Source: Rhodocyclaceae bacterium (GTDB lineage Bacteria; Pseudomonadota; Gammaproteobacteria; Burkholderiales; CAIKXV01). From it: a stretch of DNA of 64,000 nucleotides. The notes below the pieces were generated by a model. The model searched no databases and was not told where the DNA came from. It saw nothing but the letters and a program-made list of their open reading frames with translations. This document shows, piece after piece, positions 1-64,000 of the stretch. Position 1 is the stretch's first letter; every line of letters begins with the position of its first letter. The position numbers and the translations under genes are program-made. The stretch lies in the NCBI GenBank assembly GCA_020248265.1, contig JADCHX010000005.1, positions 1-64,000 on the forward strand. The letters run 5' to 3'.

Positions 1-291
1 CCATTCGGGCGTGTGCGCACGATGGTGCCCGCTGTACAGGTCGAACACCCAGCGCAGTTCATCGACCGAGCGCGGCCGGGCGTTCCTGGCCGCATTCTTC
101 TCGGCGAGCGCCTCGAACGCGGCGAGTTGCTCGAGCGTGCGCGGGGCAGTGAACGCATCGGCCGTGGCTGGGCCGGCCGCCATCGCCATGGCGAGCCCGA
201 CCGCACCGGCCAGGGCACGGCACACACGGGCCGCGAGGCCCTGCTTCAGGCGCGGCTGGCGCCGCGATCCCGGGGTGACAGATCCGGACAT
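1..291 (-). CDS. Secreted protein of unknown function, N-terminal part
   Basis: The first 97 codons of a gene that runs off the left edge. The ATG at 291 has a good ribosome site (AGAGGA, six bases away). Residues 1-20 are rich in Arg and Lys, followed by a hydrophobic Ala/Gly/Met stretch and a signal-peptidase-like ATA-DA site near residue 44, so the product is probably exported to the periplasm. The mature start is rich in Glu, Ala and Arg. I do not recognise the family. It lies about 100 bases downstream of the aminotransferase gene on the same strand and may be the last gene of that operon. Confidence 0.6.
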   Translation of the reverse strand, partial: MSGSVTPGSRRQPRLKQGLAARVCRALAGAVGLAMAMAAGPATADAFTAPRTLEQLAAFEALAEKNAARNARPRSVDELRWVFDLYSGHHRAHTPEW

Positions 292-395
292 GTGATTCCT
301 CTCTGGTTGCATGACCCGCGTACCGATGTACCTTTCTGCGCGTGCGTGCCGGCACGGGTGCCGCGACCGGCCGCAGCACCGATGGCGCCCGACGT

Positions 396-1634
396 TCAGC
401 CCGCGGCCGGAGCCACCGCCGGCATGAAAGTGGCGCCCGCTACCGTGGGCGCACGCTGGCGAAGGTGCTCGGCGATGCGCGCGACGCCCTCGCGCAGCGA
501 ATCCATGCTGGTGGTGTAGGCGAAGCGCACGTGCTGGTGCGCCCGATGGACGCCGAAGTCTGCACCCGGCGTGATGGCGACGCCCGACCGCTCGAGCATA
601 TCGAGCGCGAAGGCGAAGCTGTCATCGGTGAGGGCGCTGCAATCGGCGTAAAGATAGAAGGCACCCTCGGGAATGACCGGGATGCGAAAGCCCAGCTCGA
701 TCAGCGCCTGCGCAAGGTAGTCGCGACGCTCGCCGAACTCGATCCGCTGGCGCTCGCAGATCGCCATGGATTCAGGCGTGAACGCGGCCAGCGCCGCATG
801 CTGCGCGACCGTCGAACAGGCGAGGAACAGGTTCTGCGCCAGACGCTCGGCCGGGTCATGGTAGGCCTCGGGCACGACGATCCAGCCCAGGCGCCATCCG
901 GTCATCGTGAAGAACTTCGAGAAGCCGTTGATCACGAACGCCTTGTCGGTCAGCGCCAGGGCGGTCGGCGGGCGCTCGCCGTACACCAGGCCGTGGTAGA
1001 TCTCATCGACCACCAGTGCGGCGTTGCGGCCCTGCACCTCATCGACGATGCGCGCAAGCTCCGGCCCGGGAATGGTCGTGCCGGTGGGATTCGCCGGCGT
1101 GGCCACCATGACCGCGCGGGTGCGTTCGGTCCAGTTCGACGCGATCGAGGCAGCGGTGAGCTGGTAGCCGGTCTCAGGACCGCTCGGGATGCCGACGGGC
1201 ACGCCCTCGCAGAAGCGGATGAAGTGCCGGTTCGCGGGGTAGGACGGATCGGCCAGGAGCACTTCGTCGCCCGGGCAGAGCAGCACGCCCATCGCGAGCA
1301 ACAGCGCGCCGGACGAGCCCGGCGTGACGATGATTCGCTCGGGCGACACCTCCACGCCATGCTGTTCGCGGTAGTAGCCGGCGATTGCGCGGCGCAGCGC
1401 CGGCAATCCGAGGGCCGGCAGATAGTGCACGTCGCCACTGCGGGTCGCTTCAAGAGCGGCCGCAGTCACCGGCGAGGGCGTCGGGAAGTCGGGTTCGCCG
1501 ATCTCCATGTGGATGATCGAACGACCCTGCGCTTCCAGTTCCTTCGCGCGGGCCAGCAGTTTCAGCACCTGGAACGTCGCGATGCCGGACATGCGCGCCG
1601 CCAGCGGCGCGCCCTGCAGTCTCGATGAACTCAT
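396..1634 (-). CDS. PLP-dependent aminotransferase, class I/II
   Basis: A 412-residue fold-type I aminotransferase acting in the cytosol. Visible landmarks: the EIGEPDF substrate-region motif at about 44-50, ANPTG at 181-185, the cofactor-contacting D210 and Y213, and the Schiff-base lysine K240 in NGFSKFF, followed by GWRLGW. Length and motifs fit the AspC/pyridoxal aminotransferase group, but the amino donor cannot be read from the sequence. The ATG at 1634 shares one base with the TAA of the upstream dienelactone hydrolase gene (TAATG), so the two are probably translationally coupled. A longer reading frame upstream merely runs through that gene. Confidence 0.88.
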   Translation of the reverse strand: MSSSRLQGAPLAARMSGIATFQVLKLLARAKELEAQGRSIIHMEIGEPDFPTPSPVTAAALEATRSGDVHYLPALGLPALRRAIAGYYREQHGVEVSPERIIVTPGSSGALLLAMGVLLCPGDEVLLADPSYPANRHFIRFCEGVPVGIPSGPETGYQLTAASIASNWTERTRAVMVATPANPTGTTIPGPELARIVDEVQGRNAALVVDEIYHGLVYGERPPTALALTDKAFVINGFSKFFTMTGWRLGWIVVPEAYHDPAERLAQNLFLACSTVAQHAALAAFTPESMAICERQRIEFGERRDYLAQALIELGFRIPVIPEGAFYLYADCSALTDDSFAFALDMLERSGVAITPGADFGVHRAHQHVRFAYTTSMDSLREGVARIAEHLRQRAPTVAGATFMPAVAPAAG

Positions 1635-2512
1635 TACACCCCGTGCCTGGTGAACCAGGCGCGCATCCTCTGCCAGGCATCGTCGGCTGCTGCCTTGCGG
1701 TAGCTCGGACGATAGTCGGCGTAGAACGCATGCGGTGCTTCCGGATACAGCACGATCTCGCTGGTCGTGTTGCCGGCGGCCTTCAAGGCAGCGCGCATCT
1801 TCTCGACCGTCTCGACCGGGATGCCGGCATCGGCCTCGCCGTACAGTCCCAGAACCGGAACCTTGAGCACCGGCGCGAGGTCCGCCGGATAGGCCGGCTG
1901 CAGCGGCGCCATCGAAGCAGCGACCAGCCGCCCGTACCAGGCGACCCCCGCCTTCACCGACGGGTTGTGCACGCAGTACGTCCACGTGATGCGCCCGCCC
2001 CAGCAGAAGCCGGTGACACCCAGCCGCGAGGTATCGCACTTGCCGGTGGCCTTTGCGTAGACGACGGCCGCGTCGAGGTCCGACATGACCTGGCTGTCGG
2101 GGACGTGGTTGACGACCTTGGCGAAGATCTCCGGGGGGTCGGTCAGCGTCGACACATCGCCCTGGCGCGCATACAACTCGACCGTGATCGCGAAATAACC
2201 GACCTTGGCCAGCCGACGGCACACGTCCTTTATGTGCTCATGTACGCCGAAGATCTCCTGTACGACCAGGATCACCGGCAGGTTGGTGCCGTTCTCCGGA
2301 TACGCACGGTAGGCAGGCACTTCCCCGTCGCGGGTGACCAGCGCGACTTCGCCCGCCACCAGGCCGGCCGTATCGGTGCTGATGGCGGTCGACTGGATCG
2401 GCTCGCACGCACGGGCAAAGCCTTCGGTCAGCCTGCCGATCGGCGAACGGGTGCCCGGCAGGGCGCCGATGCCGGGCAGGGACTGCCAGCCGGTGTTCAG
2501 TGTCTGGTCCAT
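1634..2512 (-). CDS. Dienelactone hydrolase family protein
   Basis: A 292-residue alpha/beta hydrolase of the dienelactone hydrolase family (cis-dienelactone to maleylacetate in chloroaromatic breakdown; many members have other esters as substrates). Cys nucleophile C170 sits in GFCWGG, with E86 in VQEIFG, D228 in YGEADAGIP and H261 in PHAF, which completes the Cys-Asp-His set plus the family glutamate. About 45 extra residues precede the fold. I chose the ATG at 2512; a TTG at 2563 would add 17 residues but its purine-rich stretch lies directly against the start codon. It is flanked by a LysR gene upstream and overlaps the aminotransferase start downstream, suggesting a LysR-linked operon. 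Confidence 0.85.
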   Translation of the reverse strand: MDQTLNTGWQSLPGIGALPGTRSPIGRLTEGFARACEPIQSTAISTDTAGLVAGEVALVTRDGEVPAYRAYPENGTNLPVILVVQEIFGVHEHIKDVCRRLAKVGYFAITVELYARQGDVSTLTDPPEIFAKVVNHVPDSQVMSDLDAAVVYAKATGKCDTSRLGVTGFCWGGRITWTYCVHNPSVKAGVAWYGRLVAASMAPLQPAYPADLAPVLKVPVLGLYGEADAGIPVETVEKMRAALKAAGNTTSEIVLYPEAPHAFYADYRPSYRKAAADDAWQRMRAWFTRHGV

Positions 2513-2567
2513 GGGTTCGTCTCTGGTGGGGTTCTCTGGAGGATGCGCTTCAGGGGATGCCAACCCC

Positions 2568-3659
2568 CTATCGTACTAGGTCAGGCCGCCTTCGTGCGCC
2601 GCTGCGGCGGCCGGCGGCGACAGGCGCTTCGACGGCAGGGCCCGGAATAGGTCCAGGCCCAGGCCCAGGTCCAGGCCCAGGCCCAGGTCCGGGCCCGTCG
2701 GCGGCGCCCGAGCCCTTCACGCCCGCCAGCGCGAGCCCCTGATCCCAGTAGGGCTGGGGACCGAATCGGTCTACGAAGAAGTCGACGAATGCGCGCACCT
2801 TCGGGGAAAGGTAGCGGTTGGGCAGGTACACCGCATTGATGTGACTGCCGAAGGTGCCGAGGGCCTCGAAATCGGTGAACAGCGCCTTCAGTGTGCCGGC
2901 GCGCAGGTCGTCACCGACGACGAAGGTCGGAGACATCGCGATGCCGACACCGCGCAGCACCACCTCGCGGATGGCCAGGCTGTTGGTCGCGATGAAGTTG
3001 CCGCCGACCCGCACGCTGACGATCGACCCGTCCTGCGCCCGGAACTTCCAGTCGCTGTGCATCGACCGGAACGAATAGAACAGGCAGTTGTGGCTGACCA
3101 GCGCATCGAGCGACTGCGGCGTGCCGTGCTTCTTCAGATACTGTGGGGAGGCGCACACCACCCAGCGGATCGGCGCCAGTTTCCGGGCGACAGTGTTGGG
3201 CGCAAGCTCGCCGAACAGGTGGATCGCCACGTCGATACCCTCCTCCGCGAGGTCGGCACCGCGGTCGATGAGGTCCATCTCGAGCCTGATGTCGGGATAC
3301 CTGGCGAGGAACTCCGGCACGGCCGAGGCCACGTGCATCCGGCCGAACGCAGCCGGGGCAGTCACCTTCAGCACGCCGCTGGGCGCGCTGCCCAGCCGGG
3401 ACACCGCAACCTCGGCTGCCTCGGCCTCCTGCACCACGCGCGCGCAGTGCTGGTAGAAGGTCGTCCCGACGTCGGTCAGGCTGAGCGTGCGCGTGGTGCG
3501 ATTGAGCAGCCGCGCCTTCAATTCGCGCTCGAGCCGCGCGACATGCTTGCTCACCGCCGACTTCGAGATGCCCAGCCGGCGCGCGGCTGCAGAGAAGCTC
3601 TTGGCCTCGGCGACGCGCGCGAAGATAGCCATCCCGACCAGGTTTTCGAGGTGTTCCAC
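2568..3659 (-). CDS. LysR family transcriptional regulator with C-terminal Gly-Pro repeat
   Basis: Residues 1-60 form the LysR winged helix-turn-helix (SFSAAARRLGISKSAVSKHV), followed by the effector-binding domain from about residue 90 to 300. It resembles the CrgA/DmlR-like group. The start is a GTG with GGGGCAGGG upstream. The protein is 363 residues long, about 60 more than usual, because the end is extended by an alternating Gly-Pro run (about residues 321-336) and a basic tail. The tail is encoded by an 18-base tandem repeat. It lies just upstream of the hydrolase/aminotransferase genes on the same strand, which are its likely targets or co-transcribed partners. Confidence 0.85.
   Translation of the reverse strand: MEHLENLVGMAIFARVAEAKSFSAAARRLGISKSAVSKHVARLERELKARLLNRTTRTLSLTDVGTTFYQHCARVVQEAEAAEVAVSRLGSAPSGVLKVTAPAAFGRMHVASAVPEFLARYPDIRLEMDLIDRGADLAEEGIDVAIHLFGELAPNTVARKLAPIRWVVCASPQYLKKHGTPQSLDALVSHNCLFYSFRSMHSDWKFRAQDGSIVSVRVGGNFIATNSLAIREVVLRGVGIAMSPTFVVGDDLRAGTLKALFTDFEALGTFGSHINAVYLPNRYLSPKVRAFVDFFVDRFGPQPYWDQGLALAGVKGSGAADGPGPGPGPGPGPGPGPIPGPAVEAPVAAGRRSGARRRPDLVR
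2651..2697 (-). repeat. 18-base tandem repeat coding a Gly-Pro run
   Basis: The plus strand reads GTCCAG GCCCAG GCCCAG twice, then a degenerate third start (GTCCGG GCCCG). The hexamer period equals two codons, so the LysR frame reads Gly-Pro repeatedly. Because the unit is GC-symmetric, a plus-strand frame also reads Gly-Pro. Such a tract can change length by slippage in steps of two residues without shifting the frame. Confidence 0.85.
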
Positions 3660-3821
3660 TGCCCTGCCCCACGAACGTCGGACGAAGCCAACGAGGAAAC
3701 AATGTTATGCCAGAACACGGGATTGTGGCCGGAGGGAAACGTCAATCGCGACCTTTCGTGGCCGCCCGGGTCGCGTAGACTCCGCCGCAGGGTATTCATG
3801 GGCAAAGCGGAGGAAGCGTCG

Positions 3822-4373
3822 ATGGATCGCAGGAGAGTAGTGCTGTCGGGCCTGGCTGGATCGCTGGCCTTCGCATCGGGCGCCACGCCTGCCCAGGAAG
3901 GCCGCCGCACGCCCGATGTGATCTACGTGCCGACGCCCCAGGAAGTGGTCGAAGGCATGCTGAAGCTGGCCAAGGTCGGCAAGACCGACGTGGTCTACGA
4001 CCTCGGTTGCGGCGATGGGCGAATCGTGGTCACCGCCGCACGGCAGTTCGGCGCGCGCGCGGTCGGCATCGACATCGATCCCATCCGCATCCGCGAGGCG
4101 ACCGAGAACATCCGCGTCGCCGGTGTCGGCGAGCGCGTGAAGCTGATCGAGGGCGATCTGTTCGCCACGGACATCAGCGAGGCGACCGTGGTCACGATCT
4201 ACCTGTTGTCGCGGCTGAACCTCAAGCTGCGGCCGAAGCTCCTGAAGGAACTGCGGCCGGGCGCCCGCATCGTGTCGCATGCATTCGACATGGACGACTG
4301 GAAGCCCCAGCGCACCGAGTCGGTGGGATCGAGCACGATCTACCTGTGGACGGTGCCTGGCCGCAAGGCCTGA
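3822..4373 (+). CDS. Exported class I SAM-dependent methyltransferase
   Basis: A 183-residue protein whose SAM-binding motif I is DLGCGDG at 60-66, with the acidic GIDID at about 82-86 and a second strand motif near EGDLF. The start at 3822 has a near-perfect ribosome site (GGAGGAA). Residues 1-25 look like a signal peptide (MDRRRVVLSGLAG... ending in a TPAQ-E site), possibly twin-arginine-like, so an enzyme dependent on cytosolic SAM appears to carry an export signal. I know similar exported methyltransferases only from proteobacterial annotation, without a substrate. It is transcribed away from the LysR gene and converges with the TAXI receptor gene 18 bases on. Confidence 0.75.
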   Translation: MDRRRVVLSGLAGSLAFASGATPAQEGRRTPDVIYVPTPQEVVEGMLKLAKVGKTDVVYDLGCGDGRIVVTAARQFGARAVGIDIDPIRIREATENIRVAGVGERVKLIEGDLFATDISEATVVTIYLLSRLNLKLRPKLLKELRPGARIVSHAFDMDDWKPQRTESVGSSTIYLWTVPGRKA

Positions 4374-4391
4374 GCGCCAGGCGGACGACAC

Positions 4392-5312
4392 TCAGCCGGT
4401 CGCGAGCCCGATCTCGCCGAGATACCTGGCGACACCCGCATCCAGTTTCGCGCCGGTCGGCAGCGCGGCCATGGTGTTCGCAGGCGTGGTCTCCGCTGCC
4501 TGCGCCAGTCGTGCGGCGATCGACGCCTGCCCCCGATCGAGCGCGCGCGCGATCCGGTAGCCGATGTCCGGTGCCAGCGTCGGTCGCGCCATCACGAAGC
4601 TCCATGAGCCGATCGAATGGATCGGCGCATCCTGTCCGGGATAGCTGCCAGGCGGCGCAGTCAGCGGCTTCAGGAAGCCGTGCTTCGCCATGATCGTCCT
4701 GGCCTCGTCGGCGCCGGGCGCGATGAAGCGCGCGCCGCCCGGGCTCGACGCCACCTTCACGAAGCCCGGCCAGCCGATGCCGCCGCCCCACAGTGCCGCG
4801 GCGCGACCGTCGAGCACCATCTCGGGACCATCGCCGGCCCGGTCGAGGTAGATCGCCCGGAAGTCGCGGTCCTGGTCGAGTCCCAGGCCATCGAGCAGAT
4901 AGCGCGACAGGATGACCAGGCCCGAGCCGCGCGCACCGAACGCCACCGGCTTGCCGACCAGGTCGCGGATCGACCGTGCCGGGCTGTCTGCGCGCACCAC
5001 GAACATGCCGGGCGTCGAGTACATGGCCGCGACGATGCGCAGGTCGGCCGGCGGCCGGCCGACGCCGGTGAGCACCTCGTAGGCGACCTCGCCCTGGACC
5101 AGCCCGATGTCGAGTTCGCCGCGCTCGAGCAACGGCACGTTCTCGGTGCTGCCCCTGGTATTGCGCGCCTCGATGGACAGCGACGAATCGAACTCGTGCA
5201 AGGTCTCGATGAAGGCTGCGCCGTAGGCGGGAAAACCCCCGCCGGGGGTAGCAGTGCCCAGCACGACGTGGGTCGGGGTGGGCGTGGCGGTCTCATTCGA
5301 CGGGGTACTCAT
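4392..5312 (-). CDS. TAXI-family TRAP solute-binding protein lacking a signal peptide
   Basis: A 306-residue protein that matches the mature part of TAXI-type TRAP transporter receptors: it starts with the first beta strand (VVLGTATPGGGFPAYG), then NTRGSTENV and a GELDIGLVQGE segment, the region that lines the ligand cleft. The ATG at 5312 has a strong ribosome site (GGAGAA), and nothing upstream in frame looks like a signal peptide because that DNA belongs to the DksA-like gene. The protein would therefore stay in the cytosol unless the annotation misses an unusual start. No TRAP permease gene is nearby. The ligand is unknown. Confidence 0.7.
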   Translation of the reverse strand: MSTPSNETATPTPTHVVLGTATPGGGFPAYGAAFIETLHEFDSSLSIEARNTRGSTENVPLLERGELDIGLVQGEVAYEVLTGVGRPPADLRIVAAMYSTPGMFVVRADSPARSIRDLVGKPVAFGARGSGLVILSRYLLDGLGLDQDRDFRAIYLDRAGDGPEMVLDGRAAALWGGGIGWPGFVKVASSPGGARFIAPGADEARTIMAKHGFLKPLTAPPGSYPGQDAPIHSIGSWSFVMARPTLAPDIGYRIARALDRGQASIAARLAQAAETTPANTMAALPTGAKLDAGVARYLGEIGLATG

Positions 5313-5355
5313 CCGGCTTCTCCGGGCTGGGTCAGCACACAACTTCAGGACAGGA

Positions 5356-5721
5356 TCAGGGCGCCTCGCGCTCGTCGGCGCATTCCTGGCAGAACACTTC
5401 TGCCGGATCGGAATCCAGCCGCTCGCCTTCCATGGTCGCACGACATTCGCAGCACAGGCCATAGGAGCCGGCATCGATGCGCGCGAGCGCCGCCTCTACC
5501 TTGCGCCGGCGCAGGTTGAACTTCTCAAGCTGATCGCGAGTATTGACCTGCTGTGCCATCGCGTCCATGCGCGCCTGGCGCATGTCGGGCGAGACATCGG
5601 CCGCGACCTTTCCGGTCGGGGCAAGCAGGCCGGCAATGGAATCGCGCTGGCGGCCCAGGTCGGTGGCCAGGCGGGCGCGGTAGATCGTCTGTTCGGCATC
5701 ATTCATCTGGGCGCGGTCCAT
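5356..5721 (-). CDS. DksA/TraR-type C4 zinc-finger protein
   Basis: A 121-residue protein with a helical N-terminal half (two helices, the second with many Arg/Lys at 68-75) and a C-terminal C4 zinc finger: Cys90, Cys93, Cys111 and Cys114 in the usual YGxCxxC...CxxC arrangement. Family members bind the secondary channel of RNA polymerase and, with ppGpp, tune rRNA and stress promoters; shorter members have less defined roles. The coiled-coil tip lacks an obvious DxxDxA motif of true DksA, so I do not call it DksA. The start has no strong ribosome site; a second Met lies five codons in. Confidence 0.75.
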   Translation of the reverse strand: MDRAQMNDAEQTIYRARLATDLGRQRDSIAGLLAPTGKVAADVSPDMRQARMDAMAQQVNTRDQLEKFNLRRRKVEAALARIDAGSYGLCCECRATMEGERLDSDPAEVFCQECADEREAP

Positions 5722-5805
5722 TTTCGAGAGGGCTACAGCTTGCGCCCATTAGCGCCTGCCGGGGTGGATATCCGCAGCCCCGGGCTTGCCGCACGTCGGA
5801 CGGGC

Positions 5806-5811
5806 TACAAT
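5806..5811 (+). promoter_or_regulatory. Candidate -10 box for prfC
   Basis: TACAAT, 54 bases before the prfC start, in the only plus-strand gap between the DksA-like gene and prfC. A weak -35 (CTTGCC, 5785-5790) lies 15 bases upstream, shorter than the ideal spacing. Confidence 0.4.
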
Positions 5812-5865
5812 CCGCGCCTCTCCGGCCGCCGGTGGCTGCCCGGACACACAACGAGCACGCATCCG

Positions 5866-7476
5866 ATGAGCAGCAACCGGGAAGTCGCCCGCCGCCGCAC
5901 CTTCGCCATCATCTCCCACCCGGACGCGGGCAAGACCACGCTCACCGAGAAGCTCCTGCTGTTTGCAGGGGCGATCCACATCGCCGGCAGCGTGAAGGCA
6001 CGCAAGGCGAGCCGGCACGCCACCTCGGACTGGATGGAGATCGAGAAGCAGCGCGGGATCTCGGTCGCCAGCTCGGTGATGCAGATGGAATACCGGGACT
6101 GCGTGATCAACCTGCTCGACACGCCGGGCCACCAGGACTTCTCGGAAGACACCTACCGCGTGCTGACCGCGGTCGACGCCGCGCTGATGGTGATCGACGC
6201 GGCGAACGGCGTCGAGGCGCAGACGCTGCGGCTGCTGGAAGTCTGCCGCGCCCGCAATACGCCGATCGTCACCTTCGTGAACAAGATGGACCGCGAGGTG
6301 AAGGAACCGCTCGACCTGATCGACGAGATCGAGCGCGCGCTGGGCATGCCGGTGATCCCGTTCACCTGGCCGGTGGGCATGGGCAAGCGCTTCGGCGGCG
6401 TGTTCGACATCCGCCACGACTCGATGCGCGTATTCCGCGCCGGCGAAGACCGGGTGCGCGACGACGACGAAGTAATCAACGGCATCGACAACCCGGAGTG
6501 CGCCAGCCGCTTCGGCGAAGCGTTCGCGCAGGCACGGCAGGAGATCGAGCTGCTGCAAGGCGCCGCCCCCGCGTTCGATCGCGAAGCCTTCCTCGATGCA
6601 CGGCAGACCCCGGCGCTGTTCGGCTCGGCGATCAACAACTTCGGCGTGCGCGAAGTGCTCGACGCGCTGGTCGAACTCGCCCCGCCGCCCGGATCGCGCC
6701 CGGCGATCCAGCGCACGGTCGAGCCCTCCGAACCGACGTTCTCCGGCGTGGTGTTCAAGGTGCAGGCGAACATGGATCCGGCCTATCGCGACCGGATCGC
6801 GTTCATCCGCGTCTGCTCGGGCCGTTTCGAGCGCGGCATGAAGCTGAAGATCTGCCGCAGCGGGAAAGAGATCCGCACCAGCAACGCGATGTCATTCCTG
6901 TCGCAGCGGCGCGACCTGCTGGAAGAGGCATGGCCCGGCGATATCATCGGCCTGCCGAACCACGGGTTGCTGCAGCTCGGCGACACGCTCACCGAAGGCG
7001 AGATGCTGCAGTTCACCGGCCTGCCCTTCTTCGCGCCGGAACTGTTCCAGGAAGTCGAGGTGGCCGATCCGATCCGCGCGAAGCAGCTGCGCAAGGGTCT
7101 GCTGCAGCTCGGGGAGGAAGGCGCAATCCAGGTCTTCCGGCCCGAGACCGGCGGCCCGCTGTTGCTCGGCGCCGTGGGGCAACTGCAGTTCGAGGTGGTC
7201 GCGCACCGCCTGGAGAACGAATACGGCGTGAAGCCGCGGCTGACCCAGAGCCGCTACCGGATCGCGCGCTGGGTGACCTCCACTGATGCGGACGAACTGA
7301 AGCGGTTCCTGCGCACGAACTCACACCGGGTGGCAGTAGACGTGGTGGATGCGCCGGTGTTCCTTGCCGCGCACGCGTCCGAGCTGGACGTGGCGAAGGA
7401 GCGCTGGGAGGGCATCCGGTTCCATGCGATGCGGGAGCATGCCGGGCTGGTGTTCCAGACGGGAGTCTTCGAGTAG
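5866..7476 (+). CDS. prfC: Peptide chain release factor 3
   Basis: A 536-residue translational GTPase that removes RF1/RF2 from the ribosome after peptide release. The G1 loop SHPDAGKT is at 17-24, G3 DTPGH at 85-89, and G4 NKMD at 139-142. The early GSVKARKASRHATSDW segment is typical of RF3 rather than EF-G, and length agrees with E. coli RF3. The start at 5866 (MSSNREVARRRTFAIISHPD) is fixed by alignment to the family; an in-frame extension upstream is non-coding. It is a monocistronic gene, converging with an SDR gene 20 bases downstream. Confidence 0.96.
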   Translation: MSSNREVARRRTFAIISHPDAGKTTLTEKLLLFAGAIHIAGSVKARKASRHATSDWMEIEKQRGISVASSVMQMEYRDCVINLLDTPGHQDFSEDTYRVLTAVDAALMVIDAANGVEAQTLRLLEVCRARNTPIVTFVNKMDREVKEPLDLIDEIERALGMPVIPFTWPVGMGKRFGGVFDIRHDSMRVFRAGEDRVRDDDEVINGIDNPECASRFGEAFAQARQEIELLQGAAPAFDREAFLDARQTPALFGSAINNFGVREVLDALVELAPPPGSRPAIQRTVEPSEPTFSGVVFKVQANMDPAYRDRIAFIRVCSGRFERGMKLKICRSGKEIRTSNAMSFLSQRRDLLEEAWPGDIIGLPNHGLLQLGDTLTEGEMLQFTGLPFFAPELFQEVEVADPIRAKQLRKGLLQLGEEGAIQVFRPETGGPLLLGAVGQLQFEVVAHRLENEYGVKPRLTQSRYRIARWVTSTDADELKRFLRTNSHRVAVDVVDAPVFLAAHASELDVAKERWEGIRFHAMREHAGLVFQTGVFE

Positions 7477-7496
7477 CGCCTCGCGGCCGCGTGCAG

Positions 7497-8276
7497 TCAC
7501 AACCCCTGGCCGAGCGGCGACAGCAGGATGTCCTGCACCTGGACATGGCCCGGGGTCGACAGGATGTAGCCGACCGCATCGGCGATATCGGCAGGCAGCA
7601 GCGGCTGCAGCTTCTCGAAGTACGACTCGTAGGTGAAGGCGCCTCCACTGGCACGTCCCCGGAACTCGGTCGCGACCATGCCGGGGGAAATCATCGACAC
7701 CCGGACGCGGGCCCCGCATGCGAACAGTTCCGCGCGGAGCGTATCGGTCAGCGCCCTGAGCGCGAACTTCGACGCCTGGTAGAACGCGAAGCCCGGAACC
7801 TGGCCCCGGTGCCCGTAGATCGAGCAGATATTGATGATCTGCGTGTCAGGCCGGGCAACCATGGTGCGCAGCGCCTCGCGCGCGCATAGCGCAGGCGCCG
7901 CGACGTTCACGTTCATCGTCTCGACCCAATCCTCCCACTTGCCCTCCGCCAGCGGGCCCATCATCCCCGTCCCTGCATTGTTCACCAGCAGGTCGAGCGG
8001 CCCCCACTGGCGCTCGACCTGCGAAAAGATAGCCAGGACCTGTTCCGGCATCCTCAGGTCACCTGGGCAGGCGATCGCCTCCGCGCCTGCCGCCGTCAAC
8101 GCGTCGGCAAGCGCGCGAACTCTCTCCGCGCGCCTGGCGACGAGCGCGACCTTCATGCCGGCACCGGCCAGGCGCCTTGCGATGGCCTCTCCAATGCCGC
8201 CCGAGGCGCCGGTGACCAGCGCCACCCGGCCGCGCCAGCGCTCGATGCCCGCCCCGTTTCCAGTTGTCTCCGCCAT
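7497..8276 (-). CDS. Short-chain dehydrogenase/reductase (classical SDR)
   Basis: A 259-residue NAD(P)-dependent oxidoreductase. TGASGGIG at 22-29 binds the cofactor, NNAG is at 99-102, and the catalytic set is S152, Y166 and K170 (FYQASK). The sequence ARRAER after the second strand suggests preference for NADP. The start at 8276 has AAGGGGGAT upstream. Its substrate cannot be deduced. It is divergent from the two cupin genes, and they share a 129-base control region. Confidence 0.88.
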   Translation of the reverse strand: MAETTGNGAGIERWRGRVALVTGASGGIGEAIARRLAGAGMKVALVARRAERVRALADALTAAGAEAIACPGDLRMPEQVLAIFSQVERQWGPLDLLVNNAGTGMMGPLAEGKWEDWVETMNVNVAAPALCAREALRTMVARPDTQIINICSIYGHRGQVPGFAFYQASKFALRALTDTLRAELFACGARVRVSMISPGMVATEFRGRASGGAFTYESYFEKLQPLLPADIADAVGYILSTPGHVQVQDILLSPLGQGL

Positions 8277-8300
8277 TACGATCCCCCTTCGTGCCGTGTC

Positions 8301-8306
8301 TATAAT
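8301..8306 (+). promoter_or_regulatory. Candidate -10 box for the cupin pair
   Basis: A perfect TATAAT about 100 bases before the first cupin gene. No clear -35 box is present at standard spacing, so an activator may be needed. Confidence 0.45.
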
Positions 8307-8405
8307 GTCCCGAACCGCGCGCTCGGGGCATGCATGCAACGCACGCCCTGCCCCTCGCCCGCTTTGCCATTTGCCCCCTGAACCCGCCTCCACAGGAGCC
8401 CAGGC

Positions 8406-8804
8406 GTGGATAGTACCGACATGAAGTTCTGTACCAGCCTCGAGCGGGACGCGAAGTACGAACCCGGCCTGCGGCCTTTCCTGGAGTACCGCGACCTGGG
8501 CCTGCGCGAGGCCACGAACGGACGGTTCCGTGCCCATGTGCTGCGCGTGAAGCGGGGGTCGGATCACAGTTCCCTGCACACCACCGGCCTGCACACCCAT
8601 CGGCTCGACTTCCAGATGATCTATGTGCTCAAGGGCTGGATCCGCTTCACCTACGAAGGTCACGGTGAACACACGTTCGGCCCGGGTGACTGCTGCATGC
8701 AGCCGCCCGGCATCGTGCACAACGAACTCGACTGCTCGGACGACCTCGAACTGCTCGAGATCACGTCGCCGGCGGATTTCCAGACCGTCCCACTTGCCAG
8801 GTAA
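8406..8804 (+). CDS. Cupin-domain protein 1
   Basis: A single-domain cupin of 132 residues. Metal-ligand motif 1 is H63-T-H65 followed by Q70 in place of the usual glutamate, and motif 2 is GPGDCCMQPPGIVHN with H105. Small cupins of this type are dioxygenases, isomerases or ligand sensors; the substrate is unknown. The start is a GTG with AGGAG nine bases upstream; an ATG five codons later has no ribosome site. It is followed after 7 bases by a second, different cupin gene, so the two are one operon and may act on the same pathway. Confidence 0.8.
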   Translation: MDSTDMKFCTSLERDAKYEPGLRPFLEYRDLGLREATNGRFRAHVLRVKRGSDHSSLHTTGLHTHRLDFQMIYVLKGWIRFTYEGHGEHTFGPGDCCMQPPGIVHNELDCSDDLELLEITSPADFQTVPLAR

Positions 8805-8811
8805 GCGCCAG

Positions 8812-9198
8812 ATGGAAGACATCTCCGCATTCACGCCGTTCCTCGCCGTCAATACGGCCGACATCGAATGGGACGAGAACGTCACCCTTTTCCAGTTGCC
8901 CACCGGGGCGCACAAGATCCACCCGAATCTCAAGATCAAGGTGCTGATGCGCGATGACGCCCGCGGGCAGGTGGCTGCGCTGGTGAAGTTTCCGCCCGGC
9001 TATGTCGAACCAGCGCACAGCCACGTGACTTCGCACTGCGTTCTCGTGGTGGAAGGCGAGCAGCATGTAGGCGGGAAGATCCTGCGCCAGGGCGATTTCC
9101 ACTACGCCCCGCCGGATACCGTGCACGGGCCCTTCGAGTATCCGGTCGGCGGCGTCGTGTTCTCGGTGTTCAGGTTCCCGGTCGCGGCCGGCACCTGA
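8812..9198 (+). CDS. Cupin-domain protein 2
   Basis: A 128-residue cupin in tandem with the preceding one but not closely similar to it. Motif 1 runs through H69-S-H71 and H75, and motif 2 through [13 protein letters not shown] with H105, resembling the ChrR/anti-sigma-like and quercetinase-like cupin_2/cupin_7 group. It is probably a metal-binding enzyme or sensor in the cytosol. The gene ends 9 bases before the convergent GMC oxidoreductase gene. Confidence 0.8.
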
Positions 9199-9207
9199 CC
9201 GGACGCA

Positions 9208-10821
9208 TCAGGCGTCCCCGGCTTCCTCGCGGATCAAGTCCGCCCCCTTTTCGGCGATCATGAACGTCGGGGCATTCGTGTTGCCGGACACCAGGGTGGG
9301 CATGATGGACGCATCGACCACCCGCAGACCAGGCACGCCGTGCACCCGCAGCCGCGCGTCCACCACCGCTTCGTCGTCGCTGCCCATGCGGCAGGTTCCG
9401 ACCGGGTGGTAGCTGATGCCACCGCGCAGGCGGATATGGTCAAGCAGGTCCGCATCTGAACGGCATGACGGCCCGGGGTCGTGTTCGGCCTCGAGATAGC
9501 GGCCGATCGACGGCTGCGACATCATCCGCCGCGCGGCCTTGAGTCCCTCCAGCAGGATCGGCGCATCGGCCTCGTGCGTGAGATAACCGGGCTGGATCAT
9601 GGGTGGCTCCAGCGGGTCGGACGACCGGATCGCCACCCGGCCCCGGCTCAGCGGCCTCAACAACCGCGCCACGATGGAGAACCCCGAGAACCGGTGCAGC
9701 CCGGCACCGGCCTTGTCGCCGCTGAACAACGCAAGGCCCACCTGTACATCCGGCCGGGCTATACCGGGGACCGTGCTGATGAACCCGGCCGCGTACGACG
9801 CGCCCATTGCCAGGACACCCTTGCGCAGGAGCGCATAGCGAAGGCCCGCAGCCATGCCGCGCAGGGGATTCGCCAGCGCATCGTTCAGCGTGAACGGGCG
9901 GTTGCTGCGATACACGAGCCGCCCGTTGTAGTGGTCCTGCAGGTTTGCGCCGACCCCCGGACGATCGGCCACCAGCGCGATGCCGTGTTCGCGCAGCAGT
10001 CCGGTCGGCCCTATGCCCGACAACTGGAGCAGTTGCGGCGAGTTGAACGCCCCTGCGGCGACGATCACTTCACGGCGCGCGATCGCCAGCCCCTCGCGTC
10101 CGTCGACCAGGTAGCGAACGCCTTCGGCCCGGCGGTCGGAAAACTGCAGGCCCGTCGCCCGCGCTCCGGTGACGACCTGCAGGTTCGGACGCCCGAGCGC
10201 CATGCGCAGGAAACTCGTCGCCGCGCTGCTGCGCAGGCCGTTGCGGGCGGTGAGCTGGACATACCCGAATCCGGCCTGCTGCCGTCCATTGAAATCCGGG
10301 TTGCGGGGATAGCCACCTTGTTCCGCGGCTTCGATGAACGCGTCGCAGAGCGGATGCGGCTCCGCCGGATCGGACACCCGGAGCGGCCCGCCTGCGCCAT
10401 GCCAGGCATCGGCCCCGCGCTGCTGGTCTTCGGACTTCCTGAAGTACGGCAGGACTTCCGCCGCGCTCCAGCCATCATTGCCCAGTTGCGCCCAGTGATC
10501 GTAGTCCTCGTGCTGTCCACGGATGTAGACCAGGCCGTTGATCGAACTGGAGCCGCCCAGCACCTTGCCGCGCGGCTGCGCGATGGGCCGGTTGCCGGTC
10601 GCCGGATCCGGCTCGCTCGCGTACAGCCAGTTGACCTTCGGGTTGGCGAAGTGCCGACCGTAACCCAGCGGGATGTGGATCCAGGGGCTGCGATCGGGGC
10701 CACCGGCTTCGAGCAGCAGCACGCGGTGGCGCCCCGACTCGGTCAACCGTGCCGCCAGCACGCAGCCGGCGGTGCCCGCCCCGACAATCACGTAATCGAA
10801 TGCCGCCGATTCGCTGCTCAC
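9208..10821 (-). CDS. GMC-family FAD oxidoreductase (choline/alcohol dehydrogenase-like)
   Basis: A 537-residue flavoprotein. The ADP-binding VGAGTAG is at 13-19, the second GMC signature ([13 protein letters not shown]) follows at about 85-97, and the C-terminal active site has H472 in [10 protein letters not shown] and N514/N516 in SGNTNAPT. The family oxidises alcohols to aldehydes, either with oxygen or with membrane electron acceptors. No signal peptide is visible, so it is cytosolic. It is divergent from two Bug receptor genes, and that neighbourhood suggests a role in breakdown of an imported alcohol or acid, which is inference. Confidence 0.9.
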
Positions 10822-10909
10822 TGCTGCCCCTCCCCGAGTGCAACCTGTCCGGATCGACGTCCGGTGCCGTCGCTGCTTGACCCCTGCAGCGTCGAAAAGT
10901 ACCCTGATT

Positions 10910-10926
10910 TATCGAATGGGTCGATA
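10910..10926. promoter_or_regulatory. Inverted repeat TATCGA-N5-TATCGA complement, possible operator
   Basis: TATCGA (10910-10915) and TCGATA (10921-10926) form perfect six-base arms around five bases. It lies in the 128-base gap between the divergent GMC and Bug genes, 23 bases before the Bug start and just upstream of its GAGGAGGAG ribosome site. No regulator gene is adjacent. Confidence 0.3.
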
Positions 10927-10949
10927 GAACCCGAGGAGGAGGACATCCG

Positions 10950-11915
10950 ATGGTGCGTGCGTTGATGGTCGCGATGGTCACCGGCTGCTGCATGGCCCAG
11001 GCAGCGACAGCCGCCGACAGTTTCCCCGACCGGGCAATACGTTTCGTGGTGCCCTTCCCGCCGGGGGGCGGCACTGACGGATTCGCGCGGGTAATCGGCG
11101 GCAAACTGAACGAGTATTTCGGCCAGCCGGTGATCATCGACAACCGCGCTGGCGCGCAGGGCAGCATCGGTACCGCCATCGGCGCCCGGGCCGCGCCGGA
11201 CGGCTACACGCTGACGCTGGCGCACTCCGGTTCGCTGGCGATCAATCCCCACCTCTATCGCACTCCCGGGTACGACACGCTGAAGGATTTCGCTGCCGTG
11301 TCCGGTGGCGTCAGCATGCCCTTCATCCTGGTGCTGCACCCGTCTATTCCGGTGACGACCGCGAAGGAACTAGCCACCTACGCAAAGCAGCATCCGGACA
11401 GGCTCACCTTCGCTTCGTCATCGTCCGGCCCATGGATCGCCGGCGAATTGTTCCGACTGACCACAGGTGCGCAGATGGTCCATGTGCCCTACAAGGGCGG
11501 CGCTCCGGCGACCGCGGCGCTGCTCGGCGGCGAAGTGTCGATGACCTTCACCGTGCCGTTCACCATCGTGTCGCATGTGAAGTCGGGACGGCTGCGCGCG
11601 ATCGCGCTGTTCGCCAAAGAGCGGCTGGAGGCGCTGCCCGATGTTCCCACCGCGATGGAGGCCGGCTATCCGGCGCTCACCAACATCAACGAGTGGTACG
11701 GCGTAGCGGTGCCTGCGGGAACGCCGCGCGCCCGGATCATGACGCTCAACGCCGCCATCGTGCGCGCGCTCAATTCGCCGGATGTGCAGAAACGCCTGGC
11801 CGACCTCGGGCTGCAGCCGGCGCCAAGTACGCCTGAGCAGTTCGCCCGGGTGATCAGCGAAGACCATGCGCGCTGGGGCAAGGTGGTAAAGGCTTCCGGA
11901 GCCAGGCTCGACTGA
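10950..11915 (+). CDS. Bug/TctC-type tripartite tricarboxylate transporter receptor
   Basis: A 321-residue periplasmic solute receptor. Signal peptide about residues 1-22 (ends AATAAD), then the family markers FPDRAIRFVVPFPPGGGTD, IDNRAGAQGS, DGYTL, VHVPYKG and GVPAGTP-like segments that wall the carboxylate pocket. The ribosome site is excellent (GAGGAGGAG). Receptors of this family work with TctA/TctB membrane subunits, absent here, or as sensors. The gene is followed four bases later by a second Bug gene and then by an FAD monooxygenase, so the three form one operon. Confidence 0.9.
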   Translation: MVRALMVAMVTGCCMAQAATAADSFPDRAIRFVVPFPPGGGTDGFARVIGGKLNEYFGQPVIIDNRAGAQGSIGTAIGARAAPDGYTLTLAHSGSLAINPHLYRTPGYDTLKDFAAVSGGVSMPFILVLHPSIPVTTAKELATYAKQHPDRLTFASSSSGPWIAGELFRLTTGAQMVHVPYKGGAPATAALLGGEVSMTFTVPFTIVSHVKSGRLRAIALFAKERLEALPDVPTAMEAGYPALTNINEWYGVAVPAGTPRARIMTLNAAIVRALNSPDVQKRLADLGLQPAPSTPEQFARVISEDHARWGKVVKASGARLD

Positions 11916-11919
11916 CGCC

Positions 11920-12930
11920 ATGGTGGCGAAGCCCGATGTCTGCCGCCGTTCCGAAGCGCCGCTCCAGCCTGCGGCCACGCTCGCCTGCGCGCTGGCGCTG
12001 CTCGCCACCGGCGTACAGATCGCGATGGCCCAGCCTGCCTCGGCATTCCCGGCGAAGCCGCTGCGCATCGTCTCCCCCTATTCGCCCGGCGGGCTCGGCG
12101 ACAGTTTTCCCCGCGCGGTTGCCGCCAGCCTCACCGAAGCGCTCGGGCAACCGGTCATCGTCGAGAACCGACCCGGCGCATCGCAGGTGATCGGGATGCA
12201 GGTGGCAGCCAAGGCACCACCAGACGGCTACACCATGGTGTTCGGCAGCGTGACCAGCCTTGCCATCAACCCGGCCGTCAGCAAGGAACTCCCCTACGAC
12301 CCGGTCAAGGATTTCGCCCCGCTGAGCCTGTGCGTGACCACGCCGCTCTACCTGGTGGTGCACCCCTCGGTACCGGCGACGAGCGTGAAGGACCTGATCG
12401 CGCTGGCACGAAAGCAGCCAGGCCGCCTGACCTTCGCCTCGGGCGGCAACGGTTCGTCGAACCACCTGGCCGGCGAGCTGCTGAAACTGCTCGCCGGCAT
12501 CGACATGATCCACGTACCCTACAAGGGTGCCGGACCGGCGATGGCCGATGTGATGGGCGGGCATGTCGACCTCATGCTCGGCTCCGCTGGCCTGTCCGAG
12601 GCGCGCGCAGGACGCGTGCGCGTACTCGGTGTCACCAGCACGAAGCGCGCGGCGGCCGCACCCGATGTACCCACGCTGCAGGAAGCCGGGATTCCCGGCT
12701 ACGAATCGACCATCTGGTTCGGCCTGCTCGCCACTGGCGGCACACCGGCACCGATCGTCGATCGCCTTTCGCGCGACATACGCAAGGTGCTGCAGCAGCC
12801 GGCACTGCAGAAGACCTTCAGCACGGTCGACATCACGCCGACGACGCCGGAGGGATTCGCCGCGCACATACAGGCCGAGATGCAGAAGTGGCGCAAGGTG
12901 ATCAGCCGCGCAAAGATCGTGATGGAGTGA
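11920..12930 (+). CDS. Bug/TctC-type receptor, second copy of the tandem pair
   Basis: A 336-residue periplasmic receptor with a long basic N-terminus and signal peptide (cleavage near IAMAQ-PAS, about residue 38). It shows FPAKPLRIVSPYSPGG, VENRPGASQ, PPDGYTMVF and IHVPYKGAGPA. It differs considerably from the preceding Bug protein, so it is not a recent duplicate and may bind another acid. The start follows the previous stop by four bases, and its own TGA is followed within five bases by the monooxygenase start. Confidence 0.9.
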   Translation: MVAKPDVCRRSEAPLQPAATLACALALLATGVQIAMAQPASAFPAKPLRIVSPYSPGGLGDSFPRAVAASLTEALGQPVIVENRPGASQVIGMQVAAKAPPDGYTMVFGSVTSLAINPAVSKELPYDPVKDFAPLSLCVTTPLYLVVHPSVPATSVKDLIALARKQPGRLTFASGGNGSSNHLAGELLKLLAGIDMIHVPYKGAGPAMADVMGGHVDLMLGSAGLSEARAGRVRVLGVTSTKRAAAAPDVPTLQEAGIPGYESTIWFGLLATGGTPAPIVDRLSRDIRKVLQQPALQKTFSTVDITPTTPEGFAAHIQAEMQKWRKVISRAKIVME

Positions 12931-12935
12931 AGCCA

Positions 12936-14084
12936 GTGAAACCCGTTTCGTTTGCGATCATCGGTGCCGGCATCGGCGGCCTCGCCACGGCAGCGCTCCT
13001 GCTGCGGGCCGGCCACCGGGTGCAGGTGTATGAACAGGCGACCCGCTTCGCCCGGGTCGGCGCCGGCATCCAGATGGCCCCCAACGCAGTCAAGGTGCTA
13101 CGTCACCTCGGCATCGAAGACGTGCTGCGCAGGACGGCATTCCAGGCGGATTTCGCGATCAGCCGCACATGGGACACCGGCGTCGAGACCAGCCGCCTCC
13201 CGCTGGGCTCGGAGGTCGAGCGCGCCTTCGGTGCACCCTACCTCTTCCTGCATCGAGCCGACCTGCATGCCGCGATCGCCGGCATCGTGCCTCCCGAAGT
13301 CGTGCATCTGGGCATGAAGCTCGCGGCGATCGACCAGGACCCGCAGGGCGTGGACCTGCGCTTCACGGACGGGACATCCGCACGTGCCGACGCGGTGATC
13401 GGTGCCGACGGCGTTCACTCCCTGGTCCGCGAGACGCTGCTCGGACCCGAGACACCACGGTTCACCGGCCGGGTGGCCTACAGGACCACTTACGCGTCCG
13501 ACCGCCTGCGGGGCCTGAAGCTGGCCCCGGTGCGCACCAAGTGGTGGGGACCGGACAGGCACATGGTGGTGTACTACGTCACCCGCGCGCAGGACGAGCT
13601 GTACTTCGTGACCAGCGTACCCGAACGTGCCGAGTGGACCACGCCCGAGTCATGGTCCGCGAAGGGAGATCTCGACGAACTTCGTGCTGCATACGCCGGC
13701 TTTCACCCGGAGGTACAGGCGATCCTGGAAGCATGTCCCGAGGTCTTCAAGTGGGCGCTGTTCGAACGCGATCCCCTGGCGAGGTGGTCGGACGGACGCA
13801 TCGCGCTGCTCGGCGATGCCTGCCATCCAATGACGCCCTACATGGCCCAGGGTGCGGCGTCCGCGCTCGAGGATGCAGCAGTCCTGTCGCGCTGCCTCCG
13901 CCGGGTCGAGCCGGACGGCGTACAGGAGGCTTACCAGCTGTACGAACGCATCCGGAAGCCGCGCGCATCGGACATCCAGGCTGGGTCGAGCGCGAACAAC
14001 TGGCTGCGCGACAAGACCGATCCGGGCTGGGTCTATGGTTACGACGCCAGCACGGTAGACCTCGAGGACGCGGCCGGCCATTGA
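12936..14084 (+). CDS. FAD-dependent aromatic-ring monooxygenase (salicylate hydroxylase-like)
   Basis: A 382-residue class A flavoprotein monooxygenase. GAGIGG at 10-15 binds the ADP moiety, the DG motif IGADGVHS lies near 155, and GDACHP at 293-298 is the third FAD motif. Family members (salicylate 1-, 6-hydroxynicotinate 3-, 3-hydroxybenzoate 6-hydroxylase) use NAD(P)H and oxygen to hydroxylate carboxylated aromatic rings. I chose the GTG at 12936 because GGAG lies eight bases before it; a GTG at 12927 overlapping the Bug stop would add three residues. With two acid receptors in front, an imported aromatic acid is a natural substrate, though this is inference. Confidence 0.87.
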   Translation: MKPVSFAIIGAGIGGLATAALLLRAGHRVQVYEQATRFARVGAGIQMAPNAVKVLRHLGIEDVLRRTAFQADFAISRTWDTGVETSRLPLGSEVERAFGAPYLFLHRADLHAAIAGIVPPEVVHLGMKLAAIDQDPQGVDLRFTDGTSARADAVIGADGVHSLVRETLLGPETPRFTGRVAYRTTYASDRLRGLKLAPVRTKWWGPDRHMVVYYVTRAQDELYFVTSVPERAEWTTPESWSAKGDLDELRAAYAGFHPEVQAILEACPEVFKWALFERDPLARWSDGRIALLGDACHPMTPYMAQGAASALEDAAVLSRCLRRVEPDGVQEAYQLYERIRKPRASDIQAGSSANNWLRDKTDPGWVYGYDASTVDLEDAAGH

Positions 14085-14355
14085 ATCGTCGCTACCTCGG
14101 CAGGTCGCCCGGTCCATGGTGGGTACTGCGCCTGCCCGCATCAGGATTACGGGTACACAAGAGGGCAGCAGGAAGGCCGGGGCTCAGGCATGAGTTGTCC
14201 AGAAAGCGTACTCCTGCCTCGCACAGCGGCAACTTGAGGGCTAGACTTGAAAAACCTCTGCGGCACAAGACCTCCCAGTCCTGCGTTCCGAGGCGGCGCC
14301 AGCCACACCAAAGCGACACAACGACATAACTACAGACAACCCAGGGGGAACCACC
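14085..14355. other. Intergenic region without recognised feature
   Basis: This 271-base gap must hold the promoter of the SYLF lipoprotein gene. I find no convincing -35/-10 pair, no RNA gene and no repeat in it. Confidence 0.4.
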
Positions 14356-14931
14356 ATGAACCGCAGGAACATGATCACCGCCATTGCGTCAGTGGCCGCG
14401 TCTGGCACGCTGCTTGCCGGTTGCAGCACCAACATGGGTTCGGGCGCCACGCCCGCCGAGCGCCGCGCCACGATCGACAAGGGCTTTGACAAGGCCATGG
14501 GCGAGCTCTTCCAGAGCGTCAGCGGCACGCGCGAACTCGCCGCGCGCGCGCGCGGCATCCTCGTGTTCCCGAACGTGATCCAGGCCGGCTTCATCATCGG
14601 CGGCGAGTTCGGCGACGGGGCGCTCCGCGTCGGCGGCAAGACGATCGACTATTACAGGATCACCGCAGGCTCGTTCGGCTTCCAGGCCGGTGGCCAGTCG
14701 AAGGCCTTGATACTGATGTTCCTGACCGAGTCGGCGTTCGCCGGCTTCCGCAAGTCCGATGGCTGGACCGCGGGTGTCAATGCCTCGGTGGCGGTGATGC
14801 GCGCCGGCGCGAACGCAGCGGTGGATACTGCGACTGCGAAGGCGGACATCGCCGGCTTCGCACTTGCCAACGCGGGCCTGTTCGCAGGTGCTGCGATCGA
14901 CGGCAGCAAGATCTCCAAGCTGGAGTTCTGA
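14356..14931 (+). CDS. SYLF-domain (YSC84-like) lipoprotein
   Basis: A 191-residue lipoprotein. The lipobox LLAGC places the lipidated Cys at residue 22. The rest matches the SYLF/YSC84 domain: ARGILVFPNVIQAGFIIGGEFGDG, then the SKALILMFLTESAF and NAAVDTATAKADI segments. SYLF proteins bind lipids, and bacterial members sit in the cell envelope; a precise role is not known. A strong ribosome site (AGGGGGA) precedes the ATG. The next residue pair after the Cys (Ser-Thr) does not signal retention in the inner membrane, so outer-membrane location is likely. Confidence 0.85.
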   Translation: MNRRNMITAIASVAASGTLLAGCSTNMGSGATPAERRATIDKGFDKAMGELFQSVSGTRELAARARGILVFPNVIQAGFIIGGEFGDGALRVGGKTIDYYRITAGSFGFQAGGQSKALILMFLTESAFAGFRKSDGWTAGVNASVAVMRAGANAAVDTATAKADIAGFALANAGLFAGAAIDGSKISKLEF

Positions 14932-14940
14932 TCTGCGCGC

Positions 14941-14970
14941 GCCCGCGCGCTCCGGCCAGGGCGCGCGGGC
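14941..14970. terminator. Perfect 10-bp GC stem-loop between convergent genes
   Basis: GCCCGCGCGC and its exact complement GCGCGCGGGC flank a 10-base loop. It lies between the stops of the SYLF and BT1-type genes. There is no T-run on either strand, so it may stop or protect transcripts in both directions rather than act as a classic intrinsic terminator. Confidence 0.6.
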
Positions 14971-14988
14971 GGGCAGTCCGGACATGTG

Positions 14989-16644
14989 TCACGCAGTACG
15001 CAATTTCGCTATCCGTACGACCGCCACCGCCAGCATCGGCAGCACGAAGCCGATCACCATCACCGTCACGAGCAGCATGCCCAGCTCGCTGTAGTCCGCC
15101 GGTACCTTTACCGCGCCGGTGGCGTCCTTCACCTCGCGCGTCACGTCGAATACCTGGTTCAGGTACTTGGTGCCGAGCTGCGATGCGGACAGCGCGAGGT
15201 TGGTGAACGAGGCCATCACCGCGAAGAACGTCGCCTTCAGGTGCTCAGGCGCCGAGTTGGCGATCCAGGCAAGCATCGGGATCATCGCTATCTGGCCGAG
15301 CGGCGACTCCAGCGCGGTATCGATCACCGCAATGAAGTGGGCGTCGACCACGCCGCCTGTCATTGCCGCGGTCCAGTGGTGCAGGCCGTGGTACATGCCC
15401 AGCGTCGGCAGCGCGAGGATCGTGCCGGCGATGGTGAGGAACACGACGATCGTGGCGAGCGAGTGTTCGGCGATGAACCGGCGGAAGATGAACAGGCCAG
15501 CCAGCGTGAGCAGGCTGCCGAGCAGCGACAGCTTCGCGAGGAACTGCTGGTCGAAGCCGAGTTCGTCGATGAACCACCAGGTGGCGCCCGCGCCCGGGCC
15601 GGGCATCGCGCGGAAGATGAACACGACCACCGCGGTACCGATCAGCAGTCGCTGCGCATCGGGGTCGAGCTCGCGGGTAAGGCGCACCATCAGGAACACG
15701 ATCACCGCCATCGAGCCGGCGAAGATGATCTCCTGGCCGTAGTCGAACCTGCCGAGGCCGACGGCGAGGGTGATCGCCACGAACACCAGGCTACCGCCGA
15801 GGATCCACCAGTTCGGCGTGGTCGCCGAGGGCGTCTCGTAGAGCACGCGCGCGATCTCTTCGCGCGACTTGCCGAGCGCGGCCAGCTTGCGCACGGTGCT
15901 GCGCTTCATGAAGCCTGCGAGCATCACGCCCAGCACCGACAGCAGCGGGATCACCAGTGCCAGCGCATACACGTTGCCGTAGATGGCGACCTTCTGCGCC
16001 TCGGGCAGCTTCGCCGCGTCCTGGAACATCCAGACGTTGATCAGCCCGACCAGTACGGTGCCACCGATGATCGCCACCCGGCCGAGCATCTGCATGGTCG
16101 TGTGCATCAGCTTGCGCGTGTCCGGGTCGACCGGATTGCCCTGCGCGTCCAGCCTTGGCACCGCCTCGACGGTCATCGCGTCGGCCACGCAGTCCTGGAT
16201 CACGAAACCGACCGGCGACAGCAGCGCCGAGACGACGAACCAGACCTCCTTCGATGCAATCGCGACCATCGCATCGGTATGCACGATCAGCCCGTACATG
16301 ATCAGCAGGCTGGCCGCGATCACCGAGGCGCCGAGCCAGACCAGCCACGCCTTGTAGCGCCAGATCAGATCGACCAGGTGTCCGAGCGGCATCTTCAGCG
16401 CCCAGGGGATACCCGCCCAGAAGCCGAGCGCGGCGAGGAAGGCCGCCGACAGCCCGAGGTACTCCTTGACGAAGAAGGTACCGACGATACCGGTCAGGCC
16501 CGACACCCCGGCCGCCACGTACACCATCAGCGGCGGCAGGTAGGACCAGCGCATGTCGCGGCCGAGCGACAGCACGGTTCGGTCGAACCAGCGCCAGATT
16601 GCGTTGCCGGTGTCTGCAGTGGCTGTCTTCGTGTCGGTCGTCAT
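14989..16644 (-). CDS. Major-facilitator carrier, probably folate-biopterin transporter (BT1) type
   Basis: A 551-residue membrane protein with about 12-14 hydrophobic helices. Between helices 2 and 3 it has WALKMPLGHLVDLIWRYK, and later IQDCVADAMTVEA; these resemble the P-x-K-P-x-x-G-x-L-x-D loop and the D-x-x-x-D-x-x-x-V-E motif of the BT1/FBT family, which carries folates, pterins or related anions in cyanobacteria, plants and protozoa. A soluble loop of about 40 residues lies near 240-280. Assignment to BT1 rests on these two motifs only; a general MFS carrier is the alternative. No operon partner. Confidence 0.6.
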   Translation of the reverse strand: MTTDTKTATADTGNAIWRWFDRTVLSLGRDMRWSYLPPLMVYVAAGVSGLTGIVGTFFVKEYLGLSAAFLAALGFWAGIPWALKMPLGHLVDLIWRYKAWLVWLGASVIAASLLIMYGLIVHTDAMVAIASKEVWFVVSALLSPVGFVIQDCVADAMTVEAVPRLDAQGNPVDPDTRKLMHTTMQMLGRVAIIGGTVLVGLINVWMFQDAAKLPEAQKVAIYGNVYALALVIPLLSVLGVMLAGFMKRSTVRKLAALGKSREEIARVLYETPSATTPNWWILGGSLVFVAITLAVGLGRFDYGQEIIFAGSMAVIVFLMVRLTRELDPDAQRLLIGTAVVVFIFRAMPGPGAGATWWFIDELGFDQQFLAKLSLLGSLLTLAGLFIFRRFIAEHSLATIVVFLTIAGTILALPTLGMYHGLHHWTAAMTGGVVDAHFIAVIDTALESPLGQIAMIPMLAWIANSAPEHLKATFFAVMASFTNLALSASQLGTKYLNQVFDVTREVKDATGAVKVPADYSELGMLLVTVMVIGFVLPMLAVAVVRIAKLRTA

Positions 16645-16729
16645 GGGGCCTCGGTCGCTTGTGGCGAAGACTACCTGCTTCGCGCGATTCTGCCGACTCC
16701 GGGCGCCTGACCGCCCTTCCGCCGCTGGC

Positions 16730-18835
16730 TCAGAGCCTGATCAGGATGTTCCCGTACCCATCGAGTTCCGCCGTGGCACCCGGCGGCACCACGCAGGTCG
16801 AATCGTAGTCCTCGACGATCAGCGGACCGTCGGTCTTCCGGGCGAGATCCGACCGACGCAGGATCGGCGTCAGCTGCCAGCCGGCCTGCGGACCGAAGTA
16901 GACCTGTCGCGGCGGCGGCGCCGGCCGCTCGGCACGCACGTCGTGCAGCGCCTCGGGTACCAGTGGACGCTCGGGCAGGCCCAGTGCGATCACCTTGATG
17001 TTGACCATTTCGATCGGTATCGACGACGGTGAGCGGTGACCGTAGGTCCGTTCGTACTCTTTAGCGAACGTCTCCTCCAGCACCGGCACGGTGGTCGCAT
17101 CGAGCGGAGCATCCGGCGCGGGCACCGCGAGTTCGTACGACTGCCCCTTGTAGTGCATGTCGGCAAACTTGCGGATGCGGATGCGCTCCGGCGGAAAGCC
17201 CTCGGCCTCGAGCTGGGCGCGGCCATGGGCGATCAAACGGTCCCAGGCGGCGTTGATATCCGCCACGCCCGCCGTCGAAAGTACGCGCCGGAAGGTGCGC
17301 GAGTAGTGGTGCTCGACGTCGGCATAGAGCAGCCCGAACGACGAGAACAGGCCAGCCGAGGGCGGAACCACCACCAGCTTCATGCCGAGCGATTGCGCGA
17401 GATCCGCGCCGAACAGCGGGCCGTTGCCGCCGAAGGCGAACAGCGAGAAGCCGCGCACGTCGCGGCCGCGCTCGACCGACACCGCGCGGATCGCGCGCAT
17501 CATGTTCGAGCCGGCGATCTTGAAGGCGGCATAGGCGGCATGCTCCGGCGACAACCCGAGCGGCCCGGCCACCTTCTCGGCCACCGCGCTGCGGCTCTTC
17601 GAGGCGTCGAGCGACAGCTCGCCCTGCACGAGGTGCTGCGGGTTGATGTAGCCGAGCACCACGTTGCAGTCGGTGATGGTCGGCTCGGTGCCGCCCTTGC
17701 CGTAGCAGACCGGTCCGGGAAAGGCGCCTGCGCTGTCCGGCCCGACGCGTACCGCGCCGCCGGCGTCGACGCGCACGATCGAACCGCCGCCTGCGCCGAC
17801 TTCCGCCAGGTCGATCGCCGGCACCCTCAACAGGTAGCCCGACCCGGTCAGCAGCCGCGAGCCGATCATGATGCCGCCGCCAACGCTGTACTCGGTGGCG
17901 CGCGACACTTCGCCTTCCTCGACGATCGAGGCCTTGGCGGTGGTTCCGCCCATGTCGAAGGTAACGATCTGGGTCAGCCCGAGTTTCTTCGCCAGCGCCT
18001 GCGCACCGACCACGCCGCCGGCCGGTCCGGACTCGACGATGTTCACCGGCATGCGTGCGGCCTCGGCATCGGTGATCAGGCCGCCGTTGCTCTGCATCAG
18101 CAGCAGCTTCGCATGGATGCCCGAATCGTCGAGGCTCTTGCGCAGCGTTTCAAGGTAGCGCTTGACGATCGGCAGGATATACGCGTTGACCGTGGTGGTC
18201 GAAGTGCGCTCGTACTCCTTGATCTCGGGCAGCACGTCGTGGCTCACGCAGTGCGGCAGGCCGGGCGCGCGTGCCTCGATCACCCGCTTGATCGCGTACT
18301 CGTGCACCGGGTTCAGGTACGAATTCTTCAGGCATACGGCGATCGCCTCGACACCTTCGCCGAGCATGCGATCGACGACCTGTTCGACCTGGGCGAGGTC
18401 CAGCGCCACCTCGATCTCACCCCGGGCGTTGATCCGCTCGTCCACCGGCAGCCGCAGGTAGCGCTCGACCAGCGGCTGCGGCTTGTTCCAGACGATGTTG
18501 TAGAGATGCGGCCGGCGCAGGTTGCGGATCTCGAGGATGTCGCGGAAGCCCTCGCTGCAGATGAGCCCGGTCAGCACGCCCTTGTGCTCGAGGATCGCAT
18601 TCGAGCCGACCGTCGTACCGTGGCGCAGCACGTCGACGTCGCTGCCCGCCAGTCCGTGCTCCTTGAACAGGTCGCTAAGGCCCTGGACGATCGCCAGCGC
18701 GTAGTTGTCCACGCTGGAGGAGATCTTCTTGGTCAGCAGCCGGCCGTCCTCGGACAGGAAAACGATGTCGGTGAAGGTGCCGCCGATGTCGACGCCGACG
18801 CGGTAGGTGGGGTGGTGCGGAAGGGAGTCGCTCAT
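16730..18835 (-). CDS. hyuA: Hydantoinase/oxoprolinase subunit A
   Basis: A 701-residue ATP-dependent amidohydrolase subunit of the HyuA/acetone-carboxylase beta/oxoprolinase family. The ASKHA-type phosphate loop VDIGGTFTD is at 15-23, the second motif FDMGGTTAK near 300, and VGAGGGSI and FGGNGPL follow. It should form a complex with HyuB to split a cyclic amide (5-oxoproline or hydantoin) or carboxylate a ketone, using ATP in the cytosol. The ATG overlaps the hyuB TGA (ATGA), so translation is coupled. Which substrate is used cannot be decided from motifs. Confidence 0.9.
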   Translation of the reverse strand: MSDSLPHHPTYRVGVDIGGTFTDIVFLSEDGRLLTKKISSSVDNYALAIVQGLSDLFKEHGLAGSDVDVLRHGTTVGSNAILEHKGVLTGLICSEGFRDILEIRNLRRPHLYNIVWNKPQPLVERYLRLPVDERINARGEIEVALDLAQVEQVVDRMLGEGVEAIAVCLKNSYLNPVHEYAIKRVIEARAPGLPHCVSHDVLPEIKEYERTSTTTVNAYILPIVKRYLETLRKSLDDSGIHAKLLLMQSNGGLITDAEAARMPVNIVESGPAGGVVGAQALAKKLGLTQIVTFDMGGTTAKASIVEEGEVSRATEYSVGGGIMIGSRLLTGSGYLLRVPAIDLAEVGAGGGSIVRVDAGGAVRVGPDSAGAFPGPVCYGKGGTEPTITDCNVVLGYINPQHLVQGELSLDASKSRSAVAEKVAGPLGLSPEHAAYAAFKIAGSNMMRAIRAVSVERGRDVRGFSLFAFGGNGPLFGADLAQSLGMKLVVVPPSAGLFSSFGLLYADVEHHYSRTFRRVLSTAGVADINAAWDRLIAHGRAQLEAEGFPPERIRIRKFADMHYKGQSYELAVPAPDAPLDATTVPVLEETFAKEYERTYGHRSPSSIPIEMVNIKVIALGLPERPLVPEALHDVRAERPAPPPRQVYFGPQAGWQLTPILRRSDLARKTDGPLIVEDYDSTCVVPPGATAELDGYGNILIRL

Positions 18836-20685
18836 TTCCTCGATGCCTCGATCGCGCGGATGTCGGTGCCGTCGAAATCTGCCGGCCATGCATGGGTGAC
18901 GAAGGGTAGCGTCGCGCCGCCGCGCGCGGCGCGCATGGACTCGCGCAGCGCATGCGTACCCGCCTCGTCCACCAGCCAGTGCTTGCGGTCGACCACCACC
19001 CCGTACTGCGACCGCGCGAGTTCGTCGGACAGCAGTTCATTGCGCACGTCGCGCAGCACGCGCGCCGGATCGCGCTCGAGCGGATCGCCCCAGCCGCCAC
19101 CGCCGGCGAGCACCGTGCGGAACACGTCACCGCGGTGGATGGAGCGGGTGAACTTGCCGGTCAGCGGCTCTTCCTGCGACGTGCCCGGGTTTAGCACGTT
19201 CTCCGAGGGACGGCCCGGCTGACCACCGTACAACCCGAACGCCGGGAATCGCTTGCGGTCGGCGCGCACCGACAGCACTGCCTCGCCTTCCAGGAACCGG
19301 TAGTCGCGCCTGTACGGCGCGCCGCCGCGGTACTTGCCCGGGCCGAACTTGTCCGGCACGAACTCGTAGGACAGGAACTGGATCGGGTATTCGGCCTCGA
19401 TCGACTCCACCGCATGCGAGGCCATGTTTCCCTTGATGTGCGACAGACCGTCATGGCCGTCGTCGAACGCGCGCGCGCCCCACGAACCGCAGGTGAAGTC
19501 GACATAGATGAACGACTTGCGGTCTCGGTAGTAGCCGCCGATCGACACGTTGGTGTTGCCGCCGTCCGAGGCGGTCATGCCGTTGTCGGGCAGCATCTGG
19601 GCGAGCGCACCGAAGGTGGCATCGGTCATCCGGAAACCGGTCATTGCGCGCGCCGCGCAGGCGCCCGGCATGATCACGTTGGCGATCGTGCCCTCCGGCG
19701 CTGTCACCCTGATCGGGCGCGAGGCGCCCTCCGCGTTCGGGATGTCCTGCGGCAGGATCGCGCGCACCGCGGTCCACGCGGAACCGCAGCTGTAGCTGTA
19801 GGTGGAATTGATCGCACCGCGCACCTGCGGGCTGGACCCGGTGTAGTCGACCTCCATCTCGTCGCCGTGCTTGCGCACGGTCACGAACAGGCGGATCGGC
19901 TTGTCGCGGTCGACCCCGTCGTCGTCGATCCAGTCCTCGAAGCTCCACTCGCCGTCGGGCAGCTTCTCGATCGCCGCGCGGGTGACGCGCTCGGCGTAGA
20001 TGTTGATCTCCTTCATGAAGAAGGCGACCGTGTCGGTACCGTAGCGCTCGACCAGTTCCAGGAACTGCTTCTCCGCAACGTAGCAGGCCGACAGCTGCGC
20101 GGTGAGGTCGCCCACCACCTTGTCCGGCACCCGCACGTTCGCCTCGAAGATGCGGAAGAAGGTGAAGTTCTTGACGCCGCGGTCGAACAGCTTGATCGGC
20201 GGGATACGGATGCCTTCCTGGAAGATCTCGGTCGAGTCGGCCGCGCTCGACCCCGGCACCCTCCCCCCGACGTCGGTGTGGTGCGCGATGGTGCAGGCAA
20301 AGGCCAGCCGCCTGCCGTCGACGAAGATCGGCTGGAACACGAAGATGTCGGGCAGGTGCATGCCGCCTTCGAACGGGTCGTTCATCGCGAACACATCGCC
20401 CGGATGGATGTCGCCCTCGAAACACTTCATCACCGACTGCAGCGCGACCGGGATCGCACCCAGGTGCCCGGACAGGGTCAGCCCCTGCGCGACGATCACC
20501 CCGTCACCGTCGGCGAACGCAGTGGAGAAGTCCATGTTGTTCTTCACCACCGAGGTGTAGCTGGTACGGTGGACGGTGACCGCCATCTCGTCGGCGATCG
20601 CCGCGACCGAGTTCTTGAACAGCTCGAACGCGATCGGGTCACGAGTGGTGGACGCAATGGTGCCAGCGGCTGTCGGTGCATTCAT
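18832..20685 (-). CDS. hyuB: Hydantoinase/oxoprolinase subunit B
   Basis: A 617-residue partner of HyuA. Family markers include DPIAFELFKNSVAAIADEM at the start, MNDPFEGGMHLPD near 103-115, IAHHTDVGGRVPGS near 140, and GGGGWGDPLERDP close to the C-terminus. The gene is first of a two-gene operon whose members overlap by four bases. It diverges from a TIM-barrel isomerase gene over a 149-base control region that contains a candidate operator. Confidence 0.9.
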   Translation of the reverse strand: MNAPTAAGTIASTTRDPIAFELFKNSVAAIADEMAVTVHRTSYTSVVKNNMDFSTAFADGDGVIVAQGLTLSGHLGAIPVALQSVMKCFEGDIHPGDVFAMNDPFEGGMHLPDIFVFQPIFVDGRRLAFACTIAHHTDVGGRVPGSSAADSTEIFQEGIRIPPIKLFDRGVKNFTFFRIFEANVRVPDKVVGDLTAQLSACYVAEKQFLELVERYGTDTVAFFMKEINIYAERVTRAAIEKLPDGEWSFEDWIDDDGVDRDKPIRLFVTVRKHGDEMEVDYTGSSPQVRGAINSTYSYSCGSAWTAVRAILPQDIPNAEGASRPIRVTAPEGTIANVIMPGACAARAMTGFRMTDATFGALAQMLPDNGMTASDGGNTNVSIGGYYRDRKSFIYVDFTCGSWGARAFDDGHDGLSHIKGNMASHAVESIEAEYPIQFLSYEFVPDKFGPGKYRGGAPYRRDYRFLEGEAVLSVRADRKRFPAFGLYGGQPGRPSENVLNPGTSQEEPLTGKFTRSIHRGDVFRTVLAGGGGWGDPLERDPARVLRDVRNELLSDELARSQYGVVVDRKHWLVDEAGTHALRESMRAARGGATLPFVTHAWPADFDGTDIRAIEASRK

Positions 20686-20789
20686 CTGGGGCCTCGCCCG
20701 GGGGGATTTCCGCTAGCGTACCGGCAAATCGGCAGACCCGGCAGGGTTCCCGCAACACGGCAGGCATGGCACCCGCGCAACCTGTCGCA

Positions 20790-20810
20790 CCGCACAGGTA
20801 TGATGTGCGG
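20790..20810. promoter_or_regulatory. Inverted repeat overlapping a -10 box
   Basis: CCGCACA (20790-20796) and TGTGCGG (20804-20810) are perfect seven-base arms around seven bases. The spacer and second arm include TATGAT (20799-20804), a plausible plus-strand -10 box 30 bases before the isomerase start. A repressor bound here would block RNA polymerase. The site is in the hyuB/isomerase divergent gap. Confidence 0.45.
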
Positions 20811-20834
20811 CACGCGTCTCACCGGAACCCCTCG

Positions 20835-21653
20835 ATGACCGATCTTGCCCAACGTCTCGCGCTGCACACCTGGTCGCTCGACACGACGCCGCTCGCGGAG
20901 GCGCTGGCGGCGGCACGCGCTGGCGGCTTCGATGCGATGGAGCTTCGGCGGATCGACTTCACGCGCTGCCTCGACATGGGGATGAGCAATGCCCAGGTAC
21001 TCGACCTGGTCAGGACCAGCGGCATGCACATCGCCGTCCTCGGCACCGAATACGGCCTGCTGTTCGCCGAGGGTGCCGAGCGGCGCCGGTTGTTCGACGT
21101 GTTCGCCCTGACCTGCAGCAACGCGGTCGCGATGGGTTGTCCGATGATCATGACCGCACCCGGCCAGAACAACGGCACCGTCGCGCAGGCGGCACTGTCG
21201 CTGCGCGAAGCCGCGCAGATCGCAGCGGACCACGGCCTGAGGCTCGCACTCGAGTTCAACTCGCAGCACGACGTGATCAACCATCTCGAGGTCGCACGCG
21301 AGATCATCGCGAAGGCCGCGCATCCGGCCGCCGGGCTGCTGATCGACGCGTACCACCTGCAGCGCAGCGGCTCGCCGGGCCGCGGCTTCGAACATGTCGC
21401 ACCGGAGGAGATCTTCACCTTCCAGTACAGCGACGTCCCTGCGGGCCCGCCGCCCGGCCAGCGGCGACCGACCGACCGGCTGCTGCCCGGCGAGGGAATC
21501 GTGCAGTGGCGGGCGGTGTTCGACCTGTTGCGCGAGAAGGGCTATGGCGGCTACATGAGCTTCGAGGCGCCCAACCCGGCGCTGTGGGCGCGGCCACCGA
21601 CCGAAGTTGCGCGCGAGGCGGCCGACGCAACGCGCAGGCTGCTGGCCGCCTGA
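20835..21653 (+). CDS. Sugar phosphate isomerase/epimerase-type TIM-barrel protein
   Basis: A 272-residue member of the xylose-isomerase-like/AP endonuclease 2 TIM-barrel superfamily. Metal-binding acids are visible in LALEFNS (Glu near 143), LIDAYHL (Asp-His near 178-181), and FEAPN (Glu near 249), and each falls at the end of a beta strand. The family includes epimerases of sugars and cyclitols, hydroxypyruvate isomerase and dehydratases. The ATG at 20835 begins MTDLAQRLALHTWS; upstream extension runs through the control region. It is followed by a Bug receptor gene 82 bases on, so a carboxylic sugar acid is one possible substrate (inference). Confidence 0.82.
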   Translation: MTDLAQRLALHTWSLDTTPLAEALAAARAGGFDAMELRRIDFTRCLDMGMSNAQVLDLVRTSGMHIAVLGTEYGLLFAEGAERRRLFDVFALTCSNAVAMGCPMIMTAPGQNNGTVAQAALSLREAAQIAADHGLRLALEFNSQHDVINHLEVAREIIAKAAHPAAGLLIDAYHLQRSGSPGRGFEHVAPEEIFTFQYSDVPAGPPPGQRRPTDRLLPGEGIVQWRAVFDLLREKGYGGYMSFEAPNPALWARPPTEVAREAADATRRLLAA

Positions 21654-21735
21654 TCGTCCAGCCTGATCCACCCGATCCCGAGCGGCCCGCCAGAGGCCGC
21701 CGACACACCGCATGACCAGTCCCCCGGAGGAGCAT

Positions 21736-22761
21736 ATGCAGAACCAGTACCCTGCCGCGAAGCGGCGCATCGCCCGACCGTCGCGTCCGACCGCCCTGGC
21801 GGTCGCCATATCCGCAACCGGTGCAGCGGCATTGCTCGCGCTGCCATCGATCGCCGCCGCACAGGCCTTTCCGGCCAAGCCCATCCGCCTGGTCGTCGCC
21901 CAGGCCGCTGGCAGCGCGACCGACGTGATCGCGCGCATCTTCACGCCGCGCTGGAGCGAACTGCTCGGCCAGCCGGTGGTCGTCGACGTGCGCCCCGGTG
22001 CCGGCGGCTCGCTCGGCGCGGAGATCACCGCGAAGTCGCCAAACGACGGCTACACGCTGCTGCTCGCGAACATCTCGACCCACGGGGTCAACCCTGCCCT
22101 CTACGCGAAGCTGCCGTACGATCCGGTGAAGGATTTCTCGCCCGTGTCTCTGGTGAGCACCACGGCCAACATCATCGTCGTGCACCCGTCGGTGCCGGCG
22201 AAGACGGTGAAGGAACTGGTCGCGATCGCGCGTGCAAAGCCCGGCATGCTGAACTACAGTTCGGCCGGACCGGGCAGTTCGCAGCACCTGGCGGCGGCGC
22301 TGCTCAACACGCTGATGAAGATCGAGACCACGCACGTGCCCTACCGCGGCAGCCCGCCGGCGCTGGCTGGCGTGGTCGCCGGCGAGATCGCGTTCATGAT
22401 ACCGACCCTGACCACTGCCCTGCCGCAGATCCAGAACGGCCGGGTACGCGCGATCGCGGTGACCGGACCGACGCGCGAGCAGGAAGTGCCGAACATCCCG
22501 ACTGTCGCCGAGACGATCCCCGGCTATGACGTGGTCAGCTGGTGGGGCGTGGTGGCACCGGCCAATACGCCGCGACCAGCGGTCGACCGCCTCAACGCAG
22601 ACCTCGTCAAGACGCTGGCTGCGGCTGACGTGAAGACCGGTCTGCTCAAGGTGGGCATGAACGCCTCCAGCACGACGCCCGAACAGTTCGCCCAGTACAT
22701 CCGCGACGAGATCGCGAAATGGACGAAGGTGGCGAAGGCGGCGAACATCAAGCTCGAGTAG
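21736..22761 (+). CDS. Bug/TctC-type tripartite tricarboxylate transporter receptor
   Basis: A 341-residue periplasmic receptor with GGAGGAG just before its ATG. Basic N-terminus, then a hydrophobic stretch ending in AAAQ-AFP near residue 43. Family markers: FPAKPIRLVVAQAAGSATD (A-Q-A replaces the usual P-F-P-P-G loop), VDVRPGAGGSLG, NDGYTLLLAN, THVPYRGSPPA. The loop change suggests a ligand pocket different from the other Bug proteins in the window. It follows the TIM-barrel gene in the same direction. Confidence 0.9.
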   Translation: MQNQYPAAKRRIARPSRPTALAVAISATGAAALLALPSIAAAQAFPAKPIRLVVAQAAGSATDVIARIFTPRWSELLGQPVVVDVRPGAGGSLGAEITAKSPNDGYTLLLANISTHGVNPALYAKLPYDPVKDFSPVSLVSTTANIIVVHPSVPAKTVKELVAIARAKPGMLNYSSAGPGSSQHLAAALLNTLMKIETTHVPYRGSPPALAGVVAGEIAFMIPTLTTALPQIQNGRVRAIAVTGPTREQEVPNIPTVAETIPGYDVVSWWGVVAPANTPRPAVDRLNADLVKTLAAADVKTGLLKVGMNASSTTPEQFAQYIRDEIAKWTKVAKAANIKLE

Positions 22762-22779
22762 CCGCGCCGCCGGGCTACC

Positions 22780-22805
22780 GGCCGGCTGGCTCAGCCCAGC
22801 CGGCC
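22780..22805. terminator. Perfect 10-bp stem-loop at convergent gene ends
   Basis: GGCCGGCTGG and CCAGCCGGCC are exact complements around a six-base loop. The stem overlaps the stop codon of the TRAP receptor gene and follows the Bug stop by 18 bases. No T-run is present. Confidence 0.55.
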
Positions 22806-23735
22806 CACCGCATCCTCGAGCAGTGTCCACGCCGTGCGTCCGAAGCGTTCCTTCGAGCGCAGGTAGAACTCGGTCGAAAGCGCGCGGCGGAAGCCGGCGA
22901 CATCGGCGGTGTTGAAGATCATCCCGCGGTCGGCGAGCCCACGCTCGAGGTCTCGGTTGAATCCGTCGGTATACGCGCACTGCCGCGCCACGTGCCTGGC
23001 CACCGCGCGTTCCACGATCGACACGGTCGATACGGGCAGCCGCTGCACGAAGGCGAGGTTGCCGATCAGGTTGAAGCCGGACCACATGTGGCTGGTCAGG
23101 CTCACGTAGCGCGTGACCTCGTAGAGCCGGTTCACCTCGCACACCGCGAGCGGGTTCTCCTGGCCGTCGACACGGCCACTCGCCAGCGAGGAATACAGTT
23201 CGCTGATGTTGGCGATCACCGGCGTCGCGCCCAGCGCGGTGAAGGTGTCGATGAACAGCGGGCTGTCGGGCACCCGCATGCGCACACCGGCGAGGTCCTC
23301 GACGCCACGGACAGGCTTCTCGCGCATGACGATGTGGCGGAATCCGTTCTCCATCAGGCCGCCGCCGAACCCGCGGATGCCGGCCGCGAGCATCTCGCGG
23401 CGCAGGTATTCGCCGAGTGGCCCGGCATCGGCGGCATGCACCTGTGCATGGCTGGTGAAGGCGAACGGCAACCCCTGTATCCCGGCCGCCGGGACGACGT
23501 CGCCGAGCAGCCCGCCCATCAGCACGATGAACTCCACCTCGCCGGCAATCAGCATCTTCAGCGCAGCCGGATCGGATCCCGGGATGCCGGCATTCTGCGC
23601 ATGGACCGTGATCTCGAGCGCACCGCCGGTCTCGCGCCGCACCTCGTCCCACAGGTCGACCAGGAAGCCGTGCAGGTGGCTCTTCTCGGGCTGGTTGTGG
23701 AACTGGCGGCCGGTGACCGCCGCACCGATGTTCAG
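22791..23735 (-). CDS. TRAP (DctP-type) solute-binding protein with missing N-terminus
   Basis: The frame from about 23700 down to 22791 matches the mature part of DctP receptors: FHNQPEKSHLHGF..., AGEVEFIVLMGG, GLPFAF, MRVPDSPLF, and the ligand-binding ISELYSSLASGRVDGQENP. No signal peptide precedes it, because the upstream DNA is the end of an SDR gene in another frame. No ATG, GTG or TTG is in frame near the true N-terminus: the frame offers a CTG at 23735 (used here for the coordinates), a GTG at 23642 and an ATG at 23555, the last two inside the fold. It may be a 5'-truncated remnant. No DctQ/DctM gene is present. Confidence 0.55.
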   Translation of the reverse strand: MNIGAAVTGRQFHNQPEKSHLHGFLVDLWDEVRRETGGALEITVHAQNAGIPGSDPAALKMLIAGEVEFIVLMGGLLGDVVPAAGIQGLPFAFTSHAQVHAADAGPLGEYLRREMLAAGIRGFGGGLMENGFRHIVMREKPVRGVEDLAGVRMRVPDSPLFIDTFTALGATPVIANISELYSSLASGRVDGQENPLAVCEVNRLYEVTRYVSLTSHMWSGFNLIGNLAFVQRLPVSTVSIVERAVARHVARQCAYTDGFNRDLERGLADRGMIFNTADVAGFRRALSTEFYLRSKERFGRTAWTLLEDAVGRLG

Positions 23736-24496
23736 AACATCACCCGGCCGCCGTTGACGTCGAGCGACACGCCATTGATGTAGCTCGCCGCATCGGAGGC
23801 GAGCCAGAGCATCGCGTTCACATGGTCGACCGGTTCGGCCAGGCGCCGCAACGGGATGGTCGCCGCCATCTGCTCGACCTGCTCCGGCGTGCGCAGGGCA
23901 GCCACCCGGGGCGTCAACGTGGTGATCGGCGCGATCGAGTTGGCGGTGATGTTGTGCGGGCCCAGTTCCCAGGCGAGGAATCGGGTGAGCTGGATCACGC
24001 CGGCCTTGGCCGCGCCGTAGGCGGGCGACGAGGTCGCGTGCACGGTACGCCCGGAGATCGAGGCGATGTTGATGATGCGCCCGGCCTTCGAGGCCTTGAG
24101 CGCCGGGATCGCCGCCTTGCACATCAGGAAGGTACCGCGCAGGTTGAGCGCGATCACCTTGTCGAATTCCTCGACCGGCATCTGCTCGATATTGAGCATC
24201 TTCGTGTAGCCGCCGGCGCAGTTCACCAGCACGTCGAGGCCACCGAACGCGAAGGTCACCTCCGCGACAGCCGCCTGCACCGAGGCCTCGTCCGAGATGT
24301 CGCAGTGCACATGGCGAGCGGTCCCGCCCGCCGCGACCAGTTCCGCCGCCAGCGCCTGGGCGTCGTCACGCGCGATGTCGACCAGCGCGACCCGCGCGCC
24401 CTGCGCGGCGAACTCGCGCGCGGCCACGGCGCCGATGCCCGAGGCGGCGCCAGTGATGGCTACCACCCTGCCGTTGAGTTCCGGATACGCAGCCAT
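23732..24496 (-). CDS. Short-chain dehydrogenase/reductase (classical SDR)
   Basis: A 254-residue SDR with TGAASGIG at 15-22, D40 after the second strand (VALVDIA, which favours NAD over NADP), NCAGG at 92-96, and the catalytic S146, Y160 and K164 (YGAAK). The C-terminal SYINGVSLDVNGG is typical of 3-oxoacyl-reductase-like SDRs. AAAGG lies just before the ATG at 24496; the longer frame upstream runs into the tandem repeats of the neighbouring leader. The stop falls inside the start region of the truncated TRAP receptor. Confidence 0.88.
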   Translation of the reverse strand: MAAYPELNGRVVAITGAASGIGAVAAREFAAQGARVALVDIARDDAQALAAELVAAGGTARHVHCDISDEASVQAAVAEVTFAFGGLDVLVNCAGGYTKMLNIEQMPVEEFDKVIALNLRGTFLMCKAAIPALKASKAGRIINIASISGRTVHATSSPAYGAAKAGVIQLTRFLAWELGPHNITANSIAPITTLTPRVAALRTPEQVEQMAATIPLRRLAEPVDHVNAMLWLASDAASYINGVSLDVNGGRVMF

Positions 24497-24534
24497 GTGT
24501 ACCTTTCGAGCGGTTGGTGCGTTGAGACAACCCA

Positions 24535-24540
24535 TATAAT
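24535..24540 (+). promoter_or_regulatory. Candidate -10 box for the spermidine-synthase-like gene
   Basis: A perfect TATAAT, 105 bases before the start at 24646. The best -35 is TTGGTG (24514-24519) at a short 15-base spacing. The same AT-rich block would lie in the control region of the divergent SDR. Confidence 0.45.
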
Positions 24541-24577
24541 ACGAGGTTTGCCCTTGCGGGCCGACGTACGCAAGACC

Positions 24578-24629
24578 AGACCTGCATCCCATACCTGCAT
24601 CCCAGACGGGCATACCAGACGCGCATCCG
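24578..24629 (+). repeat. Four tandem 13-base repeats in a leader
   Basis: Units AGACCTGCATCCC, ATACCTGCATCCC, AGACGGGCATACC and AGACGCGCATCCG follow each other exactly at 13-base period. They share A(G/T)AC....CAT(C/A)C. They lie between the candidate -10 box and the start of the spermidine-synthase-like gene, and also upstream of the divergent SDR. Confidence 0.75.
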
Positions 24630-24645
24630 ATCCCAAGGACACCCG

Positions 24646-26688
24646 ATGTACCTTTATGCCGTAACGATCTTCTTCAGCGCGTTCCTGCTGTTCCTGGTGC
24701 AACCGCTGATCGCCAAGCAGATCCTGCCCTGGTTCGGCGGCTCGTCCGCGGTCTGGACAACCTGCCTCGTGTTCTTCCAGAGCGTGCTTCTCGCAGGATA
24801 CGCATACACCGACTGGACCACCCGGCGCCTGGCGCCGAAGAAGCAGGCCTGGCTGCACATCGGCCTGCTGGTGGCAAGCCTCGCGGTGCTGCCGATCATC
24901 GCCGACGCGTCCTGGAAGCCGTCGGGCGACGAAGACCCGGCGCTGCGCATCCTCGGGCTGCTGCTGGCCACCATCGGCCTCCCCTACCTCCTGCTGTCGA
25001 CTACCGGGCCGCTGGTGCAGGCCTGGTTCGCTCGTACGTTCGACAACGCCGTGCCCTACCGGCTGTTCGCGCTGTCCAACCTGGCATCGATGCTCGCGCT
25101 GCTGTCCTACCCGGTCGCGATCGAGCCGTGGGTGAACACCGTCGCACAGTCTTGGGGCTGGTCCGCCGGCTACGTGGTGTTCGTGACACTGTGCGCAGCC
25201 GCCGCCGCCTACGGGCTCAAGACCAGCAGCGTACCGGTCGATGTCGCGCCCTCGCGCGCGGTGCACGCCGCCGGCGATGCGGCCGGGCAGCCACCGACCT
25301 GGGGGGCGCTGCTGATGTGGCTGTCGCTGTCGGCGATGGGTTCGGTGCTGCTGCTCTCGCTGACCAGCCACATGACGCAGAACATCGCCTCGGTGCCATT
25401 CCTGTGGATCGTGCCGCTGTCGCTGTACCTGCTCACCTTCATCCTCTGCTTCGACTCGCAGGGCTGGTACCGGCGCACCCCGCTGATGCTGCTCGGCGCG
25501 GTGCTGCTGTGCGTGATGGCCTGGGGCCTGCACTCGAACGAGATCACGCTGAGCATCAAGGTCGCGATCCCGCTCTACTGCGCCGGGCTGTTCGTGCTGT
25601 GCATGTTCTGCCACGGCGAACTGACGCTGATCAAGCCGGCACCGCGCTACCTGACGACGTTCTATCTGATGATCTCGCTGGGCGGCGCCCTGGGCGGCCT
25701 GTTCGTCGGCGTGCTGGCACCGCATGCGTTCAACGGCTACTGGGAACTGGGCATCGGCTTCGTGCTGGTCGCGCTGCTCGCGCTGATCCGGGTGCGCAAG
25801 GCACCGGTATATGCCCTGGTGGTGGCGGTCGGCGTGCTGGTCTTCACCGGCGTCCAGTCGGCCATCTACGTGAAGGAGAAGCTGGCCGACTCGCTGATGA
25901 TCCAGCGCAACTTCTACGGCGTCGTACGGGTGAAAGACTACGGCGATCCGAAGACCGACCCGGAGGCGGTGCGCAGCCTCGTGCACGGCGTGATCCTGCA
26001 CGGCGAGCAGCGGCTCGACCCGGCGCGCAGGATGGATCCGACCAGCTATTACGGTCCGGCATCGGGCATCGGGCTGGCGATCGCCAACGCCCCGGAGAGC
26101 GCGCGCCATGTCGGCGTGATCGGGCTCGGTACCGGCACGCTGGCCACCTACGGGCGTTCGGGCGACCGCTTCCGCATGTATGAGATCAATCCACAGGTGG
26201 TCGACATCGCCCGCGACTGGTTCAGCTTTCTGAAAGATTCGAAGGCCAAGGTCGACGTGGTGCTCGGCGATGCACGCCTCCAGCTCGAGCGCGAAGCACC
26301 GCAGGGCTTCGACGTACTGGCGATCGATGCGTTCTCCAGCGACTCGATCCCCACGCACCTGATCACGAAGGAGGCCATGGAAGTCTACCTGCGGCACATG
26401 AAGCCCGATGGCGTGATCGCATTCCACGTGACAAACCGCTTCCTCGACCTGCCCCCGGTGGTGCGCCGGATCGCCGACGAGATGGGCCTGCAGTCGGCCA
26501 TCGTGTCCGACGAGCCCAGCGACCGGCAGGACCGCTTCCTGTCGAGTTCCGACTGGGTGCTGGTCAGCCGCAGCGACGCCATGCTGCAGAAGGCCGCGAT
26601 CAAGGCGGTCGCCCAGCCGGTGGACTCGAAGCCGCAGTGGCGTCTGTGGACGGACGACTTCAACAACCTGTTCCAGATCCTGAAATGA
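24646..26688 (+). CDS. Membrane-anchored spermidine synthase-like protein (MFS/aminopropyltransferase fusion)
   Basis: A 680-residue protein. The first 400 residues hold about ten hydrophobic helices, resembling the membrane half of fused MFS/spermidine synthase proteins. The C-terminal third is a class I methyltransferase/spermidine-synthase fold: VIGLGTGTL at about 491-499, YEINPQVVDIA, GDARLQL, and the family active-site region AIDAFSSDSIPTHL near 558-571, where Asp follows the usual pattern. Such proteins have not been proven to make spermidine; the membrane half suggests transport or a membrane substrate. A candidate promoter and four tandem repeats precede it. Confidence 0.85.
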   Translation: MYLYAVTIFFSAFLLFLVQPLIAKQILPWFGGSSAVWTTCLVFFQSVLLAGYAYTDWTTRRLAPKKQAWLHIGLLVASLAVLPIIADASWKPSGDEDPALRILGLLLATIGLPYLLLSTTGPLVQAWFARTFDNAVPYRLFALSNLASMLALLSYPVAIEPWVNTVAQSWGWSAGYVVFVTLCAAAAAYGLKTSSVPVDVAPSRAVHAAGDAAGQPPTWGALLMWLSLSAMGSVLLLSLTSHMTQNIASVPFLWIVPLSLYLLTFILCFDSQGWYRRTPLMLLGAVLLCVMAWGLHSNEITLSIKVAIPLYCAGLFVLCMFCHGELTLIKPAPRYLTTFYLMISLGGALGGLFVGVLAPHAFNGYWELGIGFVLVALLALIRVRKAPVYALVVAVGVLVFTGVQSAIYVKEKLADSLMIQRNFYGVVRVKDYGDPKTDPEAVRSLVHGVILHGEQRLDPARRMDPTSYYGPASGIGLAIANAPESARHVGVIGLGTGTLATYGRSGDRFRMYEINPQVVDIARDWFSFLKDSKAKVDVVLGDARLQLEREAPQGFDVLAIDAFSSDSIPTHLITKEAMEVYLRHMKPDGVIAFHVTNRFLDLPPVVRRIADEMGLQSAIVSDEPSDRQDRFLSSSDWVLVSRSDAMLQKAAIKAVAQPVDSKPQWRLWTDDFNNLFQILK

Positions 26689-26690
26689 GG

Positions 26691-26717
26691 GCATGGGCCG
26701 GATAATCCGGTCCATGC
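26691..26717. promoter_or_regulatory. 27-base near-perfect palindrome covering two start codons
   Basis: GCATGGGCCGGAT and ATCCGGTCCATGC flank a central A. The only mismatched pair (G/T) would be a G-U wobble in RNA. It starts two bases after the stop of the upstream gene and contains both possible ATG starts of the esterase gene, one in each arm. It could be an operator or an mRNA hairpin that hides the start. Confidence 0.7.
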
Positions 26718-27574
26718 TCTCTTCGAACCGTCGCCGCCTGCTTCACCTCGGCCTCGCGGGCGGCGCCCTGCCGCTGGTGCAGGCCTGCTCGCCGGTTACC
26801 CTCCTGGAAAGGCGGGTACCCGACGACACCTACCGGCTCGCGCCGGACATCGCCTACGGCAGCAATCCCCGCCAGCGGCTGGACGTCTACTCGCCGCTCG
26901 ACGCACGCACGCCCGCGCCGGTGTTCGTGTTTTTCTATGGTGGCGCCTGGACATCGGGCACGCGCGGCTTCTACCGGTTCGTCGGCGAGGCAATGGCGGC
27001 ACGTGGGATCGTCACCGTGGTGCCCGACTACCGGTTGCATCCCGAAGTGAAGTTCCCCGGCTTCGTCGAGGACAGTGCGCGCGCGGTCCGCTGGGTGATC
27101 GACCATGCGACGAGGCATGGCGGCGATCCATCGCGGGTGTTCATCGGAGGCCATTCGGCAGGCGCCTACAACGCCGCGATGGTTGCGTTCGACCCGCGCT
27201 TCGCGAAGGACGCCGGCTTCGACGCCGGACGGCTCGCCGGGTTCGTCGGCATGGCTGGCCCGTACGACTTCCTGCCGCTCACCGGGAGGACCACCCGCGC
27301 GGTCTTCGGCTGGCCGGATACCCCGCCATCAACACAGCCGATCAACGCGGTCGCGAAGGGAGCGCCGCGCTCGCTGCTGCTCTATGCGACCTCGGACAAC
27401 CTGGTAGCCCCGAAGAACAGCGAGGCCCTGGCCCGCCGGCTGCGCGAGGTCGGCACCGAGGTGAAGCTCGTCCCTTACGAGAACCTCGGCCACCGTACGC
27501 TGGTCGGGTCGCTCGCGCGGCCACTGAACTGGATGGGTGGCACGGCAGAGGAGATCGCGGCGTTCATCCGCTGA
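26693..27574 (+). CDS. Alpha/beta hydrolase (carboxylesterase-like), probably exported
   Basis: A 293-residue serine hydrolase. The oxyanion motif FFYGGAWTSG (about 83-92) takes the place of HGG, the nucleophile is S155 in GGHSAG, followed by an Asp in YATSDNLV and His in ENLGHRTL near the end. The N-terminus (RRRLLHLGLAGGALPLVQAC) looks like an export signal with a lipobox-like Cys, perhaps through the Tat route. I use the ATG at 26693 with GAGG just upstream; the ATG at 26714 is the alternative. Both lie within a palindrome, five bases after the spermidine-synthase-like gene. Confidence 0.82.
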   Translation: MGRIIRSMLSSNRRRLLHLGLAGGALPLVQACSPVTLLERRVPDDTYRLAPDIAYGSNPRQRLDVYSPLDARTPAPVFVFFYGGAWTSGTRGFYRFVGEAMAARGIVTVVPDYRLHPEVKFPGFVEDSARAVRWVIDHATRHGGDPSRVFIGGHSAGAYNAAMVAFDPRFAKDAGFDAGRLAGFVGMAGPYDFLPLTGRTTRAVFGWPDTPPSTQPINAVAKGAPRSLLLYATSDNLVAPKNSEALARRLREVGTEVKLVPYENLGHRTLVGSLARPLNWMGGTAEEIAAFIR

Positions 27575-27622
27575 GCGCGCCGATGTCGGGCATCGGTCGA
27601 CGCCCGGTGCTAGAGTCTCCGC

Positions 27623-29002
27623 ATGGATACCGACACGACCCCTACGCTCGCCCTTGCCCGCTTCGCGGCGCTGCATCCGATCGCGCGCACGGCCGGCAGC
27701 CCGTCCGCCGCTGCGCTGGCTGAAGCGCGCCGCGCCTTCCTCAATTCGTTCGGCTGCATGCTGGGCGGTGCCGACGACCCGGCGGTCGACCTGCTGTGGT
27801 CGGCGCTGCGGCCGCATGCCGGCGCACCGGCGGCCCGGCTGTTCGGCCGCGGCCAGCGCACCGATGCACTGACCGCCGCGCTGGTCAATGGCTACTCGAG
27901 CAACATCCTCGACTTCGACGACACGCACCTGGCGACGGTGATCCATCCGGGGCCGGCCTGCCTGTCGGCGGTACTCGCGATCGCCGAGGCACTGCCCGAC
28001 GGACTGCCGAAGGTCACCGGTGCGCGGCTGCTCGACGCGTTCCTCATCGGCATGGAAGTCGCGTGCCGGCTCGGCGTCGCGATCGGTCATGGACACTACG
28101 CCCGCGGCTGGCACATCACCGGCACCTGCGGCGTGGTCGGTGCAGCCGTGGCCACCGGCCGCCTGCTCGGCCTCGACACGGTGAGGATGGCCCACGCGAT
28201 CGGCATCGCCGCGACATCGGCGACCGGGCTGGGCGAGATGATGGGCGGCATGTCGAAGAGCTACAACATCGCGCGCGCCGGCCGCGAAGGCCTGAACGCC
28301 GCGCTGATCGCGGCCACCGGCTTCACCTCGTCGCTGCGCGCGATCGAGGCACCGCGTGGCTTCGCCGTCGTGCTGGCCGACGGATTCGACGAGGACAGTC
28401 TCACCGGCTCGCTGGGCGAGCGCTGGGAGGCGGCACTCGACACCTACAAACCCTATCCCTGCGGCATCGTGCTGCATCCGCTGATCGATGGCTGCCTGCA
28501 GGTGGCGGCGCAGTCGGGTGCGCCAGCGGCGGCGATCGAACGCGTCGAGGTGAAGGTGCATCCGCTGGTGATGGTGCTCACCGGACGCACCGATCCGAAG
28601 GACGGGCTCGAGTCGAAGCTGAGCTTCAGCCATGCCTGTGCGGTGGCCCTCGCCGACCAGTCGGCCGGCGTCGACCAGTTCACCGACGCGCGCGCGGTCG
28701 ACCCGGCGCTCGCGGCGCTGCGTACCCGCATCCACCCAGTGGTGGACGAGAGCCTGGGCACCGACCAGTCTGCCGTGACGCTGATGCTCGCCGACGGCCG
28801 GCGCTTCGAGGCACGCGTCGAACATGCGACCGGCAGCGTCGTCAATCCGATGTCCGACGCGGCACTGGATGCCAAGTTCATCGCGCTTGCCACGCGCGCG
28901 CTGGGCGAAGAGGCTGCGCGCGCGCTTTGCACGATGTGCCGTGGCATCGACGAACTCGACGACCTATCCCCCCTGTTCGCGCGCGCAGCCGGTGGTGGCT
29001 GA
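27623..29002 (+). CDS. MmgE/PrpD family protein
   Basis: A 459-residue member of the 2-methylcitrate dehydratase (PrpD)/aconitate decarboxylase family. Family markers are NGYSSNILDFDDTH at about 91-104, GHGHYARGWHITGTCG near 153-168, and the KPYPCGIVLHPLIDG segment near 274. Because no other methylcitrate-cycle gene is near, it more likely dehydrates or isomerises another tricarboxylate. It is cytosolic. The next gene starts inside its last codons, so both are co-transcribed. Confidence 0.88.
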   Translation: MDTDTTPTLALARFAALHPIARTAGSPSAAALAEARRAFLNSFGCMLGGADDPAVDLLWSALRPHAGAPAARLFGRGQRTDALTAALVNGYSSNILDFDDTHLATVIHPGPACLSAVLAIAEALPDGLPKVTGARLLDAFLIGMEVACRLGVAIGHGHYARGWHITGTCGVVGAAVATGRLLGLDTVRMAHAIGIAATSATGLGEMMGGMSKSYNIARAGREGLNAALIAATGFTSSLRAIEAPRGFAVVLADGFDEDSLTGSLGERWEAALDTYKPYPCGIVLHPLIDGCLQVAAQSGAPAAAIERVEVKVHPLVMVLTGRTDPKDGLESKLSFSHACAVALADQSAGVDQFTDARAVDPALAALRTRIHPVVDESLGTDQSAVTLMLADGRRFEARVEHATGSVVNPMSDAALDAKFIALATRALGEEAARALCTMCRGIDELDDLSPLFARAAGGG

Positions 29003-29657
29003 TCCTGCAGCCAGCCCGGCCGGCCTGACACTGCTGGCCATCGCCTGGGCACTGTACTTCTGCCTGCACTCGCTGCTCGCAGCCACGCCGGTGAAAGCCA
29101 TGGTGGCGGCTCGCCTGCCGCGGCTCGCGCCGGCCTACCGGCTGGCCTACAACGGCGTGGCGCTGGCCGCGCTGCTGCCGGTGCTGTGGCTGCAGTGGCA
29201 GCTGTCCGGTGCGCCGCTGTTCGAGATACCGATGCCGGCAAGGCTGGCCTGCGACGTCGCGGCGGTGGCGGCGGTGGCTACCTTCTTCTGGACCCTGCGC
29301 TGGTACGACATGGGTGCGTTCACCGGGCTGCGCATCGAATCGGTCGATGGCAGTGCCGGCTTCACGCTGTCGCCACTGCACCGGCATGTGCGGCACCCGT
29401 GGTACTTCCTGGCGCTGGTGATCATCTGGACGCGGCCGATGGATTCGGCCTGGCTGGTAACCTCGATCGCGATCACGCTGTACCTCCTGGTTGGCTCGCA
29501 CCTGGAGGACGCGAAGCTGGTGGGAACCTTCGGCGAGGCCTACCGACGCTATCGTGAACGGGTGCCCGGGCTCTGGCCGTGGCCCGGACAGAGCCTGTCC
29601 GCCGCCGAGGCCGAAGGATGGATGTCGCGCCATGGAGATCCCGGAGCGAGCGGCTAG
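28995..29657 (+). CDS. Membrane methyltransferase-like protein (isoprenylcysteine/phospholipid methyltransferase type)
   Basis: A 220-residue integral membrane protein with five or six hydrophobic helices. The C-terminal part, HRHVRHPWYFLALVIIW followed by GSHLEDAKLVGTFGEAYRRY and VPGLWPWP, matches the SAM-pocket pattern (RHP...E..L...G..Y..Y) of ICMT/PEMT-type enzymes and NnrU relatives. The start is a GTG at 28995, overlapping the last eight bases of the PrpD gene. The substrate is unknown. Confidence 0.72.
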   Translation: MADPAASPAGLTLLAIAWALYFCLHSLLAATPVKAMVAARLPRLAPAYRLAYNGVALAALLPVLWLQWQLSGAPLFEIPMPARLACDVAAVAAVATFFWTLRWYDMGAFTGLRIESVDGSAGFTLSPLHRHVRHPWYFLALVIIWTRPMDSAWLVTSIAITLYLLVGSHLEDAKLVGTFGEAYRRYRERVPGLWPWPGQSLSAAEAEGWMSRHGDPGASG

Positions 29658-29678
29658 CGGGTCCGGTTGTGGCACGGG

Positions 29679-29697
29679 CGTCCGCGCGGCGCGGACG
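29679..29697. terminator. 8-bp GC stem-loop between convergent genes
   Basis: CGTCCGCG and CGCGGACG pair around three bases (CGG), in the 68-base gap between the convergent methyltransferase and transporter genes. There is no T-run. Confidence 0.5.
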
Positions 29698-29725
29698 ATC
29701 GGGAGGGCGCGGTCAGTACATCAGG

Positions 29726-31099
29726 TCAGTACAGCAGGTATGCGTACAGGTTCAGCGCGACGATCGACACGCCCAGCATCGTGACGAGGTAGGGCAGGTT
29801 CCATCGGATGTAGGTGCCGATCGGGATGCCGTAGCGTGCCTGCATGGCCAGCACCGTGCCCGAGGTGGCGCAGGCCGGCAGGCCGATCGCCCATGAGCAG
29901 AGGAAGGCGAGCGCGAGCAGGTCGGGTTGCGGCGACAACGGTGCCAGCCAGACGCCGACCAGCGGGATCGACACGATGGTATGCAGGCCGGCCCAGGCCA
30001 CCAGCGTGCAGATCACCAGCACGATGCTCGCTTCCAGACCACCGAACCCGGTGAACGGTGTGCCGATATCGAACGCGGTGAGCAGCGCCGCCAGGCCGGA
30101 GGCGAGCAGCCCGGCTGCCATGAAGATCCAGAGTTCGCCGGCCAGCCCCGGCAGTCGCATCGGCACATGCCGCAGCAGCCGATCGGACGCGGCGGACGCG
30201 CCCTGCTTTGCCGCCAGCGCTACCCCGGTGATCGCGATCGCCAGTATCGCGATCACCGGCTGTATCGACCAGGCGGGCTTCCATTCGTGGATCGCGAACA
30301 CGCCGATCGCAAGCACGAACGGAATCCACAGGGCGCCGACGTCCACCGGATAACCTTCGAAGTCGCGGGCATGGCCGAAGCGGGCCGTGGAAAGCCATGC
30401 CCACAGCACCAGGGTCGCGACCAGTCCGATCGGCAGGCCCAGCAGCACCAGGGTGAACAGGCTCGAGCCCTCAGCCACGGTGAGCGCGACCGCCATCGCA
30501 CCGAGGAACGGCGACCAGAACGCACAGGTGGAGAAAGCGGTCCCGAGGGCCATGGCCTGCTGGCGGGTGAGCGTACCTTCCGGCGGCACCGGATAGTCCG
30601 GCACCGGCACGCCGGGTCCTGGCGGGCGGCGCAGCCGGTCAGCCGCGATCAGCGCGGCGGTGAGATTGATCACCCCGCCGAACACGTGCACGCCGACGAT
30701 CGTGCGCAGCAGCGCGAGCCGGCCGCGGCGCAGCGGTGCCGGCTCGCTGCCCGGCTCGCCGTCTGTCTCGCGCACGCTGACCAGCGGCAGGAAGGCGACG
30801 CCGACCAGCATCGCGATGATCATCGTGTTCATCGTCAGCGCACGCGCAAGCAGGCCCGACTGCCCGTGCAGCGCGCCCCAGGCCATACCCGCGGCACCGA
30901 GCACGCCCATCACCACCACCATCACCCGCTGCCGCTGGCCGAGACGGTGCCAGAGCGGGGCGGCGGCCGCCCATGCGACCGCGCCGGGCAGCCAGTCCGG
31001 GATCGTGGGCACGATCTCGGCGGCGATCGCCAGTGCAACCACCGACATCAGCAGCCAGCCGCTGAGCCGATGCCGACCGGACGGTTGCGGTTCACTCAT
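29726..31099 (-). CDS. Polytopic membrane protein of unknown function, possible carrier
   Basis: A 457-residue protein with about 12 hydrophobic helices and little soluble sequence. The repeated small-residue segments GTAFSTCAFWSPFLGAMAV (about 190-208) and GLPACATSGTVLAMQ (about 415-429) sit in equivalent places of the two halves, as in ion-transporter-superfamily carriers with inverted repeats. I cannot name a family. The ATG at 31099 lies seven bases after a TATAGT box (31112-31107), with no usual ribosome site, so the mRNA may be leaderless. It is divergent from another unknown membrane protein gene. Confidence 0.65.
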   Translation of the reverse strand: MSEPQPSGRHRLSGWLLMSVVALAIAAEIVPTIPDWLPGAVAWAAAAPLWHRLGQRQRVMVVVMGVLGAAGMAWGALHGQSGLLARALTMNTMIIAMLVGVAFLPLVSVRETDGEPGSEPAPLRRGRLALLRTIVGVHVFGGVINLTAALIAADRLRRPPGPGVPVPDYPVPPEGTLTRQQAMALGTAFSTCAFWSPFLGAMAVALTVAEGSSLFTLVLLGLPIGLVATLVLWAWLSTARFGHARDFEGYPVDVGALWIPFVLAIGVFAIHEWKPAWSIQPVIAILAIAITGVALAAKQGASAASDRLLRHVPMRLPGLAGELWIFMAAGLLASGLAALLTAFDIGTPFTGFGGLEASIVLVICTLVAWAGLHTIVSIPLVGVWLAPLSPQPDLLALAFLCSWAIGLPACATSGTVLAMQARYGIPIGTYIRWNLPYLVTMLGVSIVALNLYAYLLY

Positions 31100-31178
31100 G
31101 CCACCGACTATAGCAGCCGGCCTGCCGCGCCTGCCCGCCGCGCTTGCCTGCGTCCGCACGCGCGGGCACTCTCCACGC

Positions 31179-31952
31179 ATGGGTTCGCTCTTCCTGCTCA
31201 AGCTCGCGACGATGCCGCTGGTGATCGTCACCGCGACGCTGGCTGGCCGGCGCTACGGCGCGGCCGTCGCCGGGCTGATCCTCGGGCTGCCGATCGTGTC
31301 CGGTCCGATCTCGGTGTTCGTGGCGTTCGAACAGGGCATCGGCTTCGCACGCGAGGCGGCCTCAGGCACGCTGCTAGGGCTGATCGCGCTGGCGACCTAC
31401 TGCCTGTCCTACGGCTTCGCTGCGCGCCGCTTCGCATGGCCGGGCGCGCTCGTCTGCGGCCTCTCGGCCACCGCATCGATGGTCTGGCTGCTCGACACGA
31501 TCGCGCTGCCAGAGTCGGCCGTGATCTGGGTCACCGCATCGGCGATCGTGCTGGCGATACGGGTCTGCCCGGCACCCGGCCCGACACTGCGCCGCAAGCC
31601 CCCGCCGGCCTGGGACCTGCCCGCGCGCATCATCGTGTCGACCAGCTTCATGATGACGGTAACCCTGCTCGCCGCCTCGATCGGACCGACGATGACCGGC
31701 ATGGCCTCGACATTCCCGGTGATGCTGTCCGTGATGGCACCGTTTACGCATCGCGTCGAAGGACAGGCGGCCGTGTTGTCGCTGCTGCGCGGCTGCATCG
31801 AAGGCCTGGTCACCTTCGCGCTGTTCTTCCAGGTGCTGAAGATGACGCTGGGTACGTGGCCGGCGCCGCTCGCCTATGGCTGCGCGCTGCTTGCGACGCT
31901 CATCGTTGCAGCGGGCGTGCTCACCCTGCAGCGCCGCCGCGCCCACGACTGA
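31179..31952 (+). CDS. Membrane protein of unknown function
   Basis: A 257-residue protein with about seven hydrophobic helices. The N-terminal segment LKLATMPLVIVTATLAGRR followed by GLILGLPIVSGPISVF is reminiscent of small permease-like families, but I recognise no signature. It is divergently paired with the 12-helix protein over 79 bases, suggesting joint control. Its TGA stop lies inside the left arm of a large inverted repeat shared with the convergent Bug gene. Confidence 0.6.
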   Translation: MGSLFLLKLATMPLVIVTATLAGRRYGAAVAGLILGLPIVSGPISVFVAFEQGIGFAREAASGTLLGLIALATYCLSYGFAARRFAWPGALVCGLSATASMVWLLDTIALPESAVIWVTASAIVLAIRVCPAPGPTLRRKPPPAWDLPARIIVSTSFMMTVTLLAASIGPTMTGMASTFPVMLSVMAPFTHRVEGQAAVLSLLRGCIEGLVTFALFFQVLKMTLGTWPAPLAYGCALLATLIVAAGVLTLQRRRAHD

Positions 31953-32041
31953 AAATCCGGGTCAGACTCGGTTTTCCCGGCAAGGTACGGTCTGCGGCAC
32001 GACGAGGGTCGGAAAACCGAGTCTGACACGGGTTTTCAGTC
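31947..32041. repeat. REPIN-like inverted repeat (31-base arms, 33-base spacer)
   Basis: Arms 31947-31977 and 32011-32041 match at 29 of 31 positions when one is reverse-complemented. Both contain GTCAGACTCGGTTTTCC. The outer end of each arm reads GACTGAAAA, so each supplies the Asp-TGA end of the gene that runs into it. This layout, two short palindromic-type units facing each other between convergent genes, is that of REP doublets mobilised by RAYT transposases. I see no second copy and no RAYT gene in this window. Confidence 0.7.
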
Positions 32042-33034
32042 GACCTTCAGGCCAGCGAGTCCGATCGCGGTCTGGAAGCGCTTGTACTCTTCGCGGATCA
32101 GCTGCAGGAAGGCCTCCGGCGTGCTGGACATGGCTTCGCCGCCCTGGCGCTCCATCTGCTCGCGCGTCACCGGATCCTCGACGACCTTGACCACTGCGGT
32201 GCGCAGCCGCTCGTACAGCGGCTTCGGCGGACCCGCGCGCGAGGGTCCGGCAGGCAGCATCAGCCCCATCCAGCCGGTGGATACATATCCCGGCACACCA
32301 GCCTCGATGATGGTCGGCAGCGTCGGCGTCACCACGGAGCGCTTCTCGCCGCCGGTGGCTACCGCGCGAAGCTTGCCCGCGCGGACATGGCCGATCACCG
32401 CCGGCATCGGTGCGATCGTCACCTGCGCCTCGTTGCCGATCACCGCGACGAGGGACGCGCCGCCCTTGTACGGAACGTGCTGCACGTTGATGCCCGTCAT
32501 GTGGGTGAACAGCACGCCGGCCAGGTGGCTCTGGAAGCCCGACCCCGCGTTCGACATGTTGAGCTTCCCGGGATTGGCCCTCGCATGTGCGATCAGTTCC
32601 TGTACCGACTGCACCGGCAACGAGGGCGTGACAACCAGCATGTTGTGCGTGACCGCGACCAGCGACAGCGGCACGAAGTCGCGGATGGGATCGTAGTTCA
32701 GCCCCTTGTAGATCTGGGGCGTGATCACCTGCATGCCGGTGGAGCTGACCAGCAGGGTGTAGCCATCCGCCGCCGAGCGAGATGCGATCTCACCGCCGAT
32801 GAGGCCACCTGCACCGGCGCGGTTGTCCGGGACGATCTGCGCGCCGAGTTCCTCGCCCAGGCGCACGCCGAGCACGCGCGCCAGTGCGTCGACGGACGTA
32901 CCCGGCGTGTTGGCGATGATCAGCCGGACGGGCTTGACGGGGTACGACGGCGGGGATGCCCCTTGCGCAGGAACGCTGGACAGCATCGTGCAGGCAGCAG
33001 CGAGAGCGGCGACCGCCGGGCGGTTGCAGGGCAT
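32036..33034 (-). CDS. Bug/TctC-type tripartite tricarboxylate transporter receptor
   Basis: A 332-residue periplasmic receptor. GAGGAGGAA precedes the ATG at 33034. Signal peptide to about residue 25 (SVPAQGA). Markers: YPVKPVRLIIANTPGTSVD (an N-T-P-G-T loop instead of P-F-P-P-G), PDNRAGAGGLIGGEI, ADGYTLLVSSTG, QHVPYKGGASLVA. It has no transporter gene nearby. It shares a REPIN-like element with the convergent membrane protein gene at its 3' end. Confidence 0.9.
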   Translation of the reverse strand: MPCNRPAVAALAAACTMLSSVPAQGASPPSYPVKPVRLIIANTPGTSVDALARVLGVRLGEELGAQIVPDNRAGAGGLIGGEIASRSAADGYTLLVSSTGMQVITPQIYKGLNYDPIRDFVPLSLVAVTHNMLVVTPSLPVQSVQELIAHARANPGKLNMSNAGSGFQSHLAGVLFTHMTGINVQHVPYKGGASLVAVIGNEAQVTIAPMPAVIGHVRAGKLRAVATGGEKRSVVTPTLPTIIEAGVPGYVSTGWMGLMLPAGPSRAGPPKPLYERLRTAVVKVVEDPVTREQMERQGGEAMSSTPEAFLQLIREEYKRFQTAIGLAGLKVD

Positions 33035-33172
33035 TGTCGTTTCCTCCTCGGGAATGCGCCGATGTCTTCCGTGCGCCGCTGGGGCCGGCGCTTCGGGCAA
33101 TCTGACGCAGGCAACAGTCTACGGCGACCCGCTACGAAACGCCAACTCGCGCTCCCCCGAACAGCGCGGCGC

Positions 33173-35482
33173 TCAGAACGCCGAGGTCCACATCAGGCCG
33201 ACCGACCGCTTGTCGTTGCCCGCGATGTTCAACGCGTCCTGCGAAAGCGTGAACTGCAGGCCCAGACGCGAAGTCCTCGAAAGGGGCGCGTCGTAGCCGA
33301 CGCGGTAGTCGCGCTGTCGACCGGTCGGTGCAAGGTCGATCTGCTCGATGCCGGTCGAGGCGACGCCGGTCACCGGGTCGATGGAAGTCACCGCGAGGCT
33401 CGCGCTACCCGCGGTCACACGAAGCGGCTGCCGGAAGGAAAAGCTGATCCGGTCGGCCGGGCGCAACAGTTCCGAAATACTGTAGCGCGCACCGAACGCC
33501 TGCGCCCGGATATCGCTGGTGTCCGTCAGCAGGCTTGCGTCGCCGGCCTGCCCCGACCGGGTCGTCGACTGCGATGCCTCGATGAAGATGCTCTCGCGGG
33601 CACTGAGCGAAATCAGGGCGGAGACGCCGAGCTCGATGCTCTGGCGGGCGCTGCCCAGGCCGACCGCCGACGACTCGCTGTAGCTGCTGCCGAGCAGCCC
33701 GTTGCGTTCGCCCAGGGACTGCGTGGAGACGCCGATCTGCAGCCGCTCGTGCACCCGCCAGGCGAGGCCAGCACCGACGGCGGTCGCCTTCTGCGCGAGC
33801 GGCATCGCCGCCGACTCCAGCGGCGACTGCGCCAGGCCGGCGCTGCCGCTGTAGGCGAACGCCACGCGCACGCCGCCACCGAGCGGCATGCCAGCGGCGA
33901 CGATGCTGCCACCCTGGCTGAACGAGGAAAGGTTGGTCGCCATCTCTCCGGCTGCGATGGCCGCATCTTCGGAGCCGTGCAGCGCGCGTACGTAGGAGTA
34001 CTGCACCGGTAACGCCGTGCCGTAACCGAACGCGAGCACTGCGCCACTGCGATCCTCGAGCAGCGCGTAAGCGGCACGAGATGGCCGGACGGCGTCCGGG
34101 TCCTGCCCGAACACGCCGAGCAACGACAGGCGGTCGGGTGCGGCTGGCGCCAGCATCGACAGCTCGCCGCCGTCTAGAGCCATCCTGCGCACGCCTGCGT
34201 TCGGGCTGACCGGCAACGCGTTGAGCTGCGCCGAAGCCGATGGCGTCCGGATCAGACCGGACAGATTGACCGAGAAGTTGCGCTGATAACCGTCCAGCGC
34301 GGTGTAGTTCGCGAGCCTCGACTGCACCGCCGACAGGTTGCCGAGCGCGCCGCTGGAGATCATCGAACCGGTGAGCGACGACACCGGCACCGCCCTGCCG
34401 TTCGCCTGTGTCACCGTGAGCGTCCCGTAGGGGCTGAAAGCCGTCGCCAGGTTCACCAGGCCGTTGCCGTAGGTGCTGTCCACGCCGGCCACGCCCAGGT
34501 CGGTGGCAGTGGCGAGCAGCAGGTTCGCGGCAGTGCCATTGGTACGCAGGATCGGCCACGCCCCCTGCAGCAGGAGCAGCGAGCCGCTGACCAGCGGTGC
34601 CGACATCGAGGTACCGCTCCACGCGGCGTAGGCGCCGTTGCCGCTCTTGGCTGCCGGCGCAAGGATGTTCTCGCCCGGTGCCGTCACCCAGCGCGCGGCA
34701 TACGAGGTCGCCTTCGCACCAGTGTCCACCAGCGATCCGGAGCCCGGACGGTTGCTGAAGGAGGACACGGTACCCGACGCATTCACCGAGCCGACGAACA
34801 CCAGCCTCGAAACCGCCGCAGCCGTAAGGCCGCGGGTGCTCGCGCCTCCGAGCAGGTTCTGCGCGCTGTTGCCGCCAGCCCAGACGATGAACGCACCTTT
34901 CCCCGCGGCGTAGTTGATCGCCGCCACGAGTTCGGGCGTGTTGCCGAAGGTCAGCGAGAGGTTGATCACGCCAGCACCGGCGTTCGCCGCGCGCACCAGG
35001 CCGTTGGCGACATCGGTCGAGTAGCCCGACCCGGACGCGTTGAGCACCTTCTGCGCAACGATGTTCGCGTTGGGCGCCATGCCGATCACGCTGCCGGCTG
35101 CGGTCGAATAGCCACGGTAGTTGACCGCGAACGGCATCCGCGCGTTCGCGGCTGCAATCGCGGCCACTGCAGTGCCATGGTTGTTGTCGTCGTTCGCACC
35201 GTTCGAGCAGCGGAACGTTACCGCCGCACAGCCGCTCAGTGCCCTGGACACCTGCCCGGCTGCGAACACGCTGTTGCCCGCGGCAATGCCGGTATCGACG
35301 ACACCGAGCACCTGCCCGGTGCCCCACTGGCCGGCAGACAGGATCGCCGGCGTGACTTTCATCTGCGCGAGCCAGGGCGCGACCGGCTGTGCGCCGGCCG
35401 GCGTGGCCATGCCGAATACAGCCGAAGCGACCGCCAGGAAGAGTGCCTTGCGCGGCGCGTCGAGCGTAGTTGCGTTCACCAT
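33173..35482 (-). CDS. Subtilisin-type (S8) autotransporter serine protease
   Basis: A 769-residue protein. Signal peptide to about residue 32 (PAGAQ). S8 protease domain about 40-345 with D63 (VVDTGI), H102 (NNHGTAVA), oxyanion N205 and S292 (SGTSMSAP). A short linker leads to a C-terminal beta-barrel of about 280 residues with alternating hydrophobic strands and a terminal Phe, the outer-membrane assembly signal. It should display or release its protease at the cell surface. AGGG precedes the ATG. A probable cyclic-di-GMP riboswitch lies in its 5' leader, suggesting control by the biofilm/motility second messenger. Confidence 0.9.
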   Translation of the reverse strand: MVNATTLDAPRKALFLAVASAVFGMATPAGAQPVAPWLAQMKVTPAILSAGQWGTGQVLGVVDTGIAAGNSVFAAGQVSRALSGCAAVTFRCSNGANDDNNHGTAVAAIAAANARMPFAVNYRGYSTAAGSVIGMAPNANIVAQKVLNASGSGYSTDVANGLVRAANAGAGVINLSLTFGNTPELVAAINYAAGKGAFIVWAGGNSAQNLLGGASTRGLTAAAVSRLVFVGSVNASGTVSSFSNRPGSGSLVDTGAKATSYAARWVTAPGENILAPAAKSGNGAYAAWSGTSMSAPLVSGSLLLLQGAWPILRTNGTAANLLLATATDLGVAGVDSTYGNGLVNLATAFSPYGTLTVTQANGRAVPVSSLTGSMISSGALGNLSAVQSRLANYTALDGYQRNFSVNLSGLIRTPSASAQLNALPVSPNAGVRRMALDGGELSMLAPAAPDRLSLLGVFGQDPDAVRPSRAAYALLEDRSGAVLAFGYGTALPVQYSYVRALHGSEDAAIAAGEMATNLSSFSQGGSIVAAGMPLGGGVRVAFAYSGSAGLAQSPLESAAMPLAQKATAVGAGLAWRVHERLQIGVSTQSLGERNGLLGSSYSESSAVGLGSARQSIELGVSALISLSARESIFIEASQSTTRSGQAGDASLLTDTSDIRAQAFGARYSISELLRPADRISFSFRQPLRVTAGSASLAVTSIDPVTGVASTGIEQIDLAPTGRQRDYRVGYDAPLSRTSRLGLQFTLSQDALNIAGNDKRSVGLMWTSAF

Positions 35483-35536
35483 CGGTAGCCCTCGAAATGT
35501 GCGGGCGATGACGGCGGCGCAGGCAGTCCCGTGCGG

Positions 35537-35617
35537 GATCTGGCAGCTGGCTGGCGTGGTCTTCGACCGTAGCCCCTGTAGCTTTGCGCCGCCGGCTTTC
35601 GCCGGGTTTGCCGGATG
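35537..35617 (-). promoter_or_regulatory. Probable cyclic-di-GMP class I (GEMM) riboswitch
   Basis: On the minus strand the leader reads GGCAAACC, a CCGGC-GAAA-GCCGG hairpin with the conserved GAAA tetraloop, then GGCGCAAAGC, then a second irregular hairpin, and closes with GCTGCC. These are the fixed elements of the GEMM-I aptamer. Outer stem P1 pairs ATCCGGCA with TGCCAGAT with one mismatch. By my count of the Vibrio Vc2 RNA, the ligand-contacting G20, A47 and C92 are kept. It ends 54 bases before the autotransporter start; a TCCC-GCAC-GGGA hairpin follows and may be the expression platform. Confidence 0.75.
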
Positions 35618-35885
35618 GACGCCATTGCCCTTTGTTGGGGTTGGCGTCCGTCTGAGTGGATGGAGATTAGTGATGGCCGCCCCGACCGTCGCGGAGGTTA
35701 TGCACTGCAGCGGTGTGAATTTGTCGACAGGAGCGGCTGCCTGCCAGCGTGGGCGGGGCCTGTTGCGGGATTCGTCTGTTCACCCTGCCTGCCGTTCGTG
35801 TCAGTATCCTTGACCGACCCGTCCAACGTGGCCGCGCCAGCCGTCGCGCAGCCAGTTGAATTCAACTCAGGCGCCAGTCCAACCG
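35618..35885. other. Intergenic region upstream of the riboswitch and the orphan gene
   Basis: This stretch must hold the promoter for the riboswitch/autotransporter transcript and for the plus-strand orphan gene. It appears less GC-rich than its surroundings. I see no clear paired -35/-10 boxes, no RNA gene and no mobile-element end. Confidence 0.4.
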
Positions 35886-36380
35886 ATGTGTTACCTGATC
35901 AGCGTTGCAGTCGCTTCGCCGGGCATAGACGTGCAGGCGCACTTCCACGGCTTCGGCCTGGTGGCTGCCGACACGGTCAACCCGACGGTCAAGGAGGCTC
36001 TCGGCCCATACCCGGCGTTCGACATCACCGAGCACGGATGCTCGTGCTCTCTGCATGCGCATGGGTCCAGGCACGACGAGGCCGAGCTTCGACGGCGCTA
36101 TGCAAAGAAGGGCTGGACAGCCGCGAAGATCGATCGCGCGATCGAGTCCGTATCCCGCTCTCGCGCACACTCGCCGCGGACCGCCCGAGATCGGTTCCTG
36201 GAGGCTCTCTCGGCGATGTGCGGCGCGGGCGCATCAGTCCGTCTCCTATCGCACGCATACGCGGGTCGATTCGATCAGGAGACTTTCAAGCTGTCGCCGC
36301 CTGGGCGCATCGCGCTGGGCACGCTCTCGCGCGCAACGTTCATGGAGGACGCCGTCCTCGCGATCGAGCCGCAGGGCTGA
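35886..36380 (+). CDS. Conserved-looking protein of unknown function with HGCSCSLHAHG motif
   Basis: A 164-residue cytosolic protein starting MCYLISVAVASPG. A Cys/His cluster (H50, C52, C54, H57, H59) could bind a metal or a cofactor. It is followed by a highly charged helix (about 64-92, rich in Arg, Lys and Glu). I recognise no family. Coding potential is supported by length, balanced composition and an early beta-strand pattern. An in-frame TTG at 35856 is a weaker start. It is isolated between the riboswitch/protease unit and the amidase gene, in DNA with a somewhat different composition, so recent acquisition is possible. Confidence 0.6.
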   Translation: MCYLISVAVASPGIDVQAHFHGFGLVAADTVNPTVKEALGPYPAFDITEHGCSCSLHAHGSRHDEAELRRRYAKKGWTAAKIDRAIESVSRSRAHSPRTARDRFLEALSAMCGAGASVRLLSHAYAGRFDQETFKLSPPGRIALGTLSRATFMEDAVLAIEPQG

Positions 36381-36414
36381 TTCCAAGCCATGCCTTGCAA
36401 GGCGCGATCAGCCA

Positions 36415-36439
36415 GTCGGCGTCACCTCGAATCGCCGAC
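36415..36439. terminator. 7-bp stem-loop between convergent genes
   Basis: GTCGGCG and CGCCGAC pair around 11 bases in the 151-base gap between the orphan gene and the amidase gene. A separate 12-base perfect palindrome, GCCTTGCAAGGC, lies at 36392-36403. Neither has a T-run. Confidence 0.4.
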
Positions 36440-36531
36440 CTGATTCCGATCGCCGCCTGCCATGTCGCCAGGCCTCTTCATTCGCCCCTGGCACGCTGAC
36501 CCGAAGAGGTGGCAGGCCTGCGCCAGAACGC

Positions 36532-37815
36532 CTAGCGGGAGATCGTCTTCCAGGCCGCGTCGGCCGCAAGCAGCACGGTGCTGTCGCCGCGGTACGGTCC
36601 GACGAACTGCACCCCGAGCGGCAGCGCCTTCTGACCGATGCCGGCGGGAATCGTCACGCACGGCAGGCCGAGCGTCGTCCAGTTCTTGTTGAACAGCGAG
36701 TTACCGGTGCTGGTCAGGCCGAACGGCGCCTCGCCCGGCGCGCTCGGGGTGAGCAGCACGTCGACCGTGCGGAACGCATCGATGAACATCGCGCCCACTT
36801 CCAGCACCACGTCGATCGCACGCTCGTAGAGCTCGCGCGAGGTACCGCGGCCGCGCTCGATGCGCGAGCGCAGGTCTTCGCTCAGCAGTTCGCGCTGCTT
36901 GTCGTACTCATAACCGAGCGAAAACGCCTCCTCGAACTGCATGATGGTCGCGTTGGCATCGTAGATCGCCACCGCCTGCGGCGGCAGGTCGGCATCGACG
37001 ACCGTCCAGCCGGCCGCGCGCAGCTTGTCTGCGACGTTCGCGAGCAGGTTGCGCGTAGGCTCGTCGGTCTTGTCCCAGTGCGGCGTGCGGTAGAGGCCGA
37101 CGCGGGGCTTTGCCTTGTTGCGCGCGAAGTCGGGCAGCGGCCGGCCGGAGGTGGCGCAGACGAGTAGGGCTGCATCCTCCACCGTGCGGGCATGGGTGCC
37201 GATGGTGTCGAGGGACTCGGCGACGATCTTCAGCCCGGCCCGGTTGATCGTGTTGAACGTCGGCTTGTAGCCGACGATGCCGCAGAACGCAGCCGGCCGG
37301 ATGGTCGAACCCCCAGTCTGGGTACCGAACGCGAACGGCACCATCTGGTCGGCCACGGCAGCCGCCGAACCACTCGACGAGCCGCCGGGCGTGTGGCTCA
37401 GGTTGTGCGGATTGCGGGTGCGCGCCGGGTGGTTGTTGGCGAACTCGGTGGTCTCGGTCTTGCCGAGGATCACCGCGCCGGCACGCCGGGCGGCCGCGAT
37501 GCACGCTGCATCGGCGCGCGGGCGATGGCCGGCGTAGATCGCCGAGTTGCAGGCAGTCGGCATGTCGGCCGTGTCGATCACGTCTTTCACGCCGACCGGC
37601 ACGCCGTGCAGCACACCGCGGCGCGGGCCACGGTCGCAGGCACGCGCCTGCTCGATGGCCAGTTCCGCGTCGAGGAATGCCCATGCCTGCACGGTCGGTT
37701 CACGTTCGGCGATGCGTGCAAGGCACGCGCGGACCAGCGTTTCGCTGGTCAGGCGTCCCGCGGCGATTTCGCGCGCGGCCTGGGTTGCGGAGAACTGGTT
37801 GGCAACGCTGGCCAT
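36532..37815 (-). CDS. Amidase (amidase-signature family)
   Basis: A 427-residue hydrolase with the Ser-cisSer-Lys triad of the amidase-signature family: K77 in GVPVGVKDVID, S146 in PGGSSSGSAA and S170 in TQTGGSTIRPA. The family also includes GatA, but no gatB/gatC is nearby and the C-terminal half lacks GatA features, so it is a free-standing amidase for small or aryl amides. The ATG at 37815 follows GAGGAAA. It is divergent from the M16 peptidase gene. Confidence 0.9.
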   Translation of the reverse strand: MASVANQFSATQAAREIAAGRLTSETLVRACLARIAEREPTVQAWAFLDAELAIEQARACDRGPRRGVLHGVPVGVKDVIDTADMPTACNSAIYAGHRPRADAACIAAARRAGAVILGKTETTEFANNHPARTRNPHNLSHTPGGSSSGSAAAVADQMVPFAFGTQTGGSTIRPAAFCGIVGYKPTFNTINRAGLKIVAESLDTIGTHARTVEDAALLVCATSGRPLPDFARNKAKPRVGLYRTPHWDKTDEPTRNLLANVADKLRAAGWTVVDADLPPQAVAIYDANATIMQFEEAFSLGYEYDKQRELLSEDLRSRIERGRGTSRELYERAIDVVLEVGAMFIDAFRTVDVLLTPSAPGEAPFGLTSTGNSLFNKNWTTLGLPCVTIPAGIGQKALPLGVQFVGPYRGDSTVLLAADAAWKTISR

Positions 37816-37954
37816 CGGGTTTTTCCTCTTCTTCGGCGGGCTCGGGAAGGATGCATCCGGACGGTTCGACTGTATCACGCGACCGCCTTCAGCCTGCTCT
37901 ATGATCCGTCTCGAACGTGTCCGCGCCCCGGGCACGCCTGCCTTCGAAAGCCTC

Positions 37955-40912
37955 ATGCCGACCCTGCCCCGCCCGTCCCGTCCGCGAAGCGCCAAGCCCG
38001 CCTTGCATCCTGTCCGCCGCTGGCTGGGTACGCTGCTGGCCGCCATGTCCCTGCTGGCAGCACCGCTGCCCGGTACGGTCGCCGGCACGACCCTCGGGGC
38101 CGCCCTGGCAACGGCCGCAGCCGCGGCCGCGTCGCTGGCCGCCATGCCGGCGGCCGCGCAACCCAGGTTGCCACCAGGCGTGACGCGCGGCCCCAGCGTC
38201 GAGGGCATCACCGAATACCGGCTGGCCAACGGCCTGCAGGTGCTGCTGTTTCCCGACGAGTCGAGCGCCAACTTCATGGCGAACATCACCTACATGGTCG
38301 GCTCGCGCCACGAGAACTATGGCGAACGTGGAATGGCCCACCTGCTGGAACACCTGCTGTTCCGGCGCACGACGAACATCCCGAGCATCTCGAAGGCGCT
38401 GGCTGAACGCGGTGCCTGGTCCAACGGTACGACCTGGCTCGACCGCACCAACTACTTCGGCACCTTCTCGGCGAGCGAGGACAACCTGCGCTGGGTGATC
38501 GCGATGGAAGCCGACCGTATGGTCAATACGCAGATCACGCGCGCGGAACTCGACCCCGAGATGTCAGTGGTGCGCAACGAGTTCGAGCAGGGCGAAAACA
38601 ACCCGGTACGGGTGCTGATGCAGCGCGTCACCTCGTCGGCCTACCTGTGGCACAACTACGGCAACAGCACGATCGGCGCGCGTTCGGACATCGAGAACGT
38701 ACCGATCGAGCGGCTGGAGGCTTTCTACCGGACGTACTACCAGCCGGACAACGCATCCCTGCTGCTCGCCGGGCGCTTCGACGAGACGCTCGCGCTGGAG
38801 TTGATCGCGAAGCACTTCGGCGCGATCCCGGCACCGAAACGCGTGCTGCCGCGGACCTACACCGTCGAACCGGTGCAGGACGGCGAGCGGCAGGTGGTAC
38901 TGCGCCGCACCGGCGACGTGCAGGCGGTGATCGCCGCCTACCACATCCCGGCGGGCCCGCACCCGGATTCGGCGGCGATCGACCTGCTGACCGAGATCCT
39001 GCGTACACCCCCGGCGGGCCGCCTGTTCCGCGCGCTGGTCGAGCGCAAGCGCGCGGTGTCCGTTTTCGGCTTCGACCAGGCGATGCGCGAGCCCGGCATC
39101 GCGATGTACGGCGCGCAACTCACGCTCGACCAGCCGATCGAAGCGGCGCGCGACACGCTCACCGCGACGCTCGAAGGGCTGGCGAAAGAGCCGGTCACCG
39201 AGGCCGAGGTGGAGCGCGCGCGCACCGCGTTGCTGCGCCAGTACGACGAGATCATGGCCAATCCGCCGGCGCTGGGCCGGGCGATGAGCGATTCGATCGC
39301 CACCGGCGACTGGCGCCTGTTCTTCCTGCAGCGCGACCGCCTGCGCAAGGCGACCGCCGCCGACGTGAACCGGGTGGCCGCTGCCTACTTCAAGCCGTCG
39401 AACCGCACGCTGGGGCTGTTCATCCCCGATCCGAAACCCGACCGGGCCGAGATCCCGCCGACGCCGGACGTGGCCGAGCTGCTGCGCGACTACAAGGGCG
39501 ACACCGCACTGGCAGCCGGCGAGACCTTCGACCCGGCACCGGCCAATATCGAGAAGCGCACGCTGCGGCGTACGCTGCCGGTTGGCCTCGATCTGGTGAT
39601 GCTGCCGCGGCGCACCCGTGGCGAGACGGTCAACTTCCAGCTCACGCTGCGCTTCGGCGACGAGAAGTCGGTGTTCGGCCGTGGCACGCAGGCGAGCTTC
39701 GCCGCGGCGATGCTGATGCGCGGGACTGCGCTGCGCGATCGCCAGCAGATCCAGGATGCGTTCAACGCGCTGCGCGCGCAGGTATCGATCGGCGGTGGCC
39801 CGACCTCGGTCACCGTCACGGGACAGACGGTGAAGTCGCAGTTGCCGGCCGTACTGGAACTGGTCGCCGAGGTGCTGCGGCGGCCTTCCTTCCCGGAACG
39901 GGACCTGGAAGAGATGCGGGCGGAATCGATCGCCTCGATCGATCGCCAGCGCCAGGATCCGGCGTCGATCGGAGCGCTGGCGTTCAACCGGCACTTCAAC
40001 ATCCACCCGCCGGGCGACATCCGCCACGTACAGACGCTCGACGAGCAGATGGCACAGGTTCGCGCGGTCACGCTGGACGGCGTGCGTGCCTTCCACCGCG
40101 AGTTCTACGGCGCCAGCAAGGGGGAGTTCGCCGCCGTCGGCGACTTCGACGAGGCCGCGCTCGCCGGGCTGGTCGGCAGGCTGTTCAACGACTGGAAAAG
40201 CCCCCGGCCGTGGCAGCGCGTGCCGAACGTGCATGCCGACATCGCGCCGTCCCGCATCGTGATCGAGACGCCCGACCGTGCGAACGCGTCCTTCCGGATG
40301 GGGATGAATCTCGCGCTGCGCGTGGACGACCCGGATTACCCGGCACTGTTGCTGGGCGAGCAGATGCTCGGTGGCGGCTTCCTCAGTTCGCGCCTCGCCA
40401 CGCGCGTACGGCATCAGGAAGGCCTGTCGTACTCGATCTGGGCACAGATCGCCGCTGGCAGCCTCGACGACAGCGGCGCATTCATCGCCGGTGCGATCTT
40501 CGCCCCGGAGAACGCTGCGCGCCTGGAGGCGGCCGTGCGCGAAGAACTGCAGCGGGCGCTCGCCGACGGCTTCACCGAGCAGGAGGTCGCAAGCGCGAAG
40601 AGCGGCTACCTGCAGTCGGTACGGGTCGCGCGCTCGTCGGACACCCGTCTGGCGGCGGCACTCGCATCGAACCAGTTCCTCGGGCGCACCTATGCGTTCC
40701 AGGAAGCGCTCGATGCAAAGGTCGCGGCCACCACGCCGCAGCAGGTGGTGGAGGCACTGCGCAGGCGGCTCGACCTGTCGAAGCTCACCACGGTGATCGC
40801 CGGCGATTTCGCGGGAGCGGCGAAACGGCCCGGCAGCCTGCGAACCCAGCCCGGTGGATCCACGGCGGCCGCCGGGCCAGCCCCCGCGTCGAAGCCCGCC
40901 GCAGCGCCTTGA
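37955..40912 (+). CDS. M16 (insulinase-type) zinc metallopeptidase, two-domain, exported
   Basis: A 985-residue periplasmic peptidase. The N-terminal signal region is long and Ala-rich, ending near AAAQP (about residue 68). The first M16 domain carries the inverted zinc motif H129-LL-E132-H133 and the third ligand E209 in VRNEFEQ. The second half is homologous but lacks HxxEH; it keeps the substrate-side Arg/Tyr region (RHQEGLSYSIW). This is the two-domain clamshell in one chain. I prefer the ATG at 37955 (GAAAG upstream) to the ATG at 37901. Its stop overlaps the start of the exonuclease gene. Confidence 0.88.
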   Translation: MPTLPRPSRPRSAKPALHPVRRWLGTLLAAMSLLAAPLPGTVAGTTLGAALATAAAAAASLAAMPAAAQPRLPPGVTRGPSVEGITEYRLANGLQVLLFPDESSANFMANITYMVGSRHENYGERGMAHLLEHLLFRRTTNIPSISKALAERGAWSNGTTWLDRTNYFGTFSASEDNLRWVIAMEADRMVNTQITRAELDPEMSVVRNEFEQGENNPVRVLMQRVTSSAYLWHNYGNSTIGARSDIENVPIERLEAFYRTYYQPDNASLLLAGRFDETLALELIAKHFGAIPAPKRVLPRTYTVEPVQDGERQVVLRRTGDVQAVIAAYHIPAGPHPDSAAIDLLTEILRTPPAGRLFRALVERKRAVSVFGFDQAMREPGIAMYGAQLTLDQPIEAARDTLTATLEGLAKEPVTEAEVERARTALLRQYDEIMANPPALGRAMSDSIATGDWRLFFLQRDRLRKATAADVNRVAAAYFKPSNRTLGLFIPDPKPDRAEIPPTPDVAELLRDYKGDTALAAGETFDPAPANIEKRTLRRTLPVGLDLVMLPRRTRGETVNFQLTLRFGDEKSVFGRGTQASFAAAMLMRGTALRDRQQIQDAFNALRAQVSIGGGPTSVTVTGQTVKSQLPAVLELVAEVLRRPSFPERDLEEMRAESIASIDRQRQDPASIGALAFNRHFNIHPPGDIRHVQTLDEQMAQVRAVTLDGVRAFHREFYGASKGEFAAVGDFDEAALAGLVGRLFNDWKSPRPWQRVPNVHADIAPSRIVIETPDRANASFRMGMNLALRVDDPDYPALLLGEQMLGGGFLSSRLATRVRHQEGLSYSIWAQIAAGSLDDSGAFIAGAIFAPENAARLEAAVREELQRALADGFTEQEVASAKSGYLQSVRVARSSDTRLAAALASNQFLGRTYAFQEALDAKVAATTPQQVVEALRRRLDLSKLTTVIAGDFAGAAKRPGSLRTQPGGSTAAAGPAPASKPAAAP

Positions 40913-42408
40913 TCGCAGCCCTGTTCGATCGCCCGGCCGTACTCCTCGACCTGGAGACGACCGGGGCCTCGCCGGCCCGCGACCGGATCACAGAGATCGG
41001 GCTGGTCGAGATCGGCCCCGGCCTGCCTGACCCGGCGCTGGGCGAAGACCCGGTAAGCTGGAGTACGCTGGTGCAGCCAGGCATGCCGATCCCCCCCTTC
41101 ATCAGCGGGCTCACCGGCATCGACGACGACATGGTCGCCACGGCACCGCGTTTCGCCGACCTCGCGGCCGACCTGGCGCGGCGGCTGGAGGGCAAGGTGC
41201 TGGTAGCGCACAACGTGCGTTTCGACTACGGTTTCCTGCGCGCAGAGTTCGAGCGCGCCGGCATCGCGTTCGCGCTGCCCGCCCTGTGCAGCGCCAGGCT
41301 GTCACGCAAGCTCTATCCGCAGTACCCGCGGCACAACCTCGATTCGCTGATCGCGCGCCACGGCCTGCACTGCAGCGAGCGGCATCGCGCGCTGGGCGAT
41401 GCGCGCGTGATCGGCGACTTCCTGGTGGCGGCCGTGACGGACCTCGGTGCCGATCGGGTGCGCGAAGTGGCCAGCGCACTGACCGCCCCGGCCGGCACGC
41501 CGCGCGAAACCGTCGCGCTCGCCGATGAGCTTGCAGACGCGCCCGGCTGCTTCGTGCTGCGCGCCTCCGACGGCGGCGTGCTGTACGTCGGTGGCGGCGC
41601 CAGCATGCGCGGCGAGGCACTCCGGCTGCTGCAGAAATCCAGTCCGCTCGGCCGCGCGTTGCTGTCGGAGGCCGCGACCGTAGACCCCGAGCCGCATCCC
41701 GGCGTGCTCGGTGCAGCCCTCGCCCAGCGACGGCTGATCGAACGGTTCGCGCCGAAGCACCAGCGGCGGGTCGCCTCCGAACCGCTGCGCGAGTCGTGGA
41801 GTCTCGCCTGGAGCGGCGCCCCCGCGAGCGGTTTCGCGTTGCGCGAGGCCGGACTGTCCGCCGGCACCCGCGAAACCCGGTTCGGCGACTTTCCCGACGA
41901 ACGAACGGCACGCAAGGCCCTTGCCGCGTTCGCGCGGGAACACCGGCTCTGCCTGCCGCGCCTCGGGTTGATGGCCGACGGCACGGCTGCACGCGAAGCC
42001 GCCGACCGTCCGGCGGCGCCGGCCGGCGGCTGCGCCACGCCATGCGCAGCCGCTGCGCGACGCGAATGCCTGGGCGCCGGGCAAACTCACGCGCCGGGCC
42101 TGGAAACCGAGGCAGCCCACCTCGGACGTGCGCTCACCGCCCTCGCACGGCTGCCACGCCCGACGCCGACGGCAACGCAGGGGCGCGTCGGTTTCCGCGA
42201 GACCGATATCGACGGCCGCTCCGAGCTGCATGTGTTCGAGGGCCCGCACTACCTGGGCAGCGTGGAAGATGCCGACGCACTGGCCGACCTCGACGCGCGC
42301 GCGCGAGGCCTTGCCGACGGCAGCCTGCAGCCGGATCCGCAGCCGCTGCGCATCCTCGCCCGGCTGCTGAAGACCCCGGGGCTGCGGATCGAACGCATCC
42401 GCCTCTGA
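40909..42408 (+). CDS. DnaQ-like 3'-5' exonuclease fused to a degenerate GIY-YIG domain
   Basis: A 499-residue protein. Exonuclease motifs: I at D14-x-E16 (DLETTG), II at H101...D106 (AHNVRFD), III at H159-x-A-x-x-D164 (HRALGDA). A second domain at about 210-290 looks like GIY-YIG of UvrC/Cho: PGCF for GxY, LYVG at 225-228, R234, and LAQRRLIERFAPKHQ, where Gln273 stands at the catalytic Glu position, so nuclease activity there is doubtful. The C-terminal 200 residues are poorly conserved and Ala/Arg-rich. The start is a TTG overlapping the peptidase TGA (TTGA), without a ribosome site; other starts are worse. Confidence 0.75.
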   Translation: MIAALFDRPAVLLDLETTGASPARDRITEIGLVEIGPGLPDPALGEDPVSWSTLVQPGMPIPPFISGLTGIDDDMVATAPRFADLAADLARRLEGKVLVAHNVRFDYGFLRAEFERAGIAFALPALCSARLSRKLYPQYPRHNLDSLIARHGLHCSERHRALGDARVIGDFLVAAVTDLGADRVREVASALTAPAGTPRETVALADELADAPGCFVLRASDGGVLYVGGGASMRGEALRLLQKSSPLGRALLSEAATVDPEPHPGVLGAALAQRRLIERFAPKHQRRVASEPLRESWSLAWSGAPASGFALREAGLSAGTRETRFGDFPDERTARKALAAFAREHRLCLPRLGLMADGTAAREAADRPAAPAGGCATPCAAAARRECLGAGQTHAPGLETEAAHLGRALTALARLPRPTPTATQGRVGFRETDIDGRSELHVFEGPHYLGSVEDADALADLDARARGLADGSLQPDPQPLRILARLLKTPGLRIERIRL

Positions 42409-42466
42409 CGAAGCGCGCGGGCCCCTGCGGTATCATCCGCCGCTCGATATTGCCCAGGTGCAGACC

Positions 42467-42709
42467 ATGCCGACCATACTGACCGGCGAACACGAATCCG
42501 CCTTCAACCAATTGATGGACGAGACGACCGAGGCGCTCGCGCTGGCCAAGGCCAGTCCCGACCTCGACGATCTCGGCGCCTGCCTGGCCGTGGCCGTGCT
42601 GAAGGTCAGCCTCGCCATCCACTTCGTCGAGCAGCAGCATCCCGGCTTCGCGAAGGATGTCGAGGAAAAGCGCCAGCGAGTGATGAAGGCGATGCAGGAC
42701 TGGCACTGA
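42467..42709 (+). CDS. Small helical protein of unknown function
   Basis: An 80-residue acidic protein predicted to be mostly helical (EHESAFNQLMDETTEALALA and later KDVEEKRQRVMKAM). AGGTG lies six bases before the ATG at 42467. A GTG at 42458 is the alternative. No family is recognised. It converges with the DUF3567 gene 36 bases downstream. Confidence 0.6.
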   Translation: MPTILTGEHESAFNQLMDETTEALALAKASPDLDDLGACLAVAVLKVSLAIHFVEQQHPGFAKDVEEKRQRVMKAMQDWH

Positions 42710-42745
42710 GCGCAGGCGCTCGCCGCGTGCCCCGGTCACCTGCCC

Positions 42746-42979
42746 TCAGTGCATCACGACCGGCAGCGTCATCAGCGGCTGGAAGTTCTCCAGGAACTCG
42801 TCGATGTTCTCGACCGAGTCGTCACGGCTCGCGGCGTCGGTGATCGAGTTGCGGAAATGCAGGGCGATTTCACCCTGGATGAATGCACCGCGACCGGTGT
42901 GCTTGTTCACGAGTTCGTACCCGTGCTGGGCCGGGTACTCGAGGACATAGAACGTTTCGCTGTTGTAGACCAGGTTCAT
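42746..42979 (-). CDS. DUF3567 family protein
   Basis: A 77-residue protein that starts MNLVYNSETFYVLEYPA and contains GYELVNKHTGRGAFIQGEIA, NIDEFLENFQPLM and a final PVVMH, the pattern of the DUF3567 family as I know it from Burkholderiales. Function unknown. AGGTG six bases upstream fixes the ATG at 42979; a GTG three codons earlier lies within that ribosome site. Confidence 0.82.
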   Translation of the reverse strand: MNLVYNSETFYVLEYPAQHGYELVNKHTGRGAFIQGEIALHFRNSITDAASRDDSVENIDEFLENFQPLMTLPVVMH

Positions 42980-43082
42980 CGTCGTCACCTCTGCCAGGAG
43001 CGTCCGGGACTGTTTTCGGGCGGTTCTGCATTAACGGCAGGACCCCGTTCGAAATTGAATCTGGGGCTGGCGACAGCCGTTT

Positions 43083-43988
43083 TCAAGCCTGACGGCGTTT
43101 CCAGGCAGACTGCGCGATCGCGACGCCGGCCAGGATCAGGATCATGCCGGCGAAGGCGTTCCAGCCCGGCCGCTCGCCCAGCAGCACCATGCCCAGCAGC
43201 ACCGAGATACCCGGGGTCAGGTAGTTGGTCAGCGCCATGAAGCTCGCCCCGGCCATCCGGATCAGCTGGAAGTAGACGATGGTCGCCACGGCGGTCGGGA
43301 AGATGCCCATCCAGAGCACCGACCAGACCGCTTCGGGCGGCGGCGTTGCGGCGAACGGATCCTCGAACCAGAATGCACAGGCCACCATCAGCACGGTTGC
43401 GATCAGCAGCGTCGACAGCGCCACGCTGATCGAATCCATCCGCGGCATCCGGCGCGCGGACACGGCATTGGCGGCGTAGAGCAGCGCCCCGCCCAGCACG
43501 GCGAGTTGTCCGAGCACCTGCAGCAGCGAGGTGTTGCCGAGGTCGAGCGCGTCCGGACCGATCAGGACCACCACGCCGGCGAAACCGAGCACGAAGCCGG
43601 CCGCCTTGCGCCGGGTGATGCGTTCGCCGGGCAGCGCGAAATGTGCGAGCACCAGCACGCCGAGCGGCATCACGGCAACCAGGATCCCGGCGAGGCTGCT
43701 GTCGATGTGCTGCGTGCCCCAGGTGATGAAGAAGAAGGGAAGGCAGTTGCCCAGGAGCGCGAGCCAGAGCATCCAGCCCCATTCGACCCGGGTACGCGGC
43801 AGCCGGCTGCCGGCCGCCGCGGCGATGCCGAGCAGCACCAGCGAGCCCAGCACCAGCCGTGCCGCGATCACGGTCAGCGTATCGAAGCCGAGCAGCGCGA
43901 CCTTGATCGACAGATAGGTGGTACTCCACATCGTCACCAGGCAGGCAAGCAGCACCCAGTGCGTGGCCGGGTGGTGGACGCGGGTCAC
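43083..43988 (-). CDS. EamA/DMT-family exporter
   Basis: A 301-residue inner-membrane protein with ten hydrophobic helices in two EamA repeats; each repeat has the internal motif of the drug/metabolite transporter superfamily (WSTTYLSIKVAL, GERITRRKAAGFVLGFAGVV; GERPGWNAFAGMILILAGV). Members export amino acids or metabolites. The start is a GTG that overlaps the stop of the upstream methyltransferase gene (GTGA), so the two are translationally coupled. Confidence 0.88.
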   Translation of the reverse strand: MTRVHHPATHWVLLACLVTMWSTTYLSIKVALLGFDTLTVIAARLVLGSLVLLGIAAAAGSRLPRTRVEWGWMLWLALLGNCLPFFFITWGTQHIDSSLAGILVAVMPLGVLVLAHFALPGERITRRKAAGFVLGFAGVVVLIGPDALDLGNTSLLQVLGQLAVLGGALLYAANAVSARRMPRMDSISVALSTLLIATVLMVACAFWFEDPFAATPPPEAVWSVLWMGIFPTAVATIVYFQLIRMAGASFMALTNYLTPGISVLLGMVLLGERPGWNAFAGMILILAGVAIAQSAWKRRQA

Positions 43989-44863
43989 CGCCGCCCCTGG
44001 CCGGCGGCCGCGCGGCCGGGTCCGGGTATCCGTCGGGCCGGCGGGATCCGGCGCAGTTCCGAACTGTGCGGCACCGCCCGCAGGTCACGCACCCAGCGCC
44101 GGAACGGCAGCGACAACCGGGCCTGCCAGTCGGCCGCGCGCGGTCGCAGCGATTCGATCGTCGGCTCTTCGACCGAAGGTCCCAGCGCGAACACCACCAG
44201 GTTGTCGTCCGGCGGGGTCGGCACCGCCCAGACGCGTCCGCCGAACGCGCGGCACAGGTTGTCGAGGTAGCCGCGCAGTTCGGGCTGGTCGGCGATGCAG
44301 TTGACCACCAGCACGCCACCGGGGCGCAGGACGCCCCGTACCCGTTCGTAGAATGCGCGCCGGGTGATCGCCGGCACCTGGCGCCCGCCGCAGTAGGCAT
44401 CGAGCAGCACGATGTCATACGAAGCCGGCTCGAGCGTGCGCACGACCTTGGCGCCGTCGCCGAGCAGGGCCGTGAAGCGCTTGCCGTCCCTCGGCACGCC
44501 GAACATCGTGCGCGCGGCAATCAGCACCTGCGCATTGATCTCGACCGCGGTGACGCGCGCGCGCGGCAGCCGGCGATGGATGAACTTGGCGAGGGAACCG
44601 CCGCCCAGCCCGATCATCAGGAAGTCGCGCGCCCGGGGCATGAACATCAACCCGCCCATCATCGCGCGCGTGTAGGCCAGCGAGAGTTCGTCCGGTCGGT
44701 CGATGCGCATCCGGCTCTGGATCGCGTCGTCGCCCAGGTGCATCAGGCGCAGGCCACGCTCTTCGCTGATGTTGACGGCCGTGCGCGCGGGGGACGGACC
44801 GCGAACGGGATGGCCGGACGCTTCGCTTATACTCTTCGGGATTGCAGACATGGGCAAAGTCAT
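43985..44863 (-). CDS. Spermidine synthase-like methyltransferase/aminopropyltransferase
   Basis: A 292-residue protein with the spermidine-synthase fold: MIGLGGGSLAKFIHRR at about 83-98 (SAM-type loop), AVEINAQVL, LGDGAKVVR and IVLLDAYCGG, where true spermidine synthases have DSTDP. The active-site Asp is therefore changed and spermidine production is unlikely. Product unknown. Translation may begin at 44863 or four codons later at 44851; neither has a clear ribosome site. Coupled to the exporter gene downstream, so the exporter may move its product (inference). Confidence 0.75.
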   Translation of the reverse strand: MTLPMSAIPKSISEASGHPVRGPSPARTAVNISEERGLRLMHLGDDAIQSRMRIDRPDELSLAYTRAMMGGLMFMPRARDFLMIGLGGGSLAKFIHRRLPRARVTAVEINAQVLIAARTMFGVPRDGKRFTALLGDGAKVVRTLEPASYDIVLLDAYCGGRQVPAITRRAFYERVRGVLRPGGVLVVNCIADQPELRGYLDNLCRAFGGRVWAVPTPPDDNLVVFALGPSVEEPTIESLRPRAADWQARLSLPFRRWVRDLRAVPHSSELRRIPPARRIPGPGRAAAGQGRR

Positions 44864-44878
44864 TTACCGGAGGACTGC

Positions 44879-45673
44879 GTGAAGATCAAGGCAAACGGCA
44901 TCGAAGTGAACTATGAACTGCATGGCGACCTCTCCGGCAGCGCACCGTGGGTGACGCTCTCGCACTCGCTCGCCTGCAACCTGCACATGTGGGACGCGCA
45001 GATCGAGACGCTGTCGAAACAGTACCGCGTGCTCGCATACGACACGCGCGGCCATGGCCTGACCGAGGCACCTGCGGCGGCGTACACGCTCGACGAACTG
45101 GCAGAAGATGCCAAGGCCCTGCTCGATGCGCTGAAGATCGGCAGCACGCACTTCGTCGGGCTGTCGATGGGCGGCATGATCGGCCAGGTGCTCGAGCTGA
45201 AGCATCCCGGCACCTGCCGCACGCTCGCGCTGTGCGACACCACCAGCCGCTACCCCGAGGCAGCCATCCCCATGTGGGCCGAGCGCGTGAAGACCGCCAC
45301 CGCCCAGGGCATGGAGCCGCTGGTGGCCGGCACGATCTCGCGCTGGTTCACCGACCCGTTCCGTGCGAAGGGCGACCCGCGCATCGACAAAGTGACCGCG
45401 ATGATCCGCTCGACCCCGCCGCTCGGCTATGCCGGCTGCTGCGAGGCCCTGCCCAAGATCGATACCACCGCCCGCCTGAACACGATCAAGTGCCCGATAC
45501 TGATCATCGTCGGCGAGCAGGACGCCGGCACCCCCGTGGCGCTGTCGCAGACGATGCATGCGGCGGCACCCGGTTCGGAACTGGTGATCATCCCGGAGGC
45601 CTCGCACCTGTCCAACGTCGAACAGCCGGCAGCGTTCGACCAGGCGCTCACCGGCTTCCTCGCACGGCACTGA
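44879..45673 (+). CDS. Alpha/beta hydrolase, 3-oxoadipate enol-lactonase (PcaD)-like
   Basis: A 264-residue hydrolase with nucleophile S96 (GLSMGGM), D215 (GEQDAGTPV) and H243 (EASHLSNVEQP), the triad of the enol-lactonase/haloperoxidase group. PcaD opens 3-oxoadipate enol-lactone in protocatechuate breakdown; no other pca gene is in the window, so the exact substrate is open. GTG start with GGAGG six bases upstream. Its promoter must lie within the divergent methyltransferase gene, whose start is only 15 bases away; TATACT at 44828-44833 is a possible -10 box. Confidence 0.85.
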   Translation: MKIKANGIEVNYELHGDLSGSAPWVTLSHSLACNLHMWDAQIETLSKQYRVLAYDTRGHGLTEAPAAAYTLDELAEDAKALLDALKIGSTHFVGLSMGGMIGQVLELKHPGTCRTLALCDTTSRYPEAAIPMWAERVKTATAQGMEPLVAGTISRWFTDPFRAKGDPRIDKVTAMIRSTPPLGYAGCCEALPKIDTTARLNTIKCPILIIVGEQDAGTPVALSQTMHAAAPGSELVIIPEASHLSNVEQPAAFDQALTGFLARH

Positions 45674-45684
45674 CCGTCTGCGCC

Positions 45685-45726
45685 GGCCACTACCGCCCGC
45701 CGATATGGCGCTCGGCGGTAGCGGCC
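45685..45726. terminator. Nested stem-loop between convergent genes
   Basis: Outer arms GGCC-A-CTACCGCC and GGCGGTAG-C-GGCC enclose a second small hairpin CGCC-GATAT-GGCG. The structure starts 12 bases after the hydrolase stop and ends 44 bases before the SDR stop. It has no T-run. Confidence 0.6.
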
Positions 45727-45769
45727 AGGCCACGCACCTGGCAGCGCCCGGCATGAAGCCCCGGGCCGC

Positions 45770-46561
45770 TCAGGTCACGCCCCGGGTGTGGCCGCCATCG
45801 ACCGTGACATTGGTGCCGGTGATGTGGCCCGCCACTGGCGAAGCCAGCCACGCCACGGTGCGCGCGATCTCGTCGGCTTCGCTGACGCGGCCGCTCGGCA
45901 CCGGTGCGGTCATCTCGTGTTCGATCTGCTCGGCGGTCTTGCCGGTCGCCTTCACCTGCGCGGCGATGCGCTCCTCGAAGCGCGGGGTGCGCGTCAGGCC
46001 GGGGCTCACCGCGTTGATGAAGATGCCTTGCGCGGCAACTTCATCGGCCGCGCCCTTCACCACCGCGAGCAGCGCGGCATTCGCGAACGCGCTGGGAAGC
46101 CCGCGTGGCAACGGCTGCCGGCCGAGGTTGCCGGCGATCACCACGATGCGGCCGGACTTCTGATCGCGCATGGGAGCGAGTGCCGCACGCAGCGTGCGCA
46201 CCGTGCCCATGAACTTCAGCCGGAAGCTCGCTTCCCAGACGGCGTCCGGGATCTCCCAGAAGATGCCGTTGGCCGACGCACCGGCGCTGCACACCGCGAC
46301 GTCGAGCTGCCCGTAGTGCGCCAGCGTCGCGGCCACCGCACGGTCGGCCGCATCCTGCTCGGTAAGGTCGCAGGCGAACACTGCCGTCTCGACCTTGAAC
46401 GCGGCGGCAATCTCGGCGGCCACCGCGTCGAGCTTGTCTTTCGATCGCGCGACCAGCATCAGCTTCGTTCCTTCGGCGGCGAGCACGCGTGCCGACTCGC
46501 GACCGATACCGGAACTCGCACCGGTGACCATCGCGACCTTGTCCTTCAGACACAGATCCAT
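45770..46561 (-). CDS. SDR-family protein lacking the catalytic Tyr-Lys pair
   Basis: A 263-residue SDR fold. The cofactor loop TGASSGIG at 13-20 and CDL at 64-66 are intact, as is CSAG at 91-94. Where classical SDRs have YxxxK, the segment is SAFANAAL with S157 and N161, and the catalytic Ser strand reads VIAGN. Ordinary dehydrogenase chemistry is therefore unlikely. The start at 46561 is preferred (ACAGAG upstream); an ATG at 46582 is also possible. TATACT (46599-46594) and a GCCGCC/GGCGGC inverted repeat (46602-46618) lie just upstream. Confidence 0.75.
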   Translation of the reverse strand: MDLCLKDKVAMVTGASSGIGRESARVLAAEGTKLMLVARSKDKLDAVAAEIAAAFKVETAVFACDLTEQDAADRAVAATLAHYGQLDVAVCSAGASANGIFWEIPDAVWEASFRLKFMGTVRTLRAALAPMRDQKSGRIVVIAGNLGRQPLPRGLPSAFANAALLAVVKGAADEVAAQGIFINAVSPGLTRTPRFEERIAAQVKATGKTAEQIEHEMTAPVPSGRVSEADEIARTVAWLASPVAGHITGTNVTVDGGHTRGVT

Positions 46562-46889
46562 GTGCTCTGTCCATTCAACCATGCGGGACGCGGAGTATAG
46601 GGCCGCCGCCACGGCGGCAGGGTGCACACCGCGTCCGATGACTGGGTGCCGGATACACGCCAGCGCGCCGCTGGCGGGGGCGGCAGCGCCAGGAAACGAA
46701 GCTGCATCAGCGGGGCTGGAGGAGGTTGCCCCGGTCGCTGCAGCTGCGTTGCCTGCCTGCACCGGCGGTATCCGGCAGGCACGACGTTACGCATGCGCGC
46801 CGAAAGCGTCGCGCGCCGAAAGCACCCATCCCGTCACGAAACTCGCCAATGCCTGCACATGGACGCCCAGCGCGACGGTACCCGGCTGT
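46562..46889. other. Intergenic region between rarA and the SDR gene
   Basis: 328 bases. The right end of the rarA gene abuts it, and the left 60 bases hold the SDR promoter elements (TATACT and a GCCGCC-N5-GGCGGC inverted repeat). I see no gene, RNA or repeat in the remainder. Confidence 0.4.
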
Positions 46890-48320
46890 TCAGTCTGCTC
46901 GCCCGGCCGAAGGGTTCTTCACATCGGGGCAATGGTCGCCGCGCGCCGCCGCATCGCGCTCGCGCAGTCGATCGAGCTTCTCGGCGATACCCGCCTCGAG
47001 GCCGCGCGCGACGGGACGGTAGAAGCGGCGCTCCTCGAGCCCCGCCGGCAGGTAGCGCTCGCCGGCCGCATAGCCGTCGGCCTCGTCATGCGCGTAACGA
47101 TAGCCTTCGCCATGCCCGAGCGACTTCATCAGTTTCGTCGGCGCATTGCGCAGATGCATCGGAACCGGCCGGCTCTCATCCTGGGCGACCAGCGCACGCG
47201 CTTCGTTGAACGCGCTGTACGCGGCATTGCTCTTCGCGGCGCAGGCGAGATACAGCACGGCGTTGGCGAGGGCCAGTTCGCCTTCCGGCGAACCCAGCCG
47301 CTCGTAGGTGTCGGCGGCATCGAGCGTGATGCGCCAGGCGCGCGGGTCCGCGAGCCCGATGTCCTCAACCGCCATGCGTACGATCCGACGCGCGAGGTAG
47401 CGCGGATCGGCGCCGCCATCGAGCATGCGTACCAGCCAGTAGATGGCTGCGTCGGGCGAAGAGCCACGCACCGATTTGTGCAGCGCCGAGATCTGGTCGT
47501 AGAACTGGTCACCACCCTTGTCGAAGCGGCGCACGCTCTGCGCGAGCGTCGTCTGCACGAACGCCTGGTCGATGCCGGACACCGCCGCATCGCGCGCGAC
47601 CGCGACGACCTGGTCGACCAGGTTGATCAGCCGGCGCGCATCGCCGTCGGCATGTCCGACCAGCAATTCGCGGGCATCGCGCTCGATCGGCGGATGCGGG
47701 GACAGCGCCGCCGAGGCACGCGCGACCACTTCGAGCAGTTCATCGTGCGACAGCGGCTTGAGAACGTACACGGCTGCGCGCGACAGCAGCGCAGCGTTCA
47801 TCTCGAACGACGGGTTCTCCGTGGTCGCGCCGATGAAGGTGACCAGCCCGGATTCGACATGCGGCAGGAAGGCATCCTGCTGCGACTTGTTGAAGCGGTG
47901 TACCTCGTCGACGAACAGCAGCGTGCGCCGGCCCGCGTCCGCCGCGGCCTGCGCACGCTCGACCGCCTCGCGGATGTCCTTCACGCCGGAGAGCACCGCG
48001 GACAGCGCGATGAAGTCGGCCTCGACCGACGCGGCGATCAGGCGAGCGAGCGTCGTCTTGCCGACGCCAGGCGGGCCCCAGAGGATCATCGAATGCATGC
48101 GCCTGGAGGCCAGCGCGGACGACAGCGGCATGCCCGGCCCGACCAGGTGGCGCTGCCCGATCACCTCGGACAACGACGCAGGCCGCAGGCGCTCGGCCAG
48201 CGGTGCGTGCGGCGACGGCTGGCGACCAGCGACGTCCGGAGCGTCACCGCCAGCCGCGCTGCGCCGCGCGGCCCCGGACACCGGCGCGGAAGACGGCCCG
48301 CCAAACAGGTCGGCAGTCAC
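46890..48320 (-). CDS. rarA: Replication-associated recombination protein A
   Basis: A 476-residue AAA+ ATPase (RarA/MgsA/WRNIP1 family) that acts at stalled forks with SSB. Walker A GPPGVGKTT at 82-90, Walker B LLFVDE at 134-139 followed by HRFNKSQQDAFLP, sensor-1 GATTENPSFE, and the C-terminal tetramer domain (GLADPRAW, AYNEAR-like, LRNAPTKLMK). The first 40 residues are Ala/Gly/Pro-rich and variable. The start is a GTG sharing one base with the TAG of the Bug gene upstream (TAGTG). Confidence 0.94.
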   Translation of the reverse strand: MTADLFGGPSSAPVSGAARRSAAGGDAPDVAGRQPSPHAPLAERLRPASLSEVIGQRHLVGPGMPLSSALASRRMHSMILWGPPGVGKTTLARLIAASVEADFIALSAVLSGVKDIREAVERAQAAADAGRRTLLFVDEVHRFNKSQQDAFLPHVESGLVTFIGATTENPSFEMNAALLSRAAVYVLKPLSHDELLEVVARASAALSPHPPIERDARELLVGHADGDARRLINLVDQVVAVARDAAVSGIDQAFVQTTLAQSVRRFDKGGDQFYDQISALHKSVRGSSPDAAIYWLVRMLDGGADPRYLARRIVRMAVEDIGLADPRAWRITLDAADTYERLGSPEGELALANAVLYLACAAKSNAAYSAFNEARALVAQDESRPVPMHLRNAPTKLMKSLGHGEGYRYAHDEADGYAAGERYLPAGLEERRFYRPVARGLEAGIAEKLDRLRERDAAARGDHCPDVKNPSAGRAD

Positions 48321-49318
48321 TAGTCGGCCTTGATGCCGGCCGCCCTCACCAGCTGCGTGTAGGTTTCGATCTCGCTGCGGATCAACGCGCCGAACTGCTC
48401 TGGCGTGCCGATCGCCGTATCCTGTCCCTGCTGGGCCATGGTCTCGCCCATCGCGGGCAGCTTCATCGTCGCCGCAAGGTCGGCATGCAGCTTGCGCACG
48501 ATCGCCTGCGGTGTCTTCGACGGCACCACGATGCCCTGCCAGTTCGTCACCTCGAATCCCTTCACCGTCTCGCCGACCGTGGGCACTTCGGGCAGCGCCG
48601 GTGCGCGCCTGGTCGTCGTCACCGCGACCGCGCGCAGCTTGCCGGACTTCACCAGCGACAGTGCGGGCGGCATCGTGCTGAAGATCAGGTCGACGCGACC
48701 GCCGACGAGGTCGACCAGCGCCGGGCCGCCGCCCTTGTAGGGCACATGCAGCATGTTCGTTCCGGTGGCACGCAGGAAAAGCTCGCCCGTCATGTGGAGC
48801 GACGAGCCGGTCCCGCCCGATGCATAGCTGAGCTTGCCCGGGCTCGCCTTGGCCAGGGCGATGAGTTCGGCCACCGTCTTCACCGGCAGCCCCGGATTCA
48901 CGGCGATGATCATCGGCGAGGTCACCAGTAGCGCCACCGGCGCGAAGTCACGCAGCGGTGAATAGGCGAGGTCACGCTTCAGTGCGGGGTTGTGGGCCAG
49001 CATGCCGACGCTGCCGAGCAGCATCGTGTAACCGTCCGGCACCGCCTGCGCGGCGATCGTCACGCCGACCACGCCGCCGGCGCCCGGGCGGTTATCGACC
49101 ACGACCTGCTGGCCGACCACTTCCGACAGCCGCTGGGCGACGGCGCGCCCGACGATGTCGTTGCCACCCCCGGGCGGAAACGGCACGATCATGCGCATCG
49201 GTTTCTCCGGGAACGCGATCGGCTGCGCACGCTGCGCATGCAGATCGGGAGAAACCGCCAGGTTGGCCGCTGCGATGAGCAATGCCGCTGCATGGGTCAC
49301 ACGGATCCTGCGATCCAT
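48320..49318 (-). CDS. Bug/TctC-type tripartite tricarboxylate transporter receptor
   Basis: A 332-residue periplasmic receptor. Signal peptide to about residue 28 (DLHAQ). Markers: FPEKPMRMIVPFPPGGGND, VDNRPGAGGVVG, PDGYTMLLGSVG and LHVPYKGGGPALVD, all classical. It sits between rarA and lolA, two genes that are usually neighbours in this bacterial group, and its stop overlaps the rarA start, so it appears inserted into a core operon and may now drive rarA transcription. Confidence 0.9.
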   Translation of the reverse strand: MDRRIRVTHAAALLIAAANLAVSPDLHAQRAQPIAFPEKPMRMIVPFPPGGGNDIVGRAVAQRLSEVVGQQVVVDNRPGAGGVVGVTIAAQAVPDGYTMLLGSVGMLAHNPALKRDLAYSPLRDFAPVALLVTSPMIIAVNPGLPVKTVAELIALAKASPGKLSYASGGTGSSLHMTGELFLRATGTNMLHVPYKGGGPALVDLVGGRVDLIFSTMPPALSLVKSGKLRAVAVTTTRRAPALPEVPTVGETVKGFEVTNWQGIVVPSKTPQAIVRKLHADLAATMKLPAMGETMAQQGQDTAIGTPEQFGALIRSEIETYTQLVRAAGIKAD

Positions 49319-49653
49319 TTCATCCGCTCCTTTCGAAATCCGGCATGCGCAGCCTGCACGCCCCGAACGCGGATGGTAGCCCCTGCCGAGGGATACGCGT
49401 ACGCCACGGACAGACCGGGCCAGGATGCTGCGGCGTGACGTGGTGACGCTGTGGTTCGGGCTGCGCGACCCGGGCTCGGCCGGCTCGCGGTCCGGGCGGC
49501 ATGGCGCATCCTCGAAGGTTGACCGGCTCGCTCGGAAAACAGATGACTTGAACCTTACATCGGCCCTAGAATTCGTACGCGAGTGGAGAAGCCTCAGCCG
49601 TTGCAGATCCGCATCGCGCCGACCAACAAATTCAGATACTGGGGGAGTTGACC
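49319..49653. other. Divergent control region between Bug and OmpA-like genes
   Basis: 335 bases with no gene. A possible -10 (TAGAAT, 49567-49572) lies 82 bases before the OmpA-like start, but no good -35 fits it. Nothing else is recognisable. Confidence 0.35.
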
Positions 49654-50175
49654 ATGATGCCTGCCCGCTCGCGCTGGGTAGTGATTGCCGCCGTTACCGT
49701 GCTCTCCGGCTGTGCCGCGAGCCCCGAACTCGTGAGTTGCCTCGACCCGAACCGTCGGGTCGCGGTCGAAGTGACCGGCTTCAAGGTCAAGCCGGCGCCG
49801 AAGCCCGTCGAAGGCGCGAAGCCCGGAAAGCCCGGCCGCCAGAACGTCACGATGAGCGTCCAGATCCAGGGCAGCAGCGCCTGGGATGTCGGCAGCGCAG
49901 CACTGAAGGCCGAAGGGCGCGCCGAACTCGACAGCATGCTGAAGGAGATCGCCTCCGGTGCCGGCAAGGACACGCGTCCGACCGAGGTCGAGGTCGTTAT
50001 CGTCACCGGACACAATGATCGTCTCGAGGAGCGCAAGACGCCCGGCCTGAGCGAGCAGCGCGCAAAAGCCGTCACCGATTACCTGGTCAGCAAGGGCATC
50101 AGTTCCAAGGTGATCTTCTGGGAAGGTCGCGGCGCGCGCGATCCGGTCGCGGTCACGAAGTTCTGCGACGCCTGA
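49654..50175 (+). CDS. OmpA-domain lipoprotein
   Basis: A 173-residue lipoprotein with lipobox VLSGC (Cys20), a Lys/Pro/Gly-rich linker (about 47-63) and a C-terminal OmpA/Pal-type domain. The peptidoglycan-binding Asp122 (TGHND) and Arg136 (LSEQRA) of the family are present, so it probably tethers the outer membrane to the cell wall. GGGGAG seven bases before the ATG at 49654 supports that start. A strong intrinsic terminator follows. It is shorter than Pal and is not in a tol-pal cluster. Confidence 0.85.
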   Translation: MMPARSRWVVIAAVTVLSGCAASPELVSCLDPNRRVAVEVTGFKVKPAPKPVEGAKPGKPGRQNVTMSVQIQGSSAWDVGSAALKAEGRAELDSMLKEIASGAGKDTRPTEVEVVIVTGHNDRLEERKTPGLSEQRAKAVTDYLVSKGISSKVIFWEGRGARDPVAVTKFCDA

Positions 50176-50236
50176 GGACGGCCCGGGAGACGCGCGGCCG
50201 GCATGGCGCGCGCCAGCCAACCCAGCCAACCCGAAG

Positions 50237-50263
50237 CGCCCGCGCGATCCGCGCGGGCGTTTT
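50237..50263 (+). terminator. Rho-independent terminator
   Basis: A perfect 10-bp stem, CGCCCGCGCG with CGCGCGGGCG, with a three-base loop, followed directly by TTTT. It ends the OmpA-like transcript 61 bases after its stop and touches the stop codon of the convergent lolA gene. Confidence 0.88.
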
Positions 50264-50901
50264 CACTTGTCCTCGAGTACATCCGCGCCCTTTGGCGGGG
50301 TGAAGCGGAACAGCTGCGGTGCCAGCTTCGGGTTTCGCTGCAGATCCTCGAAGCGGATCAGGGTACGGCTGCCGAGCGCATCGTTCAGTTCCATCGCCGA
50401 CAGCACGTCCGCCGCGAAGCCGAGGCGGACGCTGGCAAAGCTGCTTTCGTTGCCCTTCGAAACCGCCTCGATCCAGTCGAGCCCGTCCTGCGCCGGTTGC
50501 GCCGTGACCGTGAAGGCCTTCTCGATCTCGTTGCTGCCCGCCAGCAGCGCAGCCGGCGTACCTGTGATCGCACGATCCAGGCTTCGCACCGTCACCTGGT
50601 TCAGGTCACGGTCCCAGATCCAGATCCGCTGACCATCGCCGACCAGCAGCTGTGAATACGGCTTCTCGTATTCCCAGCGGAAGCGTCCGGGACGCTGGAA
50701 CTGCATCAGGCCGGTCGCCTCCTGCACACGCCTGCCCTTGCGATCGACCACCGTCTGCGTGAACCGCGCCTGCGCCGACTGCGTACCCTCGATGAAGCTG
50801 CGCAGTCGCGCGGCGGCGGAACCCGCAGGCTGCGCCTGTTGCTGTGCCCGGGACAGCGTCGCGAGTGGCAGCATCGCCAGCATGGCCGTCGCCACCCGCA
50901 A
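50263..50901 (-). CDS. lolA: Outer-membrane lipoprotein carrier protein LolA
   Basis: The periplasmic chaperone that carries lipoproteins from LolCDE to LolB. The signal peptide ends near LSRAQ, followed by LRSFIEGTQSAQARFTQTV, the conserved GRFRWEYEKPYSQLLVGDG region, and IRFEDLQRNPKLAPQLFRF at the C-terminus. The mature part has the usual size, about 190 residues. The start is uncertain: TTG 50901 (AGGCG upstream, used here), GTG 50895, ATG 50883, or a TTG at 50985 that overlaps the upstream stop and would give an unusually long n-region. It follows ftsK, as in related bacteria. Confidence 0.85.
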   Translation of the reverse strand: MRVATAMLAMLPLATLSRAQQQAQPAGSAAARLRSFIEGTQSAQARFTQTVVDRKGRRVQEATGLMQFQRPGRFRWEYEKPYSQLLVGDGQRIWIWDRDLNQVTVRSLDRAITGTPAALLAGSNEIEKAFTVTAQPAQDGLDWIEAVSKGNESSFASVRLGFAADVLSAMELNDALGSRTLIRFEDLQRNPKLAPQLFRFTPPKGADVLEDK

Positions 50902-50981
50902 CGCATCGCGCCTGCGCGGCGCGCGGACTGCACGATCGGCGTGCGTACCCGCCAGGCCAGGCCTGCTGCGATCGGGATCGT

Positions 50982-51629
50982 TCAAAGCTTTCGTATCCGT
51001 TCGGTATCGACCACGCGTCCGCCACGCAGCTGGATGATCGTGGTGAAGGGGTCGGAGGCGGTTGGCAGGTAGTACCATGACTCCTGCAGGAGGCCACGGT
51101 TGACCTCGTTGCCGCGATAGTCGGGTGGCCCGGCGCGGCCGAGCAGTTCGCCTTCGCTCATGCCACGCCGGATCAGGATAAAGGTCTCGAAAGACAGCCC
51201 GCGCGGTGCCCCCCCCGAAGGCGTGCGCTCCGCGCCCGGGGCGGCCTGCGGCGGGGGCGGCGGGGGAACCACCCGCGGCGCCGGCGCAGCAACCGGGCCA
51301 GGCACGGGCTTCACGGTGTCGATGCTGCCCGACAACGGTTTCAGCTCGACCGGCTGCGACGCACGACCGGACGGCGGGCTCTGGCTGAACGACGGCGTGC
51401 CGTTCTCATCGACCGATCGGAACACCTCGCCGCCGCTGCGGCCAGACGCCGCGGGCGGCAGCGGCTGGGCCGTGAGCGGCTGGGTGTCGCTGCCAGGTCC
51501 GGTACGCTCGGCTGCCCTCGGCTGCACCTGCTGCGCCAGCGCTCCCGACAGGCCGTGCAGGCACGCGAGCACCACCGTGCACGCGAAGACGGCCATGCGG
51601 TCTTTCCGGACGCGGCGCGCGGTGTTCAT
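50982..51629 (-). CDS. DUF4124/BamE-like exported protein
   Basis: A 215-residue protein. Signal peptide ends near ALAQ (about residue 32). A DUF4124-like piece [18 protein letters not shown] is at about 69-86, then a long Pro/Ala linker, and a C-terminal domain with [17 protein letters not shown] and SWYYLP that resembles the BamE/SmpA fold. It probably acts in the periplasm; role unknown. The ATG overlaps the ftsK stop (ATGA), and its own stop overlaps a TTG in the lolA frame, so ftsK, this gene and lolA look like one operon. Confidence 0.75.
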
Positions 51630-54094
51630 CGCTCGCCGCCGGCCGGCACCAGCACCTCGCGGTTGCCGTTCGTCTGCATCGGGGACACCAGACCTGCGCG
51701 CTCCATCTGCTCGATCAACCGCGCCGACCGGTTGTAGCCGATACGCAGGTGTCGCTGTACGAGCGAGATCGACGGACGGCGCGTCTTGAGCACGATCGCG
51801 ACCGCCTCGTCGTACAGTGCATCGGTCTCGGCATCCGCCGATGCGGCTGCCCCCTCGCCCGCCGCGCCGCCGTCCTCGAGCGAATCCCCGGCCAGCACGG
51901 CGGGGTCGTACTGCGGCGCGCCGAGCTTCTTCAGGTAGTCGACGACACGGTGCACTTCATCGTCCGAGACGAACGCCCCGTGCACCCGCAGCGGATAACC
52001 AGTGCCAGGCGGCAGGTACAGCATGTCGCCCTGGCCGAGCAGCGCCTCGGCGCCCATCTGGTCGAGGATGGTGCGCGAATCGATCTTGCTCGAGACCTGG
52101 AAGGCGATTCGGGTAGGGATGTTCGCCTTGATCAGGCCGGTGATCACGTCCACCGACGGCCGCTGGGTGGCGAGGATCAGGTGGACGCCGGCGGCACGCG
52201 CCTTCTGTGCGAGGCGGGCGATCAGCTCCTCGACTTTCTTGCCGACGACCATCATCAGGTCGGCGAGTTCGTCGATCACCACCACGATCAGCGGCAGCGG
52301 CAGCAGCGGATCGGGCGGAGGGACCGTGGAGCGGATCGACTCCGGGTCCTCGCCACTGCCAAGGCGCGAGCTGATCATCGCCGCCTCGGCTTCCTTCGCG
52401 GCAGCGGCCTCGATCGGGTCGACCAGAGGCGTACCGGCCTTCTCGGCGTCGCGGATCTTCGCGTTCAGGCCGGCCACGTTACGCACGCCGAGCGCGGACA
52501 TCAGCTTGTAGCGCCGGTCCATCTCGGCAACGCACCAGTTCAGCGCCACCGCAGCCTTGGTCATGTCGGTCACCACCGGCGCCAGCAGGTGCGGGATGCC
52601 CTCGTAGATCGAAAGCTCGAGCATCTTCGGGTCGATCATGATCATGCGCACTTCATCGGCGGTCGACTTGTAGACCAGCGACAGGATCATCGCGTTGATA
52701 CCCACCGACTTGCCCGACCCCGTGGTGCCGGCCACGAGCAGGTGCGGCATCTTCGCGAGATCGGCCACCATCGGCTTGCCGCCGATGTCCTTGCCGAGCG
52801 CGACGGTGAGGGAAGATGGATTTTCGGCATACACCTGCGAGGAGAGAATCTCGGACAGGCGCACCATCTGCCGCCTGGGATTCGGTATCTCGAGTCCCAT
52901 GCAGGTCTTGCCCGGGATGGTCTCGATCACGCGGATGCTCACCACCGACAGCGCACGCGCGAGGTCGCGCATGAGGCTCACCACCTGGCTGCCCTTCACG
53001 CCGGTGGCCGGCTCGACCTCGTAGCGCGTGATCACCGGGCCGGGGTAGGCCGCGACCACCTTCACCTCGACGCCGAAGTCGGCCAGTTTCTTCTCGATCA
53101 GCCGCGAGGTGAACTCGAGCGTGTCGTTGCCGACCACCTCGACCTGGACCTGGGCCTCGTCCAGCAGCCCGAGCGGCGGCAGCGGGGAGTCGGGCAGGTC
53201 AGCGAACAGCTTGGTCTGCTTGGCCTTGATCTTCTCTTTCTCGACCCGTACCGACGGCACGATCTCGACCTTCGGGGGTTCGATGCGGACGGGCTCGTTC
53301 TGCTCGAAGCGCTTGCGCTCGACTTCGACCACCTCCTTGCGCTCGACTGCCGCCTGGGCACCGATCTTCCGGTCCTGGCGCTCGTGCCATTTCGCCAGCG
53401 CCCATTCGAACCCGCCCTCGACGACCTCGCCGGTCTTCTCGATCAGCGCCATCAGCGAGAGGTTGGTGAACAGGCTGAAGCCGACCGCCATCATCACCAG
53501 GAACATCAGGGTTGCGCCGGTAAAGCCGAGCGCCGAAGACACCGCGCCGCTGAACACCAGGCCGACCATGCCGCCGGGCGCGAGCGGCAGCGCAGCGGTG
53601 TGGCTGTACAGGCGCAGCGCCTCGAGCGAACTGCTCCCGACCAGGAGCATCAGGAATCCGGCCACCGCGACCGCGAGGTGCGCCCGCTCGAGTTTCAGCA
53701 GATCGTCCAGCCGGCGATAGACCCACCAGATCAGATACAGGCAGAACCCCAACCACCACCACGCCGACATTCCGAACAGCCAGAGGAGCAGGTCGGATAC
53801 CCAAGCGCCGACCGCGCCGCCGGCGTTGCGGATGTCGCTGACCCGGGCACTGTGCGACCATCCCGGATCGGCCCGGTCGAAGGTATAGAGCACCATCGCC
53901 AGGTAGATCACCGCCGCCACGAGGCCGAGCCACCAGGACTCGCGCAGCAGACCGGCTATGCGGCCCGGCGTCAGCGTGAGGGCGGAAGGTTCAGGGGCCT
54001 TGCGTGCGGCTTGGGACAAACGACCGGTCTCCGGAAAGCGGGCAGCCCGCGGCAACGAGTATACCGGCGCCCGGGCACCCCCCGGACCAGACAC
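51626..54094 (-). CDS. ftsK: DNA translocase FtsK
   Basis: An 822-residue hexameric DNA pump of the division septum. Four N-terminal membrane helices span about residues 48-210; a short charged linker rich in Glu and Lys (about 235-300) replaces the long Pro/Gln linker of E. coli. The motor has AGTTGSGKS at about 454-462 and [10 protein letters not shown]. The C-terminal gamma winged helix ([27 protein letters not shown]) reads KOPS sites. It should clear dimeric chromosomes through XerCD. GTG start without a strong ribosome site. Confidence 0.94.
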
Positions 54095-54146
54095 TGCCGC
54101 CGCAGGACACTCGCGGCACGGCGTCCGGGAAATCGGGTACTGCGGA

Positions 54147-54854
54147 TCAGCGCGTGGATTCCGCCAGGTTTTCGTTCAGCACGATCACCGATCCCTGGAA
54201 GCTCACGTGGTTCATCTCGACGAGATCCTTCATCACGCGGCTCACCATCTCGCGCGAGGCGCCGATCATCCGGGCGATATCCTGCTTGGTGAGCCGGCGC
54301 TTGATCATCAGCCTGCCGTCGACGGTCTCCTCGGCCATGTCGAGCAGCACGCGCGCGACCCGGCCGTAGACATCCATCAGCGCCAGGCTCTCGATCTTCT
54401 TGTCGGCCTCGCGCAGGCGGCGCACGAGTTCCTTCATGAACGAAAGTGCCATGTCGAAGTTCTGAGACAGGAAGCGCTTGAAATCGTCCTTGTTCACGAC
54501 GACGAACTCGGATGCTTCCATCGTCTCGATGTTCGCCGAGCGCGGGTGATCGTCGACCAGCGACATCTCGCCGAAGAACTGTCCCGGCCCGAGGATCGAC
54601 AGGATGACTTCCTTGCCCTCCTCGTCGCTGATACCGACCTTGATCCGGCCCGACGCGATGATGTAGAGCGAAAGCGAATCGGTGTCGTCACCCTGCGACA
54701 TGATCACCGTATTCTTCGGGCACTTCCTCTGACGCGCGGTCGACGCAAGCCTTTGCAGGTCGGATTCGGGAAGGGCCGCGAAGAACGGCACCAGACGCAG
54801 CGTGGCAATGACGGTGGGGGAAGCGGGCACGGAGAACCTCGGTCGCGGGAGCAT
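54147..54854 (-). CDS. Crp/Fnr family transcriptional regulator
   Basis: A 235-residue cyclic-nucleotide-binding-type regulator. The N-terminal beta-roll has [19 protein letters not shown] and [22 protein letters not shown] (phosphate-binding-cassette-like but without confirmed cAMP residues), then a long dimer helix with [15 protein letters not shown], and a C-terminal helix-turn-helix [24 protein letters not shown]. No Fe-S cysteines, so it is Crp- rather than Fnr-like. I prefer the ATG at 54854; a GTG at 54887 is possible. A candidate TTGACA -35 lies at 55003-54998 on its strand. Confidence 0.85.
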
Positions 54855-56223
<1,369 letters not shown>

Positions 56224-56251
56224 GCGCAGCGGCCGGCAGTTCGAGTGTCCG

Positions 56252-56905
56252 ATGGAAGACCGTTTCAGGCGGTTACGCGCGGTCACCATCGGCACGCGCG
56301 CCGGGCAGGGGCGCGGCGGCCGCGCTGCCGGACGCCCGCCACCGCTGGTGCCGGTGATCCAGCCGGCGGTCGACCTGTCCGATACGGGCCTGTTCCGAGC
56401 CGCGGTGTCCGATGCAAGCCCGCTGCCGGATACGGGACGCGTGCTACCGTCCCCGCCGCGGGTGCGCCCGCTGCCCCTGCAGCGCTGGGCAGACGACCGC
56501 GCGGCGCTGGCCGACAGCCTGAGCGACACGGTCGCCTGGGAATTCGACAACCAGACCGGCGAACAGCTGGCGTTCAAGCGCGACGGCGTGTCGCCCCTGG
56601 TGTTCCGGAAGCTGCGCCGCGGGCACTGGATCCTGCAGGGCGAGATCGACCTGCACGGAATGACCCGCGAGGAAGCGCGGGTGCACCTCGCCGCCTTCCT
56701 GTCGGAATGCACGCGCCGGGGTGCGCGCTGCATCCGGGTGATCCACGGCAAGGGACTGCGCTCGCGCAACCGGGAGCCGGTACTGAAGTCGAGGGTTGCG
56801 CACTGGCTGGCGCAGCGCGACGAGGTGCTGGCCTTCTGCGAGGCCACGCCGCGCGACGGCGGCGGTGGCGCGTTGTTCGTGCTGTTGAAGGCGCGCGAGC
56901 GATAG
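56252..56905 (+). CDS. Smr-domain protein
   Basis: A 217-residue protein with a disordered Arg/Pro-rich first half and a C-terminal Smr domain: DLHGMTREEARVHLAAFL at about 133-150 and IRVIHGKGLRS near 163-173. Smr domains are nicking nucleases or RNA endonucleases; stand-alone proteobacterial members (YdaL/SmrB type) act on DNA structures or stalled ribosomes. In this lineage it often lies next to trxB. It ends four bases before the convergent glnB gene. Confidence 0.87.
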   Translation: MEDRFRRLRAVTIGTRAGQGRGGRAAGRPPPLVPVIQPAVDLSDTGLFRAAVSDASPLPDTGRVLPSPPRVRPLPLQRWADDRAALADSLSDTVAWEFDNQTGEQLAFKRDGVSPLVFRKLRRGHWILQGEIDLHGMTREEARVHLAAFLSECTRRGARCIRVIHGKGLRSRNREPVLKSRVAHWLAQRDEVLAFCEATPRDGGGGALFVLLKARER

Positions 56906-56909
56906 CCGG

Positions 56910-58957
<2,048 letters not shown>

Positions 58958-58963
58958 GAAAGG

Positions 58964-58970
58964 AACTATA
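58964..58970 (-). promoter_or_regulatory. Possible -10 box for leaderless nadE mRNA
   Basis: On the minus strand a TATAGT lies seven bases before the nadE GTG, which places the expected transcription start at or next to the start codon. No strong -35 is visible. Confidence 0.4.
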
Positions 58971-59023
58971 TCATCCAGCCAACGCCTGAAAGACCCCGGT
59001 CGACGCTGCCGCAGGCAGTCGAG

Positions 59024-60235
59024 GTGCACGATTCGATCGCGGGTATCGATGCAGGCGCCTGGAACCGCCTCTCCGGCGAACAGTTGTTCCTGCGCCACGA
59101 GTTCCTGCATGCGCTCGAAGCAACCGGCTGCGCGGCGCCGGCCGCCGGCTGGACACCTCGCTTCCTCACAGTGCACAGGGATGGGGCGCTCACCGGCGCG
59201 ATGCCGCTTTACCTGAAAGACCATTCCTACGGCGAGTATGTCTTCGACTGGGCCTGGGCCGATGCCTATGGACGCGCCGGCATGCGCTACTTCCCGAAGC
59301 TGCTGTGCGCAGTCCCGTTCACGCCGGTGGGCGGACCGCGTCTGCTGGCCGCAACCGACGCTGACCGTGCCGCGCTGGTCGCCGGTGCGCTGGCGCTCGC
59401 GGACCGGCTCGAGGTGTCGTCGCTGCACCTGCTCTATCCCGGCCCGGCCGACCGCACCGCCCTGTCGGCCGCCGGCCTGATGGCGCGCCAGGGCGTGCAG
59501 TTCCACTGGCACAACCGGGGCTGCGCACCGGCCGGGCAGCCGACACCGGACACGGCGATGGACGAAGCCGCAGCCGGCGACGGCAGCCACTACCCCGACT
59601 TCGATGCCTTCCTCGCGACAATGAACCACGACAAGCGCAAGAAGGTGAAGCAGGAGCGACGCAAGGTGCGCGAGGCCGGAATCACCTATCGCTGGAAGCG
59701 CGGCACCGACATCACCGAAGGCGACTGGGCTTTCTTCTACCGCTGCTATGCCGACACCTACCGGCGCCATGGCCACACTCCGTACCTGTCGCCCGAGTTC
59801 TTCCTGCGCGTCGCACAGGCCCTGCCCGACCATTTCGTGCTGATCCTCGGCGAGCGCAGCGACGCCGGACGGGTGCAGCCGGTCGCCTGCGCGCTGGACG
59901 TCCATTCGGGCGACCGCGTGTACGGACGCTACTGGGGCGGCACCGAATGGCATTCCGGGCTGCATTTCGAGACCTGCTACTACCAGTCGATCGAATACTG
60001 CATCGCCAACCGGGTCGCGGTGTTCGAAGGCGGCGCCCAGGGCGAACACAAGCTCGCGCGCGGCCTGACACCGGTGGTCACCCACTCTGCACACTGGCTG
60101 GCCCATCCTCAGTTCGCACGTGCGGTCGAGGACTTCCTCGCGCGCGAGGCGCGCGGCATCGCCCACTATGTCGACGAACTGAACGAGCACGCCCCGTTCC
60201 GCGCCGCCGGCGCGCCGGCGGCCTCGGGCACATGA
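59024..60235 (+). CDS. FemAB-like acyltransferase (GNAT fold, DUF482/PF04339 type)
   Basis: A 403-residue protein. After VHDSIAGIDAGAWNRL it has FLRHEFLHALE, MPLYLKDHSYGEYVFDWAWADAY, and later NHDKRKKVKQERRKV and FEGGAQGEHKLARG, markers of the peptidogalycan-biosynthesis (DUF482) family, thought to transfer amino-acyl groups. The start is uncertain: GTG 59024 fits family length; a TTG at 58937 would add 29 residues. It is divergent from nadE with a short shared control region. The Nudix gene follows 47 bases on. Confidence 0.8.
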   Translation: MHDSIAGIDAGAWNRLSGEQLFLRHEFLHALEATGCAAPAAGWTPRFLTVHRDGALTGAMPLYLKDHSYGEYVFDWAWADAYGRAGMRYFPKLLCAVPFTPVGGPRLLAATDADRAALVAGALALADRLEVSSLHLLYPGPADRTALSAAGLMARQGVQFHWHNRGCAPAGQPTPDTAMDEAAAGDGSHYPDFDAFLATMNHDKRKKVKQERRKVREAGITYRWKRGTDITEGDWAFFYRCYADTYRRHGHTPYLSPEFFLRVAQALPDHFVLILGERSDAGRVQPVACALDVHSGDRVYGRYWGGTEWHSGLHFETCYYQSIEYCIANRVAVFEGGAQGEHKLARGLTPVVTHSAHWLAHPQFARAVEDFLAREARGIAHYVDELNEHAPFRAAGAPAASGT

Positions 60236-60282
60236 GCGCGCCGGCGATGCAATAATCCGGCTCCCCGCGACAGGTCGAGACG

Positions 60283-60828
60283 ATGAACTTCTGCAGCCAC
60301 TGCGGTGCAACCGTGAGCCTGAAGGTACCGGCCGGCGATGCGCTGCCGCGCTTCGTCTGTGATGCCTGCAGCACGATCCACTACCAGAACCCGAAGATGG
60401 TGGTCGGCTGCATCCCGGAATGGGAAGACAGGATCCTGCTCTGCCGCCGGGCGATCGAGCCGCGGCGCGGCTACTGGACGGTGCCGGCCGGGTTCATGGA
60501 GAACGGCGAGACCACGATGCAGGGTGCCGCCCGCGAGACGCTCGAAGAAGCCAATGCACGGGTAGAGCTGCTGCACCTCTACGCGATGTACAACATCCCG
60601 CACATCAGCCAGGTCTACCTGCTGTTTCGCGCCCGCCTGCTCGACCTGGGTTTCGGCGCGGGCGAGGAATCGCTGGAGGTGAAGCTGTTCGCCGAGGCCG
60701 AGATCCCGTGGCAGGAGATAGCGTTCGCGACGGTACGCAACACCCTCACCCACTACTTCGAAGACCGCCGGCGCGGCAGCTACGGCATGCACATCGGCAC
60801 CATAGAGCCACCGCCACGGCCGGCCTAG
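60283..60828 (+). CDS. Nudix hydrolase with N-terminal zinc ribbon
   Basis: A 181-residue hydrolase of nucleoside-diphosphate-linked compounds. Zinc ribbon Cys4, Cys7, Cys26 and Cys29, then the Nudix box from G70 to about 92 with E76, R84-E85 and E88-E89 (GFMENGE...ARETLEEA). The layout resembles NudC-type NADH pyrophosphatases and the ADP-ribose group, but the NudC SQPWPFPxS motif is absent, so the substrate is open. A ribosome site (AGGTCGAG) precedes the ATG. It converges with the amidohydrolase gene. Confidence 0.88.
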   Translation: MNFCSHCGATVSLKVPAGDALPRFVCDACSTIHYQNPKMVVGCIPEWEDRILLCRRAIEPRRGYWTVPAGFMENGETTMQGAARETLEEANARVELLHLYAMYNIPHISQVYLLFRARLLDLGFGAGEESLEVKLFAEAEIPWQEIAFATVRNTLTHYFEDRRRGSYGMHIGTIEPPPRPA

Positions 60829-60898
60829 GCCCGCGTCCCGGACCTGCCGGACGACCGCGCGGCGGACACGGACAGCGCCCGCCGCACGGCAGCGCCGG

Positions 60899-61870
60899 CT
60901 ACATGCGCAGCAGTTTCTTCGCGTTGCCGTTCAGTATCTTGATGCGGTCTTCGGTCGACAGCGGCACGTCCTTCATCCACTCGGTACCGGGCGCGTTCTC
61001 GCAGTACGGATAGTCGATGCCGAACAGGATACGGTCGATGCCCATCTCCATCACCGTGCACAGCAGCGCGGCATGCGAGAAAGCACCGCTGGTGGTCAGC
61101 CAGAAGTTGTTGCGGAAGGTCTCGCGGAAGTACAGCGGCGTGTTGCCGGAGCGCGACATCGTCATGTCGATGCGCCAGAGCAGGAACGGCAGGCCCTCGC
61201 CGAGGTGGCCACAGATGATCTTCAGCTTCGGGTAGGTCTCGAACACCCGCGACAGGACCAGGCGCAGGCACTGGGTACCGGTCTCCACGCCGAAGCCCCA
61301 GCCCGCGTTGGTGATCGACGGGAACTCCTTCACGTAGTCCTTGTAGTAGGCCTCGATCACCGCCGGGTGCGGGCGCGACGGATGGATGTAGATCGGCACG
61401 TCGAGCTTTTCCGCGCGCTCGAAGATCGGCCAGAAGCGCTTGTCGTCGATGAACAGGCCGTTGGTCAGGCCATGCACCATCGCGCCCTTCATGCCGAGCT
61501 TCGTCACGCAGCGCTCCAGTTCGTCGGCTGCGGCCTGCGGATCGGACGCGGGCAGCGTGGCGAAGCCTGCGAAACGAGACGGGTTGCGGTCGATGATCTG
61601 CTTCAGGCGGTCGTTCACCCGCTGCGCGATCGGCACCGCAGTGGCGGCATCCAGGCGGTGCGTGCCCGGCGCGGCATGCGACAGGACCTGGATATCGACG
61701 CCGGCCTCGTCCATCAGGCGGATGCGTTCGTCGTCCATGTCGAGCAGGCGCTTGCCCATCTTCGGCTGCGCCTCGTAACCTTCGAAGAGTTTCGACAGTT
61801 CGGCATCGAAGTAATGTTCTTCAAGCGCGATGACCTGCGGGCGCTGGGTCGTAGATGCGGGTGTCGACAT
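60899..61870 (-). CDS. Amidohydrolase-family decarboxylase (gamma-resorcylate decarboxylase type)
   Basis: A 323-residue metal-dependent TIM-barrel protein. The N-terminal ALEEHY (E17-x-H19) is the metal site of the 2,6-dihydroxybenzoate/5-carboxyvanillate/ACMS decarboxylase group, with further ligands in IYIHPSR (His), ICGHLGEGLPF (His) and FGIDYPY (Asp). Most relatives remove CO2 from aromatic acids without cofactors; some hydrolyse. ATG at 61870 has GAGGAG upstream. Neighbouring MFS carrier and glutaryl-CoA dehydrogenase genes suit aromatic breakdown (inference). Confidence 0.87.
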   Translation of the reverse strand: MSTPASTTQRPQVIALEEHYFDAELSKLFEGYEAQPKMGKRLLDMDDERIRLMDEAGVDIQVLSHAAPGTHRLDAATAVPIAQRVNDRLKQIIDRNPSRFAGFATLPASDPQAAADELERCVTKLGMKGAMVHGLTNGLFIDDKRFWPIFERAEKLDVPIYIHPSRPHPAVIEAYYKDYVKEFPSITNAGWGFGVETGTQCLRLVLSRVFETYPKLKIICGHLGEGLPFLLWRIDMTMSRSGNTPLYFRETFRNNFWLTTSGAFSHAALLCTVMEMGIDRILFGIDYPYCENAPGTEWMKDVPLSTEDRIKILNGNAKKLLRM

Positions 61871-61952
61871 GGGCACGGCTCCTCGTGTGGGATTCGATGA
61901 CGGCGCGAACATTACACCGACTGCGCAATCGGTGCGCGCATGGCGGGGCCGG

Positions 61953-63152
61953 TCAGCCCGCGCGGCGCGGCGCGACCGGGGTCAGCACGATCGCCAGGAC
62001 CAGGCTGGCACCGGCCAGGGCGAGCGCAGCGCCGAAACCACCGGTCCACGCCACCATGCGCTCGGCCACCAGCGGACCGGCGACCTGCCCGAAGGCGAAC
62101 CATGTCGTCATCACCGCGAACAGCCGGGTCGCGTGCGCCGGCTCGACCAGCCGCGCGACCCGCAGCGCGGTCAGCGTGACCAGTACGAAGGTGCCGCCGA
62201 CCAGCACAGCCGACACGGCCAGCGCCAGCGGATGGGCCGACACCGCCGGGGCGGCCACGCCGATCGCCTGCGCGACCAGCGCAGCGCGCAACTGCCGGTC
62301 GTCGGGCGCACGCAGGCGCAGCGTGAGCAGCGTGGAGGTCGCGGCGGCCAGGCCGGCCAGCGGCCAGAAGGCCGCGTAGGCCCACTGCGCGGCAGCGGCA
62401 CCGGCGAGCGCCTCGCGTGCCATCAGCGGCAGGAAGGTGGCCGGCACGATATAGGCGAAGCCGGCAAGCCCGTAGGCCACGACCAGCCGGCGGGCAGCCG
62501 CCCCGAACCGTACCCTGGCGGCCCGGGCGGTCGTCGCCCCCGCGCCAGGCCTCGGACGGTAGAAGCGCCACACGAACAGCGTCGACAGCGCGGACGCGAG
62601 CCCGAGCAGCAGCCAGGTCGCGCGTGCGCTGGCACCGGCCATCACCATGCCCATGCAGGCCAGGCCAGTGGCGGCGATGCCACAGCCGATGCCGGTGAAC
62701 ACGAAGGCGCCCCAGCGCGGCTCACCTGCCTCCGCCAGGCGGTTGAACATCCAGGTCGCGGCGAAGATAAGCACCCAGGCACTGGCGACACCCGTCAGGA
62801 AGCGCAAGACGAGCCAGGGCCACAGGCCGTCGACCAGCCCCATCGCCAGCGTACCCAGCGTCACGCCCACGAGTCCGCTGCGGATCGCCCGGTGGCTGGC
62901 CGAGCCCAGCAGCACCGCGAGTACCGACCCGGCGAGGTATCCGAGATAGTTGGCCGATGCGAGCGCGGCGCCCGCAGCCAGCGACAGCCCGCTGTCGGCC
63001 TGCATCATCGGCAACAGCGGCGTGAACGCAAAGCGGCCGATGGCCATCGCGACCGCCAGCGTGAACATGCCGGCCAGCGCGAGCGCGGCCGGCCCGTGCC
63101 CGGCTGGGCGGCGGCGTACGTCGTGCTGGATGTCGAAGCCGGTGATTGCCAA
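61953..63152 (-). CDS. YbfB/YjiJ-type MFS transporter
   Basis: A 399-residue carrier with 12 hydrophobic helices. The first helix carries [19 protein letters not shown], the signature of the YbfB/YjiJ group, and a second half follows after a central loop near residue 195. Substrate unknown. The start is unclear: I use the TTG at 63152; a GTG at 63173 adds seven residues. It is divergent from gcdH and downstream in the same direction as nothing else; the decarboxylase gene lies 82 bases beyond its stop on the same strand. Confidence 0.82.
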
Positions 63153-63187
63153 GCGCAGGATTCCGGGACGCACTCCCGGCGATTGCC

Positions 63188-63193
63188 TACAAT
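63188..63193 (+). promoter_or_regulatory. Candidate -10 box for gcdH
   Basis: TACAAT in the divergent gap between the MFS carrier and gcdH genes, 125 bases before the gcdH start. The same hexamer appears upstream of prfC and trxB. No good -35 is visible. Confidence 0.35.
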
Positions 63194-63318
63194 CGAGGGA
63201 ATCGAGGTCGAGGAGGCCGGGACCCGCGAGTGTACGAAGCTTCGCAGGCTTCCGCCCGCGTGCATGCATGCCTCCCGACCCAGCCCCGCGCAGCACTGCG
63301 CCCTCCGGAGGAAACGCG

Positions 63319-64000
63319 ATGAAACCCGAGAAGCTGTCCGCCAAAGCCGCATTCCAGTGGGACGACCCGCTGCGCTTCGACGACCTGCTGTCGGACGAGG
63401 AGCGGATGATCCGCGATTCGGCACGCGAATACTGCCAGGGCCGGCTGATGCCTCGCGTGCTGATGGCGAACCGCAACGAGACCTTCGACCGCGAAATCTT
63501 CAACGAGATGGGCGAGATGGGTTTCCTCGGCGCCACGCTGGACGGCTACGGCTGTGCCGGCGTCAACTACGTGAGCTATGGGCTCATCTCGCGCGAGGTC
63601 GAGCGCGTCGATTCCGGCTACCGGTCGGCGTTCTCCGTACAGTCGTCGCTGGCGATGTACCCGATCCACGCCTACGGCAGCGATGCGCAGAAAGAGAAGT
63701 TCCTGCCGCGCATGCAGAAGGGCGAATGGGTCGGCTGCTTCGGCCTGACCGAACCCGACCACGGTTCCGATCCGGCCGGCATGACCACCCGCGGGCGCAA
63801 GGTCGACGGTGGCTACATCCTCAACGGCGCGAAGAACTGGATCACGAATTCTCCGATCGCCGATGTGGCGGTGGTGTGGGGCAAGGACGACGCGGGGGTG
63901 ATCCGCGGCTACCTGGTCGAGAAGGGCATGAAGGGCTTCAGCGCGCCGAAGATAGAAGGCAAGTTCAGCCTTCGCGCATCGATCACCGGCATGCTGTCGT
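63319..64000 (+). CDS. gcdH: Glutaryl-CoA dehydrogenase, N-terminal part
   Basis: The first 227 residues of a gene cut by the right edge. The flavin-dependent enzyme oxidises and decarboxylates glutaryl-CoA to crotonyl-CoA, the end of lysine, tryptophan and benzoyl-CoA breakdown. [28 protein letters not shown] sequence at about 80-97, [14 protein letters not shown] near 139-152, [15 protein letters not shown] near 172-186 and [14 protein letters not shown] near 205-218 separate GcdH from other acyl-CoA dehydrogenases. GGAGGAAA seven bases upstream fixes the ATG at 63319. Confidence 0.93.

Follow-up and report, generated by a model that had tools for sequence, protein, structure and literature searches.

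The window analysed here is a stretch of 64,000 nucleotides of DNA from a Rhodocyclaceae bacterium. On its minus strand it holds a gene for an S8 subtilase of 769 amino acids (33173-35482), and a sequence-only reading had placed in the leader of this gene a cyclic-di-GMP (c-di-GMP) riboswitch of the GEMM-I class. The locus raises two questions: whether the leader is a genuine c-di-GMP riboswitch and, if so, in which direction it would act on the protease.

The RF01051 (c-di-GMP-I) covariance model matched positions 35622-35539 on the minus strand over its full length (model positions 1-87) with 61.8 bits, which is not a background score (gathering score 35 bits; E = 1.1e-9 in the 64-kb window). 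The next-best places in the 4.55-Mb genome reached 17.8 and 15.2 bits, both below the cut-off, and the aptamer is the only RF01051 match above the cut-off found in its genome; a second c-di-GMP-I element was rejected because no other place passed. The fixed elements that had been claimed for the leader of the S8 gene were recovered on the minus strand, namely GGCAAACC (35612-35605), GCGCAAAGC, the closing GCUGCC and the GAAA-capped CCGGC/GCCGG hairpin. The GAAA tetraloop is present on P2 and the tetraloop-receptor strand on P3 reads CUAC; by a rough pattern for this strand, 135 loci sampled in the order among the matches listed had TAC (34), TAA (95), TAG (one) or none (five). Judged from score and sequence elements, it is as good as certain that the aptamer is real and belongs to the c-di-GMP-I family.

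Model alignment and sequence place G 35612, A 35585 and C 35543 at the ligand-contact positions, which we take to be G20, A47 and C92 in Vc2 numbering. In natural cGAMP (GEMM-Ib) riboswitches an A replaces G20, and this A was not found at the equivalent place, where 35612 is G. Because of this G, c-di-GMP is favoured as the ligand and cGAMP is disfavoured. Binding of cGAMP by a G20A mutant is described in excerpts of PMC7288161. Since the genome contains 17 GGDEF matches, c-di-GMP is probably made and the ligand is expected to be available; the aptamer would bind it in the cell.

The start codon of the protease gene lies 56 nt downstream of the aptamer. A Peptidase_S8 domain (PF00082, E = 1.4e-34) spans residues 54-341, no other gene of the genome has a PF00082 match at E<=1e-10, and the Asp/His/Ser triad (D63, H102 and S292) is invariant in an alignment of five proteins (A5). 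The earlier designation of the product as an S8 autotransporter holds for its S8 part; for the autotransporter part no domain model matched, as the whole protein gave no match to an autotransporter domain such as PF03797 in Pfam and NCBIfam. Similarly, no Pfam family was found for the C-terminal fragment (searched to E = 10) or for those of three relatives. The N-terminus looks by eye like a signal peptide, the C-terminal residue is Phe, and alternating hydrophobic stretches are enriched in residues 481-769 by a home-made score (reached by 4 of 1000 shuffles). Two AlphaFold2 models had pLDDT values of 31.5 and 34.3, too poor to read a fold. From these sequence features the protease is apparently exported and likely an autotransporter with a C-terminal outer-membrane beta-barrel. 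SphB1 and NalP are S8 autotransporters with an N-terminal S8 domain and a C-terminal outer-membrane barrel. The window protein resembles them in its N-terminal S8 domain and in a C-terminal part that may be read as such a barrel, but differs in having no autotransporter domain-model match; we know of no riboswitch for SphB1 or NalP.

The GTDB family of the source genome consists here of its genus alone, and 11 genomes were compared. The aptamer is present in five of them (window genome included) and the protease in the same five (cut by a contig end in G005). In the four relatives the aptamer precedes the same gene with 64.7-65.6 bits, compared with 61.8 in the window, and the distance between ATG and aptamer is identical in all five carriers. 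Neither aptamer nor protease was found in the remaining six genomes, in which the amidase gene is present (the neighbours by Pfam are a TctC-type receptor and an amidase). When window positions 26000-38000 were used as a blastn query against these six genomes, the stretch carrying aptamer, protease and a divergent ORF (33123-36528) was missing beside the same amidase gene. On the right, all six align to the window from about 36528 onward; on the left, alignment resumes at 33146 (L173), 33123 (L174) and 33089 (L175), or only at about 31942 (L176), 31940 (L177) and 31000 (L178). Between the flanks lie some 40-70 bases in L174 and L175, roughly 45-165 in L176-L178 and about 1.5 kb of other DNA in L173. 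Since the stretch is missing between the flanks in six genomes, aptamer and gene are either both present or both missing. The claim of a c-di-GMP-I aptamer in the S8 leader is supported; within the genus it shares the distribution of the gene, and it has G at the ligand-type position.

The divergent ORF (35856-36380, 174 codons) has no Pfam family. It was rejected as a member of the unit, as tblastn matched it in one of the four protease-bearing relatives (L015, where the contig ends within it) and not in L014, L016 or L017, whose flanks cover the place.

The leaders of the five carriers (the window, L004, L005, L006 and L007), which are close relatives, were aligned. A single variable column lies between GGCAAACC and the aptamer 3' end, while the roughly 45 bases directly 5' of the aptamer core are variable. 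Downstream of the aptamer, an 18-nt strand, GCGCCGCCGTCATCGCCC, is invariant in all five. Within the aptamer core, CGGCGGCGCA (35585-35594, minus strand) is a 10-nt perfect complement of UGCGCCGCCG (35512-35521, minus strand), and both strands are conserved. The latter is a candidate switching strand, whose predicted partner is either the aptamer core or, together with the following UC, the start-codon region. A complement of 10 nt was reached in 30 of 3000 dinucleotide shuffles of the window linker, so that by itself it is modest evidence; in the four relatives the complement is 9 nt long and was reached by 62-78 of 3000 linker shuffles. Complements at p<=0.05 were found at 15 of 134 loci among the matches listed, five of these being rows of the own genus. 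Upstream of the variable part, a ATCACTAATCTCC-like stretch (about 35659-35673 in the window, minus strand) is well kept in the five leaders and is perhaps a promoter or transcript start. A search of 33000-35950 found no sigma-70-type promoter site.

When the aptamer was forced to form in the fold model, the strand 35521-35512 of the window leader paired with the start-codon region, giving a predicted stem-loop (35471-35521, minus strand) over the Shine-Dalgarno sequence (GAGGG, 35493-35489) and the ATG (35482-35480); the ATG was paired in all five leaders. In the window leader the fold model pairs the Shine-Dalgarno GGG, and for the most part also the ATG, whether or not the aptamer is formed; the predicted difference is therefore gradual and lies in the cost of opening the ribosome-binding site (RBS). 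In all 45 settings (combinations of leader and length, nine for each of the five leaders), opening cost more once the aptamer was formed, by 0.4 to 8.6 kcal/mol. When the linkers were shuffled as a control for all of these settings, the effect was reached by 95 of 2250 shuffles, and 33 of the 45 settings lay beyond the shuffles (<=2 of 50): 7/9 for the window, 9/9 for L004, 8/9 for L005, 6/9 for L006 and 3/9 for L007. For the window leader, one of the three settings that include 60 nt of coding region was beyond the shuffles. A deeper shuffle run (three leaders, four settings each) gave 7 of 2400 shuffles reaching the effect.

Because the opening cost is higher with the aptamer formed, mostly beyond shuffles, a translational OFF switch is predicted, with reserve; the predicted direction is partly backed by the statistics. 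We therefore favour, with moderate confidence, the reading that a c-di-GMP-I riboswitch lowers translation of an exported S8 protease at high c-di-GMP. At low c-di-GMP, 35521-35512 would pair with the aptamer core at 35594-35585, the RBS would be easier to open and the protease would be made. At high c-di-GMP, the ligand-folded aptamer would leave 35521-35512 to pair with the start-codon region instead, and the RBS would be harder to open. The two pairings are predicted to be mutually exclusive. The sequence-only reading had given no direction, and it is from the leader that repression is predicted.

The targets of such aptamers were surveyed across the order, in which 147 of 399 genomes have a c-di-GMP-I match over the cut-off. 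The 135 loci sampled among the matches listed, with some of the listed rows left out, yielded 129 downstream genes after removal of four own-genus rows (the genus being counted once) and of L087 and L099, which are second aptamers before one gene. As downstream gene we counted the longest ORF on the same strand in the vicinity of the aptamer, so that some assignments may be wrong. By Pfam and motifs, a Peptidase_S8 gene followed 15 of the 129 sampled aptamers among the matches listed, in 11 families. As S8 matches across the order number 75 in 60 genomes, chance alone would give about 0.05 S8 genes among the 129 if each kb holds one gene, an assumption under which the enrichment is 318-fold. 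The pairing of this riboswitch with an S8 autotransporter had been put forward as apparently undescribed; these 15 of 129 cases mean that a pairing with S8 genes is not singular. The S8 proteins are of two kinds. Ten of them were scanned at length, and six had Big_7 Ig domains, five of these together with a Fervidolysin-type prodomain.

Two S8 proteins of one family (f29; L077 and L125) can be aligned with most of the window protein, at 29-30% identity. Outside the genus, the closest homologues belong to two other families, are 51% (G061) and 50% (G124) identical and have no c-di-GMP-I aptamer within 1.5 kb. At L056, a c-di-GMP-I-GGC aptamer (RF03167, 1735-1810, minus strand, 65.6 bits) lies some 400 nt upstream of the region matched in a further S8 relative. 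Given G061 and G124 without the aptamer and L056 with the GGC type, gain or loss of the aptamer-S8 link has probably occurred on more than one occasion. The commonest target among the matches listed is DUF1631 (49 of 129, e.g. L057, L060 and L082), and none of the papers found to mention DUF1631 concerns riboswitches to judge by its title. Calpain-like genes (PF00648) also follow c-di-GMP-I aptamers (L146 and L155), both with OFF-like leaders.

Direction was then compared across the order with one automated start rule, which left 79 of the 135 loci (the rule gave no start for 52, and the four own-genus rows were dropped) and 13 of the 15 S8 genes (L064 and L125 fell out). Among the matches listed, 10 of 13 S8 leaders were OFF-like and none ON-like, while of the non-S8 leaders 29 of 66 were OFF-like and two ON-like (DUF1631: 15/30 OFF, one ON; remaining leaders: 14/36 OFF, one ON). 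A one-sided Fisher test of the S8 leaders against the rest gave a P-value of 0.029, and OFF-like leaders are common in general, as the 29 of 66 show. With starts chosen by eye at 14 S8 loci (L145 left out), 10 of 14 were OFF at <=5 of 100 shuffles. The leaders of the two f29 proteins, which share the protease architecture, gave small or mixed differences with nothing beyond shuffles; L077 was not OFF-like by the automated rule, nor was L125 with its by-eye start. A clear OFF layout was seen at another S8 gene, L144, where a 10-nt strand is complementary to the 3' part of the aptamer and the stretch beside it can pair over the Shine-Dalgarno sequence.

These counts bear on the possibility that the element is a genuine c-di-GMP-I riboswitch of the opposite sign, with more protease made when the ligand is bound, in the manner of Vc1 and gbpA. 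Such an ON switch has a precedent, since the available part of PMC4744006 describes positive regulation of gbpA by Vc1 in V. cholerae, and with the start site largely paired in both predicted states the sign given by the fold model could be wrong. We consider it unlikely, as the OFF sign was obtained in all 45 settings, 33 of them beyond shuffles, and none of the 13 S8 leaders in the order looks ON among the matches listed. The window aptamer is like Vc2 and Vc1 of Vibrio cholerae in family, core and the G at the position separating c-di-GMP from cGAMP, and differs from them in its target gene, its weak P1, the C at A18 and an expression platform of its own.

A riboswitch could also act in either direction through mRNA decay or Rho rather than through ribosome access. 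No intrinsic-terminator-like site was found in 33000-35950, by which a terminator platform was rejected, and this would fit such a mechanism. So would a hairpin directly 5' of the aptamer core, GGACGCCA...UGGCGUCC (35617-35649, minus strand), which is kept in the free minimum-energy folds of four of the five leaders and could shield the 5' end. Control by decay or Rho nevertheless appears rather improbable to us, because the switching strand is unchanged in the five leaders and the effect on RBS opening mostly exceeds that of shuffles. The 3' arm of this hairpin overlaps the weak P1; rather than shielding the 5' end, the hairpin might act as a second element of the switch.

The earlier description of the aptamer did not hold for P1. 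A P1 of eight pairs with one mismatch, as had been proposed, was not found; the best duplex flanking the aptamer has four pairs (UGGC/GCCA), a 3x3 internal loop and three pairs (GGG/CCC). P1 of the window aptamer is weak, and its UGGC arm is also part of the upstream hairpin 35649-35617, with which it would compete. Additionally, the A18 equivalent (35614) is C in the window and A in the four genus relatives. Together with the score of 61.8 bits against 64.7-65.6 in the relatives, these features could mark a decayed aptamer, a relic in the source genome that still scores and no longer binds. We give this little credence: the core is nearly unchanged in five genomes, and in the order sample, among the matches listed, A occupies position 18 at 100 of 127 anchored loci and another base at 27 (24 of 122 without five probably mis-anchored loci; 8 of 135 loci were not anchored). 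Chance resemblance or an artefact is refuted by the E value of 1.1e-9 and by the distribution shared with the gene, which follows the aptamer in five genomes and is missing where the aptamer is absent.

For the favoured reading, repression of an exported protease by c-di-GMP, the nearest known system is the zmpI gene of Clostridioides difficile, which encodes PPEP-1, has a class I c-di-GMP riboswitch and is negatively regulated according to excerpts of PMC6366702; the zmpI row of a table in the accessible part of PMC6200980 reads -62.61. PPEP-1 releases surface adhesins (PMC6366702, PMC6200980, both in excerpt). The likeness lies in a class I c-di-GMP riboswitch before the gene of a secreted (here apparently exported) protease, with repression published for Cdi-1-12/zmpI and predicted here. 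The differences are that zmpI encodes a zinc metalloprotease in a Gram-positive bacterium, whereas the window encodes an S8 serine protease in an uncultured Gram-negative with control predicted at translation. LapD-LapG control of LapA in Pseudomonas fluorescens works through a protein receptor and a periplasmic protease. Unlike it, the present locus would use an RNA element, and LapG (PF06035) was found in none of the 11 genus genomes. In P. fluorescens, low c-di-GMP leads to cleavage and loss of a surface adhesin (PMC3032545, in excerpt). The accessible part of PMC12452182 names a putative cysteine protease family downstream of tandem c-di-GMP-I aptamers in Bacillota.

No report of a c-di-GMP riboswitch paired with an S8 protease or autotransporter was found in the literature, mostly at the level of titles and abstracts, and none before an S8 gene in the accessible parts of PMC10599522, PMC9026889, PMC9228545, PMC3627812, PMC7793685 and PMC12452182. 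The riboswitch class is thus known, the S8 target was not found described, and the arrangement is recurrent. The pairing is found again in many related bacteria, and we therefore regard it as a new link in regulation, assembled from known parts.

In physiological terms, the exported protease, which a C-terminal beta-barrel probably holds in the outer membrane, would cleave proteins of the surface or matrix as cells leave the sessile state. It is conceivable that its substrates are TPS-domain (FHA-type) exoproteins, which occur in 9 of the 11 genus genomes with two matches in the source genome. More tentatively, c-di-GMP-I aptamers in the order may form a recurrent regulon that keeps exported proteases (S8 and calpain-like) silent while cells are sessile and releases them as c-di-GMP falls. 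If true, adhesins or matrix would here be shed under the control of an RNA in place of LapD/LapG, a solution convergent with that of zmpI in C. difficile. The locus would tie the main biofilm second messenger via RNA to an apparently exported serine protease in a genus whose 11 genomes gave no LapG match, and the same aptamer-S8 link is seen in 11 families of the sample among the matches listed. It may serve as a direct and cheap test case of whether Gram-negatives time surface proteolysis by riboswitch, as C. difficile does with PPEP-1.
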